A DNA stretch of 64,000 nucleotides from Alteromonas salexigens (GTDB lineage: Bacteria; Pseudomonadota; Gammaproteobacteria; Enterobacterales; Alteromonadaceae): positions 421,960-485,959 of the forward strand of contig NZ_JAOTJC010000006.1 of the NCBI RefSeq assembly GCF_025628895.1, written 5' to 3'. Below, in pieces: positions 1-64,000 of the stretch; positions within the stretch are counted from its first letter, which is position 1, and every line of letters begins with the position of its first letter. The notes under the pieces were generated by a model. It worked only from the letters and a program-made list of their open reading frames with translations. It was not told where the DNA came from and searched no databases. The position numbers and the translations under genes are program-made.

Positions 1-237
1 AATGTCGAACGGCCAGGCCCGATCGATAGAGCCTTCTTCTTCACTGTAAACCGTAAAGGTGATCCCCATAACCTGAATGGCAGTGGTTGCCGCCAGTTTG
101 TAATCGAGCAGCTCTCCGTCGCTCAGTGAACGCAGATATTGGCATAGTGCGTCCGCAGCCGGTCTGGCCTTATTTCTGCCGGCTATCAACTCATCATAAA
201 ATGGCCCCGTTTTATAACTCCCCCATCGTATCGCCAT
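1..237 (-). CDS. Circularly permuted ATP-grasp protein, N-terminal fragment
   Basis: This is the first 79 codons of a gene that runs off the left edge of the window. The translation starts MAIRWGSYKTGPFYDEL and contains GITFTVYSEEEG followed by RAWPFDI, the usual N-terminus of the circularly permuted ATP-grasp family (DUF404/DUF407, COG2308). Members are predicted amidoligases that would join amino acids or peptides using ATP; their substrate is unknown. Known members sit beside alpha-E, transglutaminase-like and Anbu peptidase genes, and here an Anbu gene lies divergently 163 bases away. The start at 237 is preceded by a GGAAGG-like ribosome site; an in-frame ATG at 243 is also possible. Only the N-terminus is visible, so catalytic residues cannot be checked. 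Confidence 0.8.
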   Translation of the reverse strand, partial: MAIRWGSYKTGPFYDELIAGRNKARPAADALCQYLRSLSDGELLDYKLAATTAIQVMGITFTVYSEEEGSIDRAWPFDI

Positions 238-400
238 TACCATGCCCTTCCGTTGCTGACCATTTCTTATACATCTATACGCGGATAATGGGTAAAAAGC
301 AATCAAGGAAATTAGCAACAATCTGCTAAAATTGCGTTGCGCATCAACGTCACAGCCGCCATGCTATATCAGAAGCTGTATTTCACAGGAAAGGCTGATA
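238..400. promoter_or_regulatory. Divergent control region, ATP-grasp / Anbu
   Basis: This 163-base gap separates the divergent ATP-grasp and Anbu genes and must hold both promoters. On the plus strand an extended -10-like element TGCTAAAAT lies at 324-332, inside a small inverted repeat (TTAGCA at 312-317, TGCTAA at 324-329). I see no good -35 match, so this may need an activator or may be wrong. The Anbu ribosome site AGGAAAGG lies near 387-394. Confidence 0.3.
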
Positions 401-1138
401 GTGACGTATTGTTTGGCAATAAAAGTAAATAAAGGCGTGGTTTTCGCCTCTGACTCGCGCACTAACGCGGGCGTGGACTACATTGCGACGTACAGCAAAA
501 TGACGCGCTTTGTTTGGCCTGGAGAGCGGGTAATTGTATTACTTACATCCGGTAGCCTGGCAACATCGCAGGCGGTGGTTAATGCGATCAACCGAGATCT
601 GGAAAATACTGACAGCGAATTCACCTTGCGTAGTGGCAAACATTTGCATCAGGTTGCTGAATATGTCGGAAAGCTCAGTCAGCAAGAGCAACAGCGCCAT
701 GAAAAAGCCATGGAAAAAAGCGGTCACAGCGCTGAATCCAGCTTTATCCTGGGCGGACAAATTGCCGGACGGCCGCCGGAAATTTTCATGATCTATCCGC
801 AGGGCAATTTTGTTTCTACGTCAAATGAAACCCCCTACCTGCAAATAGGCGAAAACAAATATGGCAAGCCGATCTTGGACCGAATTATATCGCCCGCCAC
901 CTCGCTGGAAGACGCTGCGCGCTGTGCTATTGTCTCGCTGGACTCTACTATTCGCAGTAATATTTCAGTGGGTCCGCCTATTGAGCTTGCCATGATCAAT
1001 ACCAATGCGCTGGAAGCGCCGTTTCATATGACCCTGACCATGAACAGCCCTATGTACAAGTCATTGCAAAAACAATGGACACAAGGACTAAAACGCACAT
1101 TTAACCGGCTTCCCCGGTTTGAATGGGAGAAATCTTAG
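401..1138 (+). CDS. Anbu proteasome-type peptidase
   Basis: A 245-residue member of the predicted proteasome-type protease family COG3484, known as Anbu (ancestral beta subunit). Anbu is an N-terminal-nucleophile hydrolase fold related to HslV and 20S beta subunits; its natural substrate is not established. I start it at GTG 401 because AGGAAAGG sits just upstream and translation then begins (M)TYCLAIKVNKGVVFASDS, which puts Thr2 at the mature N-terminus with no propeptide, followed by Asp18 and Lys33 at the spacing of the proteasome Thr1/Asp17/Lys33 triad. Longer in-frame starts upstream would bury the Thr and lack homology. The gene is divergent from an ATP-grasp gene and ends convergently, overlapping the zinc peptidase gene by four bases, matching the recurrent Anbu neighbourhood. 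No ATPase partner gene is present in the window. Confidence 0.88.
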   Translation: MTYCLAIKVNKGVVFASDSRTNAGVDYIATYSKMTRFVWPGERVIVLLTSGSLATSQAVVNAINRDLENTDSEFTLRSGKHLHQVAEYVGKLSQQEQQRHEKAMEKSGHSAESSFILGGQIAGRPPEIFMIYPQGNFVSTSNETPYLQIGENKYGKPILDRIISPATSLEDAARCAIVSLDSTIRSNISVGPPIELAMINTNALEAPFHMTLTMNSPMYKSLQKQWTQGLKRTFNRLPRFEWEKS

Positions 1139-2190
1139 CGGTGCTGTTCAATGAGGTTGTGAATAAAGCGTAGTTTTCCAAGGGCATCGGGTGGAATGGT
1201 AAAAGGATAGGCATCATCTAAGCCCATGCTTCTGTTTAATGCATTTAGCACGGTAGTTAGCCGACACCAGTCAGCGTAAAGTCGGTCGAAATCAATACCA
1301 CGGGTTTTATCAACCGGATCCACAACTTCATTGGTTTCAAGGCTCACGCCATATTGTGCAGCGGTGTCCAGGGTGTCGATGATGTGCAGATAATGGGCCC
1401 AGGATTCAGCCCAGTCTTCCCATGAATGGGCGCTGGCATAGGCGCTGATAAACTGCGACTCCCAGTCCATAGGTGGACCGCTCTCATAGTATCGTTGCAG
1501 CGAGGCCGTGTAATCTTCTCGTTCGTCACCAAACAGCTCGCGATACGTATTCAGATAAACGCTGCCTCTGATAAGCCACTCCCAGTAAAAATGGCCGGAC
1601 TCATGTCTGAAATGCCCGATTAACGTGCGGTAGCGTTCATTCATTTGCTCGCGCATCATGACGCGGGAACTGTCTTCCGCTTCCTTGAGGTTCAGTGTGA
1701 TCATACCGTTACTGTGACCGGTAACAACGGTCGATTTTACTGTGAGTTCCTGGCCATACTCGTCTTCCTCAACGTCCTCCAGAAACTCAAACCGCAGGTT
1801 AGGTTTATTACTACGCTGTTCCCATATTGGTAAGCCCAGAGACATAAGCGTAAACAACAGCCGTCGCTTGGCCTGTTCCATTCGAAACCATAGCTGCATA
1901 TTGTGCGGCCGGGACAAATCGGGGATGGTTTTAGTCAGGGAGCAGGAGTGGCATAGCGACTGTTGGCTACCCTCCTCCACTACCCAGTTGCAGATGTGGT
2001 GATTTAAATAATTAGTACACGGCCAGTAACGTAGCCCGTTAACGTGTGATACCCAGGCACCGTCTGCCGCATTATCAAAAGAAGAAATGGCGACGATTTC
2101 TGGAACAAACCCCAGTGCACGGTTACATGACAGGCACTTGGTGTTGGCAAAGTAAACGGTGTTGCCACATTGACAGGTAAAGTTCTTCAC
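1135..2190 (-). CDS. Zinc-ribbon putative zinc metallopeptidase
   Basis: A 351-residue protein of the putative zinc-binding peptidase family (Peptidase_Mx, formerly DUF2248). An N-terminal zinc ribbon is formed by Cys6/Cys8 and Cys19/Cys22, with further Cys/His pairs near residues 58-83. The metalloprotease motif HESGH is at 196-200, followed by FYWEWLI. No signal peptide is seen, so it should be cytoplasmic. Substrate and biology are unknown; the family recurs in genomes carrying the ATP-grasp/alpha-E/transglutaminase/Anbu group, and its position next to Anbu supports that link. It lies 55 bases downstream of the DUF2256 gene on the same strand and could be read from the photolyase transcript. 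Confidence 0.85.
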   Translation of the reverse strand: MKNFTCQCGNTVYFANTKCLSCNRALGFVPEIVAISSFDNAADGAWVSHVNGLRYWPCTNYLNHHICNWVVEEGSQQSLCHSCSLTKTIPDLSRPHNMQLWFRMEQAKRRLLFTLMSLGLPIWEQRSNKPNLRFEFLEDVEEDEYGQELTVKSTVVTGHSNGMITLNLKEAEDSSRVMMREQMNERYRTLIGHFRHESGHFYWEWLIRGSVYLNTYRELFGDEREDYTASLQRYYESGPPMDWESQFISAYASAHSWEDWAESWAHYLHIIDTLDTAAQYGVSLETNEVVDPVDKTRGIDFDRLYADWCRLTTVLNALNRSMGLDDAYPFTIPPDALGKLRFIHNLIEQHR

Positions 2191-2245
2191 AATTAAACCA
2201 CCAACTTGCGGGTACTCTGTCTGTTATACGTGGTAATGCGTCCGC

Positions 2246-2416
2246 CTACAATGACGATTTTGTGGCTGCTGTGGAATGCTCTGCCCGTTTGCGGTTACCT
2301 GCACAGCGTTTGGAGCAGTAACGAACGCTTTCCCAGCTTTTTTCCCATTTCTTACGCCAGCTAAACGGGCGTTGGCAGACGGGGCAGATTTTTTCAGGCA
2401 GGTCAGACTTCTTCAT
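2246..2416 (-). CDS. DUF2256 zinc-ribbon small protein
   Basis: A 56-residue basic protein beginning [18 protein letters not shown], with Cys11/Cys14 and Cys34/Cys38 (YCSKRC) forming a probable single zinc site, and a Trp/Lys-rich middle ([10 protein letters not shown]). This is the DUF2256 family, which has no established function. Its start overlaps the last 14 bases of the iron-sulfur photolyase gene in another frame, so the two are likely translationally coupled. DUF2256 genes are often found beside cryptochrome/photolyase-related genes, suggesting an accessory role such as metal handling or nucleic-acid contact; that role is inference. Confidence 0.85.
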
Positions 2417-3947
2417 CTTTTGACAGCTTTTGCAAAAATATAGCCGCAGATGTGCGGGTGGCGTCTAACTTTTCTTGCGTCATTTTATCGTAGGTACGAT
2501 ACATCATCGCCATACGGTGGTTACTGCGAAGTTTGTCTTCATGTTCGTCTATGAAACGCCAGTACAGATAATTGAATGGGCAGGCATCGTCACCTACCTT
2601 CTTCGTGACTTTATACCCACAGTTTTTACAATAGTCGGACATTTTGTTGATATAACTGCCACTGGAAATATAGGGTTTGCTTGCCAGGTTTCCGCCGTCC
2701 GCAAATAACACCATACCCGCCACATTCGGCAACTCAACCCACTCATAGGCATCGGCATACACCAATAAATACCACTCCTGCACTTCCTGGGGAGACAAAC
2801 CGGTAAGCTGGCAGAAGTTGCCCAGTACCATCAGGCGTTGAATGTGATGAGCATAGGCATTGTCGCGGGTTTCTTTTATACACTGCCTTAGACAATTCAT
2901 GTTGGTTTCGCCGGTCCAGAAAAATGCCGGTAATTTACGATGGTGATTAAAAAAATTCTCTGATTTTAATTGCGGCATAAAGTGCCAGTAGAACCCGCGC
3001 ACAAACTCCCGCCAGCCAAGGACTTGGCGGATAAAGCCTTCTGCAGAATTTAGTGGTGCGCCGTCGTTATAATAAGCATTCTGCGCGCGCTCAATGACCT
3101 CTTTGGGCATCAGTAAACCGCAGTTTATGTAGAACGAAATATGCGAGTGATACAGCCACGGCTTCCCCTCTACCATGGCGTCCTGATATTTGCCGAATGT
3201 CGGCAGTCGTTCATTGATAAAGGTGTCGAGCACCTCTAACGCCTGTTCTCGGGTTACTGCAAAGTAGAAATTTTTCGTATCGCCGAAGTGATCGGGAAAA
3301 TGTTGTTCAACCAGTTCAATAACATCGCGGGTAATAGGATCTGGATTAAACGTACAAGGTGCGGGAACCTGTTCCGAGGCGGGCATGGGCTCACGGTTTT
3401 GCGCATCATAGTTCCACTTCCCGCCCACCGGCGCATCCCCGTCCATAAGAACGTGATAGCGCTTGCGCATTTCACGATAAAAGAATTCCATCCGCAGTTG
3501 CTTGCGGCCTTTTGCCCATTGGGTGAAATCCTCTGGTGTCGAGAAAAAACGCGGATCCTCAAGCACAGTGACGGGGAAACCGAGCTGGTATTCCCACTGA
3601 TACATGCTTTGCTGTAACCGGTACTCGCCCGGCTCGGTTACCATAACCTCGCTAAGCTCACTGTTTTCGCTAAGGGTGTGTTTTACCTGTTGAAGCAAGC
3701 TCCCCTGATTTTCACTGTCGTCGTAGCGACAGTAGACAACCTTAAACCCATCGCTTGTAAGTTGTTCAGCGAAATGTCGCATGGCACTGAATAAAAATGC
3801 AATTTTCAGTTTATGGTGCTTAACGTAAGTCGCTTCTTCACGCACCTCCGCTAACAGAAAAACATCACGAGATTGATCTGCCTCCTCGATGATTGGCAAC
3901 GAAGCGGTAAGTTGGTCACCAAGGATAAGCCGTAAACTTGCGCTCAT
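2403..3947 (-). CDS. Iron-sulfur bacterial cryptochrome/(6-4) photolyase (FeS-BCP)
   Basis: A 514-residue cryptochrome/photolyase-family protein of the deoxyribodipyrimidine photolyase-related group (COG3046). It opens with [10 protein letters not shown], typical of this clade. Four cysteines at 352, 440, 443 and 456 match, with a constant offset of two, the [4Fe-4S] ligands of Agrobacterium PhrB (350, 438, 441, 454). Members repair (6-4) photoproducts with blue light, using FAD and a lumazine-type antenna. The FAD half includes [11 protein letters not shown] and [19 protein letters not shown]. The gene lies 8 bases downstream of the CPD photolyase gene and overlaps DUF2256, so one transcript probably makes repair enzymes for both main UV lesions. 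Substrate choice is assigned from family, not tested here. Confidence 0.93.
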
Positions 3948-3955
3948 GAGTGACG

Positions 3956-5380
3956 CTACCCTTTTATGTCGCTGAATGCATCCAATGCGCGTTGCCGGCT
4001 GGCTTTCAGATCAACCAAAGGCTCAGGATAGTCTTCACCCAGGGTCAGTCCGGCTTTCTTTAGTACTTCATCTGGGGCATCCCAGGGTTTATGAATATAC
4101 TTGTTGGGCAAATCAGAAAGCTCAGGGCAATAAGTTCTGACGTATTCTCCCTGCTTATCAAACTTTTCACCCTGCAGAAGCGGATTAAAAATCCTGAAGA
4201 AGGGGGCTGCGTCTGCGCCGCACCCAGCTACCCATTGCCAGCTGGCGGTATTGCTGGCGATATCTGCATCGACCAGGCAGTCCCAGAACCAACGCTCCCC
4301 CTCATGCCAGCTGATTAGCAGATTTTTAACCAGGAAAGAGCCTACCACCATGCGTACTCTGTTGTGCATATACCCGGTTTGCCATAATTCGCGCATGCCA
4401 GCATCAACAATTGGTATGCCGGTCTGACCCTGTTGCCATGCGCGCAAATCCGCGGCACTTTTACGCCAAGCAAATTTATCAAATTTGGCATTGAAGTTAC
4501 GGTTTGGCAGTGTGGGAAAATGAAAAAGCAGGTAGTAACTGAACTCACGCCAGCCCAGTTCACTTAAGAACGTATCAATGTTTTTGTCTTCGTTATCGCC
4601 AAATTTGTCTTTAATGGCATACCAAATTTGATTGGGCGATATTTCTCCAAAGTGGAGATGGGGAGATAGTTTTGAGGTGCCGGCTGTGGCCGGAAAATCA
4701 CGATCCTCTTTGTAACGACAAGCCGCTTCATCCATAAAGTGGGCCAGGCGGTCTGCAGCACCTTCCTCTCCGGGTGTCCAGCTTTCTGCAATGCCATCAT
4801 CCCAGTTAACTTCTGGTAGCAGTGACAGACGGGCAAGCGAAGTCCCCTTGTCGGGCACGTCTGCGTAAGTGATCCTTGCCGGCGGTGCCTTGGGATAACG
4901 TGGCGGTGCGGCGTTCAGGCAACCTTTACGGTAATAAGGCGTAAATACTTTGTATGCCCCACCGTCCTTTTTGCTGATGGACATAGGCTCCCATAACAGG
5001 CTGCCGTTACAGCTGGTTACTGCATAGCCCGATTCTTTAAGCGATGCCTTGAGCGCTTTGTCTCGGTTTATCTGCCAGGGCGCGTAGCAACGGTTCCAGA
5101 AAATACCGCTTGCTGAAAAGGCTTCCATCAACTCAGGAATGATGATTTCTGGATCACCGGAAAAGAATTGCAAATGGCCATTAAGACGCTCATTCAGACT
5201 GGTCAGAGAATGATGTAACCACCACTTTGACGCGCCTCCGGGCTCACGTCCGTTAGGGACGCTGGTGTCGTAAATGTAGATGGGGATGATCTTGCCTTCA
5301 TCGCAAGCAGCATTAAGCGCAGGGTTGTCTTTTACACGAAGGTCCTGGCGGAACCACATAATGCTTACTGGTACTGACAT
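3956..5380 (-). CDS. phrB: Deoxyribodipyrimidine photolyase, class I CPD type
   Basis: A 474-residue photolyase that splits cyclobutane pyrimidine dimers with light using FADH-. The N-terminal antenna domain begins SVPVSIMWFRQDLRVKDNPAL. The FAD domain shows SKLSPHLHFGE at 236-246, ELGWREFSYYLL near 274, GIPIVDAGMRELWQTGYMHN at 321-340 and DADIASNTASWQWVAG near 371. I start it at ATG 5380 because AAAGGAT lies 5-10 bases upstream and the family N-terminus begins there; a longer open frame upstream crosses the divergent promoter region and has no homology. It is first in the phrB, FeS-BCP, DUF2256 run. The second substrate-independent chromophore (MTHF or a deazaflavin) cannot be read from sequence by eye. 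Confidence 0.95.
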   Translation of the reverse strand: MSVPVSIMWFRQDLRVKDNPALNAACDEGKIIPIYIYDTSVPNGREPGGASKWWLHHSLTSLNERLNGHLQFFSGDPEIIIPELMEAFSASGIFWNRCYAPWQINRDKALKASLKESGYAVTSCNGSLLWEPMSISKKDGGAYKVFTPYYRKGCLNAAPPRYPKAPPARITYADVPDKGTSLARLSLLPEVNWDDGIAESWTPGEEGAADRLAHFMDEAACRYKEDRDFPATAGTSKLSPHLHFGEISPNQIWYAIKDKFGDNEDKNIDTFLSELGWREFSYYLLFHFPTLPNRNFNAKFDKFAWRKSAADLRAWQQGQTGIPIVDAGMRELWQTGYMHNRVRMVVGSFLVKNLLISWHEGERWFWDCLVDADIASNTASWQWVAGCGADAAPFFRIFNPLLQGEKFDKQGEYVRTYCPELSDLPNKYIHKPWDAPDEVLKKAGLTLGEDYPEPLVDLKASRQRALDAFSDIKG

Positions 5381-5474
5381 TTTTATCCTTTTTATAGGTC
5401 TTATGACGTTTTTTTTACGTAAGTGGAGCAGACGAGATCGATTCGTCATCACAAATAACAAAAGAAGACTTCCT
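5381..5474. promoter_or_regulatory. Divergent photolyase/cryptochrome promoter region
   Basis: A 94-base gap between phrB and the DASH cryptochrome gene must hold both promoters. It contains two ACGT tetramers separated by a T tract (GACGTTTTTTTTACGTAA, about 5406-5423). I do not recognise a LexA box or a LitR-type site. Shared or light-linked control is plausible only from the divergent layout. Confidence 0.35.
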
Positions 5475-6740
5475 ATGCCCACACCTTCACGCGGTTTATT
5501 CTGGTTCAGGCACGACTTACGCTTACATGACCAGGTTGCTTTGCTGGCTCTGTCCGAACAGGTCGACACGCTGCTGTGTGTATACCTTTACCCCTCTGCC
5601 CATCAAAGTAAACATTTACCGGACTCCCTGGGTGATGGCAAAAACCGAAAACGTTTTCACGATGAAACCGTTATTGCCTTGAATGAAGCATTACAAGAAG
5701 TGGGACAAACACTGTGCGTGCTACCTGGTAATGAGACACAAAAATTACAAACAATTTGTAAAGACTATGGCATTACCCATATTGGCGTGACTGATTACGG
5801 CGGCTGGAATGAACGACAGGCAGTGCAGGTGCTGGCAGGCTCCCTGCCGGGTGTGAGCTTGGTAACAGGCGAATCCTGTACCTTATTCAATCAAGAATCA
5901 TTGCCCTTTCCCATTGAGGCCATGCCGAATGGCTATACAGGCTTTCGCAAAAAAATAGAGAAACACTGTAAGGTTGAGGCGCCATTAGCGCCCCCTGTAG
6001 CGCTGCCACCACCGCCCGACACTCTGCCGCAGTCAAAAATACCCTCACGGCCGGCCAGTGCCACTGACTTCAAAGGAGGCGAGCAAGCAGGACTAGACCA
6101 CTTGCACCGTTACTTTGCCAATACTGACGCGCCAGCCACGTATAAGGAAACCCGTAACGCTATGGATGGGTGGTGGCCGTCTACCAAGTTTTCGCCCTGG
6201 TTGGCGCTGGGCGCTCTGTCGCCCCGGCTGATTTATAAACACCTGGCAGACTTCGAGCAAAACGTAGTCAGTAACGATTCAACCTACTGGATCTATTTCG
6301 AACTGCTCTGGCGTGAATTCTTCCATTGGTTGCAGAGAAAACACGGAACCCAATTCTTTGCCTATGCCGGCTTTAAAGACAATATTCCTGACAGTCATTA
6401 CAACATTGAAGTGATCAAGCGCTGGTGTTACGGAGAAACCGGTTACGACATTGTAGATGCCTGCATGCGACAACTAAACGCAACGGGCTATATGTCTAAT
6501 CGCGGTCGCCAGTTAGTTGCCAGCTGCCTGGTACACGAACTGAATCAGGACTGGCGTGCCGGAGCGGCATACTTTGAGCGCCAGCTGATTGACTACGATG
6601 TGGGCAGCAACTGGGGGAACTGGCTTTATTTGGCTGGTGTTGGCAGTGATCCGCGCGGGCATCGCAAATTTAACCTGAAAAAACAAACTGACACTTACGA
6701 TCCTGATGGCACATTCCGAAACAAATGGCTGAAGCAATAG
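5475..6740 (+). CDS. DASH family cryptochrome
   Basis: A 421-residue cryptochrome of the DASH clade, flavoproteins that repair CPDs mainly in single-stranded DNA and may also act as light sensors. The antenna half starts GLFWFRHDLRLHDQ. The clade signature YKETRNAMDGWWPSTKFS at 223-240 is followed by LALGALSPR, LLWREFFHWL at 278-287, and the FAD-site block with SNRGRQLVASCL and NWGNWLYLAGVGSDPRG at 379-395. I chose ATG 5475 because the conserved N-terminus starts there; upstream in-frame starts (for example 5403) are possible and the ribosome site is weak (GAAG). It is divergent from phrB and FeS-BCP, so three photolyase/cryptochrome paralogues lie within 4.4 kb. Confidence 0.93.
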   Translation: MPTPSRGLFWFRHDLRLHDQVALLALSEQVDTLLCVYLYPSAHQSKHLPDSLGDGKNRKRFHDETVIALNEALQEVGQTLCVLPGNETQKLQTICKDYGITHIGVTDYGGWNERQAVQVLAGSLPGVSLVTGESCTLFNQESLPFPIEAMPNGYTGFRKKIEKHCKVEAPLAPPVALPPPPDTLPQSKIPSRPASATDFKGGEQAGLDHLHRYFANTDAPATYKETRNAMDGWWPSTKFSPWLALGALSPRLIYKHLADFEQNVVSNDSTYWIYFELLWREFFHWLQRKHGTQFFAYAGFKDNIPDSHYNIEVIKRWCYGETGYDIVDACMRQLNATGYMSNRGRQLVASCLVHELNQDWRAGAAYFERQLIDYDVGSNWGNWLYLAGVGSDPRGHRKFNLKKQTDTYDPDGTFRNKWLKQ

Positions 6741-6753
6741 CGCCTGCCACTAA

Positions 6754-7014
6754 CTAGCGGTTCTGATCTTTCAGCCATTCATTTAATAGCCGGATCTGAC
6801 CACATTTATAAGCAGCGTACGTAAGGCGTAACGAGTTCGACAGCACTTCAGAGTCACTCCAGCCGGTTTTTTCACGGATTTCTTCGTGACAACGCATAGC
6901 GTCCTGTGTCACATAGCCGCGCACCATCTTTTTCCCTGCTGCCTTCTGACGCTCACGAAAGCGCTTTTGTTTTTCGGCATTTACCGAGGCTGACACGGTG
7001 TTTTTATTAGTCAT
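6754..7014 (-). CDS. Small basic protein, possible ribbon-helix-helix
   Basis: An 86-residue protein with a strongly basic N-terminal third (EKQKRFRERQKAAGKKMVRG) and a helical C-terminal half (GWSDSEVLSNSLRLTYAAYK). I do not recognise the family with certainty. The layout of a basic tail, a short strand-like segment and two helices with a SDSEVL turn resembles ribbon-helix-helix regulators of the CopB/RepB type, which is inference. The start at 7014 has GAGGAA about eight bases upstream; a longer frame would add 17 residues with no ribosome site. It is convergent with the DASH cryptochrome gene, 13 bases apart, and divergent from fabA. It may be a free-standing regulator. Confidence 0.6.
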   Translation of the reverse strand: MTNKNTVSASVNAEKQKRFRERQKAAGKKMVRGYVTQDAMRCHEEIREKTGWSDSEVLSNSLRLTYAAYKCGQIRLLNEWLKDQNR

Positions 7015-7083
7015 AGTTAAGCATTCCTCTACTGTAAAGCCAGTGTAGCACGGACAAATTATCATAAAAATTACTGTTCAGAG

Positions 7084-7112
7084 TTGTTTAGCGTACAAGT
7101 GTTCGCTAAATT
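7084..7112 (+). promoter_or_regulatory. fabA promoter with FabR-like operator
   Basis: A near-perfect sigma70 layout is visible: TTGTTT at 7084-7089, 17 bases, TAAATT at 7107-7112. Exactly between and over these lies the inverted repeat AGCGTACAAGTGTTCGCT (7090-7107), which extends to a 24-base element at 7087-7110 with one arm mismatch. This closely resembles the FabR operator of enteric fabA and fabB promoters. A bound repressor would block polymerase directly, giving control of unsaturated fatty-acid synthesis by FabR. No FabR gene is in the window; the identity of the regulator is by motif memory only. Confidence 0.75.
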
Positions 7113-7147
7113 AGCCGCGTCAATTCTTTCAACTAATTGAGAAACGA

Positions 7148-7666
7148 ATGTCAGATAAACAAAACAGTTTTAATCGTGAAGACTTATTAGCCTGTAGCCG
7201 GGGGGAAATGTTTGGTCCCGGTAACAGCCAGTTACCCGCCCCTAACATGCTGATGATGGATCGGGTAGTAAGCATTACTGAAGATGGCGGCGAGCATGGT
7301 AAAGGCGAGATCGTCGCAGAACTGGATATCCAGCCAGACCTGTGGTTTTTCGATTGTCACTTCCCTGGTGACCCGGTTATGCCAGGGTGCCTTGGACTGG
7401 ATGCAATGTGGCAACTCGTTGGCTTCTTCCTGGGCTGGAGTGGTGGTCCGGGCAAAGGACGCGCACTGGGTGTGGGTGAAGTGAAATTTACCGGCCAAAT
7501 TCTGCCTACCGCTAAGAAAGTTACCTATCGAATTACTATGAAGCGCGTAGTGAAGAGAAGACTGTTCATGGGGCTTGCTGACGGCACTGTAGAAGTAGAT
7601 GGTCGCGTTATCTATACCGCCAAAGACCTTAAAGTGGGCTTGTTCCAGGATACGTCTAACTTCTGA
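7148..7666 (+). CDS. fabA: 3-hydroxydecanoyl-ACP dehydratase/isomerase FabA
   Basis: A 172-residue cytoplasmic enzyme that dehydrates 3-hydroxydecanoyl-ACP and isomerises trans-2- to cis-3-decenoyl-ACP, the branch point for unsaturated fatty acids. The hot-dog fold motif [20 protein letters not shown] carries the catalytic pair His71 and Asp85, the same numbering as Escherichia coli FabA, and the length matches the family. It starts at ATG 7148 after GAGAAACGA. It has its own promoter with a FabR-like operator and ends at a strong terminator shared with the convergent rmf gene. FabB is not in the window. Confidence 0.97.
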
Positions 7667-7700
7667 TTTGGCGCATGGCGCTGGCCATTCCATCAAGACC

Positions 7701-7727
7701 AAAAAAGCCCCTTAAAGGGGCTTTTTT
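7701..7727. terminator. Bidirectional terminator between fabA and rmf
   Basis: Hairpin AAGCCCC TTAA GGGGCTT flanked by six A on the left and six T on the right, so it can end both the fabA transcript (plus) and the rmf transcript (minus). Confidence 0.9.
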
Positions 7728-7754
7728 AATGAACATAACTTGAAAGAGATGAAC

Positions 7755-7931
7755 CTATTTGACGGTGAATCCGAGTTGTCTGTCTTCTACCGCTTCGCGC
7801 CATCCTCCTAACCACTGCGATCTCGCATCAAATTGCTGAAATGGACAAAGCTCCTTTGAACGACCACTGATTCCTGCCTGATACCCTTTTTGATGGGCGC
7901 GGGTCAATTTATCTCTTTTTTGTCTTTTCAT
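7755..7931 (-). CDS. rmf: Ribosome modulation factor Rmf
   Basis: A 58-residue basic protein beginning MKRQKRDKLTRAHQKGYQAG and continuing with SGRSKELCPF and RSQWLGGWREA, a clear match to the Escherichia coli Rmf sequence as I know it. Rmf binds the 30S subunit in stationary phase and drives 70S ribosomes into inactive 100S dimers. AAGAGGC lies nine bases upstream of the ATG. The fabA-rmf adjacency is shared with E. coli, although here the genes are convergent. In enterics rmf responds to ppGpp and cAMP-CRP; an inverted repeat upstream (8021-8044) is a candidate control site. Confidence 0.96.
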   Translation of the reverse strand: MKRQKRDKLTRAHQKGYQAGISGRSKELCPFQQFDARSQWLGGWREAVEDRQLGFTVK

Positions 7932-8020
7932 TGATTAGCCTCTTGTCTTGGTTAACGTACACCGATAATTCCGAGACCGCTGATAGCAAACAATAGGAAA
8001 GTAGCGCCTGGAAAATTATC

Positions 8021-8044
8021 GTGCACTATTATGTGATAGTGCAC
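8021..8044. promoter_or_regulatory. Perfect 9-bp inverted repeat upstream of rmf
   Basis: GTGCACTAT and ATAGTGCAC flank a six-base spacer (TATGTG). The element lies 90 bases upstream of the rmf start, on the far side of any likely promoter, and about 130 bases beyond the DUF3466 terminator. It has no T tract, so it looks more like a protein-binding site than a terminator. Part of it (TGTGA) recalls a CRP half-site, but the other half is not a good match. Confidence 0.4.
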
Positions 8045-8172
8045 ACCCGGAAAGGGTTCAAGTTTTTTTATTCGCGTAGTTACTTGACAAAAAGTAAGTT
8101 CATGACTGGAAATGATTTTTAATATTACACTTTTTTTGCATAATTATTACGTTACACAAAACAAAAGCACAT

Positions 8173-8197
8173 AAAAAAGCCGCTCATGAAAGCGGCT
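8173..8197 (-). terminator. Terminator after DUF3466 gene
   Basis: On the minus strand the stem AGCCGCT / AGCGGCT with a six-base loop is followed by TTTTTT. It ends the transcript that includes uup and the DUF3466 gene. The flanking 240 bases up to rmf (7932-8172) hold only the inverted repeat at 8021 and presumed rmf promoter elements. Confidence 0.85.
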
Positions 8198-8208
8198 GGT
8201 AGGCATAT

Positions 8209-9897
8209 TTAACTGCGCCGGCGTCTGAATACGGCCAGTCCGGTCACTAACATGGCCCAAAGTGGAGAAATTGACGCTCCCTGACGTTCATAACTTTCCT
8301 CATCTTCATCACAGTTTTCGATGGTGCCGTTGGCCTGAGGGGATAGTTTTAACGCGACTATTCTGTCTCTTTCCACCGTCTCGCCATCGTTGTTAATGAT
8401 GTCATTGCCGGTAATGTAGGTGTCGTTAACTTTGATCCGGGCATTCACGACAATTTCATTGTTGTCGTTAATATCCACCGCATCTACCAGCGTGTAAGGA
8501 CTGTCGCAGCCAATCAGTTCGTTAAGGTTCGTGAACTCTTCAGTGTCAATGTTGTACATAAACGCATGTGTCTCGCGCAACGCATCTGTACTGGACTCCA
8601 CATCTGCACTACCTACCACTATATTGTTGTTGTTAATGGCTTTGGCATCGACGCCTGCACTTTTGAAGAATCCCTGTGGGTATTTGGCATCGCCCGTATC
8701 TAGATTGTATACAAACAGACGCTGGCGAGCGATGGAGTTGGGTGCACGCAGCACAAACCCGGTTACCCAACCATTATCATTAATTGCCACCGCTTCACTT
8801 TGCAGGTTTTCGTCGCGGGGTAATAACTCGGTGGTTGCCCCATCGTCATAGGCTACTGCCACTTTTTCCAGTTCGAGCTGGGCGCGCTGAGAGCCCGGGC
8901 GGGTAATCGCTATGCCTTCGCCCGTCAACGCCGTCCCCACGGCCACACCCTGGTTATTGATGTCATAAGCACGGGCGTAGTAGCCATTTTCATCGTCTTC
9001 TTCAGGCTCGAACAGCAGCGGGAAAGTTTCAGTGCTAATTACGTCGCCATTGGCATCTAGCTGCCAAATATGAGGCAGGTTTACGGCTGAACTGAACCCG
9101 CTACCAGAACGAACAGCGAAGTAACACAACTCAAGAGGACGGTCGCCCCGGGTTTCTTCGTCATCACAGGTTTCAATGCTGGATTGCACTGACGCAGGAA
9201 AGCTTACCGAACCGTAGCCAGCAACCTGCAAATTCTGATTAATCGCAAATGCGTGACTTTTACCACCAAGCAAGTCATTGACAGGCGGCAAGCGTTTCGT
9301 CGTGCCATTAACCTGAACAAACGCCTGATCGTCTAATTCAGTGAATGTGTAATTTATATCGTTGCCATCTTCATTGGTATACACCAGCTCTTTGGTGATC
9401 CCTTCTGACGTGCCGACAATGTAGTCGCCGGCCAGGCTATCCCGGGCAAGAGTATCAACCGACTGTGTGTAGTCATCAAACTTTTCGGTTACCTCATCAA
9501 AGCCAGGTACTAAATTAAACTCTGTGGTATCGGTGACAAAGCTTCGGAACTCTGCCAGCTCCTGACCGACCGTACTCCCACGAATACTCAGCAGATAATT
9601 CACCACAATGGTGTAGTCAGTGTCGCTGAAAATGCCGGCTTTGACGTCGTCTTCACTTTCTAAAGGAAAACGCGCATTACCATACAGGCCCGTGTCTTCC
9701 AGTTGCTCTACATCGATGGGCGGATTATATTCAAATCGGGTGGTCGCCAGCATGAAGCCATTATTATCAATACCGGTGGCGAATACGTTTTTCGCTTCCT
9801 CATTAACAGGAAGTGGCGTTACAGAGTACGTAGCGGCGGCCGCAGATACACTGCCAGTCGCCAAAAGGACGGCTGCGGCAAGCTGAGTTCGTTTCAT
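8209..9897 (-). CDS. DUF3466 family exported protein
   Basis: A 562-residue exported protein with a cleavable signal peptide (MKRTQLAAAVLLATGSVSAA) and repeated segments such as GIDNNGFMLATTRF, DINNQGVAVG, INDNGWVTGF, INNNNIVVG and DINDNNEIVV, i.e. the short beta-strand repeats of HAF-type extracellular proteins in the DUF3466 family. The C-terminus (SPLWAMLVTGLAVFRRRRS) is a membrane segment followed by arginines, resembling a GlyGly-CTERM-like sorting tail but with a weak recognition motif (GASIS). Function is unknown. The gene starts 12 bases after uup, the same order as in vibrios and alteromonads. Confidence 0.85.
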   Translation of the reverse strand: MKRTQLAAAVLLATGSVSAAAATYSVTPLPVNEEAKNVFATGIDNNGFMLATTRFEYNPPIDVEQLEDTGLYGNARFPLESEDDVKAGIFSDTDYTIVVNYLLSIRGSTVGQELAEFRSFVTDTTEFNLVPGFDEVTEKFDDYTQSVDTLARDSLAGDYIVGTSEGITKELVYTNEDGNDINYTFTELDDQAFVQVNGTTKRLPPVNDLLGGKSHAFAINQNLQVAGYGSVSFPASVQSSIETCDDEETRGDRPLELCYFAVRSGSGFSSAVNLPHIWQLDANGDVISTETFPLLFEPEEDDENGYYARAYDINNQGVAVGTALTGEGIAITRPGSQRAQLELEKVAVAYDDGATTELLPRDENLQSEAVAINDNGWVTGFVLRAPNSIARQRLFVYNLDTGDAKYPQGFFKSAGVDAKAINNNNIVVGSADVESSTDALRETHAFMYNIDTEEFTNLNELIGCDSPYTLVDAVDINDNNEIVVNARIKVNDTYITGNDIINNDGETVERDRIVALKLSPQANGTIENCDEDEESYERQGASISPLWAMLVTGLAVFRRRRS

Positions 9898-9909
9898 TTA
9901 AAATCCTAT

Positions 9910-11850
9910 TTACTGCTGATTATCTTCCAGCATGCTTTCTAATTCATCCCAGCGCGCATATTTCTGGGAAAGTTCATTTTCAATGTCATTAAGCTGTGCC
10001 AGCAATGGCGCAGTGACCTCGTTGTCCTGCCTGAAAAAATCCGGATCGTTAACTTTTTCCTGCAACTCACCTAATGTGAGCTCCAGGTTTTCAATGTCGG
10101 CGGGCAACGATTCCAGTTCACGCTGATCTTTATATGATAACTTTTTCGTCTTACGGGGAGAAGACTTAGCACTAGGACTGTCACTCGCAGAATTAGTTTC
10201 ATTCTTTGCGCTTTCCTGTGCAGCTTTACGTTGGGTGTCCCGTTCTTTGTCGCGCTGCTGATACCACCGTTCAACATCGGTGAAGCCACCCACAAATTCA
10301 CGTAACTGCCCTGCCCCTTCAAACACCAAACAGCTGTTAGCCACATTATCCACAAACTCGCGGTCGTGACTCACCAGTAATACGGTCCCCTCATAGTTAT
10401 TTAACAGGGTCTCCAGCATTTCCAGTGTTTCTACATCAAGGTCGTTAGTAGGCTCATCGAGTACCAGCACATTACTGGGTTTGAGCATCAGTTTCGCCAG
10501 CATAAGACGGTTTTTTTCACCACCTGATAGTGACTTAACCGGCGCATTTACCCGCTCAGGGGAGAACAGGTAATCCTGCAGGTAACTCATGACGTGGCGG
10601 GGGTGACCATTAACAGTGAGATCCCGCTTTCCATCCGCGACAGCGTCAATCACTGACTTTTCAAGATCCAGACCCAGCCGGTGTTGGTCGAAATACGCCA
10701 CCTCAAGGTTAGTCCCTTGCCGACAATGTCCGGCGTCTGCCGCTAGCTGCCCTAACAAGAGCTTTATCAGGGTGCTCTTACCGCTACCATTAGGACCTAT
10801 CAGTGCCAGTTTATCCCCACGCATAACGTTAAGGTTTAAATGCCTGACGATTGGTTTACCTTCAATAGCGTAACTTAAATCGTTAACTTCAAAGACCATT
10901 TTACCGGAGCGTGCGCCCTGGTGTTGCGCAACTACTGCTGAGCCCATCAGATCGCGGCGCGCCTGGCGGGCTTCGCGCAATTTCTTGAGCGCCCTTACCC
11001 GTCCTTCGTTCCGGGTACGACGGGCTTTAATGCCTTGCCTGATCCAGACTTCTTCCTGAGCAAGCTTGCGATCAAACTCCGCATTCTGGCTCGCTTCAAC
11101 TTCCAGGTCGTGTTGTTTTTTATTTAAATAGGTTTCGTAATTGCCCGGATAACTGGTCAGTTGTCCCCGGTCGAGATCCACAATGCGGGTAGCCATGTTG
11201 CGGATAAACGCCCGGTCATGGCTGACAAAGACGATGGCGCCTTTAAAGTGCACCAGACTTTGCTCAAGCCAGCGGATCATCTCAATATCGAGGTGGTTCG
11301 TGGGTTCATCAAGCAGCAAAAGATCGGGCTGTCTGACTAATGCCCTGGCCAACGCAGCTTTTCTGCGCCAGCCACCGGAAAGCGTAGACAAGGACGCATC
11401 CGCATCCAGCTTCAGCATAGTTAATGTTTGTTCAATTTGCTGCTCAAATTGCCAGGCATCCCGGGTTTCCAGTTCTTCCTGGAGCTTTTGCAGGCGTTTA
11501 AGATTAAGCTCACTGGGGTCGTCTGCTACCAAACGGGTTTGGTGATAATAGTCCTTAATCGTGTCGCCGACATCAGCGAGCCCCTCGGCTACGTAGTCAA
11601 ACAAACTGATTTCGGTGGTTTGCGGCGGATCCTGCTCAAGGCGGGCAATAATAGTATTACCCTCGATAATTCGCTGGCCATCGTCGGCAATAATATCGCC
11701 GGCAATAACTTTCATTAAGGTTGATTTACCACTGCCATTGCGACCAACCAGACAGACTCGTTCGCCGGGCTGAACCAGAAATTCCACGCCATCGAGTAAC
11801 GGGGGATCGCCAAAAATCACAGTAATATTCTTTAACTGCAGAATGCTCAC
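9910..11850 (-). CDS. uup: ABC-F ATPase Uup
   Basis: A 646-residue soluble ABC-F protein with two ATPase domains and no membrane segment. Walker A motifs are GRNGSGKST at 36-44 and GPNGSGKST at 352-360, with signatures LSGGWRRK and LSGGEKNR and Walker B DEPTNHLDIE and DEPTNDLDVE. A linker lies between, and a charged coiled-coil DNA/RNA-binding tail fills the last 90 residues. ABC-F proteins act on the ribosome; Uup is also linked to precise excision of transposons. I start it at GTG 11850, overlapping the glutaredoxin stop (CAGTGAGC), where the family N-terminus (SILQLKNITV) begins; the longer frame reads through the glutaredoxin gene. Confidence 0.93.
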   Translation of the reverse strand: MSILQLKNITVIFGDPPLLDGVEFLVQPGERVCLVGRNGSGKSTLMKVIAGDIIADDGQRIIEGNTIIARLEQDPPQTTEISLFDYVAEGLADVGDTIKDYYHQTRLVADDPSELNLKRLQKLQEELETRDAWQFEQQIEQTLTMLKLDADASLSTLSGGWRRKAALARALVRQPDLLLLDEPTNHLDIEMIRWLEQSLVHFKGAIVFVSHDRAFIRNMATRIVDLDRGQLTSYPGNYETYLNKKQHDLEVEASQNAEFDRKLAQEEVWIRQGIKARRTRNEGRVRALKKLREARQARRDLMGSAVVAQHQGARSGKMVFEVNDLSYAIEGKPIVRHLNLNVMRGDKLALIGPNGSGKSTLIKLLLGQLAADAGHCRQGTNLEVAYFDQHRLGLDLEKSVIDAVADGKRDLTVNGHPRHVMSYLQDYLFSPERVNAPVKSLSGGEKNRLMLAKLMLKPSNVLVLDEPTNDLDVETLEMLETLLNNYEGTVLLVSHDREFVDNVANSCLVFEGAGQLREFVGGFTDVERWYQQRDKERDTQRKAAQESAKNETNSASDSPSAKSSPRKTKKLSYKDQRELESLPADIENLELTLGELQEKVNDPDFFRQDNEVTAPLLAQLNDIENELSQKYARWDELESMLEDNQQ

Positions 11851-12080
11851 TGAAAAAACGTCTCCAAATCGTCGGTAGTGAATGGCCAGCCAATTTCCTG
11901 ACCGGTGTCGGCGCGTTTGAGTACCGGAATGCGGGCACAATACAGATGATACCAGTCTGTGTTATCACGCACGTTACACATTTCAACTTCCAGTTTCTCA
12001 GCGCCTTTAACCTGAGACAAAGCGTGCTGTGCTAAGTCACACAAGCTACACTGCAGTCCGGTGAAAAACTGCACCTTCAT
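11847..12080 (-). CDS. Glutaredoxin family protein
   Basis: A 77-residue thioredoxin-fold protein with the redox motif Cys11-Ser-Leu-Cys14 near the N-terminus and the cis-proline loop RIPVL at Pro52, typical of the short glutaredoxin-like (DUF836/YbbN-like small) family beside rlmKL and uup. Reduction of protein disulfides is inferred; the partner is unknown. The ATG at 12080 overlaps the rlmKL stop as ATGA, so the genes are translationally coupled; a start at 12098 would lie deep inside rlmKL. Confidence 0.88.
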   Translation of the reverse strand: MKVQFFTGLQCSLCDLAQHALSQVKGAEKLEVEMCNVRDNTDWYHLYCARIPVLKRADTGQEIGWPFTTDDLETFFQ

Positions 12081-14173
12081 AATTGTAAAATCCAGCATTT
12101 GTGAACAGGTGATTGCTTAACGAAATCTTCAGGAATGGTTCGACTGGTAATCTCTTCTACATTCAGACCCAGTGCCGATAATGCCTGATTATCCAGCTTG
12201 AAGCCTTTCCGGTTGTTCGAGAAGATAATCGTACCAGCCGGGCGCAGACACGCGACGGCATCTGTAATCAACGCAACATGGTCCCGTTGCACATCCCAGG
12301 TATTCTGCATACGTTTCGAGTTAGAAAATGACGGGGGATCGATGAAAATCAGGTCATATTTGCCGTCATGCTGATTTAACCAGCTGGTACAGTCAGCCTG
12401 CACAAAGGCATATGCGCCGGAGAGTTTATTGCGGGCAAAGTTTTGTCGGGCCCAGTCGAGATAGGTTTTAGACATATCTACGGTGGTGACCGAACGCGCC
12501 TGCCCCATTGCCGCAAATACCGACACGCTGCCTGTGTATGCGAATAAATTCAACACGTCTTTACCCTTAGCACGATCCTTCACCATTTGGCGGGTATCGC
12601 GGTGGTCAAGAAACAGGCCTGTATCCAGATAATCGGTAGGGTTCACAATGAATGTGGCGCCATTTTCGTGCACTTCAATTGTGTTACCTTGCTGCGCCAT
12701 TTTTTCGTATTGCTTAGTGCCCTTTTGCTGACTACGCACTTTTAACGCAATTTTCTTTGAAGATACACCTGTTACCGCGGGCAAGTGTAACAGCACTTCC
12801 TGTAATCGCCGCCGGGCTTTGTCTTCTGAAACGGTTTTCGGCGGTGCATACTCCTGTACCACCAACCAGTCAGCATAACGATCAATGGCCACGTTATAGT
12901 CGGGCAAGTCGGCATCATAAATACGATAACAATCCGTATTCTGCTTCTTCAGCCAGCTCTTACGCTTTTTAAGGTTTTTCCGTAAACGGTTTGCAAATTC
13001 ATGGTTTTCAGCCTCATCACCGAACTGTTCACAATTGGCGTCGTCCAGCTGATAGTTCACCAGGCGGCATTCCAGTTTACCGTTATTCATCGCGTAGTCT
13101 TTTGCAGCCCGCAACTTCATAACCCGCAGTAAATCCCGGTTGCTGCTGAGCAAGGTGACATGCCAGTCTTTCCACGCTTCTTTAAAGCGTTTACCCCACG
13201 CTGAGAAAAGCGGGATAAGGTCCGTCAGCTCGCCCAGTCGTTCACCATAGGGCGGATTTGTTACCACAAAACCAGGGGACTTGGTGGGTGGCGATGCTTT
13301 GGTTGCATCCTGAACGCTGAATTGAATGGCGTCATAGACGCCCGCCAAATCGGCATTCTTACGCGCGATTCCAATAAGTTTACGACTTATGTCTGCCGCC
13401 ACAATAGTGCCCTCTGCAGGCCGTTGGGCTGCGAGTGCCTCGTCTACCAAAGAGTCCCACAGCGTTGGGTTATGTCCCAGCCATTGGTTAAACCCCCAGT
13501 ATTCCCGTTTCATGCCCGGTGCAATATTGCGAGCTATGTAGGCCGCTTCAATAGCGATGGTGCCTGAGCCACACATGATATCAACTAAGGGCGCCGTGGG
13601 GGTCTGCGCCCAGCCACTACGCATCAGCATCGCGCAGGCGATGTGTTCTTTGAGGGGAGCATCACCGGTATCCTGACGATACGCCCGTTGATGCAGACTG
13701 CTACCAGACAGGTCAATACCGATTAATGCCGTTTCCCGTTGCAGCCGAACGTACACAGGAACATCCGGTTGCCGCTTTTCAACGCTGGGGCGAGGCTGGC
13801 CCTGTTCGACAAAGTGATCGACAATCGCATCTTTGACTTTGACGGCGCCGAACTGGCTGTTATTTATCGCCCGATTAGTACCTACAAATTGTACCGACAA
13901 CGTATGTTTACTGGAAAGGTGCATCTGCCAGTCTATTTCGCTGGCGGTGTCATACAGCGCGTCAGCGTCGCCTGCTTTGCCGGTATTGAGTAGCCATATA
14001 ACCCGGTTGGCCAGACGTGACCATAAACAAAGCGTATAAGCCTGTTCCAGAGTACCTGAAAACTGCATTGCGCCCGGTGACATTTTAATTTCCACACCAG
14101 GGCATAAGGTTTCAATTTCGCTTTTTAACAGTTCGTCCAGGCCACGACTGGTCGTGACTAATATTGTATTCAT
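12077..14173 (-). CDS. rlmL: Bifunctional 23S rRNA methyltransferase RlmKL
   Basis: A 698-residue fusion of two methyltransferases. The N-terminal part has a THUMP domain (about 45-155) and the RlmL domain with VDIMCGSGTIAIEAAY and NPPYG at 306-310, which makes m2G2445. The C-terminal RlmK part has LNLFAYTGSVSVFAAMG near 541 and DPPSFSNS at 612-619, which makes m7G2069. Both modifications are in domain V of 23S rRNA and use S-adenosylmethionine. The length matches enteric RlmKL. It sits 42 bases after pyrD and is coupled to the glutaredoxin gene. Confidence 0.96.
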   Translation of the reverse strand: MNTILVTTSRGLDELLKSEIETLCPGVEIKMSPGAMQFSGTLEQAYTLCLWSRLANRVIWLLNTGKAGDADALYDTASEIDWQMHLSSKHTLSVQFVGTNRAINNSQFGAVKVKDAIVDHFVEQGQPRPSVEKRQPDVPVYVRLQRETALIGIDLSGSSLHQRAYRQDTGDAPLKEHIACAMLMRSGWAQTPTAPLVDIMCGSGTIAIEAAYIARNIAPGMKREYWGFNQWLGHNPTLWDSLVDEALAAQRPAEGTIVAADISRKLIGIARKNADLAGVYDAIQFSVQDATKASPPTKSPGFVVTNPPYGERLGELTDLIPLFSAWGKRFKEAWKDWHVTLLSSNRDLLRVMKLRAAKDYAMNNGKLECRLVNYQLDDANCEQFGDEAENHEFANRLRKNLKKRKSWLKKQNTDCYRIYDADLPDYNVAIDRYADWLVVQEYAPPKTVSEDKARRRLQEVLLHLPAVTGVSSKKIALKVRSQQKGTKQYEKMAQQGNTIEVHENGATFIVNPTDYLDTGLFLDHRDTRQMVKDRAKGKDVLNLFAYTGSVSVFAAMGQARSVTTVDMSKTYLDWARQNFARNKLSGAYAFVQADCTSWLNQHDGKYDLIFIDPPSFSNSKRMQNTWDVQRDHVALITDAVACLRPAGTIIFSNNRKGFKLDNQALSALGLNVEEITSRTIPEDFVKQSPVHKCWILQL

Positions 14174-14215
14174 AATGTTCCTGAGTTAAGCCGCCATAAG
14201 GCTACAGTTGGCGTA

Positions 14216-15223
14216 CTATATTGCACGGGCTATCTGGCGTATGAGTGACGGGCCCTGGTAAATAAATGAGGTATATACCTGCACCAGTGACGCCCCCGCC
14301 TGAAGGCGATCTTTCGCAGCCTGGGGACTATCAATGCCACCCACGCCGATAATGGGTATTTCCCTGTCTAAGGCCACGGCCAGCTTGCGGGTAACGTTCA
14401 GGCTCATATCGGTAAGAACTGCCCCGCTTAATCCCCCTGCCTCTTCGGCATGAGGAAAACCCTGTACCGCTTCCCGGCTCAAGGTGGTATTAGTAGCAAT
14501 GACGCCATCCATTTTCGCCGTCAGCAGTGAGCGTGCAATACTGTTTATTTCATCGTCCGTCAGATCGGGGGCTATTTTAATAAATAACGGCACGTATTTC
14601 CCGTGAGTCTGACACAAGGTTTCCTGTGCTTCCTTCAGGCCACGCAGCAACGCGTCTAGCGCTTCGCCATACTGCAAGTTGCGTAACCCCGGTGTGTTAG
14701 GCGAGGATATGTTTACGGTAACATAACTGGCGTAAGGATAGACTTTATTCAGGCATATCAGGTAGTCGTCCAACGCCTTCGCATCGTCAGTGTCCTTATT
14801 CTTACCGATATTAATACCGATAGTACCATTGAACTGGCTGTGCTTTACCTGCTCTACCAGGTAGTCGACACCTTTATTATTGAATCCCATGCGGTTGATG
14901 ATGGCCTGCTTGTCGCTGATACGAAACAAGCGTGGCTTAGGGTTGCCGTCCTGGGGACGAGGCGTCACCGTGCCGACTTCAATGAAACCAAAGCCCATGG
15001 CCGCAAATGCATCAATGCATTCGCCATTTTTATCCAGCCCGGCGGCCAGGCCAACCGGATTATCGAATGTAATGCCCGCCACCGTCACAGGCTTACTGAC
15101 GGTTGGGGTAGAATATAACCATTTTAGTGGCGTATGCTGAGTTTTTTTCAGCCAGTTGATCGTGAAATCATGGCTTTTCTCAGGCTCACAGTGGAGCAGG
15201 AACTTTTGTGCTAGTGATTGCAT
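14216..15223 (-). CDS. pyrD: Quinone-dependent dihydroorotate dehydrogenase
   Basis: A 335-residue class 2 dihydroorotate dehydrogenase, the membrane-associated FMN enzyme that oxidises dihydroorotate to orotate with quinone in pyrimidine synthesis. The short N-terminal helix ([20 protein letters not shown]) is the quinone and membrane contact. [15 protein letters not shown] carries the catalytic Ser region, and [19 protein letters not shown] and [11 protein letters not shown] form the FMN phosphate site. The 74-base upstream gap holds the terminator of the GDH gene, so pyrD probably has its own promoter just after it. Confidence 0.97.
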
Positions 15224-15246
15224 GGAATTGGAACACTTTAATGCTT

Positions 15247-15278
15247 AAAAAAAAGCCCTGATAAACAGGGCCTTTTTT
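15247..15278. terminator. Terminator between gdhB and pyrD
   Basis: Stem GCCCTG / CAGGGC with loop ATAAA at 15255-15271, flanked by eight A on the left and six T on the right. On the minus strand the T run follows the stem, so it ends the GDH transcript before pyrD. Confidence 0.88.
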
Positions 15279-15297
15279 ATCTCTGAATGTGCGTATT

Positions 15298-18200
15298 CTA
15301 ATGGTTCGACTTAACGCTTAAAAGCATCAATTCGCGCAGAGCCACAGAAAACTTCGCAAACTCATGGGTGGAGCTGGTTTTAAACTCTGACATCATGTGA
15401 TACCAGCGTTTAAGCAGTACCTGATTATTCTCCATCCAGGTGTTCAGGATCTCGTCTGCGTCGGTCGCATCGGGACGAGAAAGCAACAGGTTTTGGGCTA
15501 TAGAGCGCTGTTGCCAATCCAGTTCTTCACGGTACGAAGCCCGAGCCAGCGCCTGCCAGTGGTTGCTCACAGCCTGATTGGTTATTTGATCCAAGAACCA
15601 GTGCAGCTCCAGTTTCGATCCCAGCTGGAAATAAAGTTTCGCAATAACTGAGGTTTCGTGACCGTCCGCTTCATTGATCTGCGCCAGATCCAGGCTTGAG
15701 AACATATTCGAGAAGCTGGCTACCTGATACGCAATATCGTCCGGCACACCGGCTTTAACTAGCCGACTCGTGGACTCTTCAAGCTGCGCATACTCGCCTT
15801 CCACGAGGTAGTGCTCAAGATTACGAGACAGGTTATCAAACGTATCCCGGTACTTGGCCACCGCGTCTTCGATACTGAGGGCTTTATTACCATGACGAAT
15901 ATACCAGCGTGATGCACGACGCATTGTTCTGCGTGCGGCCTCTAGCATTTCAAGCTGCAGACGGGCCGGGATCACATTATCCAGTGCTTCAATCTGCTTC
16001 CATAAGTCGTTGATATTGAAGATACTCTTCACAATTGCGTAAGCATTAGCGATTTCTGACACAGTGGCGCCGGTTTCTTCCTGCATGCGGAAGACGAAGT
16101 TTAGGCCCATGTCGTTAACCATGTTGTTGGTTAGCTTAGTGGCAATGATTTCGCCGCGCAGCGGGTGATCCTGCATGTCGTCGCTGAACTTCTCCCGTAG
16201 CACCGGCGGGAACGCTTCAATCAGCAGCTTGCTATGGTAAGGATTCTGCGTGATTTCAGGAATGTTCAAAGAGTCTTTTAGAACCATTTTGCCATAGGCA
16301 ATGAGCACGCTCAGTTCAGGGCGGGTCAGTCCACGGCCAGAGGCCACCCGATCAGAAATTTCATCATCGCTGGGGATGAATTCCAGCTCACGGTTCAGGA
16401 ACCCTTCCCGCTCCAGGCCGTGTATAAACCGCAACTGTTCCTTAAGGGTTTTAACACCCGCCAGCTCAGTAATAGAGATGCTTTGCGTCTGGCGATAGCA
16501 GTCGTGCAACACGATACGTGAAACATCATCGGTCATATCGTACAGCAACTTATTGCGTTGCTTGACGGTAAGATCGCCTTTATTCACCAGGCCGTTTAGC
16601 AATATTTTGATGTTAACTTCGTTATCCGAGCAGTCAACGCCACCTACATTGTCGATAAAGTCGGTATTAACACGACCTCCAACCGAGGCATATTCAACCC
16701 GGCCAAGCTGCGTCAGACCCAGGTTCCCCCCCTCGCCGACAATTTTGGCCTGCACATCTTTACCGTTGACACGCAAATCGTCATTGGCACGGTCACCGAC
16801 TTCAGAGTGACTTTCTTTAGAGCTCTTGATATACGTCCCGATGCCGCCATTCCAGATAAGATCAACAGGCATTTTCAGGATATTGTGGATAAGCTCGTTC
16901 GGTGTCATGGTGCCCTGACGGGTGCCCAGCCACTTTTTCATTTCCGGCGTCAGCTTAATCGACTTCGCGGCGCGGCTGAATATACCACCGCCTTTTGAAA
17001 TCAGACTACTGTCGTAATCTTCCCAGCTCAGGCGTGGGTTTTCGAATAGCCGTTGACGTTCCTTATAGCTGGCTTCGGCATCCGGGTTAGGGTCGAAGAA
17101 GATATGCAGATGGTTAAACGCTGAAATTAACCGGGTGTGCTTCGACAGCAACATACCGTTACCGAATACATCCCCGGCCATATCGCCCACACCGACACAC
17201 GTGAAGTCAGTGGTTTGACAATCGATACCAATTTCACGGAAGTGACGCTTCACCGATTCCCACGCGCCACGCGCAGTAATGCCCATCTTCTTATGGTCGT
17301 ACCCAATACTGCCACCAGAGGCAAAGGCGTCACCCAGCCAGAAGTTATACTCGTCAGAAATCCCATTGGCGATATCTGAGAAAGTTGCGGTGCCTTTATC
17401 GGCTGCAACAACCAGGTACGGGTCGTCATCATCCAGGCGCACGACATCTTTAGGCGGCACAATTTCGCCGTTAACTATGTTATCGGTAATATCCAGTAAG
17501 CTGCGAATGAAGGTGCGATAACACGCCTGACCTTCCGCCTGAATAGCTTCGCGGCCTTCCCCCATGGGTAGCTGCTTACATACGAAGCCACCTTTGGCAC
17601 CTACCGGCACGATGACCGTATTTTTAACTTGCTGCGCTTTAACCAGACCAAGTACCTCAGTCCGGAAGTCTTCCTGACGATCCGACCAGCGCAATCCGCC
17701 CCGGGCCACTTTGCCACCACGCAGGTGGACACCTTCAACCTTGGGTGAATAAACAAAGATTTCAAACTTCGGCAGCGGCAATGGCATATCCGGGATCAGT
17801 TCCGGCAGCATTTTAAACGACACATAGCTTTTTTCGTTACCTTCGTCGTCAGACTGGTAGAAGTTTGTACGCAATGTGGCGCTCATCATATCCAGGTAAC
17901 GGCGAATGATACGATCATCGTCCAGATTAGAAACGTTATCTAACTGCGCCTTAATTTCATCTAACAGCGTATCCTGTTTTTTCTGACTACGCTTTTTAAA
18001 CGGATTAAACCGCTGCTCGAAGAAGTCGACCAACAACCGGGCAATATCAGGGTAATTAGCCAGTGTATTGGCAATATAATCGCGGCTGAAAGAACTGCCT
18101 GTCTGGCGCATATACTTAGCGTACGCACGCAGTACTGTCACCTTACGACCGGTCATGCCCGCGCCGAGAATTAGGCGGTTGAAGGCATCATCTTCCAGGG

Positions 18201-20136
18201 CGTTGTACCATACTTTAGAAAACGCATCCTGGAACAGCACCTGCGCCTGTTCCATATCAAAATGCTGACCGCTTTTATGCAGCATAGTGAAGTCCATGAT
18301 CCAGTTGCGCTCACCCTCTGCACAGGTGATTTTATACGGGCTTTCATCGACTACGCGTAACCCGAAGTTCTCCAGCATGGGCAACACATCAGACAAATGG
18401 ATGGGCTCAGCGCGGTGGAATAACTTCAGTTTCACCGTCTGGCTGTCTGACTGCTCTTCCTGCGGGCGATAAAACAGCATATCCAGGGTGTGGTTGTCAT
18501 TCAGCTGTTCCAGCTTACCAATATCAACCAGAGCAGCACTGGGCAAGTTGTGATCCATGTAGCTGCGTGAAAACGCGTTGGTATATTTACGCTCCAGCGA
18601 CTTGCCGTTAGCTTCTCCGTGAGCCGCTGTGATCGCCGCTGCCAGACGGTCATTCCACGTCTTGGTCAGCTCAATAATGTTCTTCTCTATTTCCTTCACG
18701 TCATATTCCGCGTCATTGTCTTTTACTCGGGCGATATAATGGGTTCTTGCATACACAGACTCAGAAAAGAAAGTAGTAAACTCCACTTCTCCTTCCGCAT
18801 TCAGTGATGCTTTTAGCAGCTCCTGGGTTTCTTTACGCAGGTGAGTGTTGTAGCGCTCGCGCGGTACAAATACCATGCAGGAAAAGAATCGGCCAAATGT
18901 GTCACGGCGAATAAATAACCGTGAAATGCCGCGCTCTTGCATCTGGAATATTCCCATCACAATTTGCGCCAGCTCTTCGGCGGGGGTTTGCAGGAGTTCA
19001 TCCCGAGGATAAGTTTCAACAATATTAACGAACGCTTTATAGGCGTGGGTACCAGGCTCAAAGCCAGACAAGTCGGTAATACGCTGAATTTTTTCACGCA
19101 GTATGGGCAACTGGGTCGCACTCTGGTTGTAAAACGATGCAGAGTACAGCCCCAGGAAGCGATGCTCACCGACTACCTGACCACTTTTGTTAAATACCTT
19201 AACCCCAACATAGTCCATATAAGCAGGTCGGTGGACCCGCGAACGGCTGTTAGTTTTAGTCAGAATAAGCGGGTTTTCACTCAGCGCTTCGGCGCGGGCT
19301 GAAGCCGGCAGTTTTGACAGTAAACGTTCTCTGTCACTGATGGAGTTTTTCATCAGACCTAAACTGCTGTCGTTGTCAGGCACCCAGCGGTGATCGCCGC
19401 GGATGGCCTTAACATCGTAGTAACGATAGCCCATCAATGTGAAGTTATGATCTGCCAGCCAGTCGAGGAAGCGCTTGGTCTGGTCAGTTTCTGATTTGTC
19501 CGCTGGCCATTGCATATCCGTAGCCTGCCCCGCCACTTCATGCAGTTTATCGGTCATTTGCTGCCAGTCGAGAACCGCCAGTGACACTTCGTCCACTACC
19601 GAGAAGAGTTCCCGCTTCAGGCTGTCCAGTTCTTTTTTGGTAGACTGATGGTCAATTTCGATGAACAACACGGTTTGCTTCACCGCGTCTTTGTCGGTGG
19701 TACCGGGTTCAACGAAGTCTGAAATTTTATTGTTATCGTCGCGCTTAAGCCAGATCGGGCTATGCAGGAAAAGGTGCGCGGTGATCCCCATGCGATTCAG
19801 TGCCATGCGTACCGAATCCACCAAAAACGGCATATCGTTTACAATGATTTCAACGATGGTGTGGCTTGAGTGCCAGCCATGCTTGGCAATTTCCGGGTTA
19901 AATACACGAATATACGGGGTTTTGCTGTCGAATTTATCCAGCGCATTCCACAAGCTGAGAGTGGCACCGTACATATCGCTGTCATTGCGGTGCTCGAGGT
20001 CGTCACTGGAGATATTCTTATATAACAAGCGACCGAATTGCTGAACGAGAGATTTCTTATTGGCATCCACTTTTTTATCGATGAGTGAATATACATTCTC
20101 TAGCAAAACGGAGTGTCGCTGTGAGGTGACTGTCAT
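15298..20136 (-). CDS. gdhB: Large NAD-specific glutamate dehydrogenase
   Basis: A 1612-residue enzyme of the 180-kDa-class bacterial NAD-glutamate dehydrogenases (L_180 type), which deaminate glutamate to 2-oxoglutarate in catabolism. The N-terminal half holds ACT-like regulatory segments (for example HSSHTIVEIIVNDMPFLVDS), and the catalytic part carries RGGKVARGGLRWSDR and VPVGAKGGFVCK around residue 845, with the NAD-binding block KIVGEGGNLGLTQLGRVEYA further on. Length matches Pseudomonas and Shewanella forms. It stands alone, with terminators on both sides. These enzymes are often controlled allosterically by amino acids; nothing in the 125-base upstream region shows an obvious operator. 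Confidence 0.95.
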   Translation of the reverse strand: MTVTSQRHSVLLENVYSLIDKKVDANKKSLVQQFGRLLYKNISSDDLEHRNDSDMYGATLSLWNALDKFDSKTPYIRVFNPEIAKHGWHSSHTIVEIIVNDMPFLVDSVRMALNRMGITAHLFLHSPIWLKRDDNNKISDFVEPGTTDKDAVKQTVLFIEIDHQSTKKELDSLKRELFSVVDEVSLAVLDWQQMTDKLHEVAGQATDMQWPADKSETDQTKRFLDWLADHNFTLMGYRYYDVKAIRGDHRWVPDNDSSLGLMKNSISDRERLLSKLPASARAEALSENPLILTKTNSRSRVHRPAYMDYVGVKVFNKSGQVVGEHRFLGLYSASFYNQSATQLPILREKIQRITDLSGFEPGTHAYKAFVNIVETYPRDELLQTPAEELAQIVMGIFQMQERGISRLFIRRDTFGRFFSCMVFVPRERYNTHLRKETQELLKASLNAEGEVEFTTFFSESVYARTHYIARVKDNDAEYDVKEIEKNIIELTKTWNDRLAAAITAAHGEANGKSLERKYTNAFSRSYMDHNLPSAALVDIGKLEQLNDNHTLDMLFYRPQEEQSDSQTVKLKLFHRAEPIHLSDVLPMLENFGLRVVDESPYKITCAEGERNWIMDFTMLHKSGQHFDMEQAQVLFQDAFSKVWYNALEDDAFNRLILGAGMTGRKVTVLRAYAKYMRQTGSSFSRDYIANTLANYPDIARLLVDFFEQRFNPFKKRSQKKQDTLLDEIKAQLDNVSNLDDDRIIRRYLDMMSATLRTNFYQSDDEGNEKSYVSFKMLPELIPDMPLPLPKFEIFVYSPKVEGVHLRGGKVARGGLRWSDRQEDFRTEVLGLVKAQQVKNTVIVPVGAKGGFVCKQLPMGEGREAIQAEGQACYRTFIRSLLDITDNIVNGEIVPPKDVVRLDDDDPYLVVAADKGTATFSDIANGISDEYNFWLGDAFASGGSIGYDHKKMGITARGAWESVKRHFREIGIDCQTTDFTCVGVGDMAGDVFGNGMLLSKHTRLISAFNHLHIFFDPNPDAEASYKERQRLFENPRLSWEDYDSSLISKGGGIFSRAAKSIKLTPEMKKWLGTRQGTMTPNELIHNILKMPVDLIWNGGIGTYIKSSKESHSEVGDRANDDLRVNGKDVQAKIVGEGGNLGLTQLGRVEYASVGGRVNTDFIDNVGGVDCSDNEVNIKILLNGLVNKGDLTVKQRNKLLYDMTDDVSRIVLHDCYRQTQSISITELAGVKTLKEQLRFIHGLEREGFLNRELEFIPSDDEISDRVASGRGLTRPELSVLIAYGKMVLKDSLNIPEITQNPYHSKLLIEAFPPVLREKFSDDMQDHPLRGEIIATKLTNNMVNDMGLNFVFRMQEETGATVSEIANAYAIVKSIFNINDLWKQIEALDNVIPARLQLEMLEAARRTMRRASRWYIRHGNKALSIEDAVAKYRDTFDNLSRNLEHYLVEGEYAQLEESTSRLVKAGVPDDIAYQVASFSNMFSSLDLAQINEADGHETSVIAKLYFQLGSKLELHWFLDQITNQAVSNHWQALARASYREELDWQQRSIAQNLLLSRPDATDADEILNTWMENNQVLLKRWYHMMSEFKTSSTHEFAKFSVALRELMLLSVKSNH

Positions 20137-20261
20137 GTATAAACCTTATAATTGTCGTAAGTGCAGAGTAACACGCGCTATTTTCGCTAATTAACGGTGC
20201 CGAATAAAGCCCTTTTTAACGGAATATTAACAGCATAGATAAGTATGCAGAAATGGCCTAT

Positions 20262-20287
20262 AAAAAAGGGCCCAAAGGCCCTTTTTT
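20262..20287. terminator. Terminator after MMPL transporter gene
   Basis: Stem GGGCC / GGCCC with loop CAAA, flanked by six A and six T, so able to work on either strand. By position it ends the minus-strand DUF1302-to-MMPL operon. Confidence 0.88.
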
Positions 20288-20313
20288 CTGATTAGCTATG
20301 CAAAAATAATTTA

Positions 20314-22641
20314 TTAAGCATCAGGGTCGTTGCGGTTCCACCAAAGGAAACGGGCCAGTGCCGGCAGAACGATAATGGCACCGAGCATATTAACCACAAA
20401 CATAAAGGTTAACAGTATGCCCATGTCCATCTGGAATTTGAGGGACGAGAACACCCAGGTGCTCACCCCAATCGCCAGTGTAATACCGGTAAACAGCACT
20501 GCACTGCCCCGCTCTTTGAGCGCCGCCAGATAGGCCTGCTGAACGGTGGCACCTTGCTTAAGCGCCAGACTCTTGGTAGACAGAATATAGATACCATAGT
20601 CAACACCGATGCCCACGCCCAATGCGATAACCGGCAACGTAGACACGGTAAGACCTATTTGCAGGTAGGTCATTAATGCTTGTGCCAGTACCGACACAAC
20701 GTACAGCGGGATAACCACCACCAGGGTAGCGCGTACCGACCGGAAGCTGATTAGGCACAGTGCAATAACGGCACCGAATACATACATCATCATCGGTGTT
20801 TGCGCCGCTTTCACCGCTTCGTTGGTAGCGGCCATAACGCCCACCGGACCAGAGGCTAAGCTGAACGTCATATCATCAGTTTCATATTGGTCACGGTACA
20901 TCTTCACCGCATCCACTACACGGGAAATGGTTTCAGCTTTGTGGTCTTCCATAAACAGGATAATGGGCATGACTGAACAATTACCGTTTAACAGCCCTGA
21001 AGAGGTAGGCACCCGTGAGATAGCCTGCACCAGGGTTTGCTGATTGCGGGGTAAGACCTGCCACTTCACGTTGCCTTCGTTATACCCTGCATTCACGGTT
21101 TTCGCGACTGACGCCAGTGATACTGAGGACTGCACGCCCGGAACGTTTTCCATTTTCCACTGGAAGTCGTCCATGGCTTTCATAACACTGTGTGAGGTAC
21201 ACGCCTCTGGAGTGGTTTCCACGAGAATGGAAATATAATCCACGGTCACTTCATACTTGTCGGTGATCAGGAAGGTGTCCTGGTTATACCGTGACGATTC
21301 ATGTAATGCGGGCGCCCCAGCATGCAAGTCGCCAATTTTCATATTTTGTGACTGCATATAGCCGAATACAAATAACACCCCGGTTACCAGCAGGATCATA
21401 CTGGCAGGCCCTTTTCTGGAACAGGCTGCAACCGCGTTCCAGAACGCTTCGTGTTTACGCTCTTTGCCTTCAAACTTACTGATGTAATCATCATCCAGCT
21501 TCAGGAAGCTCATGAGTACCGGCAGTAACAGCAGGTTAGTCAGGATGATAACGGCCACACCCAGGCTGGCAGTGATAGCCAGTTCGCGAATAATGCCAAT
21601 ATCAATAACCAGCAGCGTCATAAAGCCAACGGTATCAGACAACAGCGCGATTCCGCCCGGGACTAACAAGCTGCGGAATGCGCCCATGGCGGCCCGTTTT
21701 GCTCCTACTCCACCGACGGCTTTTTTCTCAACCGCATTGATCATTTGCACGCCATGACTCACGCCAATCGCGAAGACCAGGAAGGGAACCAGAATAGACA
21801 TGGGGTCCATGCCGAAGCCCAGCACAGTTAGCAGGCCTAACTGCCATACCACCGCAATTACCGAGCAAAGTAATGGCAGTACGGTCAGCATCAGACTACG
21901 ACAGAAGAAGAACACCATAATGCCGGTAATGGCGATAGCGATAGCAAAGAACAGCACCACGTCTTTTGCGCCGTCAGCCACATCTCCGATCATTTTCGCG
22001 AAACCAATGATATGTATAGAGATATCATCGCTTTCGTATTGATCACGAAGCTGCTTTTCAAGTTCGCCGGCAAAGGCCAGTGTATCTAACGGCTCACCCG
22101 TTTGCGGGTTTAAATCGAGAAGCTGGGCGGTAACCATTGCACAGGAATAGTCACTCGACACCTGCCGGCCAACTATGTTGGCTTTTTCTACGTTGGCGGC
22201 AACCAGGTCAAGGGCGCGTGGATTTGATGAGTCGAAATCGGCCGGGATGACCGGACCGCCAGCAAAGCCCCCTTCCACAATTTCAGTGAAGCGGGTTGAG
22301 GGTGAAAACAGGGAGATAACCAGAGAACGGTCAACACCGTTTATAAAAAACAGCTGGTCGTGGACGTTCTTTAAAGTGTCGAAAAAATTCTGGTTATAAA
22401 TATTACCGTTCTTGTCACACACAGACACCAATATGTTGTTCGCCCCACCGAAATCCTTCCGGTGCTCCATATAGGTTTGCATGTATTCATGATTTAGAGG
22501 GATGTTCTTCTCGAATCCTGCGTCAAGACGCATTTGAGAAGCCTGGAAACCAAGAAAAATTGTTGCCAGTGCAAACAATGCGACAACAACCTTCCGATTT
22601 GAAAATATGATCTTTTCAATTAGCTGAGTGATGCTCGACAT
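20314..22641 (-). CDS. MMPL/RND family transporter
   Basis: A 775-residue inner-membrane protein of the RND superfamily, MMPL/hopanoid-transporter-like branch. There is an N-terminal membrane helix (VVVALFALATIFLGF), a large periplasmic loop to about residue 220, a five- to six-helix bundle, a second periplasmic loop (about 430-620) and a second helix bundle ending with ALARFLWWN. Conserved segments include GVSHGVQMINAVE and GVGVDYGIYIL-like GVGIGVDYGIYILS. Such proteins use the proton gradient to move lipids or other hydrophobic molecules. It is the last gene of the DUF1302-DUF1329-YCF48-MMPL operon, 7 bases after the YCF48 gene. The substrate is unknown. Confidence 0.88.
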   Translation of the reverse strand: MSSITQLIEKIIFSNRKVVVALFALATIFLGFQASQMRLDAGFEKNIPLNHEYMQTYMEHRKDFGGANNILVSVCDKNGNIYNQNFFDTLKNVHDQLFFINGVDRSLVISLFSPSTRFTEIVEGGFAGGPVIPADFDSSNPRALDLVAANVEKANIVGRQVSSDYSCAMVTAQLLDLNPQTGEPLDTLAFAGELEKQLRDQYESDDISIHIIGFAKMIGDVADGAKDVVLFFAIAIAITGIMVFFFCRSLMLTVLPLLCSVIAVVWQLGLLTVLGFGMDPMSILVPFLVFAIGVSHGVQMINAVEKKAVGGVGAKRAAMGAFRSLLVPGGIALLSDTVGFMTLLVIDIGIIRELAITASLGVAVIILTNLLLLPVLMSFLKLDDDYISKFEGKERKHEAFWNAVAACSRKGPASMILLVTGVLFVFGYMQSQNMKIGDLHAGAPALHESSRYNQDTFLITDKYEVTVDYISILVETTPEACTSHSVMKAMDDFQWKMENVPGVQSSVSLASVAKTVNAGYNEGNVKWQVLPRNQQTLVQAISRVPTSSGLLNGNCSVMPIILFMEDHKAETISRVVDAVKMYRDQYETDDMTFSLASGPVGVMAATNEAVKAAQTPMMMYVFGAVIALCLISFRSVRATLVVVIPLYVVSVLAQALMTYLQIGLTVSTLPVIALGVGIGVDYGIYILSTKSLALKQGATVQQAYLAALKERGSAVLFTGITLAIGVSTWVFSSLKFQMDMGILLTFMFVVNMLGAIIVLPALARFLWWNRNDPDA

Positions 22642-22648
22642 AATACTC

Positions 22649-23683
22649 TTATTTTAAATACATTTTTTTAATGCCGTTCGCCGATACCGCCAGGGTAACG
22701 CCGTTAAATTGCACTGCGTTTAACAGTGCGGCTTTGTCTTCCACCTGACGGGTAGAGATTCCGGCAGCGGGTTCACACCGGGTGTTTGTTGCGTACGGGT
22801 CGTTCTCACTGACCGGCAATGGCCGCTCAGCGGAGATCAACATCCCATTATTTCCCAGCGCTACAACACGGTTGTCACTGGCAACGTAAATGGAATTCAG
22901 TGTACTCGTGGAACAGGTATTCACGTATTGCCAGTTATTATTCTGGCGCATGACGAACATGTTGCCACGTAAGCCAACCGCTAACACCGTGGAGGCGTCC
23001 AGTGGGCGGACGTCAAAAAACGACCCGGTGTAGTCAACCTCATAGCGCTCCCAATCCTGACCACGGTTGTTACTGTAGGCAAGCAACCCTGCTTCGCCTG
23101 CCAGGTAAATCACACCGTCATCGAGTGTTACCCGGTTAATGTGAGGCAAAATAGAATTGAGTTCCTGTTGATAGAAATCCGGGTCTTCTTCACGAATGTC
23201 TTCCAGATATTCCCGGTCAAGTGGGTCTAACAGGCTGGCGTGCCGTTCTGCTTGCCAGGACTCACCACCATCGGTGGTGCGATAAAACAATCCATAGGCA
23301 CCAACGGCTATACCCTCCTGCGCATTAAAAAATAATACATCCAGAAACGGGCGCTGGAGCTCGGGTTCGAAATTCTGAACTTCCCAGGTCTTGCCCCTAT
23401 CGGCAGAATGCAGAATAACCGCGTCGTGGCCTACCGCCCAGATATTGTCACCCTGGATGGTGGTGGCGGTCAGCGTAGACTGAGTGGGAACCGGTAACTG
23501 ACGAAATGCATCGCCATCTTCAGAAAGCAAAAGGTGGCCACGTTCACCAACAATTACCACATAATCAGTCGCCGCAATGTCCAGCAAAACCGACTGCTCT
23601 ACGAGAGGAGCAATAAATGCTTCTTCAGCGACCGCGCCCAGGCTTAAAGATGCAGCCAAACACGCTGCAAGGGCCTTTCTCAT
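22649..23683 (-). CDS. YCF48-like beta-propeller exported protein
   Basis: A 344-residue protein with a signal peptide (MRKALAACLAASLSLGAVAE) and repeated WD/BNR-like blades such as AVGHDAVILHSADRGKTWEV, AVGAYGLFYRTTDGGESWQ, AGEAGLLAYSNNRGQDW and AVGLRGNMFVM. This is the YCF48/Hcf136-like photosystem-assembly fold, here in a non-photosynthetic context. It probably sits in the periplasm as a scaffold between the MMPL pump and partner proteins; this role is inferred from the operon. It follows a strong hairpin (23723-23749) and precedes the pump gene by 7 bases. Confidence 0.85.
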   Translation of the reverse strand: MRKALAACLAASLSLGAVAEEAFIAPLVEQSVLLDIAATDYVVIVGERGHLLLSEDGDAFRQLPVPTQSTLTATTIQGDNIWAVGHDAVILHSADRGKTWEVQNFEPELQRPFLDVLFFNAQEGIAVGAYGLFYRTTDGGESWQAERHASLLDPLDREYLEDIREEDPDFYQQELNSILPHINRVTLDDGVIYLAGEAGLLAYSNNRGQDWERYEVDYTGSFFDVRPLDASTVLAVGLRGNMFVMRQNNNWQYVNTCSTSTLNSIYVASDNRVVALGNNGMLISAERPLPVSENDPYATNTRCEPAAGISTRQVEDKAALLNAVQFNGVTLAVSANGIKKMYLK

Positions 23684-23722
23684 ATGACTTTACTTCCTAT
23701 AACTTTTCATGCTGTCTAAACA

Positions 23723-23749
23723 AAAACGGTTGGCAATGCCAACCGTTTT
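23723..23749 (-). terminator. Intra-operon hairpin between DUF1329 and YCF48 genes
   Basis: Perfect 12-bp stem AAAACGGTTGGC / GCCAACCGTTTT with a three-base loop in the 80-base gap after the DUF1329 gene. The T run on either strand is short (four), so it may be a partial terminator, a processing site or a 3'-end stabiliser that sets different amounts of the upstream and downstream genes. Confidence 0.7.
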
Positions 23750-23763
23750 CTTAACTTGGGCAA

Positions 23764-25131
23764 TTACCGCATGCCTTCGCGACGTAACGCCTGGGGCGTA
23801 AACTCCCGATCCTTTGGACGAATGGAGAAGTCGTACATCGACTCTTCGTTATCCAGACCAATAGCCAGGTAACGACGTGAGTTCAGGTCATGATACACAT
23901 CAAGCGTAGACCATTGTGTAGGGACATCATAGTAGTTTATGCCGTACGCAATGCCAACCCGGTATAATTCACCACGATTATCATACATATCAGCTACCTG
24001 AATTTGCCAGCTGTCTTCGTCGATGAAGAACACCCGCTTCTGGTAAACATGACGGAAGCCATCTTTCAGCGTCGCTTCAACCACCCATACACGGTGCTTT
24101 TCCCAGCGAGTCAGGTCGGGGTTAATATGATTTGGCTTCAGGATATCTGAGTAGCTAACCTCATCAGAATGCAGTGCATAGTTATTGTATGCCACGAACA
24201 TTTCCTGTTTACCTTTCAGCTCCCAGTTGTAGCGGTTCGGTGAACCGTTGAACATGTCGAAGTCATCGGTCGTACGCAGACCATCTGCGGCAGTCCCTGG
24301 CGTATCGTAAGCAATATTGGGGGCCAGACGAACACGACGCTGACCTGTGTTGTAGGTCCATGCCTTACGAGGCTCTTTAATCTGGTCAACAGTTTCATGT
24401 ACCAACAGCGCAGTACCGGCCAGGCGTGCTGGTTCAGTTACTTTCTGTTTAAACATGAACAGGATGTTGTCTTCAACCAACTGCTCAGGCGTAATTCCCT
24501 CTTTGGCATACTGGATTAACAGCTGTTCATCGAAACCAATAACATTGTAGTCACCGGACGACGTTACCGCTGCCTGACCACCATTACGTTGTACCGCTTC
24601 GCCACGGTAACGCAAAATGTGGTTCCAGATTGCTTCTAAACCATTCTGCGGAATGGGGAACGGAATGCCAACTGCAGCGCCTTTTATACCGTTGCCGCCG
24701 TCCAGTAACTCAGCCCGTGTCGCATTTGCTTTCGTTGCGTCATAGATATCCTGCGGATTAGACGCGGAACGACGGGTTTTATATACCGGCATACGGAAAG
24801 TTTCAGGGTATGCTTCGAACAGTTTTTTCTGTCCTTCCGACAACATGTCGGCATATTCCTGGTAGTTCTTTGCCGTAATTTCGAACAGTACTTTATCGTC
24901 CGGATAAGGGTCCGGGTGATGATCACCCACTGAGTAACCAGCCGGCGCTGCAGTAATACCACCTGTCCACGCAGGGATACTACCGTCGGCATTGGCCGCT
25001 TTTTCGGCGCCCAGTGGTGTAAGTTCATTTCCGAGTTTTTTGGCCTCTTCGTCAGAGACTTTTGCCAACACACTTGTACCTGACAATGCCAGTGACAGGG
25101 CGGCAGCAATTATTCCTACTTTCCTAATCAT
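23764..25131 (-). CDS. DUF1329 exported protein
   Basis: A 455-residue protein with a signal peptide ending ALSGTSVLA and the family N-terminal block ELTPLGAEKAANADGSIPAW. DUF1329 proteins are thought to share a LolA/LolB-like open beta-barrel fold suited to carrying hydrophobic molecules; this is family-level knowledge and not proved here. I start at ATG 25131, where the signal peptide begins; a longer frame reads into the 3' end of the DUF1302 gene. It starts 13 bases after that gene, so the two should be co-expressed as an outer-membrane/periplasm pair. Confidence 0.88.
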   Translation of the reverse strand: MIRKVGIIAAALSLALSGTSVLAKVSDEEAKKLGNELTPLGAEKAANADGSIPAWTGGITAAPAGYSVGDHHPDPYPDDKVLFEITAKNYQEYADMLSEGQKKLFEAYPETFRMPVYKTRRSASNPQDIYDATKANATRAELLDGGNGIKGAAVGIPFPIPQNGLEAIWNHILRYRGEAVQRNGGQAAVTSSGDYNVIGFDEQLLIQYAKEGITPEQLVEDNILFMFKQKVTEPARLAGTALLVHETVDQIKEPRKAWTYNTGQRRVRLAPNIAYDTPGTAADGLRTTDDFDMFNGSPNRYNWELKGKQEMFVAYNNYALHSDEVSYSDILKPNHINPDLTRWEKHRVWVVEATLKDGFRHVYQKRVFFIDEDSWQIQVADMYDNRGELYRVGIAYGINYYDVPTQWSTLDVYHDLNSRRYLAIGLDNEESMYDFSIRPKDREFTPQALRREGMR

Positions 25132-25144
25132 ATACACCACTCTA

Positions 25145-27208
25145 TTAGATTGAATACTTGATATTGAATGAAACGAAGTCACGATCGGCAAGCGCATTGG
25201 TTGTGCCAATACCGCCCCAGAACGCACTGTAAGATGCGGTAGCAGACCATTTACTCAGATAATCGAACGTAAAGGCCACACTGGCTGATTTGGTGTCTTC
25301 GGTGAATAAAAACAGCGGATCAGGCGTGGTACCGCTCACATCATGTGCGAAGGTCGCCCGGGTACGCAAGTTGATGCCGGAATACACGTTATTGAAGTCC
25401 GCTACCGCTAATAACCGGTATCCCCATGCGTCATCAGTCGCAAACGGATTTTCCTCTGGACCATTTGAAAGACCCGTATGTAATCCCTCACGGGTATTAC
25501 CGTCAGGCGTAGGCTCCAGTGAAGGTGTTCTGGATGTACCCGGTGCGTTCAGGCGAATAACATCGGGATCCGGGAAGTCGACAACATTTACGTAGCCAAC
25601 TTCACCCAGCAATATAAAGTTATCGGTCCCCATGGCCGGGCCAAATACGTGGGATGCAGTGAACTGAGCCTGCCAGGTATCTGAGAACAGATAACCTTGC
25701 GCGGTTTCACCCGGGCCTGCTGCACGACCAATATTATTAAGTTGTGAAATACCCTCAAGATCCGGGCGAAGACCTGCATTGGCAAGCTGCTCCGGCATAC
25801 CCATGTAAAGTAACTCTACGTCGTCAATTTGCAGTGGTTCGTCTACCCGATACGCGAACTCCCCTGCCAAGGCTGTAGTACCTACGTTGGTATTAAAGCT
25901 GAAACCGTATAGTTTGATATCTTCAGGATAATAAAACTGCGCTTCGGTGAAGGCTCTTAGGTCAGTAATGTTGTCGCGGGTAATCTGGGTTTGTGCCAGC
26001 ATACCTAAATCGGCACCAATACCTGCGGCAGTAAAATCAGAAGTTTTACCTGAAATCAGTGGACGCTGGCTATGGTAATTAATGTGGTAAAAACTCAGCT
26101 CTGACTGGTTCAGCATTTCTGCAAACCAGGTTAAACGTAAACCATATTGCCCCTGGTCATCTGCATCATTGTGCGCGTCATCAGAGTAACCACGAATCGC
26201 CACTTTGGTGGGGTACGCCAGATAAGCCTGCGAAATTTGGCTGGGATCAGCGCCGGCGCGCAATGCATCGCCCAGTCCATTCAATGAAGCCAGCAGATGA
26301 TCCAGGTCAATGTCCGGGTTTCCTGAGAAACCAAGCTGAATATTATTTGACTGACCACCTTCACCGGCAAAGTCGTTGGTAGCAAAATAGCTTCCCGCTA
26401 CGGGTAACCAGCTGCGTTCCCACTCGTACTGGTAATAACCAGAAATACTGACCGTGTCGCTTACACCCAGAGAGGCGAAGACCATACCTACCGGAATAAA
26501 TACTTCTTTCAGTTCCGCGCCAGGCGCACGAGCGCGGGTGACATCGACCGGGTTGGTGGTATTTATGCCGTGCTGAATGAACGTGCTCTCACCCCAGCTA
26601 ATCACTTGCTGACCAATACGGACCGTCAGTGGCTTGTCACCCACCCACCAGTCGCCATAGAAGAAAGCGTCCAGCAACCGAATGTCCTGACACAGTAAGT
26701 CTTTGGCTTCCGGATCTGAACACAAATCATATGACTGGCCAGTTATAGGGTTCGCGTAGTCGCGTTCCTTATTCATCTGTTCGAAATCGTAGAACCAGAA
26801 ACCCCGGGCAAAGAAGCCGTAATCGCCAAAGTTGACGTCAAGTTCATGGTTACCGGATATCTGAGTAGAAAACTCTTCGCCGGGATCGTGCGCAAGGTTG
26901 CCCAGATCACCGTTAGTAGAGTATCCCCCATCGGCAAGTGCCCAAACATCTGCACTAGGATAGATGACATTGGTCGCAGCATTATATCCGCTCCAGTCAA
27001 ACTGGGGGTGGTTACTGTTACCAATCAGGTCGAAATCCCTGTCTTCAGTACGGATACTGGTCGCAAGGGTAATGTTAGAGTCCAGCGTGACACTTACATC
27101 ACCAAAATCCCAACTGGCCGCCTGTGCTGGCAGGGTCGCTGCACCTAAGAGGGCAAGAACACCTGTCGCAATGGGCGACTTTTTGAACGCGCGAGGCCTG
27201 TTTGTCAT
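25145..27208 (-). CDS. DUF1302 outer-membrane beta-barrel-like protein
   Basis: A 687-residue protein with a signal peptide (ATGVLALLGAATLPAQAASW) and a long body of alternating aromatic/hydrophobic strands ending in a barrel-like C-terminus (DRDFVSFNIKYSI). Motifs such as VRIGQQVISWGESTFIQHG and NVYSGINLRTRATFAHDVSG are typical of DUF1302. These are predicted outer-membrane barrels. It is the first gene of the four-gene operon, and its upstream region (27209-27399) is AT-rich with no operator I recognise. The set DUF1302, DUF1329, YCF48 and MMPL recurs across proteobacteria and suggests a trans-envelope path for a hydrophobic compound. Confidence 0.88.
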   Translation of the reverse strand: MTNRPRAFKKSPIATGVLALLGAATLPAQAASWDFGDVSVTLDSNITLATSIRTEDRDFDLIGNSNHPQFDWSGYNAATNVIYPSADVWALADGGYSTNGDLGNLAHDPGEEFSTQISGNHELDVNFGDYGFFARGFWFYDFEQMNKERDYANPITGQSYDLCSDPEAKDLLCQDIRLLDAFFYGDWWVGDKPLTVRIGQQVISWGESTFIQHGINTTNPVDVTRARAPGAELKEVFIPVGMVFASLGVSDTVSISGYYQYEWERSWLPVAGSYFATNDFAGEGGQSNNIQLGFSGNPDIDLDHLLASLNGLGDALRAGADPSQISQAYLAYPTKVAIRGYSDDAHNDADDQGQYGLRLTWFAEMLNQSELSFYHINYHSQRPLISGKTSDFTAAGIGADLGMLAQTQITRDNITDLRAFTEAQFYYPEDIKLYGFSFNTNVGTTALAGEFAYRVDEPLQIDDVELLYMGMPEQLANAGLRPDLEGISQLNNIGRAAGPGETAQGYLFSDTWQAQFTASHVFGPAMGTDNFILLGEVGYVNVVDFPDPDVIRLNAPGTSRTPSLEPTPDGNTREGLHTGLSNGPEENPFATDDAWGYRLLAVADFNNVYSGINLRTRATFAHDVSGTTPDPLFLFTEDTKSASVAFTFDYLSKWSATASYSAFWGGIGTTNALADRDFVSFNIKYSI

Positions 27209-27399
27209 AATTTTTATTCTCCTAAGTCAACGCGATGCGTGCGCAGACGTAAAGACCAACCATAGTGATTAACAAAATGATTACATCATTTTGAAGGAAT
27301 CGCAAGAACAAATCGTACCAGTTAACATTTAAAAGAAAATGTGTCCTTTCAGAGAGTTAATTGTACTTTCTCTTTTATGAACAAAAATTGAACGGCGCC

Positions 27400-27642
27400 T
27401 TAACGAATCCTTTCGAAACTTCTTATTTTATTTTTAGCGTTCACGACCATGCGGAACCGGCCATTAACACCATTTGAGCCAATGAATTGGCGTAACCTTG
27501 AGGTAGGAACCTGTACTCTTACTCCGTTTTCAGCAGTCAGAACGACCGCAGGGTTCGGAGACTGGTACAGTGCCTCACACATGTGGTAAGGCACTGAGAT
27601 TGAGAAAAAATAAACTTTATCAGTTGGCAGTATGTTTGTCAT
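27400..27642 (-). CDS. DUF2835 small protein
   Basis: An 80-residue cytoplasmic protein with the strand-rich core VYFFSISVPYHMCEALY and the conserved RVQVPTSRLRQFIGSNGVNG segment of the DUF2835 family, which has no known function. Its start overlaps the last 23 bases of pepN, and DUF2835 follows pepN in many gammaproteobacteria, so translational coupling is likely. Confidence 0.85.
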   Translation of the reverse strand: MTNILPTDKVYFFSISVPYHMCEALYQSPNPAVVLTAENGVRVQVPTSRLRQFIGSNGVNGRFRMVVNAKNKIRSFERIR

Positions 27643-30226
27643 AAGCGAGGCTCTTACTCACTTTTTCGAACAGATCACGACTAAGCCCTTTTTCATTCAG
27701 GAGTCTCGCCAACTGTGTTTTCATTTGTTCCTGATGCGATACTGCGTATTGGTGCCATTGCGTTAACGGGGTAACGATACGCGCGGCAACCTGAGGGTTG
27801 GTTTTATCCAGCGTCAGCAAGTAGTCAGTTACAAACTTATAGCCACTGCCATCGGCAGCATGGAAACCGGTACTGTTGTAAAAAGCAAAACTGCCGATCA
27901 ATGCGCGTACCCGGTTTGGGTTACTGGTACTGAACTGCGGGTGTTCTTTCAGCATGCTGATATGCGCCAGGATGTCTTCCCGAGGTTGTGTCGCGTGCAG
28001 CGCAAACCACTTGTCCAGCACCAGCGGATCGTGTTTCCAGACGCTTTCAAACTCAGCCATCAGCTGTTCAAACACATCGTTCTCCCCATACTGAGAGGCT
28101 CGCAGCGCACCCAGCGTATCGGTCATGTTGTCTGAGCTACTGAAGTGTTGCTGGACGGTGTCGATATGCGTTGTTAAACGCGCTAAGTGGGCCAATACCA
28201 CGTTTCTGCAACGACGCGCGTTTACCGCTTCCTGTTCGTAAACATAGTGCTGGGTTTCACAGCGGGCATACAGCGCGGCCAGTTGTGGCTCCAGCATTTC
28301 AGCGAACGCCTGGCAAAATGCTTCCCGCGCGGCGTGTAATGAAGCCACATCGATATCGGCGCGCGTCTGACACAGGGTTTCAAAACTGGGCACAACCAGG
28401 CACTCACCGAGTAATTCTGCATTGTCCTGTTCAGCTTCAATTACCGACTTAAGCCCAGACCAGATTTCTTTACTAATACGCTCAGGGTGACCAGTTTCAT
28501 ACTGAGCAATGCACCAGTCGTACAGCTGCTGTAATGCGTCCCAGCGGTTAAAGTCGTCATGGGCATACTTAAAGATCGTCAGACAATCTGTAGGCGATAA
28601 GTTGTTATTCACCCTGGCAGGTGCCGAAAAACTACCAAGTAATACTGGTGTTAATTCGGCAACGTCGGCATCTACTGTGAATTCAACTTGCTCATCAGCA
28701 AGTATCAGCAAGCCATTGTTAATCAGTCCCTCGTTGTCCTGATAGTGAATACCCTGCTTATCGATAAGCTCAATAGCAACAGGCATATATAACGGCAGTT
28801 TTTCCTGTTGGTCAGCAGTAGGTTTCGTGCGTTGCGTTAAACGAAATGTATGACGCCCCTGCTCTTTCGAATACTCACTCTCTACCGACAACTCTGGCGT
28901 ACCAGACTGACTGTACCACCGGGCGAACTGGGTCAGATCGAGATCGGTCGCAAATTGCATGGCAGCAATGAAATCGTCACAGGTAACTGCCTGGCCGTCA
29001 TGGCGACGGAAATATTCATCCATACCTTTACGGAACGCTTCTGCTCCGAGCAACGTATGGAACATGCGGATCACCTCTGCCCCTTTGTCATACACTGTCA
29101 CGGTATAGAAGTTGTTCATTTCCATCACTTCATCAGGACGTATGGGATGACTCATGGCACTGGCGTCTTCGGCAAACTGATGCTCGCGCATTACCCGGAC
29201 GTGCTTAACTCGGTTGCTCAATGGCGAGGTCATGTCAGCGCTAAACTGCTGATCACGGAATACCGTTAACCCTTCTTTGAGACTCAGTTGAAACCAGTCC
29301 CGGCAGGTGACCCGGTTACCTGTCCAGTTGTGGAAGTATTCATGCGCAATGACCGACTCTACATTAAAGAAATCGTCGTCGGTGGCCGTAGCCTGATCAG
29401 CCAGCACGAACTTACTGTTAAAGATGTTCAGACCTTTATTTTCCATGGCGCCCATATTGAAGAAATCGACGGCCACAATCATGTAAATATCCAGGTCATA
29501 TTCCAGACCAAAAGTCTCTTCATCCCATTTCATTGCCCGCTTCAGTGAGTCCAGTGCGAACTGACCCCGGTCCCGCTTTCCTTTATCAACGTAAAGCTCA
29601 AGTGCAACCTGTTTGCCACTCATGGTGGTGTAAGAGTCGGTAAGTAAATCAAAGTCGCCGGCGACCACCGCAAACAGGTAGCTGGGTTTTGGATACGGGT
29701 CGTGCCAGGTAACCCAGTGGGTACCGTCTGCATTTTCACCCCGCTCAACCAGATTACCGTTGGCCAGCATAGTCGGTAACGTGGCCTTATCGCCATGTAA
29801 GGTTACCCGGTATACCGCCAGCACGTCCGGACGATCCAGAAAGTAAGTAATACGACGGAAGCCTTCGGCTTCACACTGGGTACAAAACACCCCGGCAGAA
29901 CGGTAAAGGCCTTCCAGCGCCTTGTTATTGTCCGGGTCGATTTCTGTTTCGATTTCCAGCGAAAACTGGTCAGGCACATCACGCAACGTAAGCGTAGTGT
30001 CGGAGACTTCAGGCGATGAGACCGTAGCGCCATCTATAGCGACCGACGTTAAAGAAAGTTTCTCACCATCAAGTACCAAGGGTGCGTCTGCCGCACCTTC
30101 TCTCTTAACCTGAAGCTGACTGACCACGCGGGTCTTGGTGGGATGTAAATATATATTCAGCGTTACCGTTGAAATGCTGAATGCGGGCGGTTGATAATCC
30201 GCCCGACGTTTAACCTGTACAGACAT
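27620..30226 (-). CDS. pepN: Aminopeptidase N
   Basis: An 868-residue zinc aminopeptidase (family M1) that removes N-terminal residues from peptides in the cytoplasm, a main late step in protein breakdown. The exopeptidase motif GAMEN is at 259-263 and the zinc site HEYFH at 295-299 with the third ligand Glu318 (LKEGLTVF). The C-terminal half is the helical domain of E. coli-type PepN, and the length matches. It begins 22 bases after the NhaC-type gene and is followed by an overlapping DUF2835 gene. Confidence 0.97.
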   Translation of the reverse strand: MSVQVKRRADYQPPAFSISTVTLNIYLHPTKTRVVSQLQVKREGAADAPLVLDGEKLSLTSVAIDGATVSSPEVSDTTLTLRDVPDQFSLEIETEIDPDNNKALEGLYRSAGVFCTQCEAEGFRRITYFLDRPDVLAVYRVTLHGDKATLPTMLANGNLVERGENADGTHWVTWHDPYPKPSYLFAVVAGDFDLLTDSYTTMSGKQVALELYVDKGKRDRGQFALDSLKRAMKWDEETFGLEYDLDIYMIVAVDFFNMGAMENKGLNIFNSKFVLADQATATDDDFFNVESVIAHEYFHNWTGNRVTCRDWFQLSLKEGLTVFRDQQFSADMTSPLSNRVKHVRVMREHQFAEDASAMSHPIRPDEVMEMNNFYTVTVYDKGAEVIRMFHTLLGAEAFRKGMDEYFRRHDGQAVTCDDFIAAMQFATDLDLTQFARWYSQSGTPELSVESEYSKEQGRHTFRLTQRTKPTADQQEKLPLYMPVAIELIDKQGIHYQDNEGLINNGLLILADEQVEFTVDADVAELTPVLLGSFSAPARVNNNLSPTDCLTIFKYAHDDFNRWDALQQLYDWCIAQYETGHPERISKEIWSGLKSVIEAEQDNAELLGECLVVPSFETLCQTRADIDVASLHAAREAFCQAFAEMLEPQLAALYARCETQHYVYEQEAVNARRCRNVVLAHLARLTTHIDTVQQHFSSSDNMTDTLGALRASQYGENDVFEQLMAEFESVWKHDPLVLDKWFALHATQPREDILAHISMLKEHPQFSTSNPNRVRALIGSFAFYNSTGFHAADGSGYKFVTDYLLTLDKTNPQVAARIVTPLTQWHQYAVSHQEQMKTQLARLLNEKGLSRDLFEKVSKSLAYDKHTAN

Positions 30227-30248
30227 AGTTGCTCCTTGTTAGAGAATA

Positions 30249-31721
30249 CTACGCGTTACCCTCATTCTCACGCTCGGTGAAGGGCGGGTCCAATTTAAGA
30301 ATTTTGACGCCCAGATACGCGTATATCACCGCCAGAATAGGGTTAATTACGTTGAAGAACGCGTAGAAGATGTATTCGAAAGGGTGCACCATTAATACGC
30401 CGTGCATATAGGCACCACAAGTATTCCATGGGATCAATGGCGAAGTCAGGGTCCCGCCGTCTTCCAAACTGCGTGACAAATTCAACTGGTGAAGGCCACG
30501 CTTGGAAAATTCTTCTTTGTACATGCGGCCCGGCATAACGATAGCCATGTACTGGTCGGCAGTAACCAGGTTGGTGCCAATACAGGTAAGGATAGTCCGG
30601 CTTATCATGTCACCGGCAGATTTCGCGCCTTTCAGAATTGCACTGACCACACGCTTAAGCAGGCCGACTTTTTCCAGTACCGCGCCAAACGACATTGCAC
30701 AGATAATCAGCCAGATGGTATTAAGCATGGAAGACATCCCGCCGCGGCTGAGCAAATCATTGAGATTGTCGTCGGATGTTGCAAAATTGACACCGTCAAA
30801 TAATGCAGTCCAAACTACTTTGATGCTGGCGACCGCTGCCGAATCATCGGTATTACTCATGCTGGTAATCACCTCGGGCTGAAATAAAATTGCCCAGATC
30901 CCACCGAGAATTGCACCAATCGATACCGCCGGAAAGGCAGGCATTTTTTTAATGGCCAGTGTTAACAACACCAGTAAAGGAATAAGTAAATGCCAGCCCA
31001 GGCTGAAGGAGTTATCCAGCAGTGATTGCATCTGTTCTATACGCGCCGCGGTGGCCGAACCGGACTCGCTAAAGCCCAGCACCATAAACAGGATCAGGGC
31101 AATAATGAAGCTGGGGACAGTCGTCCACATCATGTAACGAATATGTTCAAACAGATCTGTTCCAGCCACTGCCGGCGCCAGGTTGGTCGTTTCTGATAAA
31201 GGCGAAATCTTATCACCAAAATACGAGCCCGAAACAACGGCGCCAGCGGTGATCGCCGCTGACATGTCCATGCCCGACGCCACGCCCATTAACGCCACAC
31301 CGACAGTAGCCGCGGTAGTCCATGAGCTACCAATGCTCATCGCCACCACCGCGCAGATGAGGCAAGTGGCCGAATAAAACAGTGACGGGTTGAGCAGCTC
31401 CAAACCATAATAAATCAGTGTCGGGACCGTGCCTGCCAGCATCCAGGTACCAATCAACGAGCCTACTGCCAGCAAAATCAGACATGCACCCAGCGCCATG
31501 GATATGCCACTGATAATGCCCTTTTCAATGGACTTCCAGCTGTGGCCGTTTTTCATGCCAATGATGGCGGCCAGTCCCATACCCAATAGTAAGGCAATCT
31601 GGTTGGGCCCGTACGAAGAGCCGTCACCGAACAAATATACCGATCCACTCATCATCACGATAAGTGCAAAAATGGGGATCAGAGCGTCACTCAATGTAGG
31701 AGATTTTATAGAATTACTCAT
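30249..31721 (-). CDS. NhaC family Na+/H+ antiporter
   Basis: A 490-residue inner-membrane protein with about twelve hydrophobic segments. The opening (SDALIPIFALIVMMSGSVYL), the SGSYFGDKISPLSETTNLAP segment and NLVTADQYMAIVMPGRMYK are typical of NhaC antiporters, which expel Na+ in exchange for H+. I start it at ATG 31721; the longer frame to 31838 reads through the preceding transporter gene. It follows an NSS transporter by 32 bases, and the pairing of a sodium-driven importer with a sodium exporter is sensible in a marine cell. The exact ion or substrate could differ, since NhaC-like proteins include malate/lactate antiporters. Confidence 0.87.
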   Translation of the reverse strand: MSNSIKSPTLSDALIPIFALIVMMSGSVYLFGDGSSYGPNQIALLLGMGLAAIIGMKNGHSWKSIEKGIISGISMALGACLILLAVGSLIGTWMLAGTVPTLIYYGLELLNPSLFYSATCLICAVVAMSIGSSWTTAATVGVALMGVASGMDMSAAITAGAVVSGSYFGDKISPLSETTNLAPAVAGTDLFEHIRYMMWTTVPSFIIALILFMVLGFSESGSATAARIEQMQSLLDNSFSLGWHLLIPLLVLLTLAIKKMPAFPAVSIGAILGGIWAILFQPEVITSMSNTDDSAAVASIKVVWTALFDGVNFATSDDNLNDLLSRGGMSSMLNTIWLIICAMSFGAVLEKVGLLKRVVSAILKGAKSAGDMISRTILTCIGTNLVTADQYMAIVMPGRMYKEEFSKRGLHQLNLSRSLEDGGTLTSPLIPWNTCGAYMHGVLMVHPFEYIFYAFFNVINPILAVIYAYLGVKILKLDPPFTERENEGNA

Positions 31722-31753
31722 TGTTATAATTATTTTCCTATTACGCGCTGGCG

Positions 31754-33088
31754 TTACACAACGGAGCGATAAAACATGATGAAAATAATGACCGGACAAA
31801 CAAAGCGGACATACCAAGGCCAGATTTTCCAGAACCAACCACTTTCAATATCCTCATTGCCCTGCCGCAGTTCCTGCAAAATTGCATCGCGGCGCCATAC
31901 CCAGCCAGCAAATATACACAGTGCCAATCCAAGCAGAGGCTGACTGTATTGAGTTGTAAGCGCAATGACAAGTCCGAACAGCTGTTCGAAATTAAAGATG
32001 ATGACCGAACTGGCAACAAAGATGACCGTAGTAACCGTCCAAACGGCGCGCTTACGCGCCAACCCTTTACTTTCCACAAGGTAAGCAACGGGTACTTCAA
32101 GCATGGAAATAGATGAAGTTACCGCCGCGATAACCATTAACGCGAAGAAGGCGAATGCCACTAACAGTCCGACTGTCCCGATAGTATCGAATAACGCCGG
32201 CAATACTTTAAAGATAAGTGTATCACCCTGAATAAGTGCGCCGTCAGCGGTGAAAATTTCTACCCCGTTATTCAGTGCCACATACATGGACGGAATAATC
32301 AGCATACCGGCAATGACCGCGACACCAATATCCACCAGGGCTACGGATGCGCCCAGAGTGGGCAGGTTTTCGTTTTTACTGACATAGGAGCCATACACCA
32401 GCATGGTGCCCACACCCAGTGACATTGAAAAGAATGCCTGGCCCATTGCGCTAATCAACAGGTCCGGATTCATTATTTGTGAAAAGTCAGGTACCAGATA
32501 AGCACTCCAGCCTTCAACCGCACCGGGCTGAAAACTGACATAAACAATCAGCGCAACAATAATAACTACCAGTGTAGGCATCAGTCGAACAGACCATTTT
32601 TCAATGCCCGACTTCACACCACCGATGACAATAAGGGAGGTCAGTACCAGGAACACTGCACAGAACAGCACATCCCGCAACACAGAGCTTTCTAACAGCC
32701 AGTCGGACGCTGCTTCCATGCCTACCACGTTTACCGCAGAGTCGGCAAAGTACACCAACATCCAACCGCCGACTATGGCATAGAAGGACAGGATCAGCGC
32801 GACGGTTACCCCGCCCCACACACCGGTGGCCCGGCCCATCCAGCTATTCGAAATCTTACCCAGCGCATCGACCATGTTCGAGCGGGTCGACCGCCCGATA
32901 ATCAGCTCCGCCATTAATACCGGGTAAGCCAGTACAAATGCCAGCAACAAATAGACAAGCACAAAGGCAGCCCCCCCGTTGCTCGCCACTTTGGTAGGGA
33001 AGCCCCAAATGTTACCCAGTCCTACTGCAGAACCTGCCGCAGCCAGTACAAACCCAATCCGAGAGGAAAACTCGCCTCTGATAGCCAT
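31754..33088 (-). CDS. Sodium-dependent NSS-family transporter
   Basis: A 444-residue membrane protein of the neurotransmitter:sodium symporter family, importing an amino acid or amine with Na+. The first helix has the family signature SRIGFVLAAAGSAVGLGNIW followed by GFPTKVASNGGAAF, which holds sodium and substrate contacts as in LeuT. About eleven membrane segments are visible and the C-terminus is short. It appears to head a unit with the NhaC gene, and possibly pepN, on the minus strand. Substrate cannot be read from sequence. Confidence 0.92.
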   Translation of the reverse strand: MAIRGEFSSRIGFVLAAAGSAVGLGNIWGFPTKVASNGGAAFVLVYLLLAFVLAYPVLMAELIIGRSTRSNMVDALGKISNSWMGRATGVWGGVTVALILSFYAIVGGWMLVYFADSAVNVVGMEAASDWLLESSVLRDVLFCAVFLVLTSLIVIGGVKSGIEKWSVRLMPTLVVIIVALIVYVSFQPGAVEGWSAYLVPDFSQIMNPDLLISAMGQAFFSMSLGVGTMLVYGSYVSKNENLPTLGASVALVDIGVAVIAGMLIIPSMYVALNNGVEIFTADGALIQGDTLIFKVLPALFDTIGTVGLLVAFAFFALMVIAAVTSSISMLEVPVAYLVESKGLARKRAVWTVTTVIFVASSVIIFNFEQLFGLVIALTTQYSQPLLGLALCIFAGWVWRRDAILQELRQGNEDIESGWFWKIWPWYVRFVCPVIIFIMFYRSVV

Positions 33089-33139
33089 GACTAACGCCCT
33101 TTTATTATTGTTTTATCTGGATTTTATTTTTGCAGACAT

Positions 33140-33167
33140 AAAAAAAGGGCTGGCGTTACACCAGCCC
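33140..33167 (-). terminator. Terminator after prc
   Basis: Stem GGGCTGG / CCAGCCC with a seven-base loop. On the minus strand it is followed by seven T, 15 bases after the prc stop codon. Confidence 0.9.
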
Positions 33168-33181
33168 TCTTACACATTATT

Positions 33182-35221
33182 TTAATTTTGTGTGATCGCG
33201 TACTTTCCTGTTTCGATGAGGTCGTAGGTTATGTTTGCCGCCTCATCGAGGAACGGATCCACTTCTTCTATATCCTCAGGCAGATCCTCCATTTTTTCAA
33301 TGGGCGCTTTGCCTAGTCGTTTCAGACGCTCATTGGTGCGTGCCAGTTCTTTTTCCTGCGCCTCTTCCTTTTCGGCAATGCGCTCTGACTTCACCAGCGA
33401 AATATATTTACGATCTTTATTTTCATTGTATTCGTCTATGTCTTCATAGATATAGGCGAATTCAGGATCCTGCATAATGCGCTTGTTATGCTTTGCGGTC
33501 AGCACATCCAGGGCATTCTTACCGTCACCAAAGGTGGTGTAGTTTGCCCGGTTAATGCTGTCCCAGGGTAGTGCAGTATCTTCCTGACTTTCGCCCCACT
33601 CGGCCGGATCGATGGCTGAAGGATACAAAATGTCCGGCACCACACCTTTGTGCTGCGTACTGCCACCATCGATACGGTAGAATTTAGCAATCGTGAACTG
33701 TACGCTTCCTAATGGGTTGTCGTACAAGTCATAAATACGTCCCAGACCGCGGTGCTGCTGAACAGTCCCCTTACCAAAGGTTTGCTCGCCAATGATTAGC
33801 GCACGGTTGTAATCCTGCATAGCCGCAGCAAAAATTTCTGATGCTGACGCACTGTAGCGGTCAACCAGCACGGTAAGCGGACCATCGTAGGATACCAGAC
33901 CATCAGTATCCCGGTTTACGCTCACCTTGCCTTCACCGTAGCGGATCTGTACTACCGGGCCTTTCTCAATAAACAGGCCGGTAAGCAGCGTCGCTTCAGT
34001 GAGAGAACCGCCGCCGTTGCCACGTAAATCTACAATCACGCCTTTGACGTCCTGCTTCTTCAACGCGTCGAGCTCTTTTTTGACGTCCGCATGCAGGTTG
34101 TTGTAGAAGCTGGGGATGGTTATCACACCCAACTTCTCGCCGGCATGGGGACCGGTATCAGGTACGTACACCTCAGATTTAGCTGCACGATCTTCCAGTT
34201 TAATCTTGTCCCGGGTAAGACTGACCACGGACATACTTTTCGTTTCTGTGGCGCCTTTTTGCACCTGCAAACGAACCGTACTGCCTTTCGGCCCTTTGAT
34301 CAGTTCCACCACTTCATCGAGACGCCAACCGATGACATCGACAAACTCTTCGTCATCCTGGGCCACGCCGACAATTTTGTCTTCAGGCTTAAGGGCATCA
34401 GATTTGTCCGCCGGGCCGCCGGGAACGATACTTTTTATTACGGTGTAGTCTTCTTCGCTCTGTAATACAGCACCGATGCCTTCAAAAGACAGATTCATTT
34501 CCATCTGGAAGCGATCTGCATTGCGCGGTGACAGGTAACTGGTATGCGCCTCAATACTGCGGGCAAAAGAATTCATCACAGTCTGAAACACGTCCTCGCT
34601 TTGTGCCTGCTTCAGGCGTTTGATAGCCCGGTTATAGCGTTTCTCAAGGAGTTCTTTGGCTTCTTCCCAGGTCTTATCAGCTAAAACGAGATTAAGCGCA
34701 TCGTATTTGACACGCTGACGCCAGAGTTCATTCAACTCAGCTTTGGTTTCAGGCCACTCTGCTTCTTCACGATCGTAGTAAAACTTGTCGTTTTCTTTCT
34801 CGAAGTCGAAAGGTTCTTCCAGCAGACTCAGCGCGTATTCAAACCGTTCAATACGACGCTGAGCGCTTTTGTTGTACATGTCGTAGGCAATACTTAAATT
34901 GCCGCGACTTAACGCATCATCGAAGTCATCTTTGTACTCTTTGAATTCCTCAATATCTGACTTCAGCATGACCTGTTTGTTGTGATCTAAGGATTCAAGA
35001 TAACGGGCGAAAATTTCTCCGGATAAAGCATCATCCAACGAAATTTCCTTATAGTGGGCGCGGGTAAATAATGCGCTGACGCGCTTTGCCGCCACACTAT
35101 GCTGTGTTTCCTGTTGTAATACCGGCAGGTTTTCAACATCAGGGGTGGATGTCACAGCGCCTGCGCCTACACCTACTGAAAGGAAGGCACTGGCAATGGA
35201 AATTCGTAGGATATCTTTCAT
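33182..35221 (-). CDS. prc: Tail-specific periplasmic protease Prc
   Basis: A 679-residue S41 C-terminal processing protease. It has a signal peptide (SIASAFLSVGVGAGA), an N-terminal helical domain, a PDZ domain (about 235-325) and the catalytic core with Ser459 in YSASASEIF and Lys484 in TFGKGTVQQ, separated by 25 residues as in E. coli Prc. It trims or degrades periplasmic proteins, including lipoprotein and cell-wall hydrolase substrates. I start it at ATG 35221 with AAGAGGTCGTAAA upstream and one base after the proQ stop; longer starts fall inside proQ. The proQ-prc order is the same as in enterics. Confidence 0.95.
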   Translation of the reverse strand: MKDILRISIASAFLSVGVGAGAVTSTPDVENLPVLQQETQHSVAAKRVSALFTRAHYKEISLDDALSGEIFARYLESLDHNKQVMLKSDIEEFKEYKDDFDDALSRGNLSIAYDMYNKSAQRRIERFEYALSLLEEPFDFEKENDKFYYDREEAEWPETKAELNELWRQRVKYDALNLVLADKTWEEAKELLEKRYNRAIKRLKQAQSEDVFQTVMNSFARSIEAHTSYLSPRNADRFQMEMNLSFEGIGAVLQSEEDYTVIKSIVPGGPADKSDALKPEDKIVGVAQDDEEFVDVIGWRLDEVVELIKGPKGSTVRLQVQKGATETKSMSVVSLTRDKIKLEDRAAKSEVYVPDTGPHAGEKLGVITIPSFYNNLHADVKKELDALKKQDVKGVIVDLRGNGGGSLTEATLLTGLFIEKGPVVQIRYGEGKVSVNRDTDGLVSYDGPLTVLVDRYSASASEIFAAAMQDYNRALIIGEQTFGKGTVQQHRGLGRIYDLYDNPLGSVQFTIAKFYRIDGGSTQHKGVVPDILYPSAIDPAEWGESQEDTALPWDSINRANYTTFGDGKNALDVLTAKHNKRIMQDPEFAYIYEDIDEYNENKDRKYISLVKSERIAEKEEAQEKELARTNERLKRLGKAPIEKMEDLPEDIEEVDPFLDEAANITYDLIETGKYAITQN

Positions 35222-35222
35222 T

Positions 35223-35891
35223 TTACGACCTCTTGGAACGAGCCAAACGTAAAGCCTCTGGAGTGACTTTGACGACCATGCCTGAATCAAGTTGCACATG
35301 AATACCGTCTTTAGCAATTTCAGTAATGACCGCTGGCATAGGCGCTTTGCCCAATTTGACGGTTACTGCCGTACCTTGCTTCAGATCTTCATCAGTCAAC
35401 TTTGCAGGCGGTGTCTTATTTGGTCTGTTAATTTTCGGTTTAGTTCCACGGTCGCCATCAGATTTTGGCTTCGCCTGGGGCGAATCGCCATTTTGACGAC
35501 CAGGGGGACGTTTATTCTGTGCTTTGGGCGACGCCTGCTGCCTTGCTTTACGCTTTTCAGCAGCCTTCGCTTTACTTTCTTCCAGCTGCTGGCGGGCATG
35601 GTCGGCGTGTTCTTTCTCAATCACGTCGCCAGGGTTGCCGTCGAGATCGACCCGGTGGGCCCCCTCTTTAATGCTGTGCAGGTAGCGCCAACTGTTGGTG
35701 TAGTGGCGCAGCGTCGAGCGCAGCATCGTTTTGCTGACACGCTCATCCTCTTCGAGCCGGCTGGCCAAATCCTGAAATATTCCAATTTTCAGTGGTTGAG
35801 CTTCGCCTTCCACTGAAAAACAGTTTGGGAATGTCTGTGCAAGAAAGGCAATGACTTCCTTACTGCTTTTAAACTTCTCTGGTGATTCCAT
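35223..35891 (-). CDS. proQ: RNA chaperone ProQ
   Basis: A 222-residue FinO-domain RNA-binding protein. The FinO/ProQ domain covers about residues 1-115 (KEVIAFLAQTFPNCFSVEG, RHYTNSWRYLHSIKEGAHR), a long basic low-complexity linker runs to about 165, and a C-terminal Tudor/KOW-like domain (GTAVTVKLGKAPMPAVITE) ends the protein. ProQ binds structured small RNAs and mRNA 3' ends. It sits directly before prc, as in E. coli. Confidence 0.95.
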   Translation of the reverse strand: MESPEKFKSSKEVIAFLAQTFPNCFSVEGEAQPLKIGIFQDLASRLEEDERVSKTMLRSTLRHYTNSWRYLHSIKEGAHRVDLDGNPGDVIEKEHADHARQQLEESKAKAAEKRKARQQASPKAQNKRPPGRQNGDSPQAKPKSDGDRGTKPKINRPNKTPPAKLTDEDLKQGTAVTVKLGKAPMPAVITEIAKDGIHVQLDSGMVVKVTPEALRLARSKRS

Positions 35892-35909
35892 TAATGATAT
35901 CTAATATGG

Positions 35910-36200
35910 TCAATATAATTCGTTATTGTCCGAATCATCCCAAGTTGCCAGCGTGTGGTCAACCCAATCGAGCAATTCATCGTCTTCAATATCCATTAAA
36001 TTGCTGTCTCGCTGCCATGATTCCCAGCAAAAGTGCAAAATTCGTTCAAGACGCTCAGTTTCTATCTCTTCTTCCGCCCGGTCGTAGGCAGCATGAAGAA
36101 TAAAATTCAACCGGTCTGAAGCTTCATACGGATCTTCATGAACATCGTTCATATCTTCTGGTGTGGATAGCACCACCTGGATATCTACGCTGTACTTCAT
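35910..36200 (-). CDS. Small acidic protein of the msrC-proQ operon, unknown
   Basis: A 96-residue very acidic protein with an aromatic-rich middle (ILHFCWESWQRDSN) and an acidic tail (DIEDDELLDWVDHTLATW). I recognise no domain. It lies 3 bases after msrC and 18 bases before proQ, so it is co-transcribed with both. Clean spacing and an SD-compatible upstream region support it being real. Its role could be tied to the basic RNA chaperone encoded next, but that is only a guess. Confidence 0.65.
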   Translation of the reverse strand: MKYSVDIQVVLSTPEDMNDVHEDPYEASDRLNFILHAAYDRAEEEIETERLERILHFCWESWQRDSNLMDIEDDELLDWVDHTLATWDDSDNNELY

Positions 36201-36203
36201 AAT

Positions 36204-36665
36204 TTATTGCTGGCTCTCTGTTAGCACGTTGGCAATCGCCACCAGGCCCTTTTCGTCTTCTTCATCAAATCTGCCATGACTGGGGCTATCGATATCTAAC
36301 ACACCGAGCAGCTTATTATTGACCATCAATGGCACCACAATTTCAGAATTAGATGCCGCATCGCAGGCAATGTGACCTTCAAAGGCATGCACATCAGCAA
36401 TTCGCTGTACCTCGCCCGTTTGGGCGGCAGTTCCACACACGCCAGCCCCCATAGGGATGCGGATGCAGGCTGGCTGCCCCTGAAACGGGCCAAGAACCAG
36501 TTGTGAATCTTTATAGAGATAGAAGCCGGCCCAATTTACATCGTCAAGGTAATTGAACAACAATGCACTGAGATTAGCCATGTTTGCGATCAGATCAGAC
36601 TCGCCACTAACCAGGCTGCGAGCTTGTCCCAATAGTTGTTCGTACTGTTGTGATTTCAATGCCAC
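36204..36665 (-). CDS. msrC: Free methionine-(R)-sulfoxide reductase (GAF domain)
   Basis: A 153-residue GAF-domain protein of the fRMsr/YebR family, which reduces free methionine-R-sulfoxide. Three cysteines at 67, 77 and 101 have the same spacings (10 and 24) as the catalytic and resolving cysteines 84, 94 and 118 of E. coli YebR. The block PMGAGVCGTAAQTGEVQRIA is typical. It sits upstream of proQ as yebR does in enterics, 6 bases after the SIMPL gene. Confidence 0.92.
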   Translation of the reverse strand: MALKSQQYEQLLGQARSLVSGESDLIANMANLSALLFNYLDDVNWAGFYLYKDSQLVLGPFQGQPACIRIPMGAGVCGTAAQTGEVQRIADVHAFEGHIACDAASNSEIVVPLMVNNKLLGVLDIDSPSHGRFDEEDEKGLVAIANVLTESQQ

Positions 36666-36671
36666 CCCTTA

Positions 36672-37361
36672 TTACTGTTGAATAGAAAACGACACATTCA
36701 GCTGTGCCTGTACTTGTTGCTGACCTGGTAGTGCTCCAGACATACTCTCTGCTGACCGGGCATGCATCATGGGGACCGGCGCATTGCCGCCAGACTCTGA
36801 GACAGTCAAAACCTTACCCAAAGCCACATCAAGCTCAGCCGCCATCAAACTGGCTCTGGCTTTAGCATCCTTGATAGCGGCTACCAGTGCCTTGTCGTAG
36901 GCCCCGTCCTGCTGACTGGAGGTAAACCGGAAACTCTGGATTCTATCGACCCCACGGGCCAGCACACCGTCAATAATAATATCATAGCTGGAAATGTCAG
37001 AGTGGGATATCTGCACCTCACGGCTTAAGGTGAAACCACTCTGCTTACGGCCTTGCGGAGAATTTTCATACCGGGGATGAAGGCCTACCTGCATCGACTG
37101 GATGTCAGTTTCTGCAATACCCTTAGATTGTAAAAAAGCGACGACCTCTTCGACTTCATGGTTAAGACGCTGACTTAGTTTAGCCACCGTTTCACCGCTG
37201 TTTTCAAAAATAAAGGTGACTGTATAGCCATCTGGGGTAACAGCTACCGAGCCCTGCCCCTGAACATGAATCGCTGGCACTGCGCTGGACTGAGCCATCA
37301 CCTGAGCCGCCGGTACAGTTAATAAAAGGGCAGCGGCGCATGATTTAAGTACGTTTTTCAT
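36672..37361 (-). CDS. SIMPL domain (DUF541) exported protein
   Basis: A 229-residue protein with a signal peptide (ALLLTVPAAQVMAQ) followed by the SIMPL/DUF541 fold, visible in IHVQGQGSVAVTPDGYTVTF and QVQAQLNVSFSIQQ at the ends. Family members are periplasmic or outer-membrane-associated and poorly understood; some are linked to oxidative stress. Its position 6 bases before the methionine sulfoxide reductase gene fits such a link, by inference. Confidence 0.82.
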   Translation of the reverse strand: MKNVLKSCAAALLLTVPAAQVMAQSSAVPAIHVQGQGSVAVTPDGYTVTFIFENSGETVAKLSQRLNHEVEEVVAFLQSKGIAETDIQSMQVGLHPRYENSPQGRKQSGFTLSREVQISHSDISSYDIIIDGVLARGVDRIQSFRFTSSQQDGAYDKALVAAIKDAKARASLMAAELDVALGKVLTVSESGGNAPVPMMHARSAESMSGALPGQQQVQAQLNVSFSIQQ

Positions 37362-37437
37362 ATAATTCTCCGTGTTTCAGACATCTGCAGCGTGACGGGG
37401 ACAGGCTGAATCTGTCCTGAATAGCCCCGCCAGGCAA

Positions 37438-38667
37438 TTAGCCGAAAAACCAGTAGCTCACACCTATTGCCGTGAGTATACCAGCGAGATCTGCACTCAG
37501 GCAGCAGGCTACCGCATAACGTGAATGCTTAATCCCAACTGCGCCCAGATATACGGCGAGTACGTAAAAAGTTGTTTCGGTGGATCCCTGTAGGACCGAA
37601 GCAAGGCGGCCGGCAAAGGAATCGGCACCGTGGAATTGCATGGTTTCAATCATCATGGCACGTGCCCCACTGCCACTTAACGGTTTCATTAATGCAGTTG
37701 GGATAGCTTCCACAAACCGGGTATCCAAACCAAGCAACGCAACCAGACTACCGATGCCTTGCATCACTCCATCTAATACACCGCTGGCGCGTAACATCCC
37801 AATAGCAATAAGCATGGCAATAAGGTATGGGATAAGGGTAATGGCCACATCAAACCCTTTCTTGGCACCTTCTACAAACTCTTCATAGCCATTGACCCCG
37901 CGCCGCCAGGCTGTGACCAGCACCAGAATTATAAAAGAAAATAACAATACGTTAGCCACCACCGCTGACTGGCTGGCCAGCACCTCAGAGGCCAGTTGGC
38001 CGAAATACAGTACAATGGCCGTGAGCAAGGAAAAGGCGGCCAGCAGATAAATCATAATTACCCGGTTTAACAGATTCGTTCGCTGAACCAGACAGGTCAC
38101 GATTAAGCCCACCAGAGTCGAGGCACTGGTCGCGAGTAAAATAGGGACAAACACATCCGTGGGCTGAGCGGCGCCCTGCTCCGCCCGGTATAAAAAAACC
38201 GCGATAGGAAACAACGTAACGGATGATGTATTCAGAACCAGGAACAGGATCTGGCTATTGGTCAGCGTGTCTTTCCGGGGCGCAAGCGATTGCATATCCT
38301 GCATGGCTTTAATACCAAACGGCGTGGCGGCATTATCCAGTCCAAGCATATTGGCTGACATGTTCATGGTGATACTACCCAGCGCCGGGTGATGACGGGG
38401 AATATCTGGCATAACCCGACACAGGAATGGCGCCAGCACCGATGCGATGCGGTCCACCAAACCTGACTGTTCGGCCACCCGAAAAATACCCAGCCAAAAA
38501 GCCAGTACTCCTATGAGGCCAATGGCAATTTCAACACTTAAAGAAGCCATCGCAGTGACAGCGTCCATTACCTGCTGAAAACTGCCCGGCTGGTCGTTAA
38601 ACAGTGCCTGATAACAGGCCGCTACAAATGCTGAGACAATAAATAACAGCCAAATTCTCGATAACAT
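37438..38667 (-). CDS. SpmA-SpmB-type fused nucleoside-recognition (Gate) membrane protein
   Basis: A 409-residue inner-membrane protein made of two Gate/nucleoside-recognition domains. The first half (GVLAFWLGIFRVAEQSGLVD, NMSANMLGLDNAATPFGIKA, LNTSSVTLFPIA) matches SpmA and the second (TLIPYLIAMLIAIGMLRASG, LMKPLSGSGARAMM, STETTFYVLAVYLGAVGIKH) matches SpmB of Bacillus. In spore formers these two act in spore core maturation; here they are fused in a non-sporulating gammaproteobacterium and the role is unknown, probably transport. It has 70- to 80-base gaps on either side and seems to be a single gene. Confidence 0.85.
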   Translation of the reverse strand: MLSRIWLLFIVSAFVAACYQALFNDQPGSFQQVMDAVTAMASLSVEIAIGLIGVLAFWLGIFRVAEQSGLVDRIASVLAPFLCRVMPDIPRHHPALGSITMNMSANMLGLDNAATPFGIKAMQDMQSLAPRKDTLTNSQILFLVLNTSSVTLFPIAVFLYRAEQGAAQPTDVFVPILLATSASTLVGLIVTCLVQRTNLLNRVIMIYLLAAFSLLTAIVLYFGQLASEVLASQSAVVANVLLFSFIILVLVTAWRRGVNGYEEFVEGAKKGFDVAITLIPYLIAMLIAIGMLRASGVLDGVMQGIGSLVALLGLDTRFVEAIPTALMKPLSGSGARAMMIETMQFHGADSFAGRLASVLQGSTETTFYVLAVYLGAVGIKHSRYAVACCLSADLAGILTAIGVSYWFFG

Positions 38668-38747
38668 TTACGTTAAACCACGAATATCCATGGCGGTAAG
38701 TGTACAGGATTTGATATTAAACTCAGCCGGTTATGCGAATTTTGCAG

Positions 38748-39869
38748 CTACGACAATGCTCGCTTAAGCGCTGCAAGACAATGGTCAATGTTACGGGGCT
38801 TACACGCATACCCCATGAGGCCGATGCGCCACACTTTGCCGGCAAATTCACCCAGCCCGGCGCCAATCTCAAGATTACTGTGTTTCAGCAGCTGACGGCG
38901 TACCTCTGTATCATCGACGCCGTCTGGGATTTTCACCACATTCAGCTGCGGTAACCGGTACTCGGGCGCTACCGCCAACTCCAGTCCCAATGCTTGCAGT
39001 CCTTCGGCAAGTTGCTGATGGCCATTTTCATGACGCTGCCAGCAGGCTTCCAGTCCTTCTTCTTTTAACATTCTAAGAGACTCATAGAGGGCATAAATAC
39101 TATTGACCGGTGCCGTATGATGGTATGCGCGCCTCCCGCCTTTTCCCCAGTATCCGACAATCAGGTTCATATCGAGGAACCAGCTCTGTACCGGTGTAGT
39201 ACGCGACTGAATTTTGGCTACCGCACGCTCACTGAATGTCACCGGAGACAAACCGGGCACACAACTCAGGCATTTTTGAGAACCTGAATACACCGCGTCG
39301 ATTTCCCATTCGTCTACAGCTAACTCAATACCGCCTAACGACGTCACGGCATCCACAATGCTCAGGCACTGATATTGTCTGGCCAGCTTGCACAATGCCT
39401 GGGCGTCGTTTCTGACCCCGGTAGAGGTTTCAGCATGTACAAATGCGAGAGCAACAATATCCGAGTGGGCTTTTAAGGCGTCTTCTACTTTTTGTAGTGA
39501 CGTCTGCTGCCCCCAGGGATCTTCTACAATTACTGGCTCTGCACCCATGCGCTTCACGTTTTCCACCATGCGGCTGCCGAATACGCCATTGACGCACACC
39601 ACTACTTTCTCACCGGGCTCAATCAAATTAGCTAAGCATGCCTCCATACCTGCAGATCCGGGGGCGGAAACAGGCATTGTCAGCGCGTTCGATGTTTTAA
39701 ACGCATACTGAAGTAAGCTTTTGGTTTCATCCATAAGCTCGATAAATAAAGGATCGAGATGACCCAGAGTAGGACGCGCCATGGCGTTGAGCACGCGGGG
39801 GGATACGTCGGAAGGGCCGGGTCCCATTAGTGTTCTTTCAGGGGGGATGAATGGCGAAGGCGTAGTCAT
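38748..39869 (-). CDS. Class V aminotransferase (alanine/serine-glyoxylate type)
   Basis: A 373-residue PLP enzyme of fold type I. It starts PERTLMGPGPSDVSPRVLNA, has APGSAGMEACLANL for the cofactor phosphate, VDAVTSLGGIELAVD with the conserved Asp, and the Schiff-base Lys199 in YSGSQKCLSCVPG. The PGPS/SQK pattern marks the alanine-glyoxylate and serine-pyruvate aminotransferase group. The exact amino donor cannot be told by eye. It stands alone. Confidence 0.88.
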   Translation of the reverse strand: MTTPSPFIPPERTLMGPGPSDVSPRVLNAMARPTLGHLDPLFIELMDETKSLLQYAFKTSNALTMPVSAPGSAGMEACLANLIEPGEKVVVCVNGVFGSRMVENVKRMGAEPVIVEDPWGQQTSLQKVEDALKAHSDIVALAFVHAETSTGVRNDAQALCKLARQYQCLSIVDAVTSLGGIELAVDEWEIDAVYSGSQKCLSCVPGLSPVTFSERAVAKIQSRTTPVQSWFLDMNLIVGYWGKGGRRAYHHTAPVNSIYALYESLRMLKEEGLEACWQRHENGHQQLAEGLQALGLELAVAPEYRLPQLNVVKIPDGVDDTEVRRQLLKHSNLEIGAGLGEFAGKVWRIGLMGYACKPRNIDHCLAALKRALS

Positions 39870-40177
39870 GGATGTGTCCTTTCGTGTGGTCTGTGAGAAT
39901 CAGTATTCTTGCAAGGTATATGCTGAAGAACAATACACTGTGCTGAGTATAACCGGAGTGAATGGGCTCGGTCGCCGAAACGAAGATCCAGACCTCAGCT
40001 GAATAAAATGTGCACAAGCTGTGTGTTTTCTGTGCACTTCATTTAATGAGATCAGACCAGCTTCAAGCACCTGAATTTTCAAGGCTGTTGATAAATACGC
40101 TAAGTCTCTGATAAACTTTTGTATAAATTTTAATGAAATTGTTTATAAATTGAACGGAAGTGGGCTATTATTACTAT
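39870..40177. other. Non-coding gap upstream of the small RNA candidate
   Basis: About 300 bases with no credible gene on either strand: short open frames here lack ribosome sites and family resemblance. The first part should hold the promoter of the aminotransferase gene (minus strand). The last 40 bases are AT-rich and include a -10-like TATTAT at 40166-40171 that could start the plus-strand transcript described next. Confidence 0.5.
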
Positions 40178-40281
40178 CCGTTTTAAACAGTTTGCATGTA
40201 CTTCTCCCTTGCAATAGTTAGCGCACGGCTCAGCAATGAGCCATTCCCCTAGGCCCAGAACGTCAGTTCTGGGCATTTTTT
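40178..40281 (+). ncRNA. Candidate small RNA
   Basis: A plus-strand Rho-independent terminator (40253-40281) has no gene upstream of it on its strand: the nearest genes on both sides are on the minus strand. A -10-like TATTAT sits at 40166-40171, which would give an RNA of roughly 100 nucleotides. Inside it a second hairpin GGCTCA GCAA TGAGCC lies at 40227-40242, leaving an unpaired pyrimidine-rich segment (CTTCTCCCTT) that is a plausible pairing site for ribosome-binding sequences. The only open frame is 18 codons without a ribosome site. I do not recognise a known RNA family; the 5' end is uncertain. Confidence 0.55.
40253..40281 (+). terminator. Orphan plus-strand terminator
   Basis: Perfect stem GCCCAGAAC / GTTCTGGGC with loop GTCA, then A and six T on the plus strand only. 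The minus strand has no T run, so it does not serve the minus-strand carbonic anhydrase gene ending at 40298. Confidence 0.88.
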
Positions 40282-40297
40282 ATGGGGCAGAGAAAAG

Positions 40298-40837
40298 TCA
40301 GATAAATGCGCCAGGGTCACTTAACGACGACAACTCATCGGCAAAGCGACGGCCGTTGGCTTTATAATGCTCCGCAGAGGCTTTAAGCTTTTCTGCCACG
40401 GACGGGTCGAGAGAACGCACAACTTTACCTGGTGAACCCACTACCAGTGAATAGTCGGGGATCTCCATTCCTTCGGTTATCAGGGCATTCGCACCCACAA
40501 TACAAAATTTGCCCACTTTAGCGCCATTTAATACCACCGCATTGATGCCAATGAGGCTGTAGTCACCAACTTCACAACCGTGCAGCATCGCTTTATGACC
40601 AACGGTGACCCCTTCACCGATCTGCATTGCCACACCTTCATCAGTGTGCAGCACACTGCCGTCCTGAATGTTGGTATTGTTACCTATTCGAATGGTATCC
40701 ATGTCGCCCCGAATGACCGCGTTGAACCAGACACTGGCATTTTCACCCAACTCTACCTGGCCAATTACATGGGCGCCTGGTGCTATATAAACGTTGTCAT
40801 TGATTACCGGCTGGTACTCACCTAATGCATATATCAT
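40298..40837 (-). CDS. Gamma-class carbonic anhydrase family protein
   Basis: A 179-residue left-handed beta-helix protein of the gamma carbonic anhydrase/YrdA family. Hexapeptide repeats run from residue 10 to about 140, with the metal-ligand histidines at 64, 81 and 86 ([20 protein letters not shown]). Carbonic anhydrase activity is not certain for this subfamily. It is the last gene of the run rlmJ, kinase, tesB, gamma-CA, 12 bases after tesB. Confidence 0.9.
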
Positions 40838-40849
40838 TACGGAACCCTG

Positions 40850-41707
40850 TTAGTCTATTTTTCGCATCAGACCTTCCTGCATGGTAGAGGCTACAAGCTC
40901 CCCTTGCTGGTTAAATAACTGGCCTTTCACAATCCCTCGTGCGTTACCACTGAACGGGCTTTCCATGGCATATAATAGCCATTCGTTCATATTTACCGGG
41001 CGATGAAACCACATGGCGTGATCGATAGTGGCAATTCGCAGGCTTTTGTCCGTAACGGCTATGCCATGGGGCTGCAATGACGTGCTCAGAAAATGATAAT
41101 CAGAGGCATACGCCAATGCCGCCTGATTCAGGCTGGCCTGCGAGGCCAATGCATCCCGCGAACGCATCCAGATATAGCGAACGGGCGCGCGCTTAACGGC
41201 CTGATAAGAATTAGCGGCGTCTACCGTGCGAATATCCACCGGCTTGTGGTAGCTCAGCGCCTCCTGCATGGGCTTGGCCATTTTTTCGAAATTGGCCTCG
41301 TAAAAAGCGATATCAGGCTGTACCTCTTCCGGCGCAGGCACTACCGGCATTTCCGCGTGCTGATGCTGCATCCCTTCTTCTGGTAACTGAAATGAGGCGG
41401 TCATATAAAATATGTTTTTGCCGTCCTGAATGGCTTTCACCCTTCTGGCAGAAAAACTGCGGCCATCGCGTACAATTTCCACATCATATACTACTGGCTT
41501 CTGGGCATCGCCGGGTAACAAAAAGTAGGTATGGAATGAGTGGGCCACTCTGCCCTCTGCTACCGTTTTATACGCTGCCGCCAGTGCCTGACCCAGTACC
41601 TGCCCACCAAACAGGGCACGAAATCCTAAGTCCCAGCTTTGGCCGCGGAACAAGCCCGCTTCGATTTTTTCCAGTTCAAATAGTGATGCGAGTTTTACCT
41701 CTGACAT
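40850..41707 (-). CDS. tesB: Acyl-CoA thioesterase II
   Basis: A 285-residue double hot-dog enzyme that hydrolyses medium- and long-chain acyl-CoA. The first domain has GLFRGQSWDLGFRALFGGQV and the second ends DHAMWFHRPVNMNEWLLYAM and STMQEGLMRKID, which hold the Asp/Thr/Gln triad region of E. coli TesB. Length and order match. It is 18 bases after the kinase gene. Confidence 0.95.
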   Translation of the reverse strand: MSEVKLASLFELEKIEAGLFRGQSWDLGFRALFGGQVLGQALAAAYKTVAEGRVAHSFHTYFLLPGDAQKPVVYDVEIVRDGRSFSARRVKAIQDGKNIFYMTASFQLPEEGMQHQHAEMPVVPAPEEVQPDIAFYEANFEKMAKPMQEALSYHKPVDIRTVDAANSYQAVKRAPVRYIWMRSRDALASQASLNQAALAYASDYHFLSTSLQPHGIAVTDKSLRIATIDHAMWFHRPVNMNEWLLYAMESPFSGNARGIVKGQLFNQQGELVASTMQEGLMRKID

Positions 41708-41725
41708 AGGATGGTTTTGCTCCTG

Positions 41726-43555
41726 CTAATTCAATTTTGGGTTACGTGGATAGTACTTGTCGGGTAACTGGGCTTTGTGTTCAAAATACCGGGTATCTTT
41801 GTACGGTAACTTCATAAAGCCGGAAATGCCCAGACCGTCTATACGCGGCACCAGCGTGACTAATGTCTGCAATAGTTCACGAAACCGGTCCTCCTGGTCA
41901 TGATCAAGCAGCATGTAATAACTGTGGATCTTCAGGTGGGTGGACATGGCCTCAAAGATGATGCAGCCAGTATGATGGATCGTGTTTAACTCTTCCAGTA
42001 CCGCCATTATCGCGGGTGGAAGCTTCAGCAGTTCATCAGGATCGTCCCCGTCTTCAAAATAGGAGTGGGTTCGGCTCTCATCTTTACTTAACGCGACCCG
42101 GGAAAGTTCAAACGGTATATGACAACCGGATTCGGGAATAAAGGGGGCAAGCTCATCGTCTCGCTCCACGTGAATAGTATCTTTAGCGTTGAACATGCAG
42201 CATTTGAAAATACCGCTGCGGTGTATTGCTCTGGCCAGAGTAATTACGTTATTCACGGCCAGTTCAAATGCAGTTTTTAACGCCGGGTTATAAAGGTTGA
42301 GGCTGGAATCTACATAAATGCCATCCGGCTCCCAGCGAATGGCCAGGCCCCCTACCACCGGATAACGCCCAAGCCTGCTTACCGCGGCAACAAACCCTTT
42401 TTCAGTCTCGCCCATACCTTGCAGATAATTCTTATAGTAGCGGTCGAATTGCGCATCGTTCACGTACTTGAGCTCGGTTTCCGCGTCGAGGTTTTCCTGA
42501 CGCAGAAAAGACTTTCGGGAAGAATAAACGACCGTTTCGATTTCACTTACAGACTGACCAATCCAGGTGGGGATGAGAGGCTGATAACTTATTGGCGTGT
42601 CCTCGGTAAAAACCAACTGGCGCAGCACATGCAAGTTTTTGAAAAAATAGTCGCCGCCCTGACGACGTTTGCCCGGGTCGTCGCTGAGCATATAGTCGAG
42701 TATATTGGCGAGCATCTTAGGTAGTCCCAGTGACAGCGGTGTAATAACCTTGCGACCATAGCGGCTGGACTGGCCAGAGGCCAATGCATACAGGGTACTT
42801 GCCATGCCCTGCTCATCGAAACGCGGTGAGGATAACGCGCCGTTAAGCTGATCTTCGCCGATGAAATAGACGTCACCCAGACGTGCGTTCGTCTGGTGCA
42901 ATTCACCGGACATCAGGTCCATGACGTTATTCCCCACGTATTGACCACTGGCATCGGTTTGAGCAAACACCGATGAGCCCCAGTCAATCAGGCCGACGCT
43001 TTCTGTCGCCGCGTTCCATACCAGGTTAGACGGCTTTATATCACCGTGCACAAGCGGCTTGGTAGCCCCTTTTTCGGTGTAATTACGCAAATATTTCAGG
43101 ATGTCGCCCAGCTGAACGGCCAGTTTCACAATCAGACGGGGGGGTAACGGACCCTGTTGCAGGCTAACCTTTTCAAGGTCTTCGCCAATTGCACGTTGCA
43201 TTACCAGAATGGCCTGCTTGCCTATCTGCTGAAACTCTACTAACGGTGGAATCAGCGGGTGACGGGCGTGTCCCAGCATAAATGCTTCTTCTTCCAGGCG
43301 ATCCTGGATGTGCTGAGGTAAATTGACACGTGAGAATTTAAAAACGTGCTCTTTACCAGCCGGGGTTTCACCGGCGAAGGCAAAACCAAATGCACCCTTA
43401 CCAATCATTTCAATATTTGCATACCCAAGTTGCTCTAGCTGGTCTTTACACAGTTGTACCCAGTCTTTGAACTTCTTTGCGTCGGCATGAGAAAGCAAAT
43501 ATACCGACTGATCTTCAGGAATATAGAAATGTTTAAGTGCTTTTGGCTGATTCAC
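41726..43555 (-). CDS. Eukaryotic-like serine/threonine protein kinase with unknown C-terminal domain
   Basis: A 609-residue protein whose N-terminal 40-310 is a protein kinase: glycine loop IGKGAFGFAF at 51-60, probable ATP Lys73, catalytic loop VHGDIKPSNLVW with Asp172, Lys174 and Asn177, and metal loop DWG at 191-193. HGD replaces the usual HRD and DWG replaces DFG, so it is divergent but keeps all catalytic residues. Residues 330-609 have no domain I recognise. No membrane segment is seen. I start it at GTG 43555, one base after the rlmJ stop, with GGAG upstream; an ATG at 43600 would overlap rlmJ and lacks a ribosome site. Targets are unknown. Confidence 0.8.
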   Translation of the reverse strand: MNQPKALKHFYIPEDQSVYLLSHADAKKFKDWVQLCKDQLEQLGYANIEMIGKGAFGFAFAGETPAGKEHVFKFSRVNLPQHIQDRLEEEAFMLGHARHPLIPPLVEFQQIGKQAILVMQRAIGEDLEKVSLQQGPLPPRLIVKLAVQLGDILKYLRNYTEKGATKPLVHGDIKPSNLVWNAATESVGLIDWGSSVFAQTDASGQYVGNNVMDLMSGELHQTNARLGDVYFIGEDQLNGALSSPRFDEQGMASTLYALASGQSSRYGRKVITPLSLGLPKMLANILDYMLSDDPGKRRQGGDYFFKNLHVLRQLVFTEDTPISYQPLIPTWIGQSVSEIETVVYSSRKSFLRQENLDAETELKYVNDAQFDRYYKNYLQGMGETEKGFVAAVSRLGRYPVVGGLAIRWEPDGIYVDSSLNLYNPALKTAFELAVNNVITLARAIHRSGIFKCCMFNAKDTIHVERDDELAPFIPESGCHIPFELSRVALSKDESRTHSYFEDGDDPDELLKLPPAIMAVLEELNTIHHTGCIIFEAMSTHLKIHSYYMLLDHDQEDRFRELLQTLVTLVPRIDGLGISGFMKLPYKDTRYFEHKAQLPDKYYPRNPKLN

Positions 43556-43556
43556 G

Positions 43557-44411
43557 TCAGACCGGCTCCGTTTTGAGCCAGTTAACCGTAGCATCGGCAT
43601 TATCAGCGAGGGACGGCGCGAGACAATTGAGTGCAGCAGTCACCGTCTCATCCAGTTGCCATGACGGGTTTAAAATACACACCCCCGAACCATACATACC
43701 GGTATCTGTCTCTTTCTCTGTAACGGTAAGGTCTGCGTAAAAGGCTGTTTTCGCTAAATCAGCAAGTTTGTTACGCATCGCCTCGCTGGCTCCCGCCTTC
43801 TTACCTGCGCGTGCTGATAATAATGGATACCACACCATAATCTGCGCCTGCGGCCAACGGGCAAGCGTTGCAGCAACCGCATCCACCACTTCCGCGTATT
43901 CTTCCAGCCTTTCATAGGAGGGGTCGATGAGCACCGCACCACGATTCGGTCTCGGGGGAGCCATGGCAACGAGACCCTCAAGGCCATCACGGTAATGCAG
44001 GTGTACATGGCCTTCACCCCGATCAGTAAGATTACGGGTTAACTTGTCACTTTCTGCAGGGTGCAGTTCCATCGCGTGCAAACTATCCCCTGACCGCAAC
44101 GCGTCAGCTGCCAATGCCGGCGAGCCTGGATACTGGCGGTTTCGAGTATAACCGGCACATAATTCGAGGTAACGCGTAACCGTTTCATCGCTGAATGTTT
44201 CACTATTCAGCTTCACTATGCCCGTTTCAAACTCTGACGTTTTCTGTGCTTCGTCTGCGTCGAAGTGATATAGGCCCGCGCCAGCGTGAGTATCAAACAG
44301 CGTGAAGGGTTTGGCTTTATTTTTTAGATATTCGATGATGGCGACCCAACAGACATGTTTGATGACGTCTGCGTGATTGCCGGCGTGGTAGGCGTGTTGA
44401 TAGCTGAGCAC
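43557..44411 (-). CDS. rlmJ: 23S rRNA (adenine2030-N6)-methyltransferase RlmJ
   Basis: A 284-residue methyltransferase that makes m6A2030 in 23S rRNA. It begins (M)LSYQHAYHAGNHADVIKHV, the RlmJ signature, and has the catalytic motif IDPSYE in GAVLIDPSYERLEEY. I start at GTG 44411 with AGGA five bases upstream; an upstream ATG at 44471 has no homology. It heads the run with the kinase, tesB and gamma-CA genes. Confidence 0.95.
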   Translation of the reverse strand: MLSYQHAYHAGNHADVIKHVCWVAIIEYLKNKAKPFTLFDTHAGAGLYHFDADEAQKTSEFETGIVKLNSETFSDETVTRYLELCAGYTRNRQYPGSPALAADALRSGDSLHAMELHPAESDKLTRNLTDRGEGHVHLHYRDGLEGLVAMAPPRPNRGAVLIDPSYERLEEYAEVVDAVAATLARWPQAQIMVWYPLLSARAGKKAGASEAMRNKLADLAKTAFYADLTVTEKETDTGMYGSGVCILNPSWQLDETVTAALNCLAPSLADNADATVNWLKTEPV

Positions 44412-44476
44412 GGGCGTCCTGATAACAATACAGATTGACCCATAGTGTAGCGTAGCCCTGCCCGCTAACAAACAGG

Positions 44477-44507
44477 AAAATGCGCTTCCGGGGGACGGAA
44501 GCGCATT
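44477..44507 (-). terminator. Terminator after bkdB
   Basis: Ten-base stem TGCGCTTCCG / CGGAAGCGCA with a five-base loop. On the minus strand it is followed by TTTTCC, seven bases after the bkdB stop, and it separates the bkd genes from rlmJ. Confidence 0.75.
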
Positions 44508-44513
44508 ACCTGA

Positions 44514-46130
44514 TTACTTTAAATGCATCAACATTTTCGAGGGGTGTTGCAAGTATGAACACCATAAATTGTTGAAGCGTACCATGGTCGCGCCGTCAAT
44601 AATGCGGTGATCACCGGACCAGTTCACCATCATGATGCTATGTGCTTCGACGTTGCCCTGCTCATCGAAACGCGGCAGCGATTGGGTTTTACCCAGCGCC
44701 ACGATAGCCGCTTCCGGTTTGTTAATCACCGGCGTCGCCGTCATACCGCCAATCGCACCAATGTTAGAAATGCTGATGGTGCCGCCTTTGAGGCTGTCTC
44801 CATCCAACTTACCTTCGCGCGCTTTGTCGATAATGACCTGCATTTGTTCGGCAATTTCAAACAAACTCAAATCTTGTACCCGCTTAATATTGGGCACCAG
44901 CAAGCCGATTTTGGAGTCCACTGCAAAACCAATATTGTGGTCATCAAAAAACGTTTGTTCTGTTGCTTCATCATTCAGTTGACTGTTTATCTGGGGAAAC
45001 TCGGTGAGTGCCAGCGACAATGCTTTTACAAAAAAAGGCATGAAGCTAAGTTTCACGTTTTTCTCAGCAAACACGGGCTTCAGTTCCTGACGTAGCGCAA
45101 TCAAGGCATCCATGCGCAACTCATCACTCACTGTAAAGTGCGGGATAGTATGCACTGACGCTGACATTTGCTTCGCCATCGCCGCCTGAATACCGCGTAC
45201 TTTTTCAGTCCGGGTATTACCGGGTGCTGTATAAGGCGTGGTGGAGGTCGCTGGTGCCTGAGGCGTAGCAGATTGTTCGGCCTTTCCTGCGGTAGTGTTC
45301 GCGACATCTTTTTTCAGGATACGGCCTTTCTTACCTGATCCGGTTACCTGAGTAAGATCCAGTGATTTCTCTCTGGCGATACGACGTACAGCCGGACTGG
45401 CCAGTACTTTACCTGGAATAGCGACAGGTGGCTCATAGGCTCCATCTGGCCACTTGTCGTTGCTGCCGTCAGACTGCGTAGCGGATGCAGTTGTTTGCTG
45501 TTGCGGGGCAGACGTAGCAGACTCACTGGTTGCGCTTCTCTTAGTCGTCGCAGGCGCATCACCTTCAGTAGCAAGAGCAAATAGAGGCTCATGCACCCGG
45601 GCTATATCCCCTTGCTGATAATACAGCTTGTGTACTGTACCGGCATGCTTTGCAGGTATTTCAACCACGGCTTTATCGGTCATCACCTCAACCACGGGTT
45701 GATCTTCGGCAATCTCATCGCCTTCCTGTACGTGCCACTTGACGATTTCACACTCGACAATCCCCTCACCTATATCAGGCAAGATAAAATCTTCTGTCTG
45801 AGTGTTGCCACTCGCTTGGGCCGGTTGCGAAACCTGCTCTTGTTCAGGTAGTTCGGGTGTGGCTTCCTCTGCGTCCTGAGGCTTCACATCACCGTCGATA
45901 TCCATTGCAAACAAGGGTTCGTGCACCTTGGCAATATCGCCCACTTTGTAATGCAGCTTTTTCACCGTACCTGAATGCATCGCCGGAATTTGCACTGTGG
46001 CTTTGTCGGTCATGACTTCTGCAACAGGCTGGTCTTCTTCAATATGATCGCCCTCAGCTATCAGCCATTCCAGCAATTCACACTCAACAATACCTTCGCC
46101 GATATCGGGCAAAATAAATTCTGTTGTCAT
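44514..46130 (-). CDS. bkdB: Branched-chain 2-oxoacid dehydrogenase E2 (two lipoyl domains)
   Basis: A 538-residue dihydrolipoamide acyltransferase. Two tandem lipoyl domains, each opening FILPDIGEGIVECE, carry lipoyl-lysines Lys43 and Lys153 in VMTDKA. A Pro/Ala/Gln/Ser-rich linker follows, then the peripheral subunit-binding domain (about 243-275, SPAVRRIAREK), a second linker and the catalytic domain with His508 and Asp512 in GDHRIIDGAT. It transfers the acyl group from E1 to CoA in breakdown of valine, leucine and isoleucine. Most bacterial branched-chain E2 proteins have one lipoyl domain, so the duplication is worth noting. It is 10 bases after the E1 beta gene. Confidence 0.93.
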   Translation of the reverse strand: MTTEFILPDIGEGIVECELLEWLIAEGDHIEEDQPVAEVMTDKATVQIPAMHSGTVKKLHYKVGDIAKVHEPLFAMDIDGDVKPQDAEEATPELPEQEQVSQPAQASGNTQTEDFILPDIGEGIVECEIVKWHVQEGDEIAEDQPVVEVMTDKAVVEIPAKHAGTVHKLYYQQGDIARVHEPLFALATEGDAPATTKRSATSESATSAPQQQTTASATQSDGSNDKWPDGAYEPPVAIPGKVLASPAVRRIAREKSLDLTQVTGSGKKGRILKKDVANTTAGKAEQSATPQAPATSTTPYTAPGNTRTEKVRGIQAAMAKQMSASVHTIPHFTVSDELRMDALIALRQELKPVFAEKNVKLSFMPFFVKALSLALTEFPQINSQLNDEATEQTFFDDHNIGFAVDSKIGLLVPNIKRVQDLSLFEIAEQMQVIIDKAREGKLDGDSLKGGTISISNIGAIGGMTATPVINKPEAAIVALGKTQSLPRFDEQGNVEAHSIMMVNWSGDHRIIDGATMVRFNNLWCSYLQHPSKMLMHLK

Positions 46131-46140
46131 TATGCCTTCC

Positions 46141-47118
46141 TTAATAGTTCAGCGTGCGTTTGATGGCTTCGTACGTTTTGTACTGATCCGGCATATATTC
46201 TTTCTCATGCGCCAGAGGATAAGGTGTATCTAAACCGCACACACGGGCAACAGGCGCTTCCAGGTACAGGAAGCAGCGCTCCTGAATGGTTGCAGCAACT
46301 TCACTGGCAAACCCGCCAGTCATCGGTGCTTCATGGTTAATCAGCAAACGGCCGGTTTTCATAACAGACTCGGCTACCGCTTTAGCGTCCCACGGCAATA
46401 TGCTGCGCAGATCGATGATTTCGCAGGATACTCCGTCCTCCAGTGCCATCTCTGCAGCTTTTTGCAGAATCTCGATTTGCGCGCCCCAGCCCAGAAGCGT
46501 GATATCTGATCCTTCCTGAACGACATCCGCTTTTCCTAATGGCAGTTCATAATCATCTTCAGGCACATCAGACACCGACGCACGATAAAGGCGCTTTGGC
46601 TCCATGAACAGTACCGGGTTTTTATCGCGAATAGACGCCAGCAGCAATCCTTTCGCCTGGTATGGATTACGGGGAATGACGATCTTCAGGCCTGGGCAGT
46701 GTGCAAAAAACGCTTCAGGAGACTGGCTATGATAAAGACCGCCGGCAATGCCACCGCCGTAAGGCGTGCGGATGGTCAGTGAACCCACATCAAACTGGCC
46801 ACCTGAGCGATAACGAAATTTTGCAGTTTCGTTTACGATTTGATCGAACGCCGGAAAGATATAATCGCCAAACTGGATCTCCGCCACCGGCACTGAGCCC
46901 TGAGAGGCTAAGCCATTCGCAAAGCCGATAATGCCCTGCTCCGTTAATGGTGTATTGAAGCAGCGTCCTTTACCGAACTTTTCCTGCAGATGACTGGTGG
47001 CACGGAAAACACCGCCGAAGTGGCCTACGTCTTCACCAAATACCATAACCCGTTTGTCACGCTCCATCTCCGTGATCAGGGCGTTATTAATTGCTTGTAG
47101 TAAATTCATTTTAGCCAT
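46141..47118 (-). CDS. bkdA2: Branched-chain 2-oxoacid dehydrogenase E1 beta
   Basis: A 325-residue transketolase-like subunit that completes the thiamine-diphosphate site of E1. It begins [18 protein letters not shown], has [18 protein letters not shown] with the conserved Glu, and the block [20 protein letters not shown] at the end. Its start overlaps the E1 alpha stop by one base (TAATG), so they are translationally coupled. Confidence 0.95.
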
Positions 47119-48305
47119 TACTTCACTCTCCCTGAGGTTTTGGGATAGGCGTCCGGGTATTTACGTATATGTGCTTTAAGTTCATCTACCTGTTCTTTCA
47201 GATGCCACGGTACTTCGTCATACACATCGGTGACAATGTCATCAATTGGACATACATCAATTTTTTCAGCTTCTTTCAATGCAGCCAGCACATCCTGACG
47301 GGATTTTTCAATCAGCTTTTTATTAGCGGCTTCGTCATACCAGCCTTTCTTTTCAAGCCACTTCGCCATGCGCTGAATAGGATCTTTTGCACGCCACTTA
47401 TCTTCTTCCTCGCGGGAACGATAGCCAGTCGGATCATCCGACGTTGAGTGTGCGGCCAGACGGTAAGTCATGGCTTCGATCAACACCGGGCAGCTTTCTT
47501 CGAGTGCTAATTCCCGGGCTCTCTGAGTAGCAGCATACACCGCCAATGGGTCGTTGCCGTCAACACGAATAGTTTTAACACCGTATCCAATGCCACGTGA
47601 GGCAATGCCATCACCGGCAAACTGTTCTTCTGCTGGCGTTGAAATGGCGTAACCATTGTTCCGGCAGAAGAAAATGACCGGGCAGTTCAACACCGCAGCC
47701 ATATTCAAACCAGCATGGAAGTCGCCTTCTGACGCCGCGCCTTCGCCAAAATAACAAATAGTCACGGCCTCGTTACCCGCCATCTTCTGACCATATGCAT
47801 AGCCAGACGCTTGTGGGATCTGAGTTCCTAGCGGTGAGGAAATAGTCATGAAGTTCAGTGGTTTGTCACCATAATGAATAGGCATCTGACGGCCCTTGTT
47901 GGGGTCGGCCTCATTGCTGAACATCTGGTTCATGAATTGTGAAGTAGTATAACCACGATAGGCCAGCGCGCCCTGTTCACGATATTGGGACATGATCATA
48001 TCGTTGTCTGACAGCGCTGCCGCACTGGCAACGGCCGCTGCCTCTTCGCCAGTACTGGCAAGATAAAAACTGATACGCCCCTGACGCTGCGCCCCAATCA
48101 TTCGTTCGTCCAACACCCGGATATATTCCATGGTGTCATAAATACGGGTAGCGGTGTCTTTATCCAGGTCAGGCTCTTTGGCTTCTTTATGCAGGGAACC
48201 ATCTGGTTGCAGAATTTGTAGCATCGGAATATCAATCAGGCCATTTTCTATGATGTGCACCTGATGTGTGGTTGATACCCGGGCAAGGTGATTTCGATCT
48301 TTCAC
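47118..48305 (-). CDS. bkdA1: Branched-chain 2-oxoacid dehydrogenase E1 alpha
   Basis: A 395-residue subunit holding most of the thiamine-diphosphate site: [20 protein letters not shown] is the ThDP-binding motif GDG-like region, and [19 protein letters not shown] is the phosphorylation-loop block that marks branched-chain over pyruvate dehydrogenases. The start is GTG 48305 with GAGGG seven bases upstream. It is the first gene of the three-gene set; no E3 (lpd) gene follows, so E3 must be shared from another locus. A perfect palindrome at 48330-48344 is a candidate operator. Confidence 0.94.
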
Positions 48306-48803
48306 AATCCATCCCTCTTATTGGTGGTTGGTACAACTTGTACCTGATGCCCAATATCCTAGACCATCATGAAAACGAAGACCTTGCTAAATAGTATCAA
48401 TACCTGACACTGTAAAACCTTACATCCTACCTTTCGACGCACTAGCAGGACATGCATCCTAATTTTAACAAAGTTAGGCCATTCTCGTTCACCGCCGTTT
48501 ACAAAAAAGAAACGTTTTCGTGCAAATAACAAACAGTTAAGCTTCTGAAACGCAAATCTACTCCGACCACCGTTATAACTTCATGTTTTGCAATTAAAAT
48601 TAATGTTCGACGAAAGTCTAAATGTTACAAAATGTGTTCAAAATTTAATTAATTAAATGAATTCTATCGGTTGAAAAAGTGTGCTAGAAATACCTTCTGT
48701 GGAAAAAATACCGCACTGAAGTTGTGTAATTTAAGCACACGAAAATAAAAAAATACCCAATCCAGGGGAACAATAACAAACAGGAAAACTACGGAGGTTA
48801 CCT
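48306..48803. other. Divergent AT-rich gap, bkd / subtilase
   Basis: Almost 500 bases with no supported gene. The left end belongs to the bkd promoter and includes a palindrome (48330-48344). The right part is clearly AT-rich. On the plus strand it should hold the subtilase promoter, and GTGTGCT (near 48680) can pair with AGCACAC (near 48735), possibly as 5'-leader structure. A strong ribosome site GGAGG lies at 48793-48797. Confidence 0.5.
48330..48344. promoter_or_regulatory. Perfect palindrome upstream of bkdA1
   Basis: GGTACAACTTGTACC, seven-base arms around a central C, 25 bases upstream of the bkdA1 start. The position suits a repressor site over the promoter or leader. I do not recognise it as the LiuR or PsrA motif. 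Confidence 0.45.
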
Positions 48804-51800
48804 GTGAATAATAAAGTGACATTAGCTGTCTCAGCGGCACTGATGTCGATGTCCATGCACTCCGCTGCAGAGCTCAATGCGAATTCTGATAATTCATTTA
48901 ATGTATTGGAAACAGTTGCTCCGACATCGATAAATAAATACAAAAATATAACTACTCCATCCCAGCGAAAAGCACTTTACAAGGCTGAGAAAGGACTTGA
49001 AAACAAAGAGTACGTCTTCATAGTCCAGCTCTCTGACGACCCCGTTGCAATGTACAATGGTGGTATAGAAGGACTTGCAGCTACCAACCCACAAAAGTCT
49101 TTTAGGCTAACCCTTGAGTCCGCCAATTCCAGACATGACGCAAAACTTAATGTTAACTCTCCCCAAGTGCAGGCCTACTCAAATTACTTGCAGAAGAGAC
49201 AAGCATCATTTTTCACCAGTGCGCAGCAAATCGGCTCGATTGAAAAAGTAGCTGAGTATAAATACGCGTTGAATGCGCTAGCTATCAAGGCAACACCGGA
49301 TGAAGCAGAACGTATTGCAAAACTACCCGGTGTAAAATCAGTAGAAAGAGACCAGATATATAAGTTAGACACCGATACTGGCCCAGGGTTAATTGGCGCT
49401 CCAGGTGTTTGGGACGGTACTTCTACAGATAGCGGTGTAGGAAGGCAAGGTGAAGGTGTAGTTGTAGGTGTATTAGATACCGGCATAAATAGTGACCACG
49501 ACTCCTTCAAAGATGTCGGTGGAGATGGTTACGATCACAACAACCCTCTTGGCTCCGGCGTATATCTGGGGGATTGTGCTGGTGACTTTGCAGAAATGTG
49601 TAACGATAAACTTATCGGGGTGTACAGCTACCCAGAAATTGTTTCTGCCTATTCAGACACTGAAGTTTTTCCAGCAGATTTGCCATTAAATGGTGAGGAC
49701 TATAATGGGCACGGATCTCATACAGCAGGAACTGCAGCTGGTAACGTCCTTTTCGATGTCAATGAAGTAACAGTTGAGTTTGATGCTAACGAAAGTGACG
49801 GAATACCTACAGGTTTCAAATTCGAAAGAATTTCTGGTGTTGCACCGCACGCAAATATAATTGCTTACGCTGTATGTCAACCTGGAGATAGTGGCGATAC
49901 TTATGCCGGCTGCGCTGGTGCACCAATGGTATCGGCGGTAGAAGATGCGATTGCCTCTGGCGTTGTGGATGTACTTAACTTTTCGATTTCCGGAGGTGGG
50001 TACCCATGGTCAGGAGCGCTAAACGCTGCTTGGCTTTCAGCCCGTAACTCAGGAATTTTTCTTGCGCAATCAGCTGGAAACGATGGCCCCGATCCGTTCA
50101 CAACTTCAAAACACGCTCCCTGGGTTACTGCAGTAGCAGCAGCAACACATGGCCGCTCAGTTGTTTATGAAAAAATGCTAACTGACTTTGCCGGTGGAGA
50201 CACGGAATTAGAGCCGATTGAAGGAAGTAGTAATTCGGGCAGCATCACTGCCTCGATCGTTTATGCTGGTAATTATGATAACCCTAATGATCCAGATAAT
50301 GACCCAGCTCAGTGCCTGGAGCCTTTCCCTGAAAACACATTTAGTGGAGAGATTGTGGTATGCGACCGGGGCTCTATCGCGCGGGTAGATAAAGCCGTTC
50401 ACGTTGCAGAAGGCGGTGCCGGAGGGTTTGTTCTTGCTAATGTTGATGACGGTGCCACAAGTATTGCTAACGATGCTTACATTATACCGGGTATTCATAT
50501 TAGTGCTGAGAGCGGGAATTTACTGCGCGATTGGCTTGCATCAGGTGAAGGTCATACCGCTACAATTACTGCAGCAGAAGGTGAGCTCGTTGTTGATCCA
50601 TTAGCTGTTGATAACACTGCTGCTTTTTCTTCAAGAGGGCCTAACGCTTCAATAAGTACATTGACCCCTTCAGTTACCGCTCCTGGTGTTGATATTTACG
50701 CAGCTTACTCTGACCAGCAGTACGGTCATGATCAATCCGGCACAGCGCCAGCAGATTACGCATATTTGTCTGGTACATCCATGTCTGGCCCACATGTTGC
50801 CGGTGCAGCTGCTCTGGTTAAACAAGAGAAACCTTCGTGGACACCAGATAATATCCGTTCCGCACTGATGATGACCGCGAGCACTGACGTACGTAAAGAG
50901 GATGGCGAAACACCAGCTGATTGGTTTGATATGGGTGCTGGCCGCATCCAAGTCGACCTGGCAGTTCAAAGTGGCTTGGTAATGGATGAAACTGACGACA
51001 ATTACTCTGGTGCAGATCCTGCGCTTGGGGGAGAGCCTCGTACGTTGAATATCCCTTCAATCACAGACAACAACTGTGTAGGAAGATGTAGCTGGAAACG
51101 AACTGTAACTGCTACTAAAGATGGTTCGTGGAGTGTAGAAGGAGTCAGCATTTCAGAAGGACTTAGTATTACGGTTACACCCGCTACTTTTGACCTAGCA
51201 GCCGGAGAATCACAAGAGTTAACTATAGATATTGATGCGTTTGGGGCAGAAAGCGACGTATGGTCTTTTGGCTCGATCAATTTGACATCTTCTGTGTCTC
51301 CGGACCTCCACCTACCAGTTTCTATCGTTGCATCAAATGGGAACATTCCGGACAGTTTTGACTTCAAAGCCCATAGAAATCAGGATTCTTACCTGATTGA
51401 AGATGTTATGGCTGTCGAAATTACAAACTTCCAATCAGTATCTTATGGGCTTACTAAAGCAACTTTAACAGAAGGTTCAGTCACACAAGACTCAGACAAT
51501 TCAGATTATTTGGATGACCTTGAAGATGGACTAAGCATTACGACGGTCGAAGTACCAGAAAATGCGGTTCGCTTGACTGCCACAACAATGGAGTCCACCT
51601 CACCTGACTTAGATCTATTCATCGTTCACGATGTTAATGGAGATGGGATTCCTCAAGAGGAAGAAGTGGTTGGTTTTAGTGCTTCCGCTTCAGCAGAAGA
51701 GTACGTAAATGTTGAAATGCCTGAAGCAGGTAACTACTGGATAATTGTCCAGAACTGGTCAGCTTCTTCAGAAGGTGCTACAGATACGTTTACTCTTGCA

Positions 51801-53672
51801 CACGCATTGGTTGATAGTGAGCCAGGTGATGGTCTTAGCATTGAAGCTCCGTCAGCTGTACCACAATTAACTGAGTTTGATATGCGATTGACGTGGGATT
51901 TAGATGACGCAAGCGAAGGCGACATCTTCTTTGGTGCAATTGCTCTGGGTACCGACGAGGAAAATGCTACCAACCTTGGCGTGATTCCAGTCGACATTGT
52001 CAGAGGGATGGCAGATGTATATGTCACCTCACCTACCACTGAGCGTGTAAATCCTGGGGATACACAAGAGTTTGCAGTTAACGTGATGGCTAACTTTACG
52101 CCTGAGGATCGTATTTACGATGTGTCATTGACACTTCCTGAAGGCGTTACATTGGTTGAAGGTTCTGTATCCTCAGAAGGTATTGTTGACGGTGATACTA
52201 TTAGCTGGACGGTTGAACAAGAGTCGTTACTAGGTGTTGAGCCAACATATACAATCACTACGAATGCTACAGATGCGATGTGTATGAACCCTGAATTTGG
52301 TCAGGGTAATGGTGGCTATATAGACCTTGCAGGATTTGGGATTGGCTTCAGTGCCCTTGATGGCGACACTGTTGATGCAACCTTCAGCATTCCGGGTTAT
52401 TTTCTTGGAGAACTATACGGTTCAATGACTGTAACCGACGATGGGTTTATTACTTTCGGTAACGGTACTGGTTCCGCTCCATGGATTAATCAGAATATGC
52501 CTGACTCAGAGTTACCAAACGGGGTTGTTGCTCCTTACTGGCGAGATCAGGAACTTGATGTCGCTAATGGGTCTGGTGTGTCAGTTGCCACAGCGGGGCC
52601 AAATTACACGATTGTTGAGTGGGACAACATGAAGTTTTATGGTATCGGCGACTCGTATGCGGATATTGCGGATTATCAAGTTGTATTCGTAAATAACGCA
52701 ACTGAAAGCCAGCCAAACATCATCTACTCATACACTGATGTGGAACATGAACTGGGCGCAGTATTACCTGTATCCATTGGTTATGAAAATGCTACAGGTA
52801 CTGCTGGACAAACTCCGATATATAGTGAGTACAGCGGTTCAGGTGCTGCAGGTGACTTTGAAACAACAATAGTTGAAGGTGCACAATTTTGTATGTACCT
52901 CAACGATGTTTCAGACGCTCCTACTCAGCTTACGTTCTCTGTAACTGTCGATGAAAATAACACCGGCGGGCCTATTCAAATGATGGCCATGTCGGAGGTT
53001 ACCAATATCCCTGGAGCCGGTTCGGCCGTCTCACCGATATATGAAGGAGTGCAAGTGGAAGGTCCTCCCCAGGTAACGATTGATGGGGAGGTAGAAGCAA
53101 GCCTTGAAGTTGTTGAGTTGCGTGAATTACCACTCCCGGGATTAGTGGTAGAACCCAACGGCGACAAAGTTGATATTACTTGGAAGCAAGTTGGTGGGCC
53201 ACCTGCAGTTATCGCTGGTAACGGTCTTCAAGAAGCAATTCTTATGGCCCCTGAGGTCGAAGAAGATACGTTAATTGTCTTGGAACTTACTGCGGAAGAT
53301 TCCAATGGTAACGAAGCGACAGCAATCGCTAATGTTATGGTTAAAAATAACCTTCCCCCTGAAATAAGTGTTACGGCACCGACCACGATAGGTGAAGGCG
53401 AAACTATAACTATTACGGCTTCTGCAACAGATCCAGAAAATGACAATGTGACATTCACTATCAATGGCGTACCTGGTAGTACATATTCTACCTCTGCTCC
53501 AGGCACCAATAGTGAAACCACAGTGGCATTCGAAGTTGTTGCTAGTGACGGTTTGAACACGACTACTGAAACGGTTTCAGTAATAGTAACAGACAAGAGC
53601 GGTGGCTCTATGGGCTGGCTGGCATTACTGCTGGTTCCTGTAGCGTTCCTGCGTCGTCGCAAGTTCCACTAA
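48804..53672 (+). CDS. Large secreted S8 subtilase with GlyGly-CTERM tail
   Basis: A 1622-residue exported protease. Order: signal peptide (1-22), inhibitor I9-like propeptide (about 68-188, YVFIVQLSDDP), subtilisin domain with Asp225 (VLDTGINS), His303 (GHGSHTAG), Asn426 (SAGNDGP) and Ser659 (GTSMSGPHVAG), a PA insert (about 480-600), a fibronectin-like region, a PPC-like segment (about 860-1010), further beta-sandwich repeats (to about 1590) and a C-terminal GlyGly-CTERM tail (GGSMGWLALLLV with RRRKFH). Such tails are cut by rhombosortase during type II secretion to the surface. Start: GTG 48804 with GGAGG. Hand-counted 60-base blocks give about 38-50% GC, lower than the neighbours, which hints at separate ancestry or different codon use. 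Confidence 0.94.
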   Translation: MNNKVTLAVSAALMSMSMHSAAELNANSDNSFNVLETVAPTSINKYKNITTPSQRKALYKAEKGLENKEYVFIVQLSDDPVAMYNGGIEGLAATNPQKSFRLTLESANSRHDAKLNVNSPQVQAYSNYLQKRQASFFTSAQQIGSIEKVAEYKYALNALAIKATPDEAERIAKLPGVKSVERDQIYKLDTDTGPGLIGAPGVWDGTSTDSGVGRQGEGVVVGVLDTGINSDHDSFKDVGGDGYDHNNPLGSGVYLGDCAGDFAEMCNDKLIGVYSYPEIVSAYSDTEVFPADLPLNGEDYNGHGSHTAGTAAGNVLFDVNEVTVEFDANESDGIPTGFKFERISGVAPHANIIAYAVCQPGDSGDTYAGCAGAPMVSAVEDAIASGVVDVLNFSISGGGYPWSGALNAAWLSARNSGIFLAQSAGNDGPDPFTTSKHAPWVTAVAAATHGRSVVYEKMLTDFAGGDTELEPIEGSSNSGSITASIVYAGNYDNPNDPDNDPAQCLEPFPENTFSGEIVVCDRGSIARVDKAVHVAEGGAGGFVLANVDDGATSIANDAYIIPGIHISAESGNLLRDWLASGEGHTATITAAEGELVVDPLAVDNTAAFSSRGPNASISTLTPSVTAPGVDIYAAYSDQQYGHDQSGTAPADYAYLSGTSMSGPHVAGAAALVKQEKPSWTPDNIRSALMMTASTDVRKEDGETPADWFDMGAGRIQVDLAVQSGLVMDETDDNYSGADPALGGEPRTLNIPSITDNNCVGRCSWKRTVTATKDGSWSVEGVSISEGLSITVTPATFDLAAGESQELTIDIDAFGAESDVWSFGSINLTSSVSPDLHLPVSIVASNGNIPDSFDFKAHRNQDSYLIEDVMAVEITNFQSVSYGLTKATLTEGSVTQDSDNSDYLDDLEDGLSITTVEVPENAVRLTATTMESTSPDLDLFIVHDVNGDGIPQEEEVVGFSASASAEEYVNVEMPEAGNYWIIVQNWSASSEGATDTFTLAHALVDSEPGDGLSIEAPSAVPQLTEFDMRLTWDLDDASEGDIFFGAIALGTDEENATNLGVIPVDIVRGMADVYVTSPTTERVNPGDTQEFAVNVMANFTPEDRIYDVSLTLPEGVTLVEGSVSSEGIVDGDTISWTVEQESLLGVEPTYTITTNATDAMCMNPEFGQGNGGYIDLAGFGIGFSALDGDTVDATFSIPGYFLGELYGSMTVTDDGFITFGNGTGSAPWINQNMPDSELPNGVVAPYWRDQELDVANGSGVSVATAGPNYTIVEWDNMKFYGIGDSYADIADYQVVFVNNATESQPNIIYSYTDVEHELGAVLPVSIGYENATGTAGQTPIYSEYSGSGAAGDFETTIVEGAQFCMYLNDVSDAPTQLTFSVTVDENNTGGPIQMMAMSEVTNIPGAGSAVSPIYEGVQVEGPPQVTIDGEVEASLEVVELRELPLPGLVVEPNGDKVDITWKQVGGPPAVIAGNGLQEAILMAPEVEEDTLIVLELTAEDSNGNEATAIANVMVKNNLPPEISVTAPTTIGEGETITITASATDPENDNVTFTINGVPGSTYSTSAPGTNSETTVAFEVVASDGLNTTTETVSVIVTDKSGGSMGWLALLLVPVAFLRRRKFH

Positions 53673-53698
53673 TCACTAATTAGCAATAGTTAGTTCCC

Positions 53699-53723
53699 AA
53701 AGGCCGCGCAAGCGGCCTTTTTT
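53699..53723 (+). terminator. Terminator after subtilase gene
   Basis: Stem AAGGCCGC / GCGGCCTT with loop GCAA, followed by a run of T, 27 bases after the stop codon. Confidence 0.92.
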
Positions 53724-53804
53724 ATTGCTCTTACCAGTAGCATTGCCATTTACCCGTCATATTGGAGGTGTATAGTGAAAATTCACTCACCAAGGAGAAC
53801 TTCA

Positions 53805-54980
53805 ATGGCAGATGGGCGTTACCGGATCCCACGGGATGGACAAAATGATTACAGTGTTGAACAGGCGCGTACTCGTAGGGAGTTTTTAAAAGAGCACACG
53901 GGCGCTGAACTTACACAGACGGGCGAATATACAATCGACCCCGGTCAGTTGCCCGGTAACATTGAGAATTTTATTGGCATAGTACAAATGCCGGTCGGTG
54001 TAGCAGGACCGCTTGAAATTAATGGTGAGCATGCCAACGGGCGGTTTTATGTTCCACTGGCCACCACGGAGGGCACTCTGGTTGCCAGTTATAGTCGTGG
54101 CATGCGGGTAATTAATGAGTGTGGCGGTGTAAAAACCACTGTTGTTGAACAGTTTATGCAGCGGGCACCGGCGTTTATATTTGATGATGCCCGTGAGGCA
54201 CGGGACTTTGGCCAGTGGCTGGAAGACCATTTTACAGAGGTAAAAGCGGCAGCTGAAGAAACCACGTCAATCGGAAAACTTATCCATTTGGAACAGTGGT
54301 CGGTCTCGAAGACACGCTATGTTCGTTTCAATTACACCACCGGCGATGCCGCCGGGCAGAATATGGTCGGCAAGGCTACTCTGGCTGCCTGCGAATGGAT
54401 TAAAGCTAACTATCCTGAGAAATGTGAATATTTGTTATCCGGTAATATGGATACTGATAAAAAACATTCTCACCTGAATATGCTGCACTCTCGCGGGAAA
54501 CGAGTTATTGCCGAAGTCACCCTGAAGTGCGATGTAATGAAAAAGCTCATGAAAGTTGATACCTGGATGATGGCACGCTCCTCCGTATTAGCAAACATGG
54601 GCGCGATGCTTGCCGGTGCTTCCTACAATGGTCCGCATTCTGCCAACGGTATTGCCTCTTTATTTATCGCCACCGGGCAGGACGAAGCCAATGTCGTAGA
54701 GTCTCACGCCGGGTTACTATCGCATGAGCTGCAGCCTAATGGTGACTTGTACCTGTCGGTTACCCTCCCCTCACTCATTGTTGCCACCTATGGTGGCGGC
54801 ACCGGGTTACCCACCCAGCGGGAATGCCTGGAGTTACTCGGCTGTTATGGAAAAGGCAAAGCCAATAAGCTGGCTGAAATCGTTGCTGCCACTGTATTAG
54901 CGGGTGATATTTCGTTGGCGTGCGCAGTGATCACTGGCCACTGGGTTTCCAGTCACGATAAATTCGGACGTAATAAGTAA
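53805..54980 (+). CDS. Hydroxymethylglutaryl-CoA reductase, class I-like
   Basis: A 391-residue enzyme of the HMG-CoA reductase family, which makes mevalonate from HMG-CoA with NAD(P)H. Catalytic residues can all be placed: Glu89 (ATTEGTLVAS), Lys219/220 (NMDTDKK), Asp293 (GQDEANVVES) and His384 (SSHDKFGR, like the SHMKHNR end of class I enzymes). Substrate and cofactor blocks IGIVQMPVGVAGPL and GNMD are present, but there is no membrane anchor. Start at 53805 has AAGGAG eight bases upstream; an in-frame GTG at 53775 also has GGAGG and would add ten residues. The gene stands alone and no other mevalonate gene is in the window. HMG-CoA reductase is patchy in gammaproteobacteria. Confidence 0.92.
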   Translation: MADGRYRIPRDGQNDYSVEQARTRREFLKEHTGAELTQTGEYTIDPGQLPGNIENFIGIVQMPVGVAGPLEINGEHANGRFYVPLATTEGTLVASYSRGMRVINECGGVKTTVVEQFMQRAPAFIFDDAREARDFGQWLEDHFTEVKAAAEETTSIGKLIHLEQWSVSKTRYVRFNYTTGDAAGQNMVGKATLAACEWIKANYPEKCEYLLSGNMDTDKKHSHLNMLHSRGKRVIAEVTLKCDVMKKLMKVDTWMMARSSVLANMGAMLAGASYNGPHSANGIASLFIATGQDEANVVESHAGLLSHELQPNGDLYLSVTLPSLIVATYGGGTGLPTQRECLELLGCYGKGKANKLAEIVAATVLAGDISLACAVITGHWVSSHDKFGRNK

Positions 54981-55010
54981 CTATAAACCTCCAACCTGAC
55001 TTGCAGTGCG

Positions 55011-55730
55011 TCAGTCATCCGGTGAGAGCGTAAAGCTGTCGCCGGTTTGTTGGTGTGAAGAGGGCTTATCTATTGGAACTACCGTAAACGTATGCCGTAG
55101 CCGCGGTGTTAGCAGGTCGTCCAGTGCCTCCGTCGTGGACACACGACTGTCCAGCCAGCGCTGCACACTGTTGTCTTCAGGCGATAACATAAGCGGACTG
55201 GCTTTATTATGAATAGGCATGAGTTGTGGATGTGGCGGCAAAGTCACCACCGAGCAAGACAGTTCGTAAAACGTATCACCGCGTTCACTTGTCCCCTGCC
55301 ACCACCGGTAAAGCCCCCCCATGGCCAGGGACTCATTGGGATCGGCCACCAGATCATGGAATACCGCACCGGCCCCTCTGCCGAGTGTTTCTCCGAAACC
55401 TGCGGCAGGTATAATGCAACGCTGCTCACGGAAAGGCTTATAACCCGCACTGCGCGGTACATTTAACTTGTCTGAACGGGTATTAAACGAAGTATATTTA
55501 GATGGCTTGAATACCGTTCCAGACGGCCCGGCCTGTTTGTCTAATAACAACCACCAGATCGCATTGTGCATCTCTCGTTTTCCGTCCCGCTCGAAAACCA
55601 CTGAGACACGGTCAGTAGCACGCACAAAGCGCTGCATCACCATCCCCGAGTCTGGCCACAGCGAAATCTCCAGTTGCTCGCATAAGCTTCTTATTCCCGG
55701 TGAGTCGGTAACATTCAGCCGTCCGCACAT
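55011..55730 (-). CDS. SRAP family protein (HMCES/YedK-like)
   Basis: A 239-residue SOS-response-associated peptidase family protein that forms a DNA-protein crosslink with abasic sites in single-stranded DNA. Cys2 is the crosslinking residue once Met1 is removed (MCGRLN). The other conserved residues can be placed at Asn83 (SFNTRSD), Glu114 (AAGFGET) and His174 (MPIHNKASP). Local motifs are off-consensus (GFGET for GFYEW, IHNKASP for IHDRMP), so this is a divergent subgroup. It is convergent with the HMG-CoA reductase gene, 30 bases apart. Confidence 0.87.
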   Translation of the reverse strand: MCGRLNVTDSPGIRSLCEQLEISLWPDSGMVMQRFVRATDRVSVVFERDGKREMHNAIWWLLLDKQAGPSGTVFKPSKYTSFNTRSDKLNVPRSAGYKPFREQRCIIPAAGFGETLGRGAGAVFHDLVADPNESLAMGGLYRWWQGTSERGDTFYELSCSVVTLPPHPQLMPIHNKASPLMLSPEDNSVQRWLDSRVSTTEALDDLLTPRLRHTFTVVPIDKPSSHQQTGDSFTLSPDD

Positions 55731-55834
55731 AACAAAACTCCTTTATTCCTGCTGATACCGCGCCAACAACGTTGTGCTGCTTTGCCACTATACTTTACAA
55801 AAAATATACGAGATAGTAGCAATTATGAACAATA

Positions 55835-55851
55835 ATGCGTTCACAACGCAT
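55835..55851. repeat. Short inverted repeat upstream of the diguanylate cyclase gene
   Basis: ATGCGTT and AACGCAT around CAC, 69 bases upstream of the diguanylate cyclase start in the 189-base divergent gap (55731-55919). It could be an operator or chance. The gap also has a -10-like TATACT near 55784. Confidence 0.3.
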
Positions 55852-55919
55852 CATTGGCTAGCGACATGATTTTATTATAGGCGCTCACAGTGAGGTTACG
55901 CCTGCATAAGGGAACGTAA

Positions 55920-57116
55920 GTGGACACATCAAGTGTACAGCTTATTACTGTAATTACATTGGCAGCGGCCCTTGCGGGCTGCACCTGGGCCTTGTTAGCC
56001 CGCCCTCTGAAGTTATACCAACGGGCCAGCGCGCGTTTTGCTCTCACCAATTTATGCCTGGTGTTGGCTATTCTGGTGAGTCAGTTGCGCACCGAGCAAA
56101 CGGGTACTTTCGCTTGGGTTCTGGCAGATTCGGCCTTTCTGCTAACCGTACTTGCCTATCAACTGGCCATTACACAGCTTTTTCGACGTAAATTTCGCAC
56201 CAGACTGGTAGTGAGCGTTATCGGTACTGTGCTTGGCGCTACTGTTCTGGCTGCAGTTGTGCCAATGAGTAAATGGGGGCTGAGCGCACTAATCTACCTG
56301 CTTACCGGGGCATGCTTGTTGAGTACGGCGATAACCAAGTACCGGGCGCTATATCATGAGTTTACTCCGTTAGTCGCGCGTTTATTTACCGCACCGGATA
56401 TTCTGCTCACCGGGCTCATCTTCGTAAAGGTGATGTGCTTGTTATTTGCCCCGGAAGTGGTGGCCGGGTACCTGTTTACACAAGACTACAATAACACCGC
56501 ATTTTTGTGGGCATTTTTGTCAGTCTTGTTGCTTCTTAATATCACCGCTATGGCGACCACTATCACCCGGTTGATCATGCGCATGAAGTTTCTCGCTCAC
56601 CGGGATCAGTTAACAGGTCTGTTGAACCGACGCGCGATGTCAGATGAGTTGGACGGCCTATGGCAAGAGCATGAAAACCAACAGCGGGAGTTTTGTGTGT
56701 TGATGGTTGATGTTGATCACTTCAAGAAAATTAACGATACCCACGGTCATCATGTGGGCGACTTAGCCATAATTCACCTGGCTAACTCACTACGAAAGCA
56801 CCTCAGGAAGTCAGATATTTGCAGCCGGTTTGGAGGTGAAGAGTTTCTGGTCGCTCTGCCAGAAACCAGTTTAGCCGCAGCGCAACAGGTAGCGGCTAAA
56901 CTGGTAATTAACTTCAGTCAGAATAGCTGGTCCCATACCGACACCAGTATTACTGTGAGCGTGGGTATAGCAAGTTCCACACAAGCCAGTTCGTTAGAAA
57001 TGTTGCTGATCCAGGCAGACCGCGCACTGTATTCTGCAAAATCAGCCGGACGCAATCGTGCCATTGCCTATCAACAAGACGCCGTTTACTCGCTGACCTC
57101 TTCGTCTTCCACCTGA
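55920..57116 (+). CDS. Membrane diguanylate cyclase (GGDEF)
   Basis: A 398-residue inner-membrane enzyme. Six hydrophobic helices fill the first 215 residues (for example VITLAAALAGCTWALLARPL), followed by a GGDEF domain with the active-site GGEEF at 305-309 and the inhibitory RxxD I-site (Arg296-Asp299) five residues before it. It should make cyclic di-GMP from GTP with product inhibition; the membrane part may sense an unknown signal. Start is GTG 55920 with AAGGGAA upstream. The 3' end overlaps the convergent rmuC gene by 31 bases. Confidence 0.93.
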   Translation: MDTSSVQLITVITLAAALAGCTWALLARPLKLYQRASARFALTNLCLVLAILVSQLRTEQTGTFAWVLADSAFLLTVLAYQLAITQLFRRKFRTRLVVSVIGTVLGATVLAAVVPMSKWGLSALIYLLTGACLLSTAITKYRALYHEFTPLVARLFTAPDILLTGLIFVKVMCLLFAPEVVAGYLFTQDYNNTAFLWAFLSVLLLLNITAMATTITRLIMRMKFLAHRDQLTGLLNRRAMSDELDGLWQEHENQQREFCVLMVDVDHFKKINDTHGHHVGDLAIIHLANSLRKHLRKSDICSRFGGEEFLVALPETSLAAAQQVAAKLVINFSQNSWSHTDTSITVSVGIASSTQASSLEMLLIQADRALYSAKSAGRNRAIAYQQDAVYSLTSSSST

Positions 57117-58546
57117 TGCGCTACTGAAGCTGGTAACGATTTACTGGGTTGTACACCTAATTTCCTGAACTGCTCTATTTGACGCACAATGTTTCCGCGC
57201 CCCTGACTTAGCTTATTAAAGGCACCCTCGTAATGCTTTTGGGTGGTATCCAGCGACTTGCCAATCTTTTCCATGTCAGTCACAAAGCCACTGAATTTGT
57301 CGTAAAGCTTGGCGGCATGTTGCGCGATTTTCTGCGCATTCTGATTCTGGTATTCGTACTGCCATATATTGTTAATAGTACGCAGTGCAACCAGTAAATT
57401 GGTCGGGCTAACCAGCATAATATTGTGGTTTAAGGCCAGCGTGACCAGCTCCGGATCTTCTTCAACAGCTAACAGAAACGCTGGCTCTACCGGTATGAAC
57501 ATCAACACATAGTCCAGGGTGCGCAGACCATCCAAATCCTGATAGTCTTTCGCGCCCAACCCCTTAATATGGCCACGTAGAGACGCCACATGATCTTTAA
57601 GGTGCTGTTTACGTGTCTCTTCGTCATCGGTATTAAAGAAGCGCTCATAAGCTGACAGGCTGACCTTTGCATCGATGATCACGTCTTTGTCATTCGGTAA
57701 ATGCACCACCACGTCAGGCTGCTGTAACTTGCCGTCATGAGAGCGCATGGAGACCTGCGTTTCAAACTCGTGGCCTTCCCGCAAGCCTGATTCTTTTAAT
57801 ATCCGCTCGAGAACCACTTCACCCCAGTTTCCCTGTTTCTTGTTATCACCTTTCAAGGCCATGGTTAACGCGTTAGCTTCTTCGGTGATGCGTTTATTCA
57901 GCTCTTTAAGCGACATAATTTCGGTCTTGAGTGAGGCGCGCTCCTGCCCTTCACGGACGTACTGATCACTGATTTGTCGCTTGAATGTTTCGATCTGTTC
58001 TTTAAGCGGGGTCAGGATAGACTCCAAGCCTGACTTGCTCTGCTTCGAGAAGTTTTCACTCTTATTCTCGAAAATCTTATTAGCAAGGTTTTCAAACTGG
58101 GTTTGCAGACGTTGTTCGGCCGCTTCCATTAATGACAGCTTTTCATCGTGAGAACGCTGGACTTCGGCCATCGTTGCTGCCTGAGCGTCATGACGCGCTT
58201 GTAATGCAGCGTGTGCTGACTGGAGCTGCTTATATTCATCCAGCTGAGCGCGATAATCCGTTTGCAGTTGTACAAGCTGCTGAGCTTTTTGCCCTAACTC
58301 ACCCAGTTGGTTCTGCATACTCATCAGTTCACGGTGCTGTTCGGAAATAACACTTTCTTTCTCAGCCAGTTGCGCATCGCGCTGCTGCTTTAGCTGCTCA
58401 AGTTCAGTTTCTGCCTGTGAAACACTTTCTTTCAATGCTGCATGGCGCTGTTTCGTTGCGTTCCTGGCCAGCACGTAGGTCACCAATGCACCGGAGACCA
58501 CGCCCACGGCCAGCATGGCCAGATGAATTTCATTCAATTGCAACAT
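57086..58546 (-). CDS. rmuC: DNA recombination protein RmuC
   Basis: A 486-residue protein with one N-terminal membrane helix (HLAMLAVGVVSGALVTYVLA), a coiled coil over about 30-210 rich in Gln/Glu/Ala, and the RmuC nuclease-like domain (about 235-440) with GNWGEVVLERILKESGLREG and VIIDAKVSLSAYERF. RmuC limits inversions between short repeats and may be a nuclease; the DxDAK-type core VIIDAKVS is visible. It is convergent with the diguanylate cyclase gene. Confidence 0.94.
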   Translation of the reverse strand: MLQLNEIHLAMLAVGVVSGALVTYVLARNATKQRHAALKESVSQAETELEQLKQQRDAQLAEKESVISEQHRELMSMQNQLGELGQKAQQLVQLQTDYRAQLDEYKQLQSAHAALQARHDAQAATMAEVQRSHDEKLSLMEAAEQRLQTQFENLANKIFENKSENFSKQSKSGLESILTPLKEQIETFKRQISDQYVREGQERASLKTEIMSLKELNKRITEEANALTMALKGDNKKQGNWGEVVLERILKESGLREGHEFETQVSMRSHDGKLQQPDVVVHLPNDKDVIIDAKVSLSAYERFFNTDDEETRKQHLKDHVASLRGHIKGLGAKDYQDLDGLRTLDYVLMFIPVEPAFLLAVEEDPELVTLALNHNIMLVSPTNLLVALRTINNIWQYEYQNQNAQKIAQHAAKLYDKFSGFVTDMEKIGKSLDTTQKHYEGAFNKLSQGRGNIVRQIEQFRKLGVQPSKSLPASVAHQVEDEEVSE

Positions 58547-58578
58547 AGTTAGACAATCCCTGATTTAATTGATCATAC

Positions 58579-58611
58579 AAAAAAGCGGGCACGTTTCCGT
58601 CCCCGCCTTTT
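58579..58611 (-). terminator. Terminator after fumarase gene
   Basis: On the minus strand a stem GCGGGGACG / CGTGCCCGC (one mismatch) with loop GAAA, followed by six T. It ends the fumarase transcript ahead of rmuC. Confidence 0.8.
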
Positions 58612-58628
58612 CTAAACTTATTTAAAAA

Positions 58629-60158
58629 TTATTTTGACAGCTCGCTGTCCAGCTCTGCAATTCTGGCCTGCCAAATTGCTGGCCCCGTTTCATGGGCGTT
58701 CGCACCGGTGCTGTCCACCGCAACGGTGACTGGCATATCTTCAACTTCAAATTCGTAGATAGCCTCCATGCCCAGTTCCTCAAACGCCACTACGCGGGAT
58801 TTCTTAATGGCCTTTGATACCAGGTAAGCGGCACCGCCCACAGCCATCAGGTATACGGCTTTATGTTTCGCAATAGAATCGACGGTGGCAGGTCCTCGCT
58901 CAGCTTTCCCGATCATGCCAATCAGGCCGGTTTTATCCAGCATCATGTCGGTAAATTTATCCATGCGTGTGGCCGTGGTAGGACCGGCAGGGCCGACGAC
59001 CTCGTCGCCCACTGCATCCACAGGGCCAACGTAATAAATAAACCGGTTGGTCAGATCCACGCCCTCGGGCAGGCCTTCGCCATTTTCAAGCATTGTCTGA
59101 ATGCGTTTATGCGCCGCATCACGGCCGGTTAGCATCTTACCTGACAACAGTACTGTTTCACCGACTTTCCACTCCTGAATGTCGTCTTTTGTGACTTCAT
59201 CCAAATTCACGCGCCGGGTATTGCTACCCACTTCCCACGTGACCTCAGGCCATTCTTCCAATTTTGGCGCTTTTAACTCAGCCGGGCCTGAGCCGTCTAA
59301 GTAAAAGTGTGCGTGACGGGTGGCAGCGCAGTTGGGGATCATGGCTACAGGCTTAGAGGCAGCATGGGTCGGCATTGATTTAATTTTCACGTCAACCACT
59401 GTGGTCAATCCGCCAAGACCCTGCGCGCCAATACCGAGTTTATTTACCCGGTCGAAAATTTCCAGCCGCAGCTTCTCATCGGTGGTTTCCGGGCCACGGT
59501 CCATTAGTTCCTGAATGTCTACCGGATCCATCAGCGACTCTTTTGCCAGCACGGCTGCTTTTTCAGCTGTACCGCCAATTCCTATCCCAAGCATCCCGGG
59601 TGGACACCAGCCTGCCCCCATGGTTGGCAGTGTTTTGACTACCCAGTCTACAATGTCGTCACTGGGGTTTAGCATTACCATTTTAGATTTGTTTTCTGAG
59701 CCACCGCCTTTGGCCGCTATCATTACTTCAATTTTATCACCGGGCACCATATCGATGTGCACGACTGCCGGTGTATTGTCTTTGGTGTTGCTTCTTGCGC
59801 CAGCCGGATCGGCAACAATAGAGGCACGCAAGGGGTTATCACTGTTGGTGTAGGCGCGTCGGGTACCCTCATCAACCATTTCCTGTACTGTCAAATCGGT
59901 TTTATCCCAGCTTACCCCCATCCCGACTTTCACAAAACAAGTCACAATCCCAGTGTCCTGACAAAGCGGTCGTTTGCCTTCAGCTGACATTCTGGAGTTA
60001 ATCAGGATCTGAGCCATTGCGTCTTTGGCAGCCTGACTCTGCTCTTTTTCATAGGCCTTTTCAACGGCCTTTACATAATCCAGAGGGTGATAGTAAGAAA
60101 TAAACTGCAGCGCATCTTCAATGCTGTCTATGAAGTCTTGTTGACGGATAACGGTCAT
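58629..60158 (-). CDS. fumA: Class I (iron-sulfur) fumarate hydratase
   Basis: A 509-residue [4Fe-4S] hydro-lyase that interconverts fumarate and malate. Cluster cysteines are likely Cys66 (PLCQDTG), Cys185 (GAGWCPPGMLG) and Cys277 (IPNCAATRH), with spacings close to those of E. coli FumA (105, 224, 318). C-terminal blocks GPAGPTTATRMDKFTDMML and VAVDSTGANAHETGPA are typical. It is about 40 residues shorter than FumA at the N-terminus, as in other marine forms. It diverges from pabB across 103 bases. Confidence 0.95.
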   Translation of the reverse strand: MTVIRQQDFIDSIEDALQFISYYHPLDYVKAVEKAYEKEQSQAAKDAMAQILINSRMSAEGKRPLCQDTGIVTCFVKVGMGVSWDKTDLTVQEMVDEGTRRAYTNSDNPLRASIVADPAGARSNTKDNTPAVVHIDMVPGDKIEVMIAAKGGGSENKSKMVMLNPSDDIVDWVVKTLPTMGAGWCPPGMLGIGIGGTAEKAAVLAKESLMDPVDIQELMDRGPETTDEKLRLEIFDRVNKLGIGAQGLGGLTTVVDVKIKSMPTHAASKPVAMIPNCAATRHAHFYLDGSGPAELKAPKLEEWPEVTWEVGSNTRRVNLDEVTKDDIQEWKVGETVLLSGKMLTGRDAAHKRIQTMLENGEGLPEGVDLTNRFIYYVGPVDAVGDEVVGPAGPTTATRMDKFTDMMLDKTGLIGMIGKAERGPATVDSIAKHKAVYLMAVGGAAYLVSKAIKKSRVVAFEELGMEAIYEFEVEDMPVTVAVDSTGANAHETGPAIWQARIAELDSELSK

Positions 60159-60261
60159 GGCATCCTCTTTTGATAGGCTTATCGTGGTCTTAGCCTGCTA
60201 AAAAAGCGTATACTAGCGCAACTGGCGCGGTGGCACCAAGAAAATCACACGTTACCGGTTA

Positions 60262-61740
60262 ATGCTTCCGGCGCACCAGTATTGGACTATTAACCCGGCC
60301 GATATGTTTTGCCGTTGTCGAGAGGTACGCAGTATTAATACCACATTCGAATCACACACCGTTGTAATTAGCCCACTCCCCGCTACAAATTCAAGGTGTT
60401 TAGCTGACATTTTCGAACACTTCTCAGCCAAGCCCTGGTCGGTACTGTTCGATACCGCTGGCAGTAAGCAGAGCAAGGGTCGATATAATATAATGGTCTG
60501 GGACCCCGCGCTTACCTGTGAGGCCAAAGACGGCATGGTTACGTTAACCAATGCAGCCAGCGGTGAGTTTACCGAATATCCTGATACCCCGCTGGAAGTC
60601 GCCCGTCAGGCATTCCATGAACTCTTTGCCGGAGTACAGTTGTCTGCGTGTAGCAGACAGCATGAACATTTACCGTTTATGGTGGGTGTGGCCGGACTGG
60701 CAGGTTACGACCTGGGGCGCTATTACGAAACCCTCCCCTCCCGGGCTGAGGGTGGTTACGCCTGCCCGGATTTGGCACTGGGTTTCTACGAGCAATCACT
60801 GATTGAAGATACGCAAACCGGCATTATCTACCATTGTCGGTTATCGCATATAGCTCCATTCCACCCTGTTACCAGTGTGGCCAAGGGGTCTGACTTTAAG
60901 CTAACTTCCGGTTGGCAGGCCAACCTGTCACAACACGATTATACGACAGCGCTTAACAAAATAGATGATTACCTCCGAGCGGGCGACTGTTATCAAATTA
61001 ATATGGCACAACGCTTCCAGGCCAGTTACCAAGGCGATGAATGGCAAGCGTACTGCCACTTGCGGGACACCAATCAGGCACCCTTCTCGGCGTTTATGCG
61101 ATTACCGAATTCCGCAGTATTGAGTATTTCTCCTGAGCGCTTTTTATCCGTGAGAGAGGGCGTGGTAGAAACCAAACCCATTAAAGGTACCCGTCCCCGT
61201 TATGCCGATCCACAACAGGATCAGGAAAGCGCTCAGTCTCTGCTTATGTCAGAAAAAGATCAGGCCGAAAATTTGATGATCGTGGATTTACTGCGCAATG
61301 ATATCAGTAAAAATTGTCAGGATGGATCGGTCGAAGTGCCACATCTGTTTAAACTGGAAAGCTATGCAGCGGTCCACCATATGGTGAGCACCGTGACGGG
61401 CAAACTGAACGACGGTGCATCCCCGCTAGAGTTGCTGGCCGGGGCATTTCCCGGAGGCTCAATCACCGGGGCACCAAAAGTGCGCGCCATGGAGATAATT
61501 GACGAACTCGAGCCCCACCGTCGTAATATCTATTGCGGAAGTATGCTATATATGGGGTTCAGGGAAGATATGGATTCAAGTATCTGCATTCGGACATTGT
61601 TGGCAGAAAACCATCATCTGTACTGCTGGGCAGGCGGCGGTATTGTGCTGGACTCCAATCCGGCAGATGAATATCAGGAAACCCTGGATAAAGTCGCCAG
61701 AATATTACCGGAGCTGACAACCTTTCGTGACCAGAGCTGA
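60262..61740 (+). CDS. pabB: Aminodeoxychorismate synthase component I
   Basis: A 492-residue chorismate-utilising enzyme that makes 4-amino-4-deoxychorismate for folate. C-terminal blocks VETKPIKGTRPRYADP, IVDLLRNDISKNC, PGGSITGAPKVRAMEIIDEL and YCGSMLYMGFREDMDSSICI hold the active site. The N-terminal start is uncertain: 60262 has no clear ribosome site and an ATG at 60304 is possible. A -10-like TATACT lies at 60209-60214. The 3' end overlaps nudL by 14 bases, and pabB-nudL-sdaA is the E. coli order. Confidence 0.93.
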   Translation: MLPAHQYWTINPADMFCRCREVRSINTTFESHTVVISPLPATNSRCLADIFEHFSAKPWSVLFDTAGSKQSKGRYNIMVWDPALTCEAKDGMVTLTNAASGEFTEYPDTPLEVARQAFHELFAGVQLSACSRQHEHLPFMVGVAGLAGYDLGRYYETLPSRAEGGYACPDLALGFYEQSLIEDTQTGIIYHCRLSHIAPFHPVTSVAKGSDFKLTSGWQANLSQHDYTTALNKIDDYLRAGDCYQINMAQRFQASYQGDEWQAYCHLRDTNQAPFSAFMRLPNSAVLSISPERFLSVREGVVETKPIKGTRPRYADPQQDQESAQSLLMSEKDQAENLMIVDLLRNDISKNCQDGSVEVPHLFKLESYAAVHHMVSTVTGKLNDGASPLELLAGAFPGGSITGAPKVRAMEIIDELEPHRRNIYCGSMLYMGFREDMDSSICIRTLLAENHHLYCWAGGGIVLDSNPADEYQETLDKVARILPELTTFRDQS

Positions 61741-62305
61741 GTTTATTAACCGATTTCATCATGCCCGGACTGTGGGTGTTGAACGGGATTACCCGTTAAC
61801 ACGCAAAGGCCGTCCGGCGGCGGTACTGATCCCGCTCGTAGACTATGGTGACTATCTGACAGTGTTGCTCACTGAGCGCGCTCACCACCTTAAGCACCAT
61901 CCCGGCCAAATCAGTTTCCCTGGCGGGGGGTATGAAGACCAGGATACCAACCTGGTGGCAACCGCGCTGCGTGAAGCAGAAGAGGAAATCGGTCTGCCGC
62001 GGAGTCATGCAAACGTCATTGGTTCGTTACCCGACTACCGAACTATCAGCGGCTATACCATCTCCCCGGTGGTCGCATTTATAAACCCTGACTTTGAGGC
62101 TGCACTCGACAGTAATGAGGTTGCCAGCATGTTCGAAGCGCCTCTGGCGCATGTGCTGGACAGAAGAAATCACCTTATCCATCACACCCATCGTTCCGGT
62201 CGCACGTTTCCGATTTACTTTATTCCCTGGCAAGAACGGATGATCTGGGGAGCCACCGCGGCCATACTCCGCAACCTGTCTCACCATATACACCCGCAAC
62301 ACTAG
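61727..62305 (+). CDS. nudL: CoA pyrophosphatase (Nudix) NudL
   Basis: A 192-residue Nudix hydrolase. The CoA-type motif LLTERAHHLKHHPGQISFPG is followed by the Nudix box with TALREAEEEIGL, which places the metal-binding glutamates. It cleaves CoA or its derivatives to 4'-phosphopantetheine and adenosine phosphate. Start is GTG 61727, inside the end of pabB, so translation is probably coupled. Confidence 0.93.
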   Translation: MTRAEFINRFHHARTVGVERDYPLTRKGRPAAVLIPLVDYGDYLTVLLTERAHHLKHHPGQISFPGGGYEDQDTNLVATALREAEEEIGLPRSHANVIGSLPDYRTISGYTISPVVAFINPDFEAALDSNEVASMFEAPLAHVLDRRNHLIHHTHRSGRTFPIYFIPWQERMIWGATAAILRNLSHHIHPQH

Positions 62306-62421
62306 CAACTAATCTTTACATCTCATTAGCAGGGCTAACCATTCGATTAGCAATACTATGTTGTAGAAATGGCGAAGGCCATGCATGATCGCACTATAAA
62401 AATGAAAGGACGACGTACTCT

Positions 62422-63786
62422 ATGATTAGTGTTTTTGATATGTTCAGCATTGGCATTGGGCCTTCCAGTTCGCATACGGTCGGGCCAATGCGCGCGGCGG
62501 CCGAGTTTGCTAAAGAGATAACTGGCGCTGACAATACCATTACCAGTGTAAAGGTCGAGCTGTTCGGTTCGTTGGGCCAAACCGGTAAAGGACATGGTAC
62601 GGGCAAAGCCGTTATCCTTGGCTTATTGGGTGAGCTACCGGAAAGCATCGACGTGGATAAGATTGACGCGATGCTTGAGGGCATCGATAGCCGGCAGTTA
62701 TTGATGCTGAATGGCGAAAAGGAAATTAAATTTCCCCGCAAAGACGCCATTGTGTTTCATCGCCGTAAAACGTTACGTCGCCACGCGAATGCCCTCACCC
62801 TGCATGCATTAAATGGCAAAGAGTGTATTCGTTCGCAGACCTATTACAGTATCGGCGGTGGTTTCATCATCAAAGATGAAGAATTTGAGGATGCGAAAAA
62901 TCTGGCGATTGGTCAGCAGGCAAAAGTGCCCTACCCATTTAATTCTGCAGCTGAGCTATTAGAGCAATGTCGTACACACGGCCTTTGTATAAGTTCACTG
63001 ATGCTGAAAAATGAAGCCGTGCACCGTCCTGCTCATGAGGTAAAATCAATCCTGCATGAAATCTGGCAAACCATGAAAGCCTGTATTCAGCGGGGTATTG
63101 AAAGCGAAGGCATCTTACCCGGCGGCTTAAAAGTCGTCAGACGTGCCCCTGCGCTGTATCGTCGCCTGCAGACCGAGCATACTACTGATCCTATGCAAAC
63201 CATGGACTGGGTCAACCTGTTTGCGCTGGCCGTTAACGAAGAAAACGCGGCCGGCGGGCGCGTTGTGACTGCGCCAACCAATGGGGCGGCGGGTATTATT
63301 CCCGCTGTGCTGCAATATTTTGACAAGTTTATCCGGCCGGTGGATGCAGATACTGCCTGCCGATTCTTGCTGACTGCTGGCGCTATCGGCATCCTTTATA
63401 AAGAAAATGCATCAATTTCTGGCGCCGAAGTGGGTTGCCAGGGCGAAGTTGGTGTAGCGTGTTCCATGGCCGCGGGTGCCCTCACCGAGATCATGGGTGG
63501 TACGGTACTGGCAGTAGAGAATGCCGCGGAAATTGGTATGGAGCACAACCTTGGGCTGACCTGTGATCCGGTGGGCGGTCTGGTTCAGGTGCCGTGCATT
63601 GAGCGTAATGCCATGGGTGCCATTAAGGCCATCAACGCCTCTCGTCTAGCCCTGCGCGGGAGTGGCGAGCATAAGGTATCTCTGGATAAAGTGATTAAGA
63701 CGATGCGGGATACCGGCAATGATATGAAAACTAAGTACAAAGAAACCGCCCGCGGCGGTCTGGCGGTTAACATCATCGAGTGCTAA
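62422..63786 (+). CDS. sdaA: L-serine dehydratase (iron-sulfur)
   Basis: A 454-residue [4Fe-4S] L-serine ammonia-lyase that gives pyruvate and ammonia. The N-terminal beta domain ([20 protein letters not shown]) is followed by the catalytic domain with cluster cysteines in [11 protein letters not shown] and [18 protein letters not shown], plus [12 protein letters not shown]. Start at 62422 has AAAGGA upstream. In enterics sdaA is controlled by Lrp; the 116-base upstream gap has an imperfect repeat GCTAACC/GATTAGC but no clear Lrp box. It ends 18 bases from the convergent cysB. Confidence 0.96.
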
Positions 63787-63804
63787 CCGCATGTGGGGGC
63801 ACTG

Positions 63805-64000
63805 CTATTTAACCGGCAGTGTCACCCCTTTGAACATCTTCTCAACCTCATCATTATTCTTCAGCATCATGGCCTTCTCCACCTTGTCTTTCGTCAGGTG
63901 GGGGGCAAACCGCTCGATGAAATCGAACATATAACTGCGCAGAAAAGATCCCTTACGGAAACCTATTTTGGTGGTACTGTAATCGAACAGATGGCTGGCA
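63805..64000 (-). CDS. cysB: Cysteine regulon activator CysB, C-terminal fragment
   Basis: The last 64 codons of a LysR-type regulator whose start lies beyond the right edge. The translation ASHLFDYSTTKIGFRKGSFL then RSYMFDFIERFAPHLTKDKV matches the C-terminus of CysB as I know it. CysB activates sulfate assimilation genes with N-acetylserine. The DNA-binding part is outside the window. Confidence 0.92.
   Translation of the reverse strand, partial: ASHLFDYSTTKIGFRKGSFLRSYMFDFIERFAPHLTKDKVEKAMMLKNNDEVEKMFKGVTLPVK

Follow-up and report, generated by a model that had tools for sequence, protein, structure and literature searches.

Known Anbu systems

The canonical Anbu operon comprises the genes of an ATP-grasp ligase, an Alpha-E protein, a transglutaminase-like protein (TG) and the proteasome-like hydrolase Anbu (Iyer, 2009, as cited in the consulted parts of PMC5666114 and PMC6376114). 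Anbu binds proteasome inhibitors, and a role in protein degradation is favoured in the part of PMC5666114 that we consulted; published proposals for the system as a whole range, in the sources as consulted, from protein tagging to the breakdown of tagged or bulk protein. Pseudomonas putida KT2440 carries a canonical operon, and in P. putida Anbu is reported to be upregulated when nitrogen is limiting. In the main text of PMC5666114 and PMC6376114 there is no word starting with 'metallo' or 'zinc', and our literature search returned no paper that we recognised as joining PF15887/DUF2248 with Anbu; the original operon description of 2009 lay outside this search, and we claim no priority.

Gene organization of the Alteromonas salexigens locus

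The window analysed here is a stretch of 64,000 nucleotides from Alteromonas salexigens, whose genome is labelled G000 in our samples (the window lies at C9:421960-485959); the locus was extended leftwards of the window as L002. It contains, besides Anbu, a predicted zinc-ribbon metallopeptidase that we call Mx. The features are as follows:

1..237, minus strand: first 79 codons of a circularly permuted ATP-grasp ligase gene (ATG at 237), the remainder lying left of the window
L002:16746-18197, minus strand: whole ATP-grasp gene (on the full protein, PF14403 with E 3.5e-167 and PF04174 with E 2.6e-143)
L002:15824-16744: Alpha-E, one base after the ATP-grasp gene (PF04168, E 1e-90)
238..400, no strand: intergenic stretch of 163 bases between the divergent ATP-grasp and Anbu starts, read from the sequence
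401..1138, plus strand: Anbu, proteasome-like Ntn hydrolase (GTG start, 245 codons; PF00227, E 2.7e-9)
1135..2190, minus strand: Mx, predicted zinc-ribbon metallopeptidase (GTG at 2190, stop at 1135; PF15887 and PF10005)
Mx residues 4-93: PF10005 zinc ribbon (E 1.5e-25; 90 bits against a cut-off of 23.4)
Mx residues 97-346: PF15887, Peptidase_Mx (E 1.3e-97; 326 bits against a cut-off of 27)
1591..1605, minus strand: HESGH zinc-binding/catalytic motif, residues 196-200 (His196, Glu197 and His200 invariant in 75 aligned sequences)
1405..1419, minus strand: EDWAE segment, residues 258-262 (Glu258, Asp259 and Glu262 invariant in 75 aligned sequences)

An earlier note, made from the window alone, had described a circularly permuted ATP-grasp gene divergent from Anbu over 163 bases and a HESGH metallopeptidase overlapping Anbu by four bases. 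Both descriptions hold: the whole ligase matches PF14403 and PF04174, and for it a structure-sequence search matched one solved chain (3n6x, E 6.8e-162), and the convergent Anbu and Mx genes share their stops over positions 1135-1138. Left of the window the ATP-grasp gene runs to its end and is followed by Alpha-E, so the locus is an Anbu system. The note had proposed to extend the sequence leftwards and to look for Alpha-E and TG genes; the former is there, and no TG gene was found in the left flank. Past Alpha-E, about 660 bases without any ORF of 120 codons precede a membrane-protein-like gene, presumably PerM-like. A profile search of the window's own genome with PF08379 (Bact_transglu_N) gave zero matches, and its two PF01841 matches lie within 687-codon and 630-codon proteins of other kinds, which we take to be TgpA-like and DUF3857-like. 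As there is no TG in the cluster and no PF08379 in the genome, we class the locus as a variant and not as the canonical four-gene operon.

In comparison with the canonical operon, the locus shares an Anbu with intact site, a circularly permuted ATP-grasp and an Alpha-E, all clustered, but has a PF15887/PF10005 metallopeptidase and no TG; moreover, Anbu is the last gene of a co-directional row in the canonical operon, whereas here it points away from the ATP-grasp gene and towards Mx. What the earlier note had called half of such a system is indeed part of an Anbu system, truncated where the window begins, but the whole is a four-gene variant, with ATP-grasp/Alpha-E as the predicted maker pair and Anbu and Mx as the predicted cutters.

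The same kinds of enzymes occur in systems seen beside Mx that hold a transglutaminase protein of about 1100 codons, for which we take DUF2126 to be the family name. These adjoin Mx without Anbu in 9 of 80 Mx rows and differ from the window's locus in having the ~1100-codon protein, an ATP-grasp~Alpha-E fusion and a small TG. No such system is present in the window's genome, where PF08379 has no match and ATP-grasp and Alpha-E are separate genes.

A candidate for a further Alpha-E (C17:12926, E 5e-5) was rejected, since by our reading of the ORFs it falls within a long coiled-coil-type ORF amid polysaccharide genes. The four locus proteins (4/4) had no match among the PADLOC defence-protein models at E 0.01, an absence that is no proof. 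On the other side of Mx, three photolyase/cryptochrome-type genes follow one another in the 2246-6740 region (PF04244 at 2403-3947; PF00875/PF03441 at 3956-5380 and ~5463-6740), and a 56-codon cysteine-containing ORF (2246-2416) lies between them and Mx.

The divergent gap between ATP-grasp and Anbu was measured in 22 loci (the window, 19 loci of the genus, L122 and L254; starts called by sequence motif and not individually checked): it is 149-181 bases long in 20 of them and 255 and 335 bases in the other two. A scan of positions 150-1300 for sigma-70-type promoters found 0 sites, against 2.0 expected in shuffled sequences. Shared regulation of the two genes from the 163 bases is possible. 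We also noticed a block with ATCTAA and then an A-rich stretch that looks common to many intergenic stretches of the genus (window 238-400 and relatives), and that may belong to the ATP-grasp promoter.

Distribution within the genus

Of the 59 genomes sampled from the genus (the genus and phylum samples are as drawn by the database tool), 23 have Anbu, and the same 23 have PF15887, always within 100 bases on the same contig. Together with the window, the 19 loci fetched from the other 22 show one layout, Mx-Anbu-ATPgrasp-AlphaE, with no TG in the 12-14 kb covered. The gene arrangement at the locus is not due to chance. The earlier note would have given up its proposal if the flank held no Alpha-E or TG gene and the ligase, Anbu and metallopeptidase genes did not recur together in relatives; Alpha-E is present, and the three genes do recur together.

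Three genomes (G011, G042 and G056) carry a second Anbu, 44% identical and directly beside a TG, their sole PF15887 match being at the first locus, so that one genus holds both kinds. Four genus genomes (L282, L283, L284 and L285) retain a TG at the place that the second Anbu-TG pair occupies in G056 (L286), flanked by the same genes but without that Anbu.

PF08379 matches elsewhere in the genome were found in 15 of the 23 genomes with Anbu, against 6 of the 36 without. This would fit an Anbu system that is ordinary except for a relocated TG, working in trans, as would the PF08379 match in G324, a genome with split genes (see below). Nevertheless, we consider such a TG improbable, since PF08379 is missing from 8 of the 23 Anbu genomes, the window's included, and from 19 of the 31 genomes with a Mx-type locus, and none of the 13 unlinked TGs inspected in the genus (that of G057, one of the 15 genomes, was left out) has an ATP-grasp, Alpha-E or Anbu neighbour. 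For the window's genome itself, given its PF08379 and PF01841 results, a TG in trans was rejected, unless one beyond recognition by PF08379 serves.

In a search for a common fifth gene, photolyase relatives were found near Anbu in 15 and 13 of the 19 genus loci. The groups common to at least 5 of a further 33 Mx-Anbu loci are different ones (8, 5 and 5 loci), and among 49 TG-Anbu loci no group was common to at least 7.

Wider distribution and gene layouts

In a phylum sample of 398 genomes, Anbu was found in 145, PF15887 in 72, PF08379 in 208 and Alpha-E in 212. By coordinates, Mx lies directly beside Anbu in only 4 of the 145 (G000, G051, G159 and G243), so the variant is rare overall. Among the best 80 of at least 592 matches to Anbu of this side of the tree, a set biased because it is ranked towards the G243 Anbu, 32 loci hold Mx, 26 without any TG and 6 with one (a separate large TG in L196, L199 and L201, a small TG in L260 and L270, fragments in L236).

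Within a radius of 3 kb, 146 Anbu genes have Mx only in 51 cases, a small TG only in 49, both in 2 (L260 and L270) and neither in 44, of which 16 have a large TG; here TG denotes an ORF no longer than 600 codons, Anbu of fewer than 180 codons and L258 (same region as L041) were dropped, and L268 and L259, which repeat L156 and L165, are counted twice, as they are in the Alpha-E-slot, 3'-overlap and active-site/spacing counts. When the 28 Anbu genes lying less than 3 kb from an end are set aside, the remaining 118 divide into 40, 41, 1 and 36, respectively.

Mx and TG also share a place. Of 113 stand-alone Alpha-E genes (from annotated loci, window excluded), 27 are followed on their own strand, within 500 bases, by Mx as the next recognised gene and 26 by TG; in the 27 Mx cases Anbu comes towards Mx. 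The usual order is ATP-grasp > Alpha-E > TG > Anbu, all co-directional (for example L171-L173, L176-L186 and L188-L192), and ATP-grasp > Alpha-E > Mx >< Anbu is found in G243 (L126) and Gilvimarinus (L193). In Phormidesmis (L263 and L264) we identified ATP-grasp > Alpha-E > TG >< Anbu, where the overlap measures 16 bases and the TG is confirmed by PF08379 and PF01841, so that this TG has the place and direction of Mx in G243 and Gilvimarinus. In the window's genus Anbu lies between Mx and the ATP-grasp/Alpha-E pair, and its tail-to-tail contact with Mx is kept.

Among 49 convergent Anbu-Mx pairs (for example L202, L204 and L214), 37 have overlapping 3' ends; the overlap reaches 110 bases at most and is 44 bases long in eight pairs, and the transcripts may thereby be antisense to each other. 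Compound loci were also observed (L156, L159, L160, L161, L163 and L164), in which Anbu has a large TG gene on one side and an ATP-grasp~Alpha-E fusion on the other, and a second ATP-grasp/Alpha-E pair adjoins.

Anbu and Mx proteins

The window Anbu has the intact site that the earlier note described, with Thr2, Asp18 and Lys33 (Met = 1; Thr1/Asp17/Lys32 once Met is removed). Besides PF00227, it matched five solved sequences, all of them Anbu structures or related 'peptidase' entries (5loy, E 1.3e-76; 5lox, 5nyj, 5nyf and 5nyw). In the alignment the three columns are kept in 51/51 Anbu with only Mx nearby and, among the 49 with only TG nearby, in 48 (Thr; one Ser), 49 (Asp) and 49 (Lys). The S1 pocket is of the Anbu-1 type as given in the consulted part of PMC5666114, and not of the basic Anbu-2 type: four of its five residues are identical (Thr20, Thr48, Leu52 and Ser55), and Tyr30 replaces Phe30, as it does in 25 of the 49 TG-linked Anbu.

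The HExxH motif is present in 51/51 linked Mx (a count that includes L258), and the EDWAE segment likely holds the third zinc ligand, as judged from its invariant residues. A search of the PDB with Mx gave no convincing sequence relative (best 9urd, E 0.017). Zincins with the fold of PPEP and of the lethal-factor catalytic domain are the structural comparison; Mx differs from them by its N-terminal zinc ribbon and shows 12-16% identity. AlphaFold prediction from the single sequence gave a pLDDT of 35, and the alignment-based model worked. In the TGs near Anbu, the aligned Cys, His and Asp columns are kept in 44/44.

Correlated divergence of the four genes

In a quick tree, the 43 rows of linked Mx group as a single clade (SH-aLRT 91) that excludes DUF2126-linked or lone Mx. 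A separate clade of the Mx that follow Alpha-E was rejected (p-AU 2e-41), only all linked Mx together being a clade. The distances of the four proteins correlate with r 0.89-0.96 across 44 loci in which all four genes are full-length (20 of these loci belong to the window's genus), and 0 of 2000 permutations reached values as high; together with the single clade, this indicates that the four genes tend to travel together.

The correlated divergence bears on the view that Anbu is a general protease whose neighbours have no joint function with it. Such a role would agree with the binding of proteasome inhibitors and with the protein degradation favoured in the part of PMC5666114 cited above, and in G324 ATP-grasp, Alpha-E and Mx lie together with Anbu alone 1.3 Mb away (L113 and L153), which shows that Anbu is separable from the other three genes. 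The correlation and the presence of Anbu and Mx in the same 23/59 genomes of the genus nonetheless make this view quite unlikely.

In a 63-row Anbu tree, one side has TG-linked or lone Anbu only, and the other has the Mx-linked ones along with TG-linked, DUF2126-linked and lone Anbu; in a 137-row tree (which leaves out 9 genus rows that are kept among the 146) one row whose sole TG is a large one joins the first side. Genomes with a Mx-type locus are poor in PF08379: it is above the Pfam cut-off in 7/31 and has any match in 12/31 (many of them MAGs, with completeness given for only 2), against some match in 134 of 141 other Anbu genomes taken from the phylum sample (for matches of any score, Fisher p 6e-12, a value that ignores ancestry and incomplete MAGs). 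After correction for ancestry, the exclusion between Mx and TG is not significant (5 pairs, p 1), the independent changes being too few.

Possible role of Mx

The locus represents a genuine variant, met with repeatedly, of an Anbu system already known; as far as our literature search shows, it is new as a variant. We propose that it is a complete Anbu system with the predicted Mx and without a TG gene, in which Mx likely performs the TG step, and we give this reading a probability of about one half. The shared slot, similar numbers, near-exclusion and PF08379 shortage argue for a swap; against it stand the few independent changes, the loci with neither or both genes, the Mx-DUF2126 neighbourhoods without Anbu and the commoner PF08379 in the Anbu genomes of the genus.

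Alternatively, Mx may be an extra, independent peptidase that joined the surroundings of ATP-grasp and Alpha-E, TG having been lost for unrelated reasons; the two would then not be equivalent, and the system need not always have a TG. The 44/146 Anbu loci with neither Mx nor small TG would be in line with this, as would G088 and G340, which have Anbu, ATP-grasp and Alpha-E and no PF08379 or PF15887 match, the joint presence of Mx and small TG in L260 and L270, and the Mx found beside DUF2126-type systems that carry TG domains; independent changes too few to show exclusion likewise leave room for it. Unrelated loss, however, would not place Mx in the position of TG after Alpha-E, which it occupies about equally often (27 versus 26 of 113), nor does the scarcity of PF08379 in Mx-type genomes favour it. 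We regard an independent Mx as a possible, though not the favoured, explanation.

Under the proposed replacement of TG by Mx, the ATP-grasp/Alpha-E pair would form an amide-linked peptide or peptide-like product, Mx, as a predicted HExxH zincin, would trim or remove this product, as TG would with its Cys-His-Asp site, and Anbu would cleave the product or the tagged protein. Should a zincin be able to take the place of TG, then the TG-like protein in the ordinary Anbu operon is probably an amide hydrolase and not a protein cross-linker; a hydrolytic TG is thus probably the better bet. More tentatively, and with somewhat more doubt than belief, we suggest that Mx and the TG-like protein are interchangeable cutters of one product, and that the Anbu operon holds no cross-linker but a peptide maker (ATP-grasp/Alpha-E) and two hydrolases, the second slot being filled by a cysteine or a zinc enzyme. 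A true swap would give a clue to the chemistry without a known substrate, since two unrelated folds in one slot most likely share hydrolysis; it would also allow a direct complementation test and offer a metal-dependent enzyme as a second handle for finding the product.
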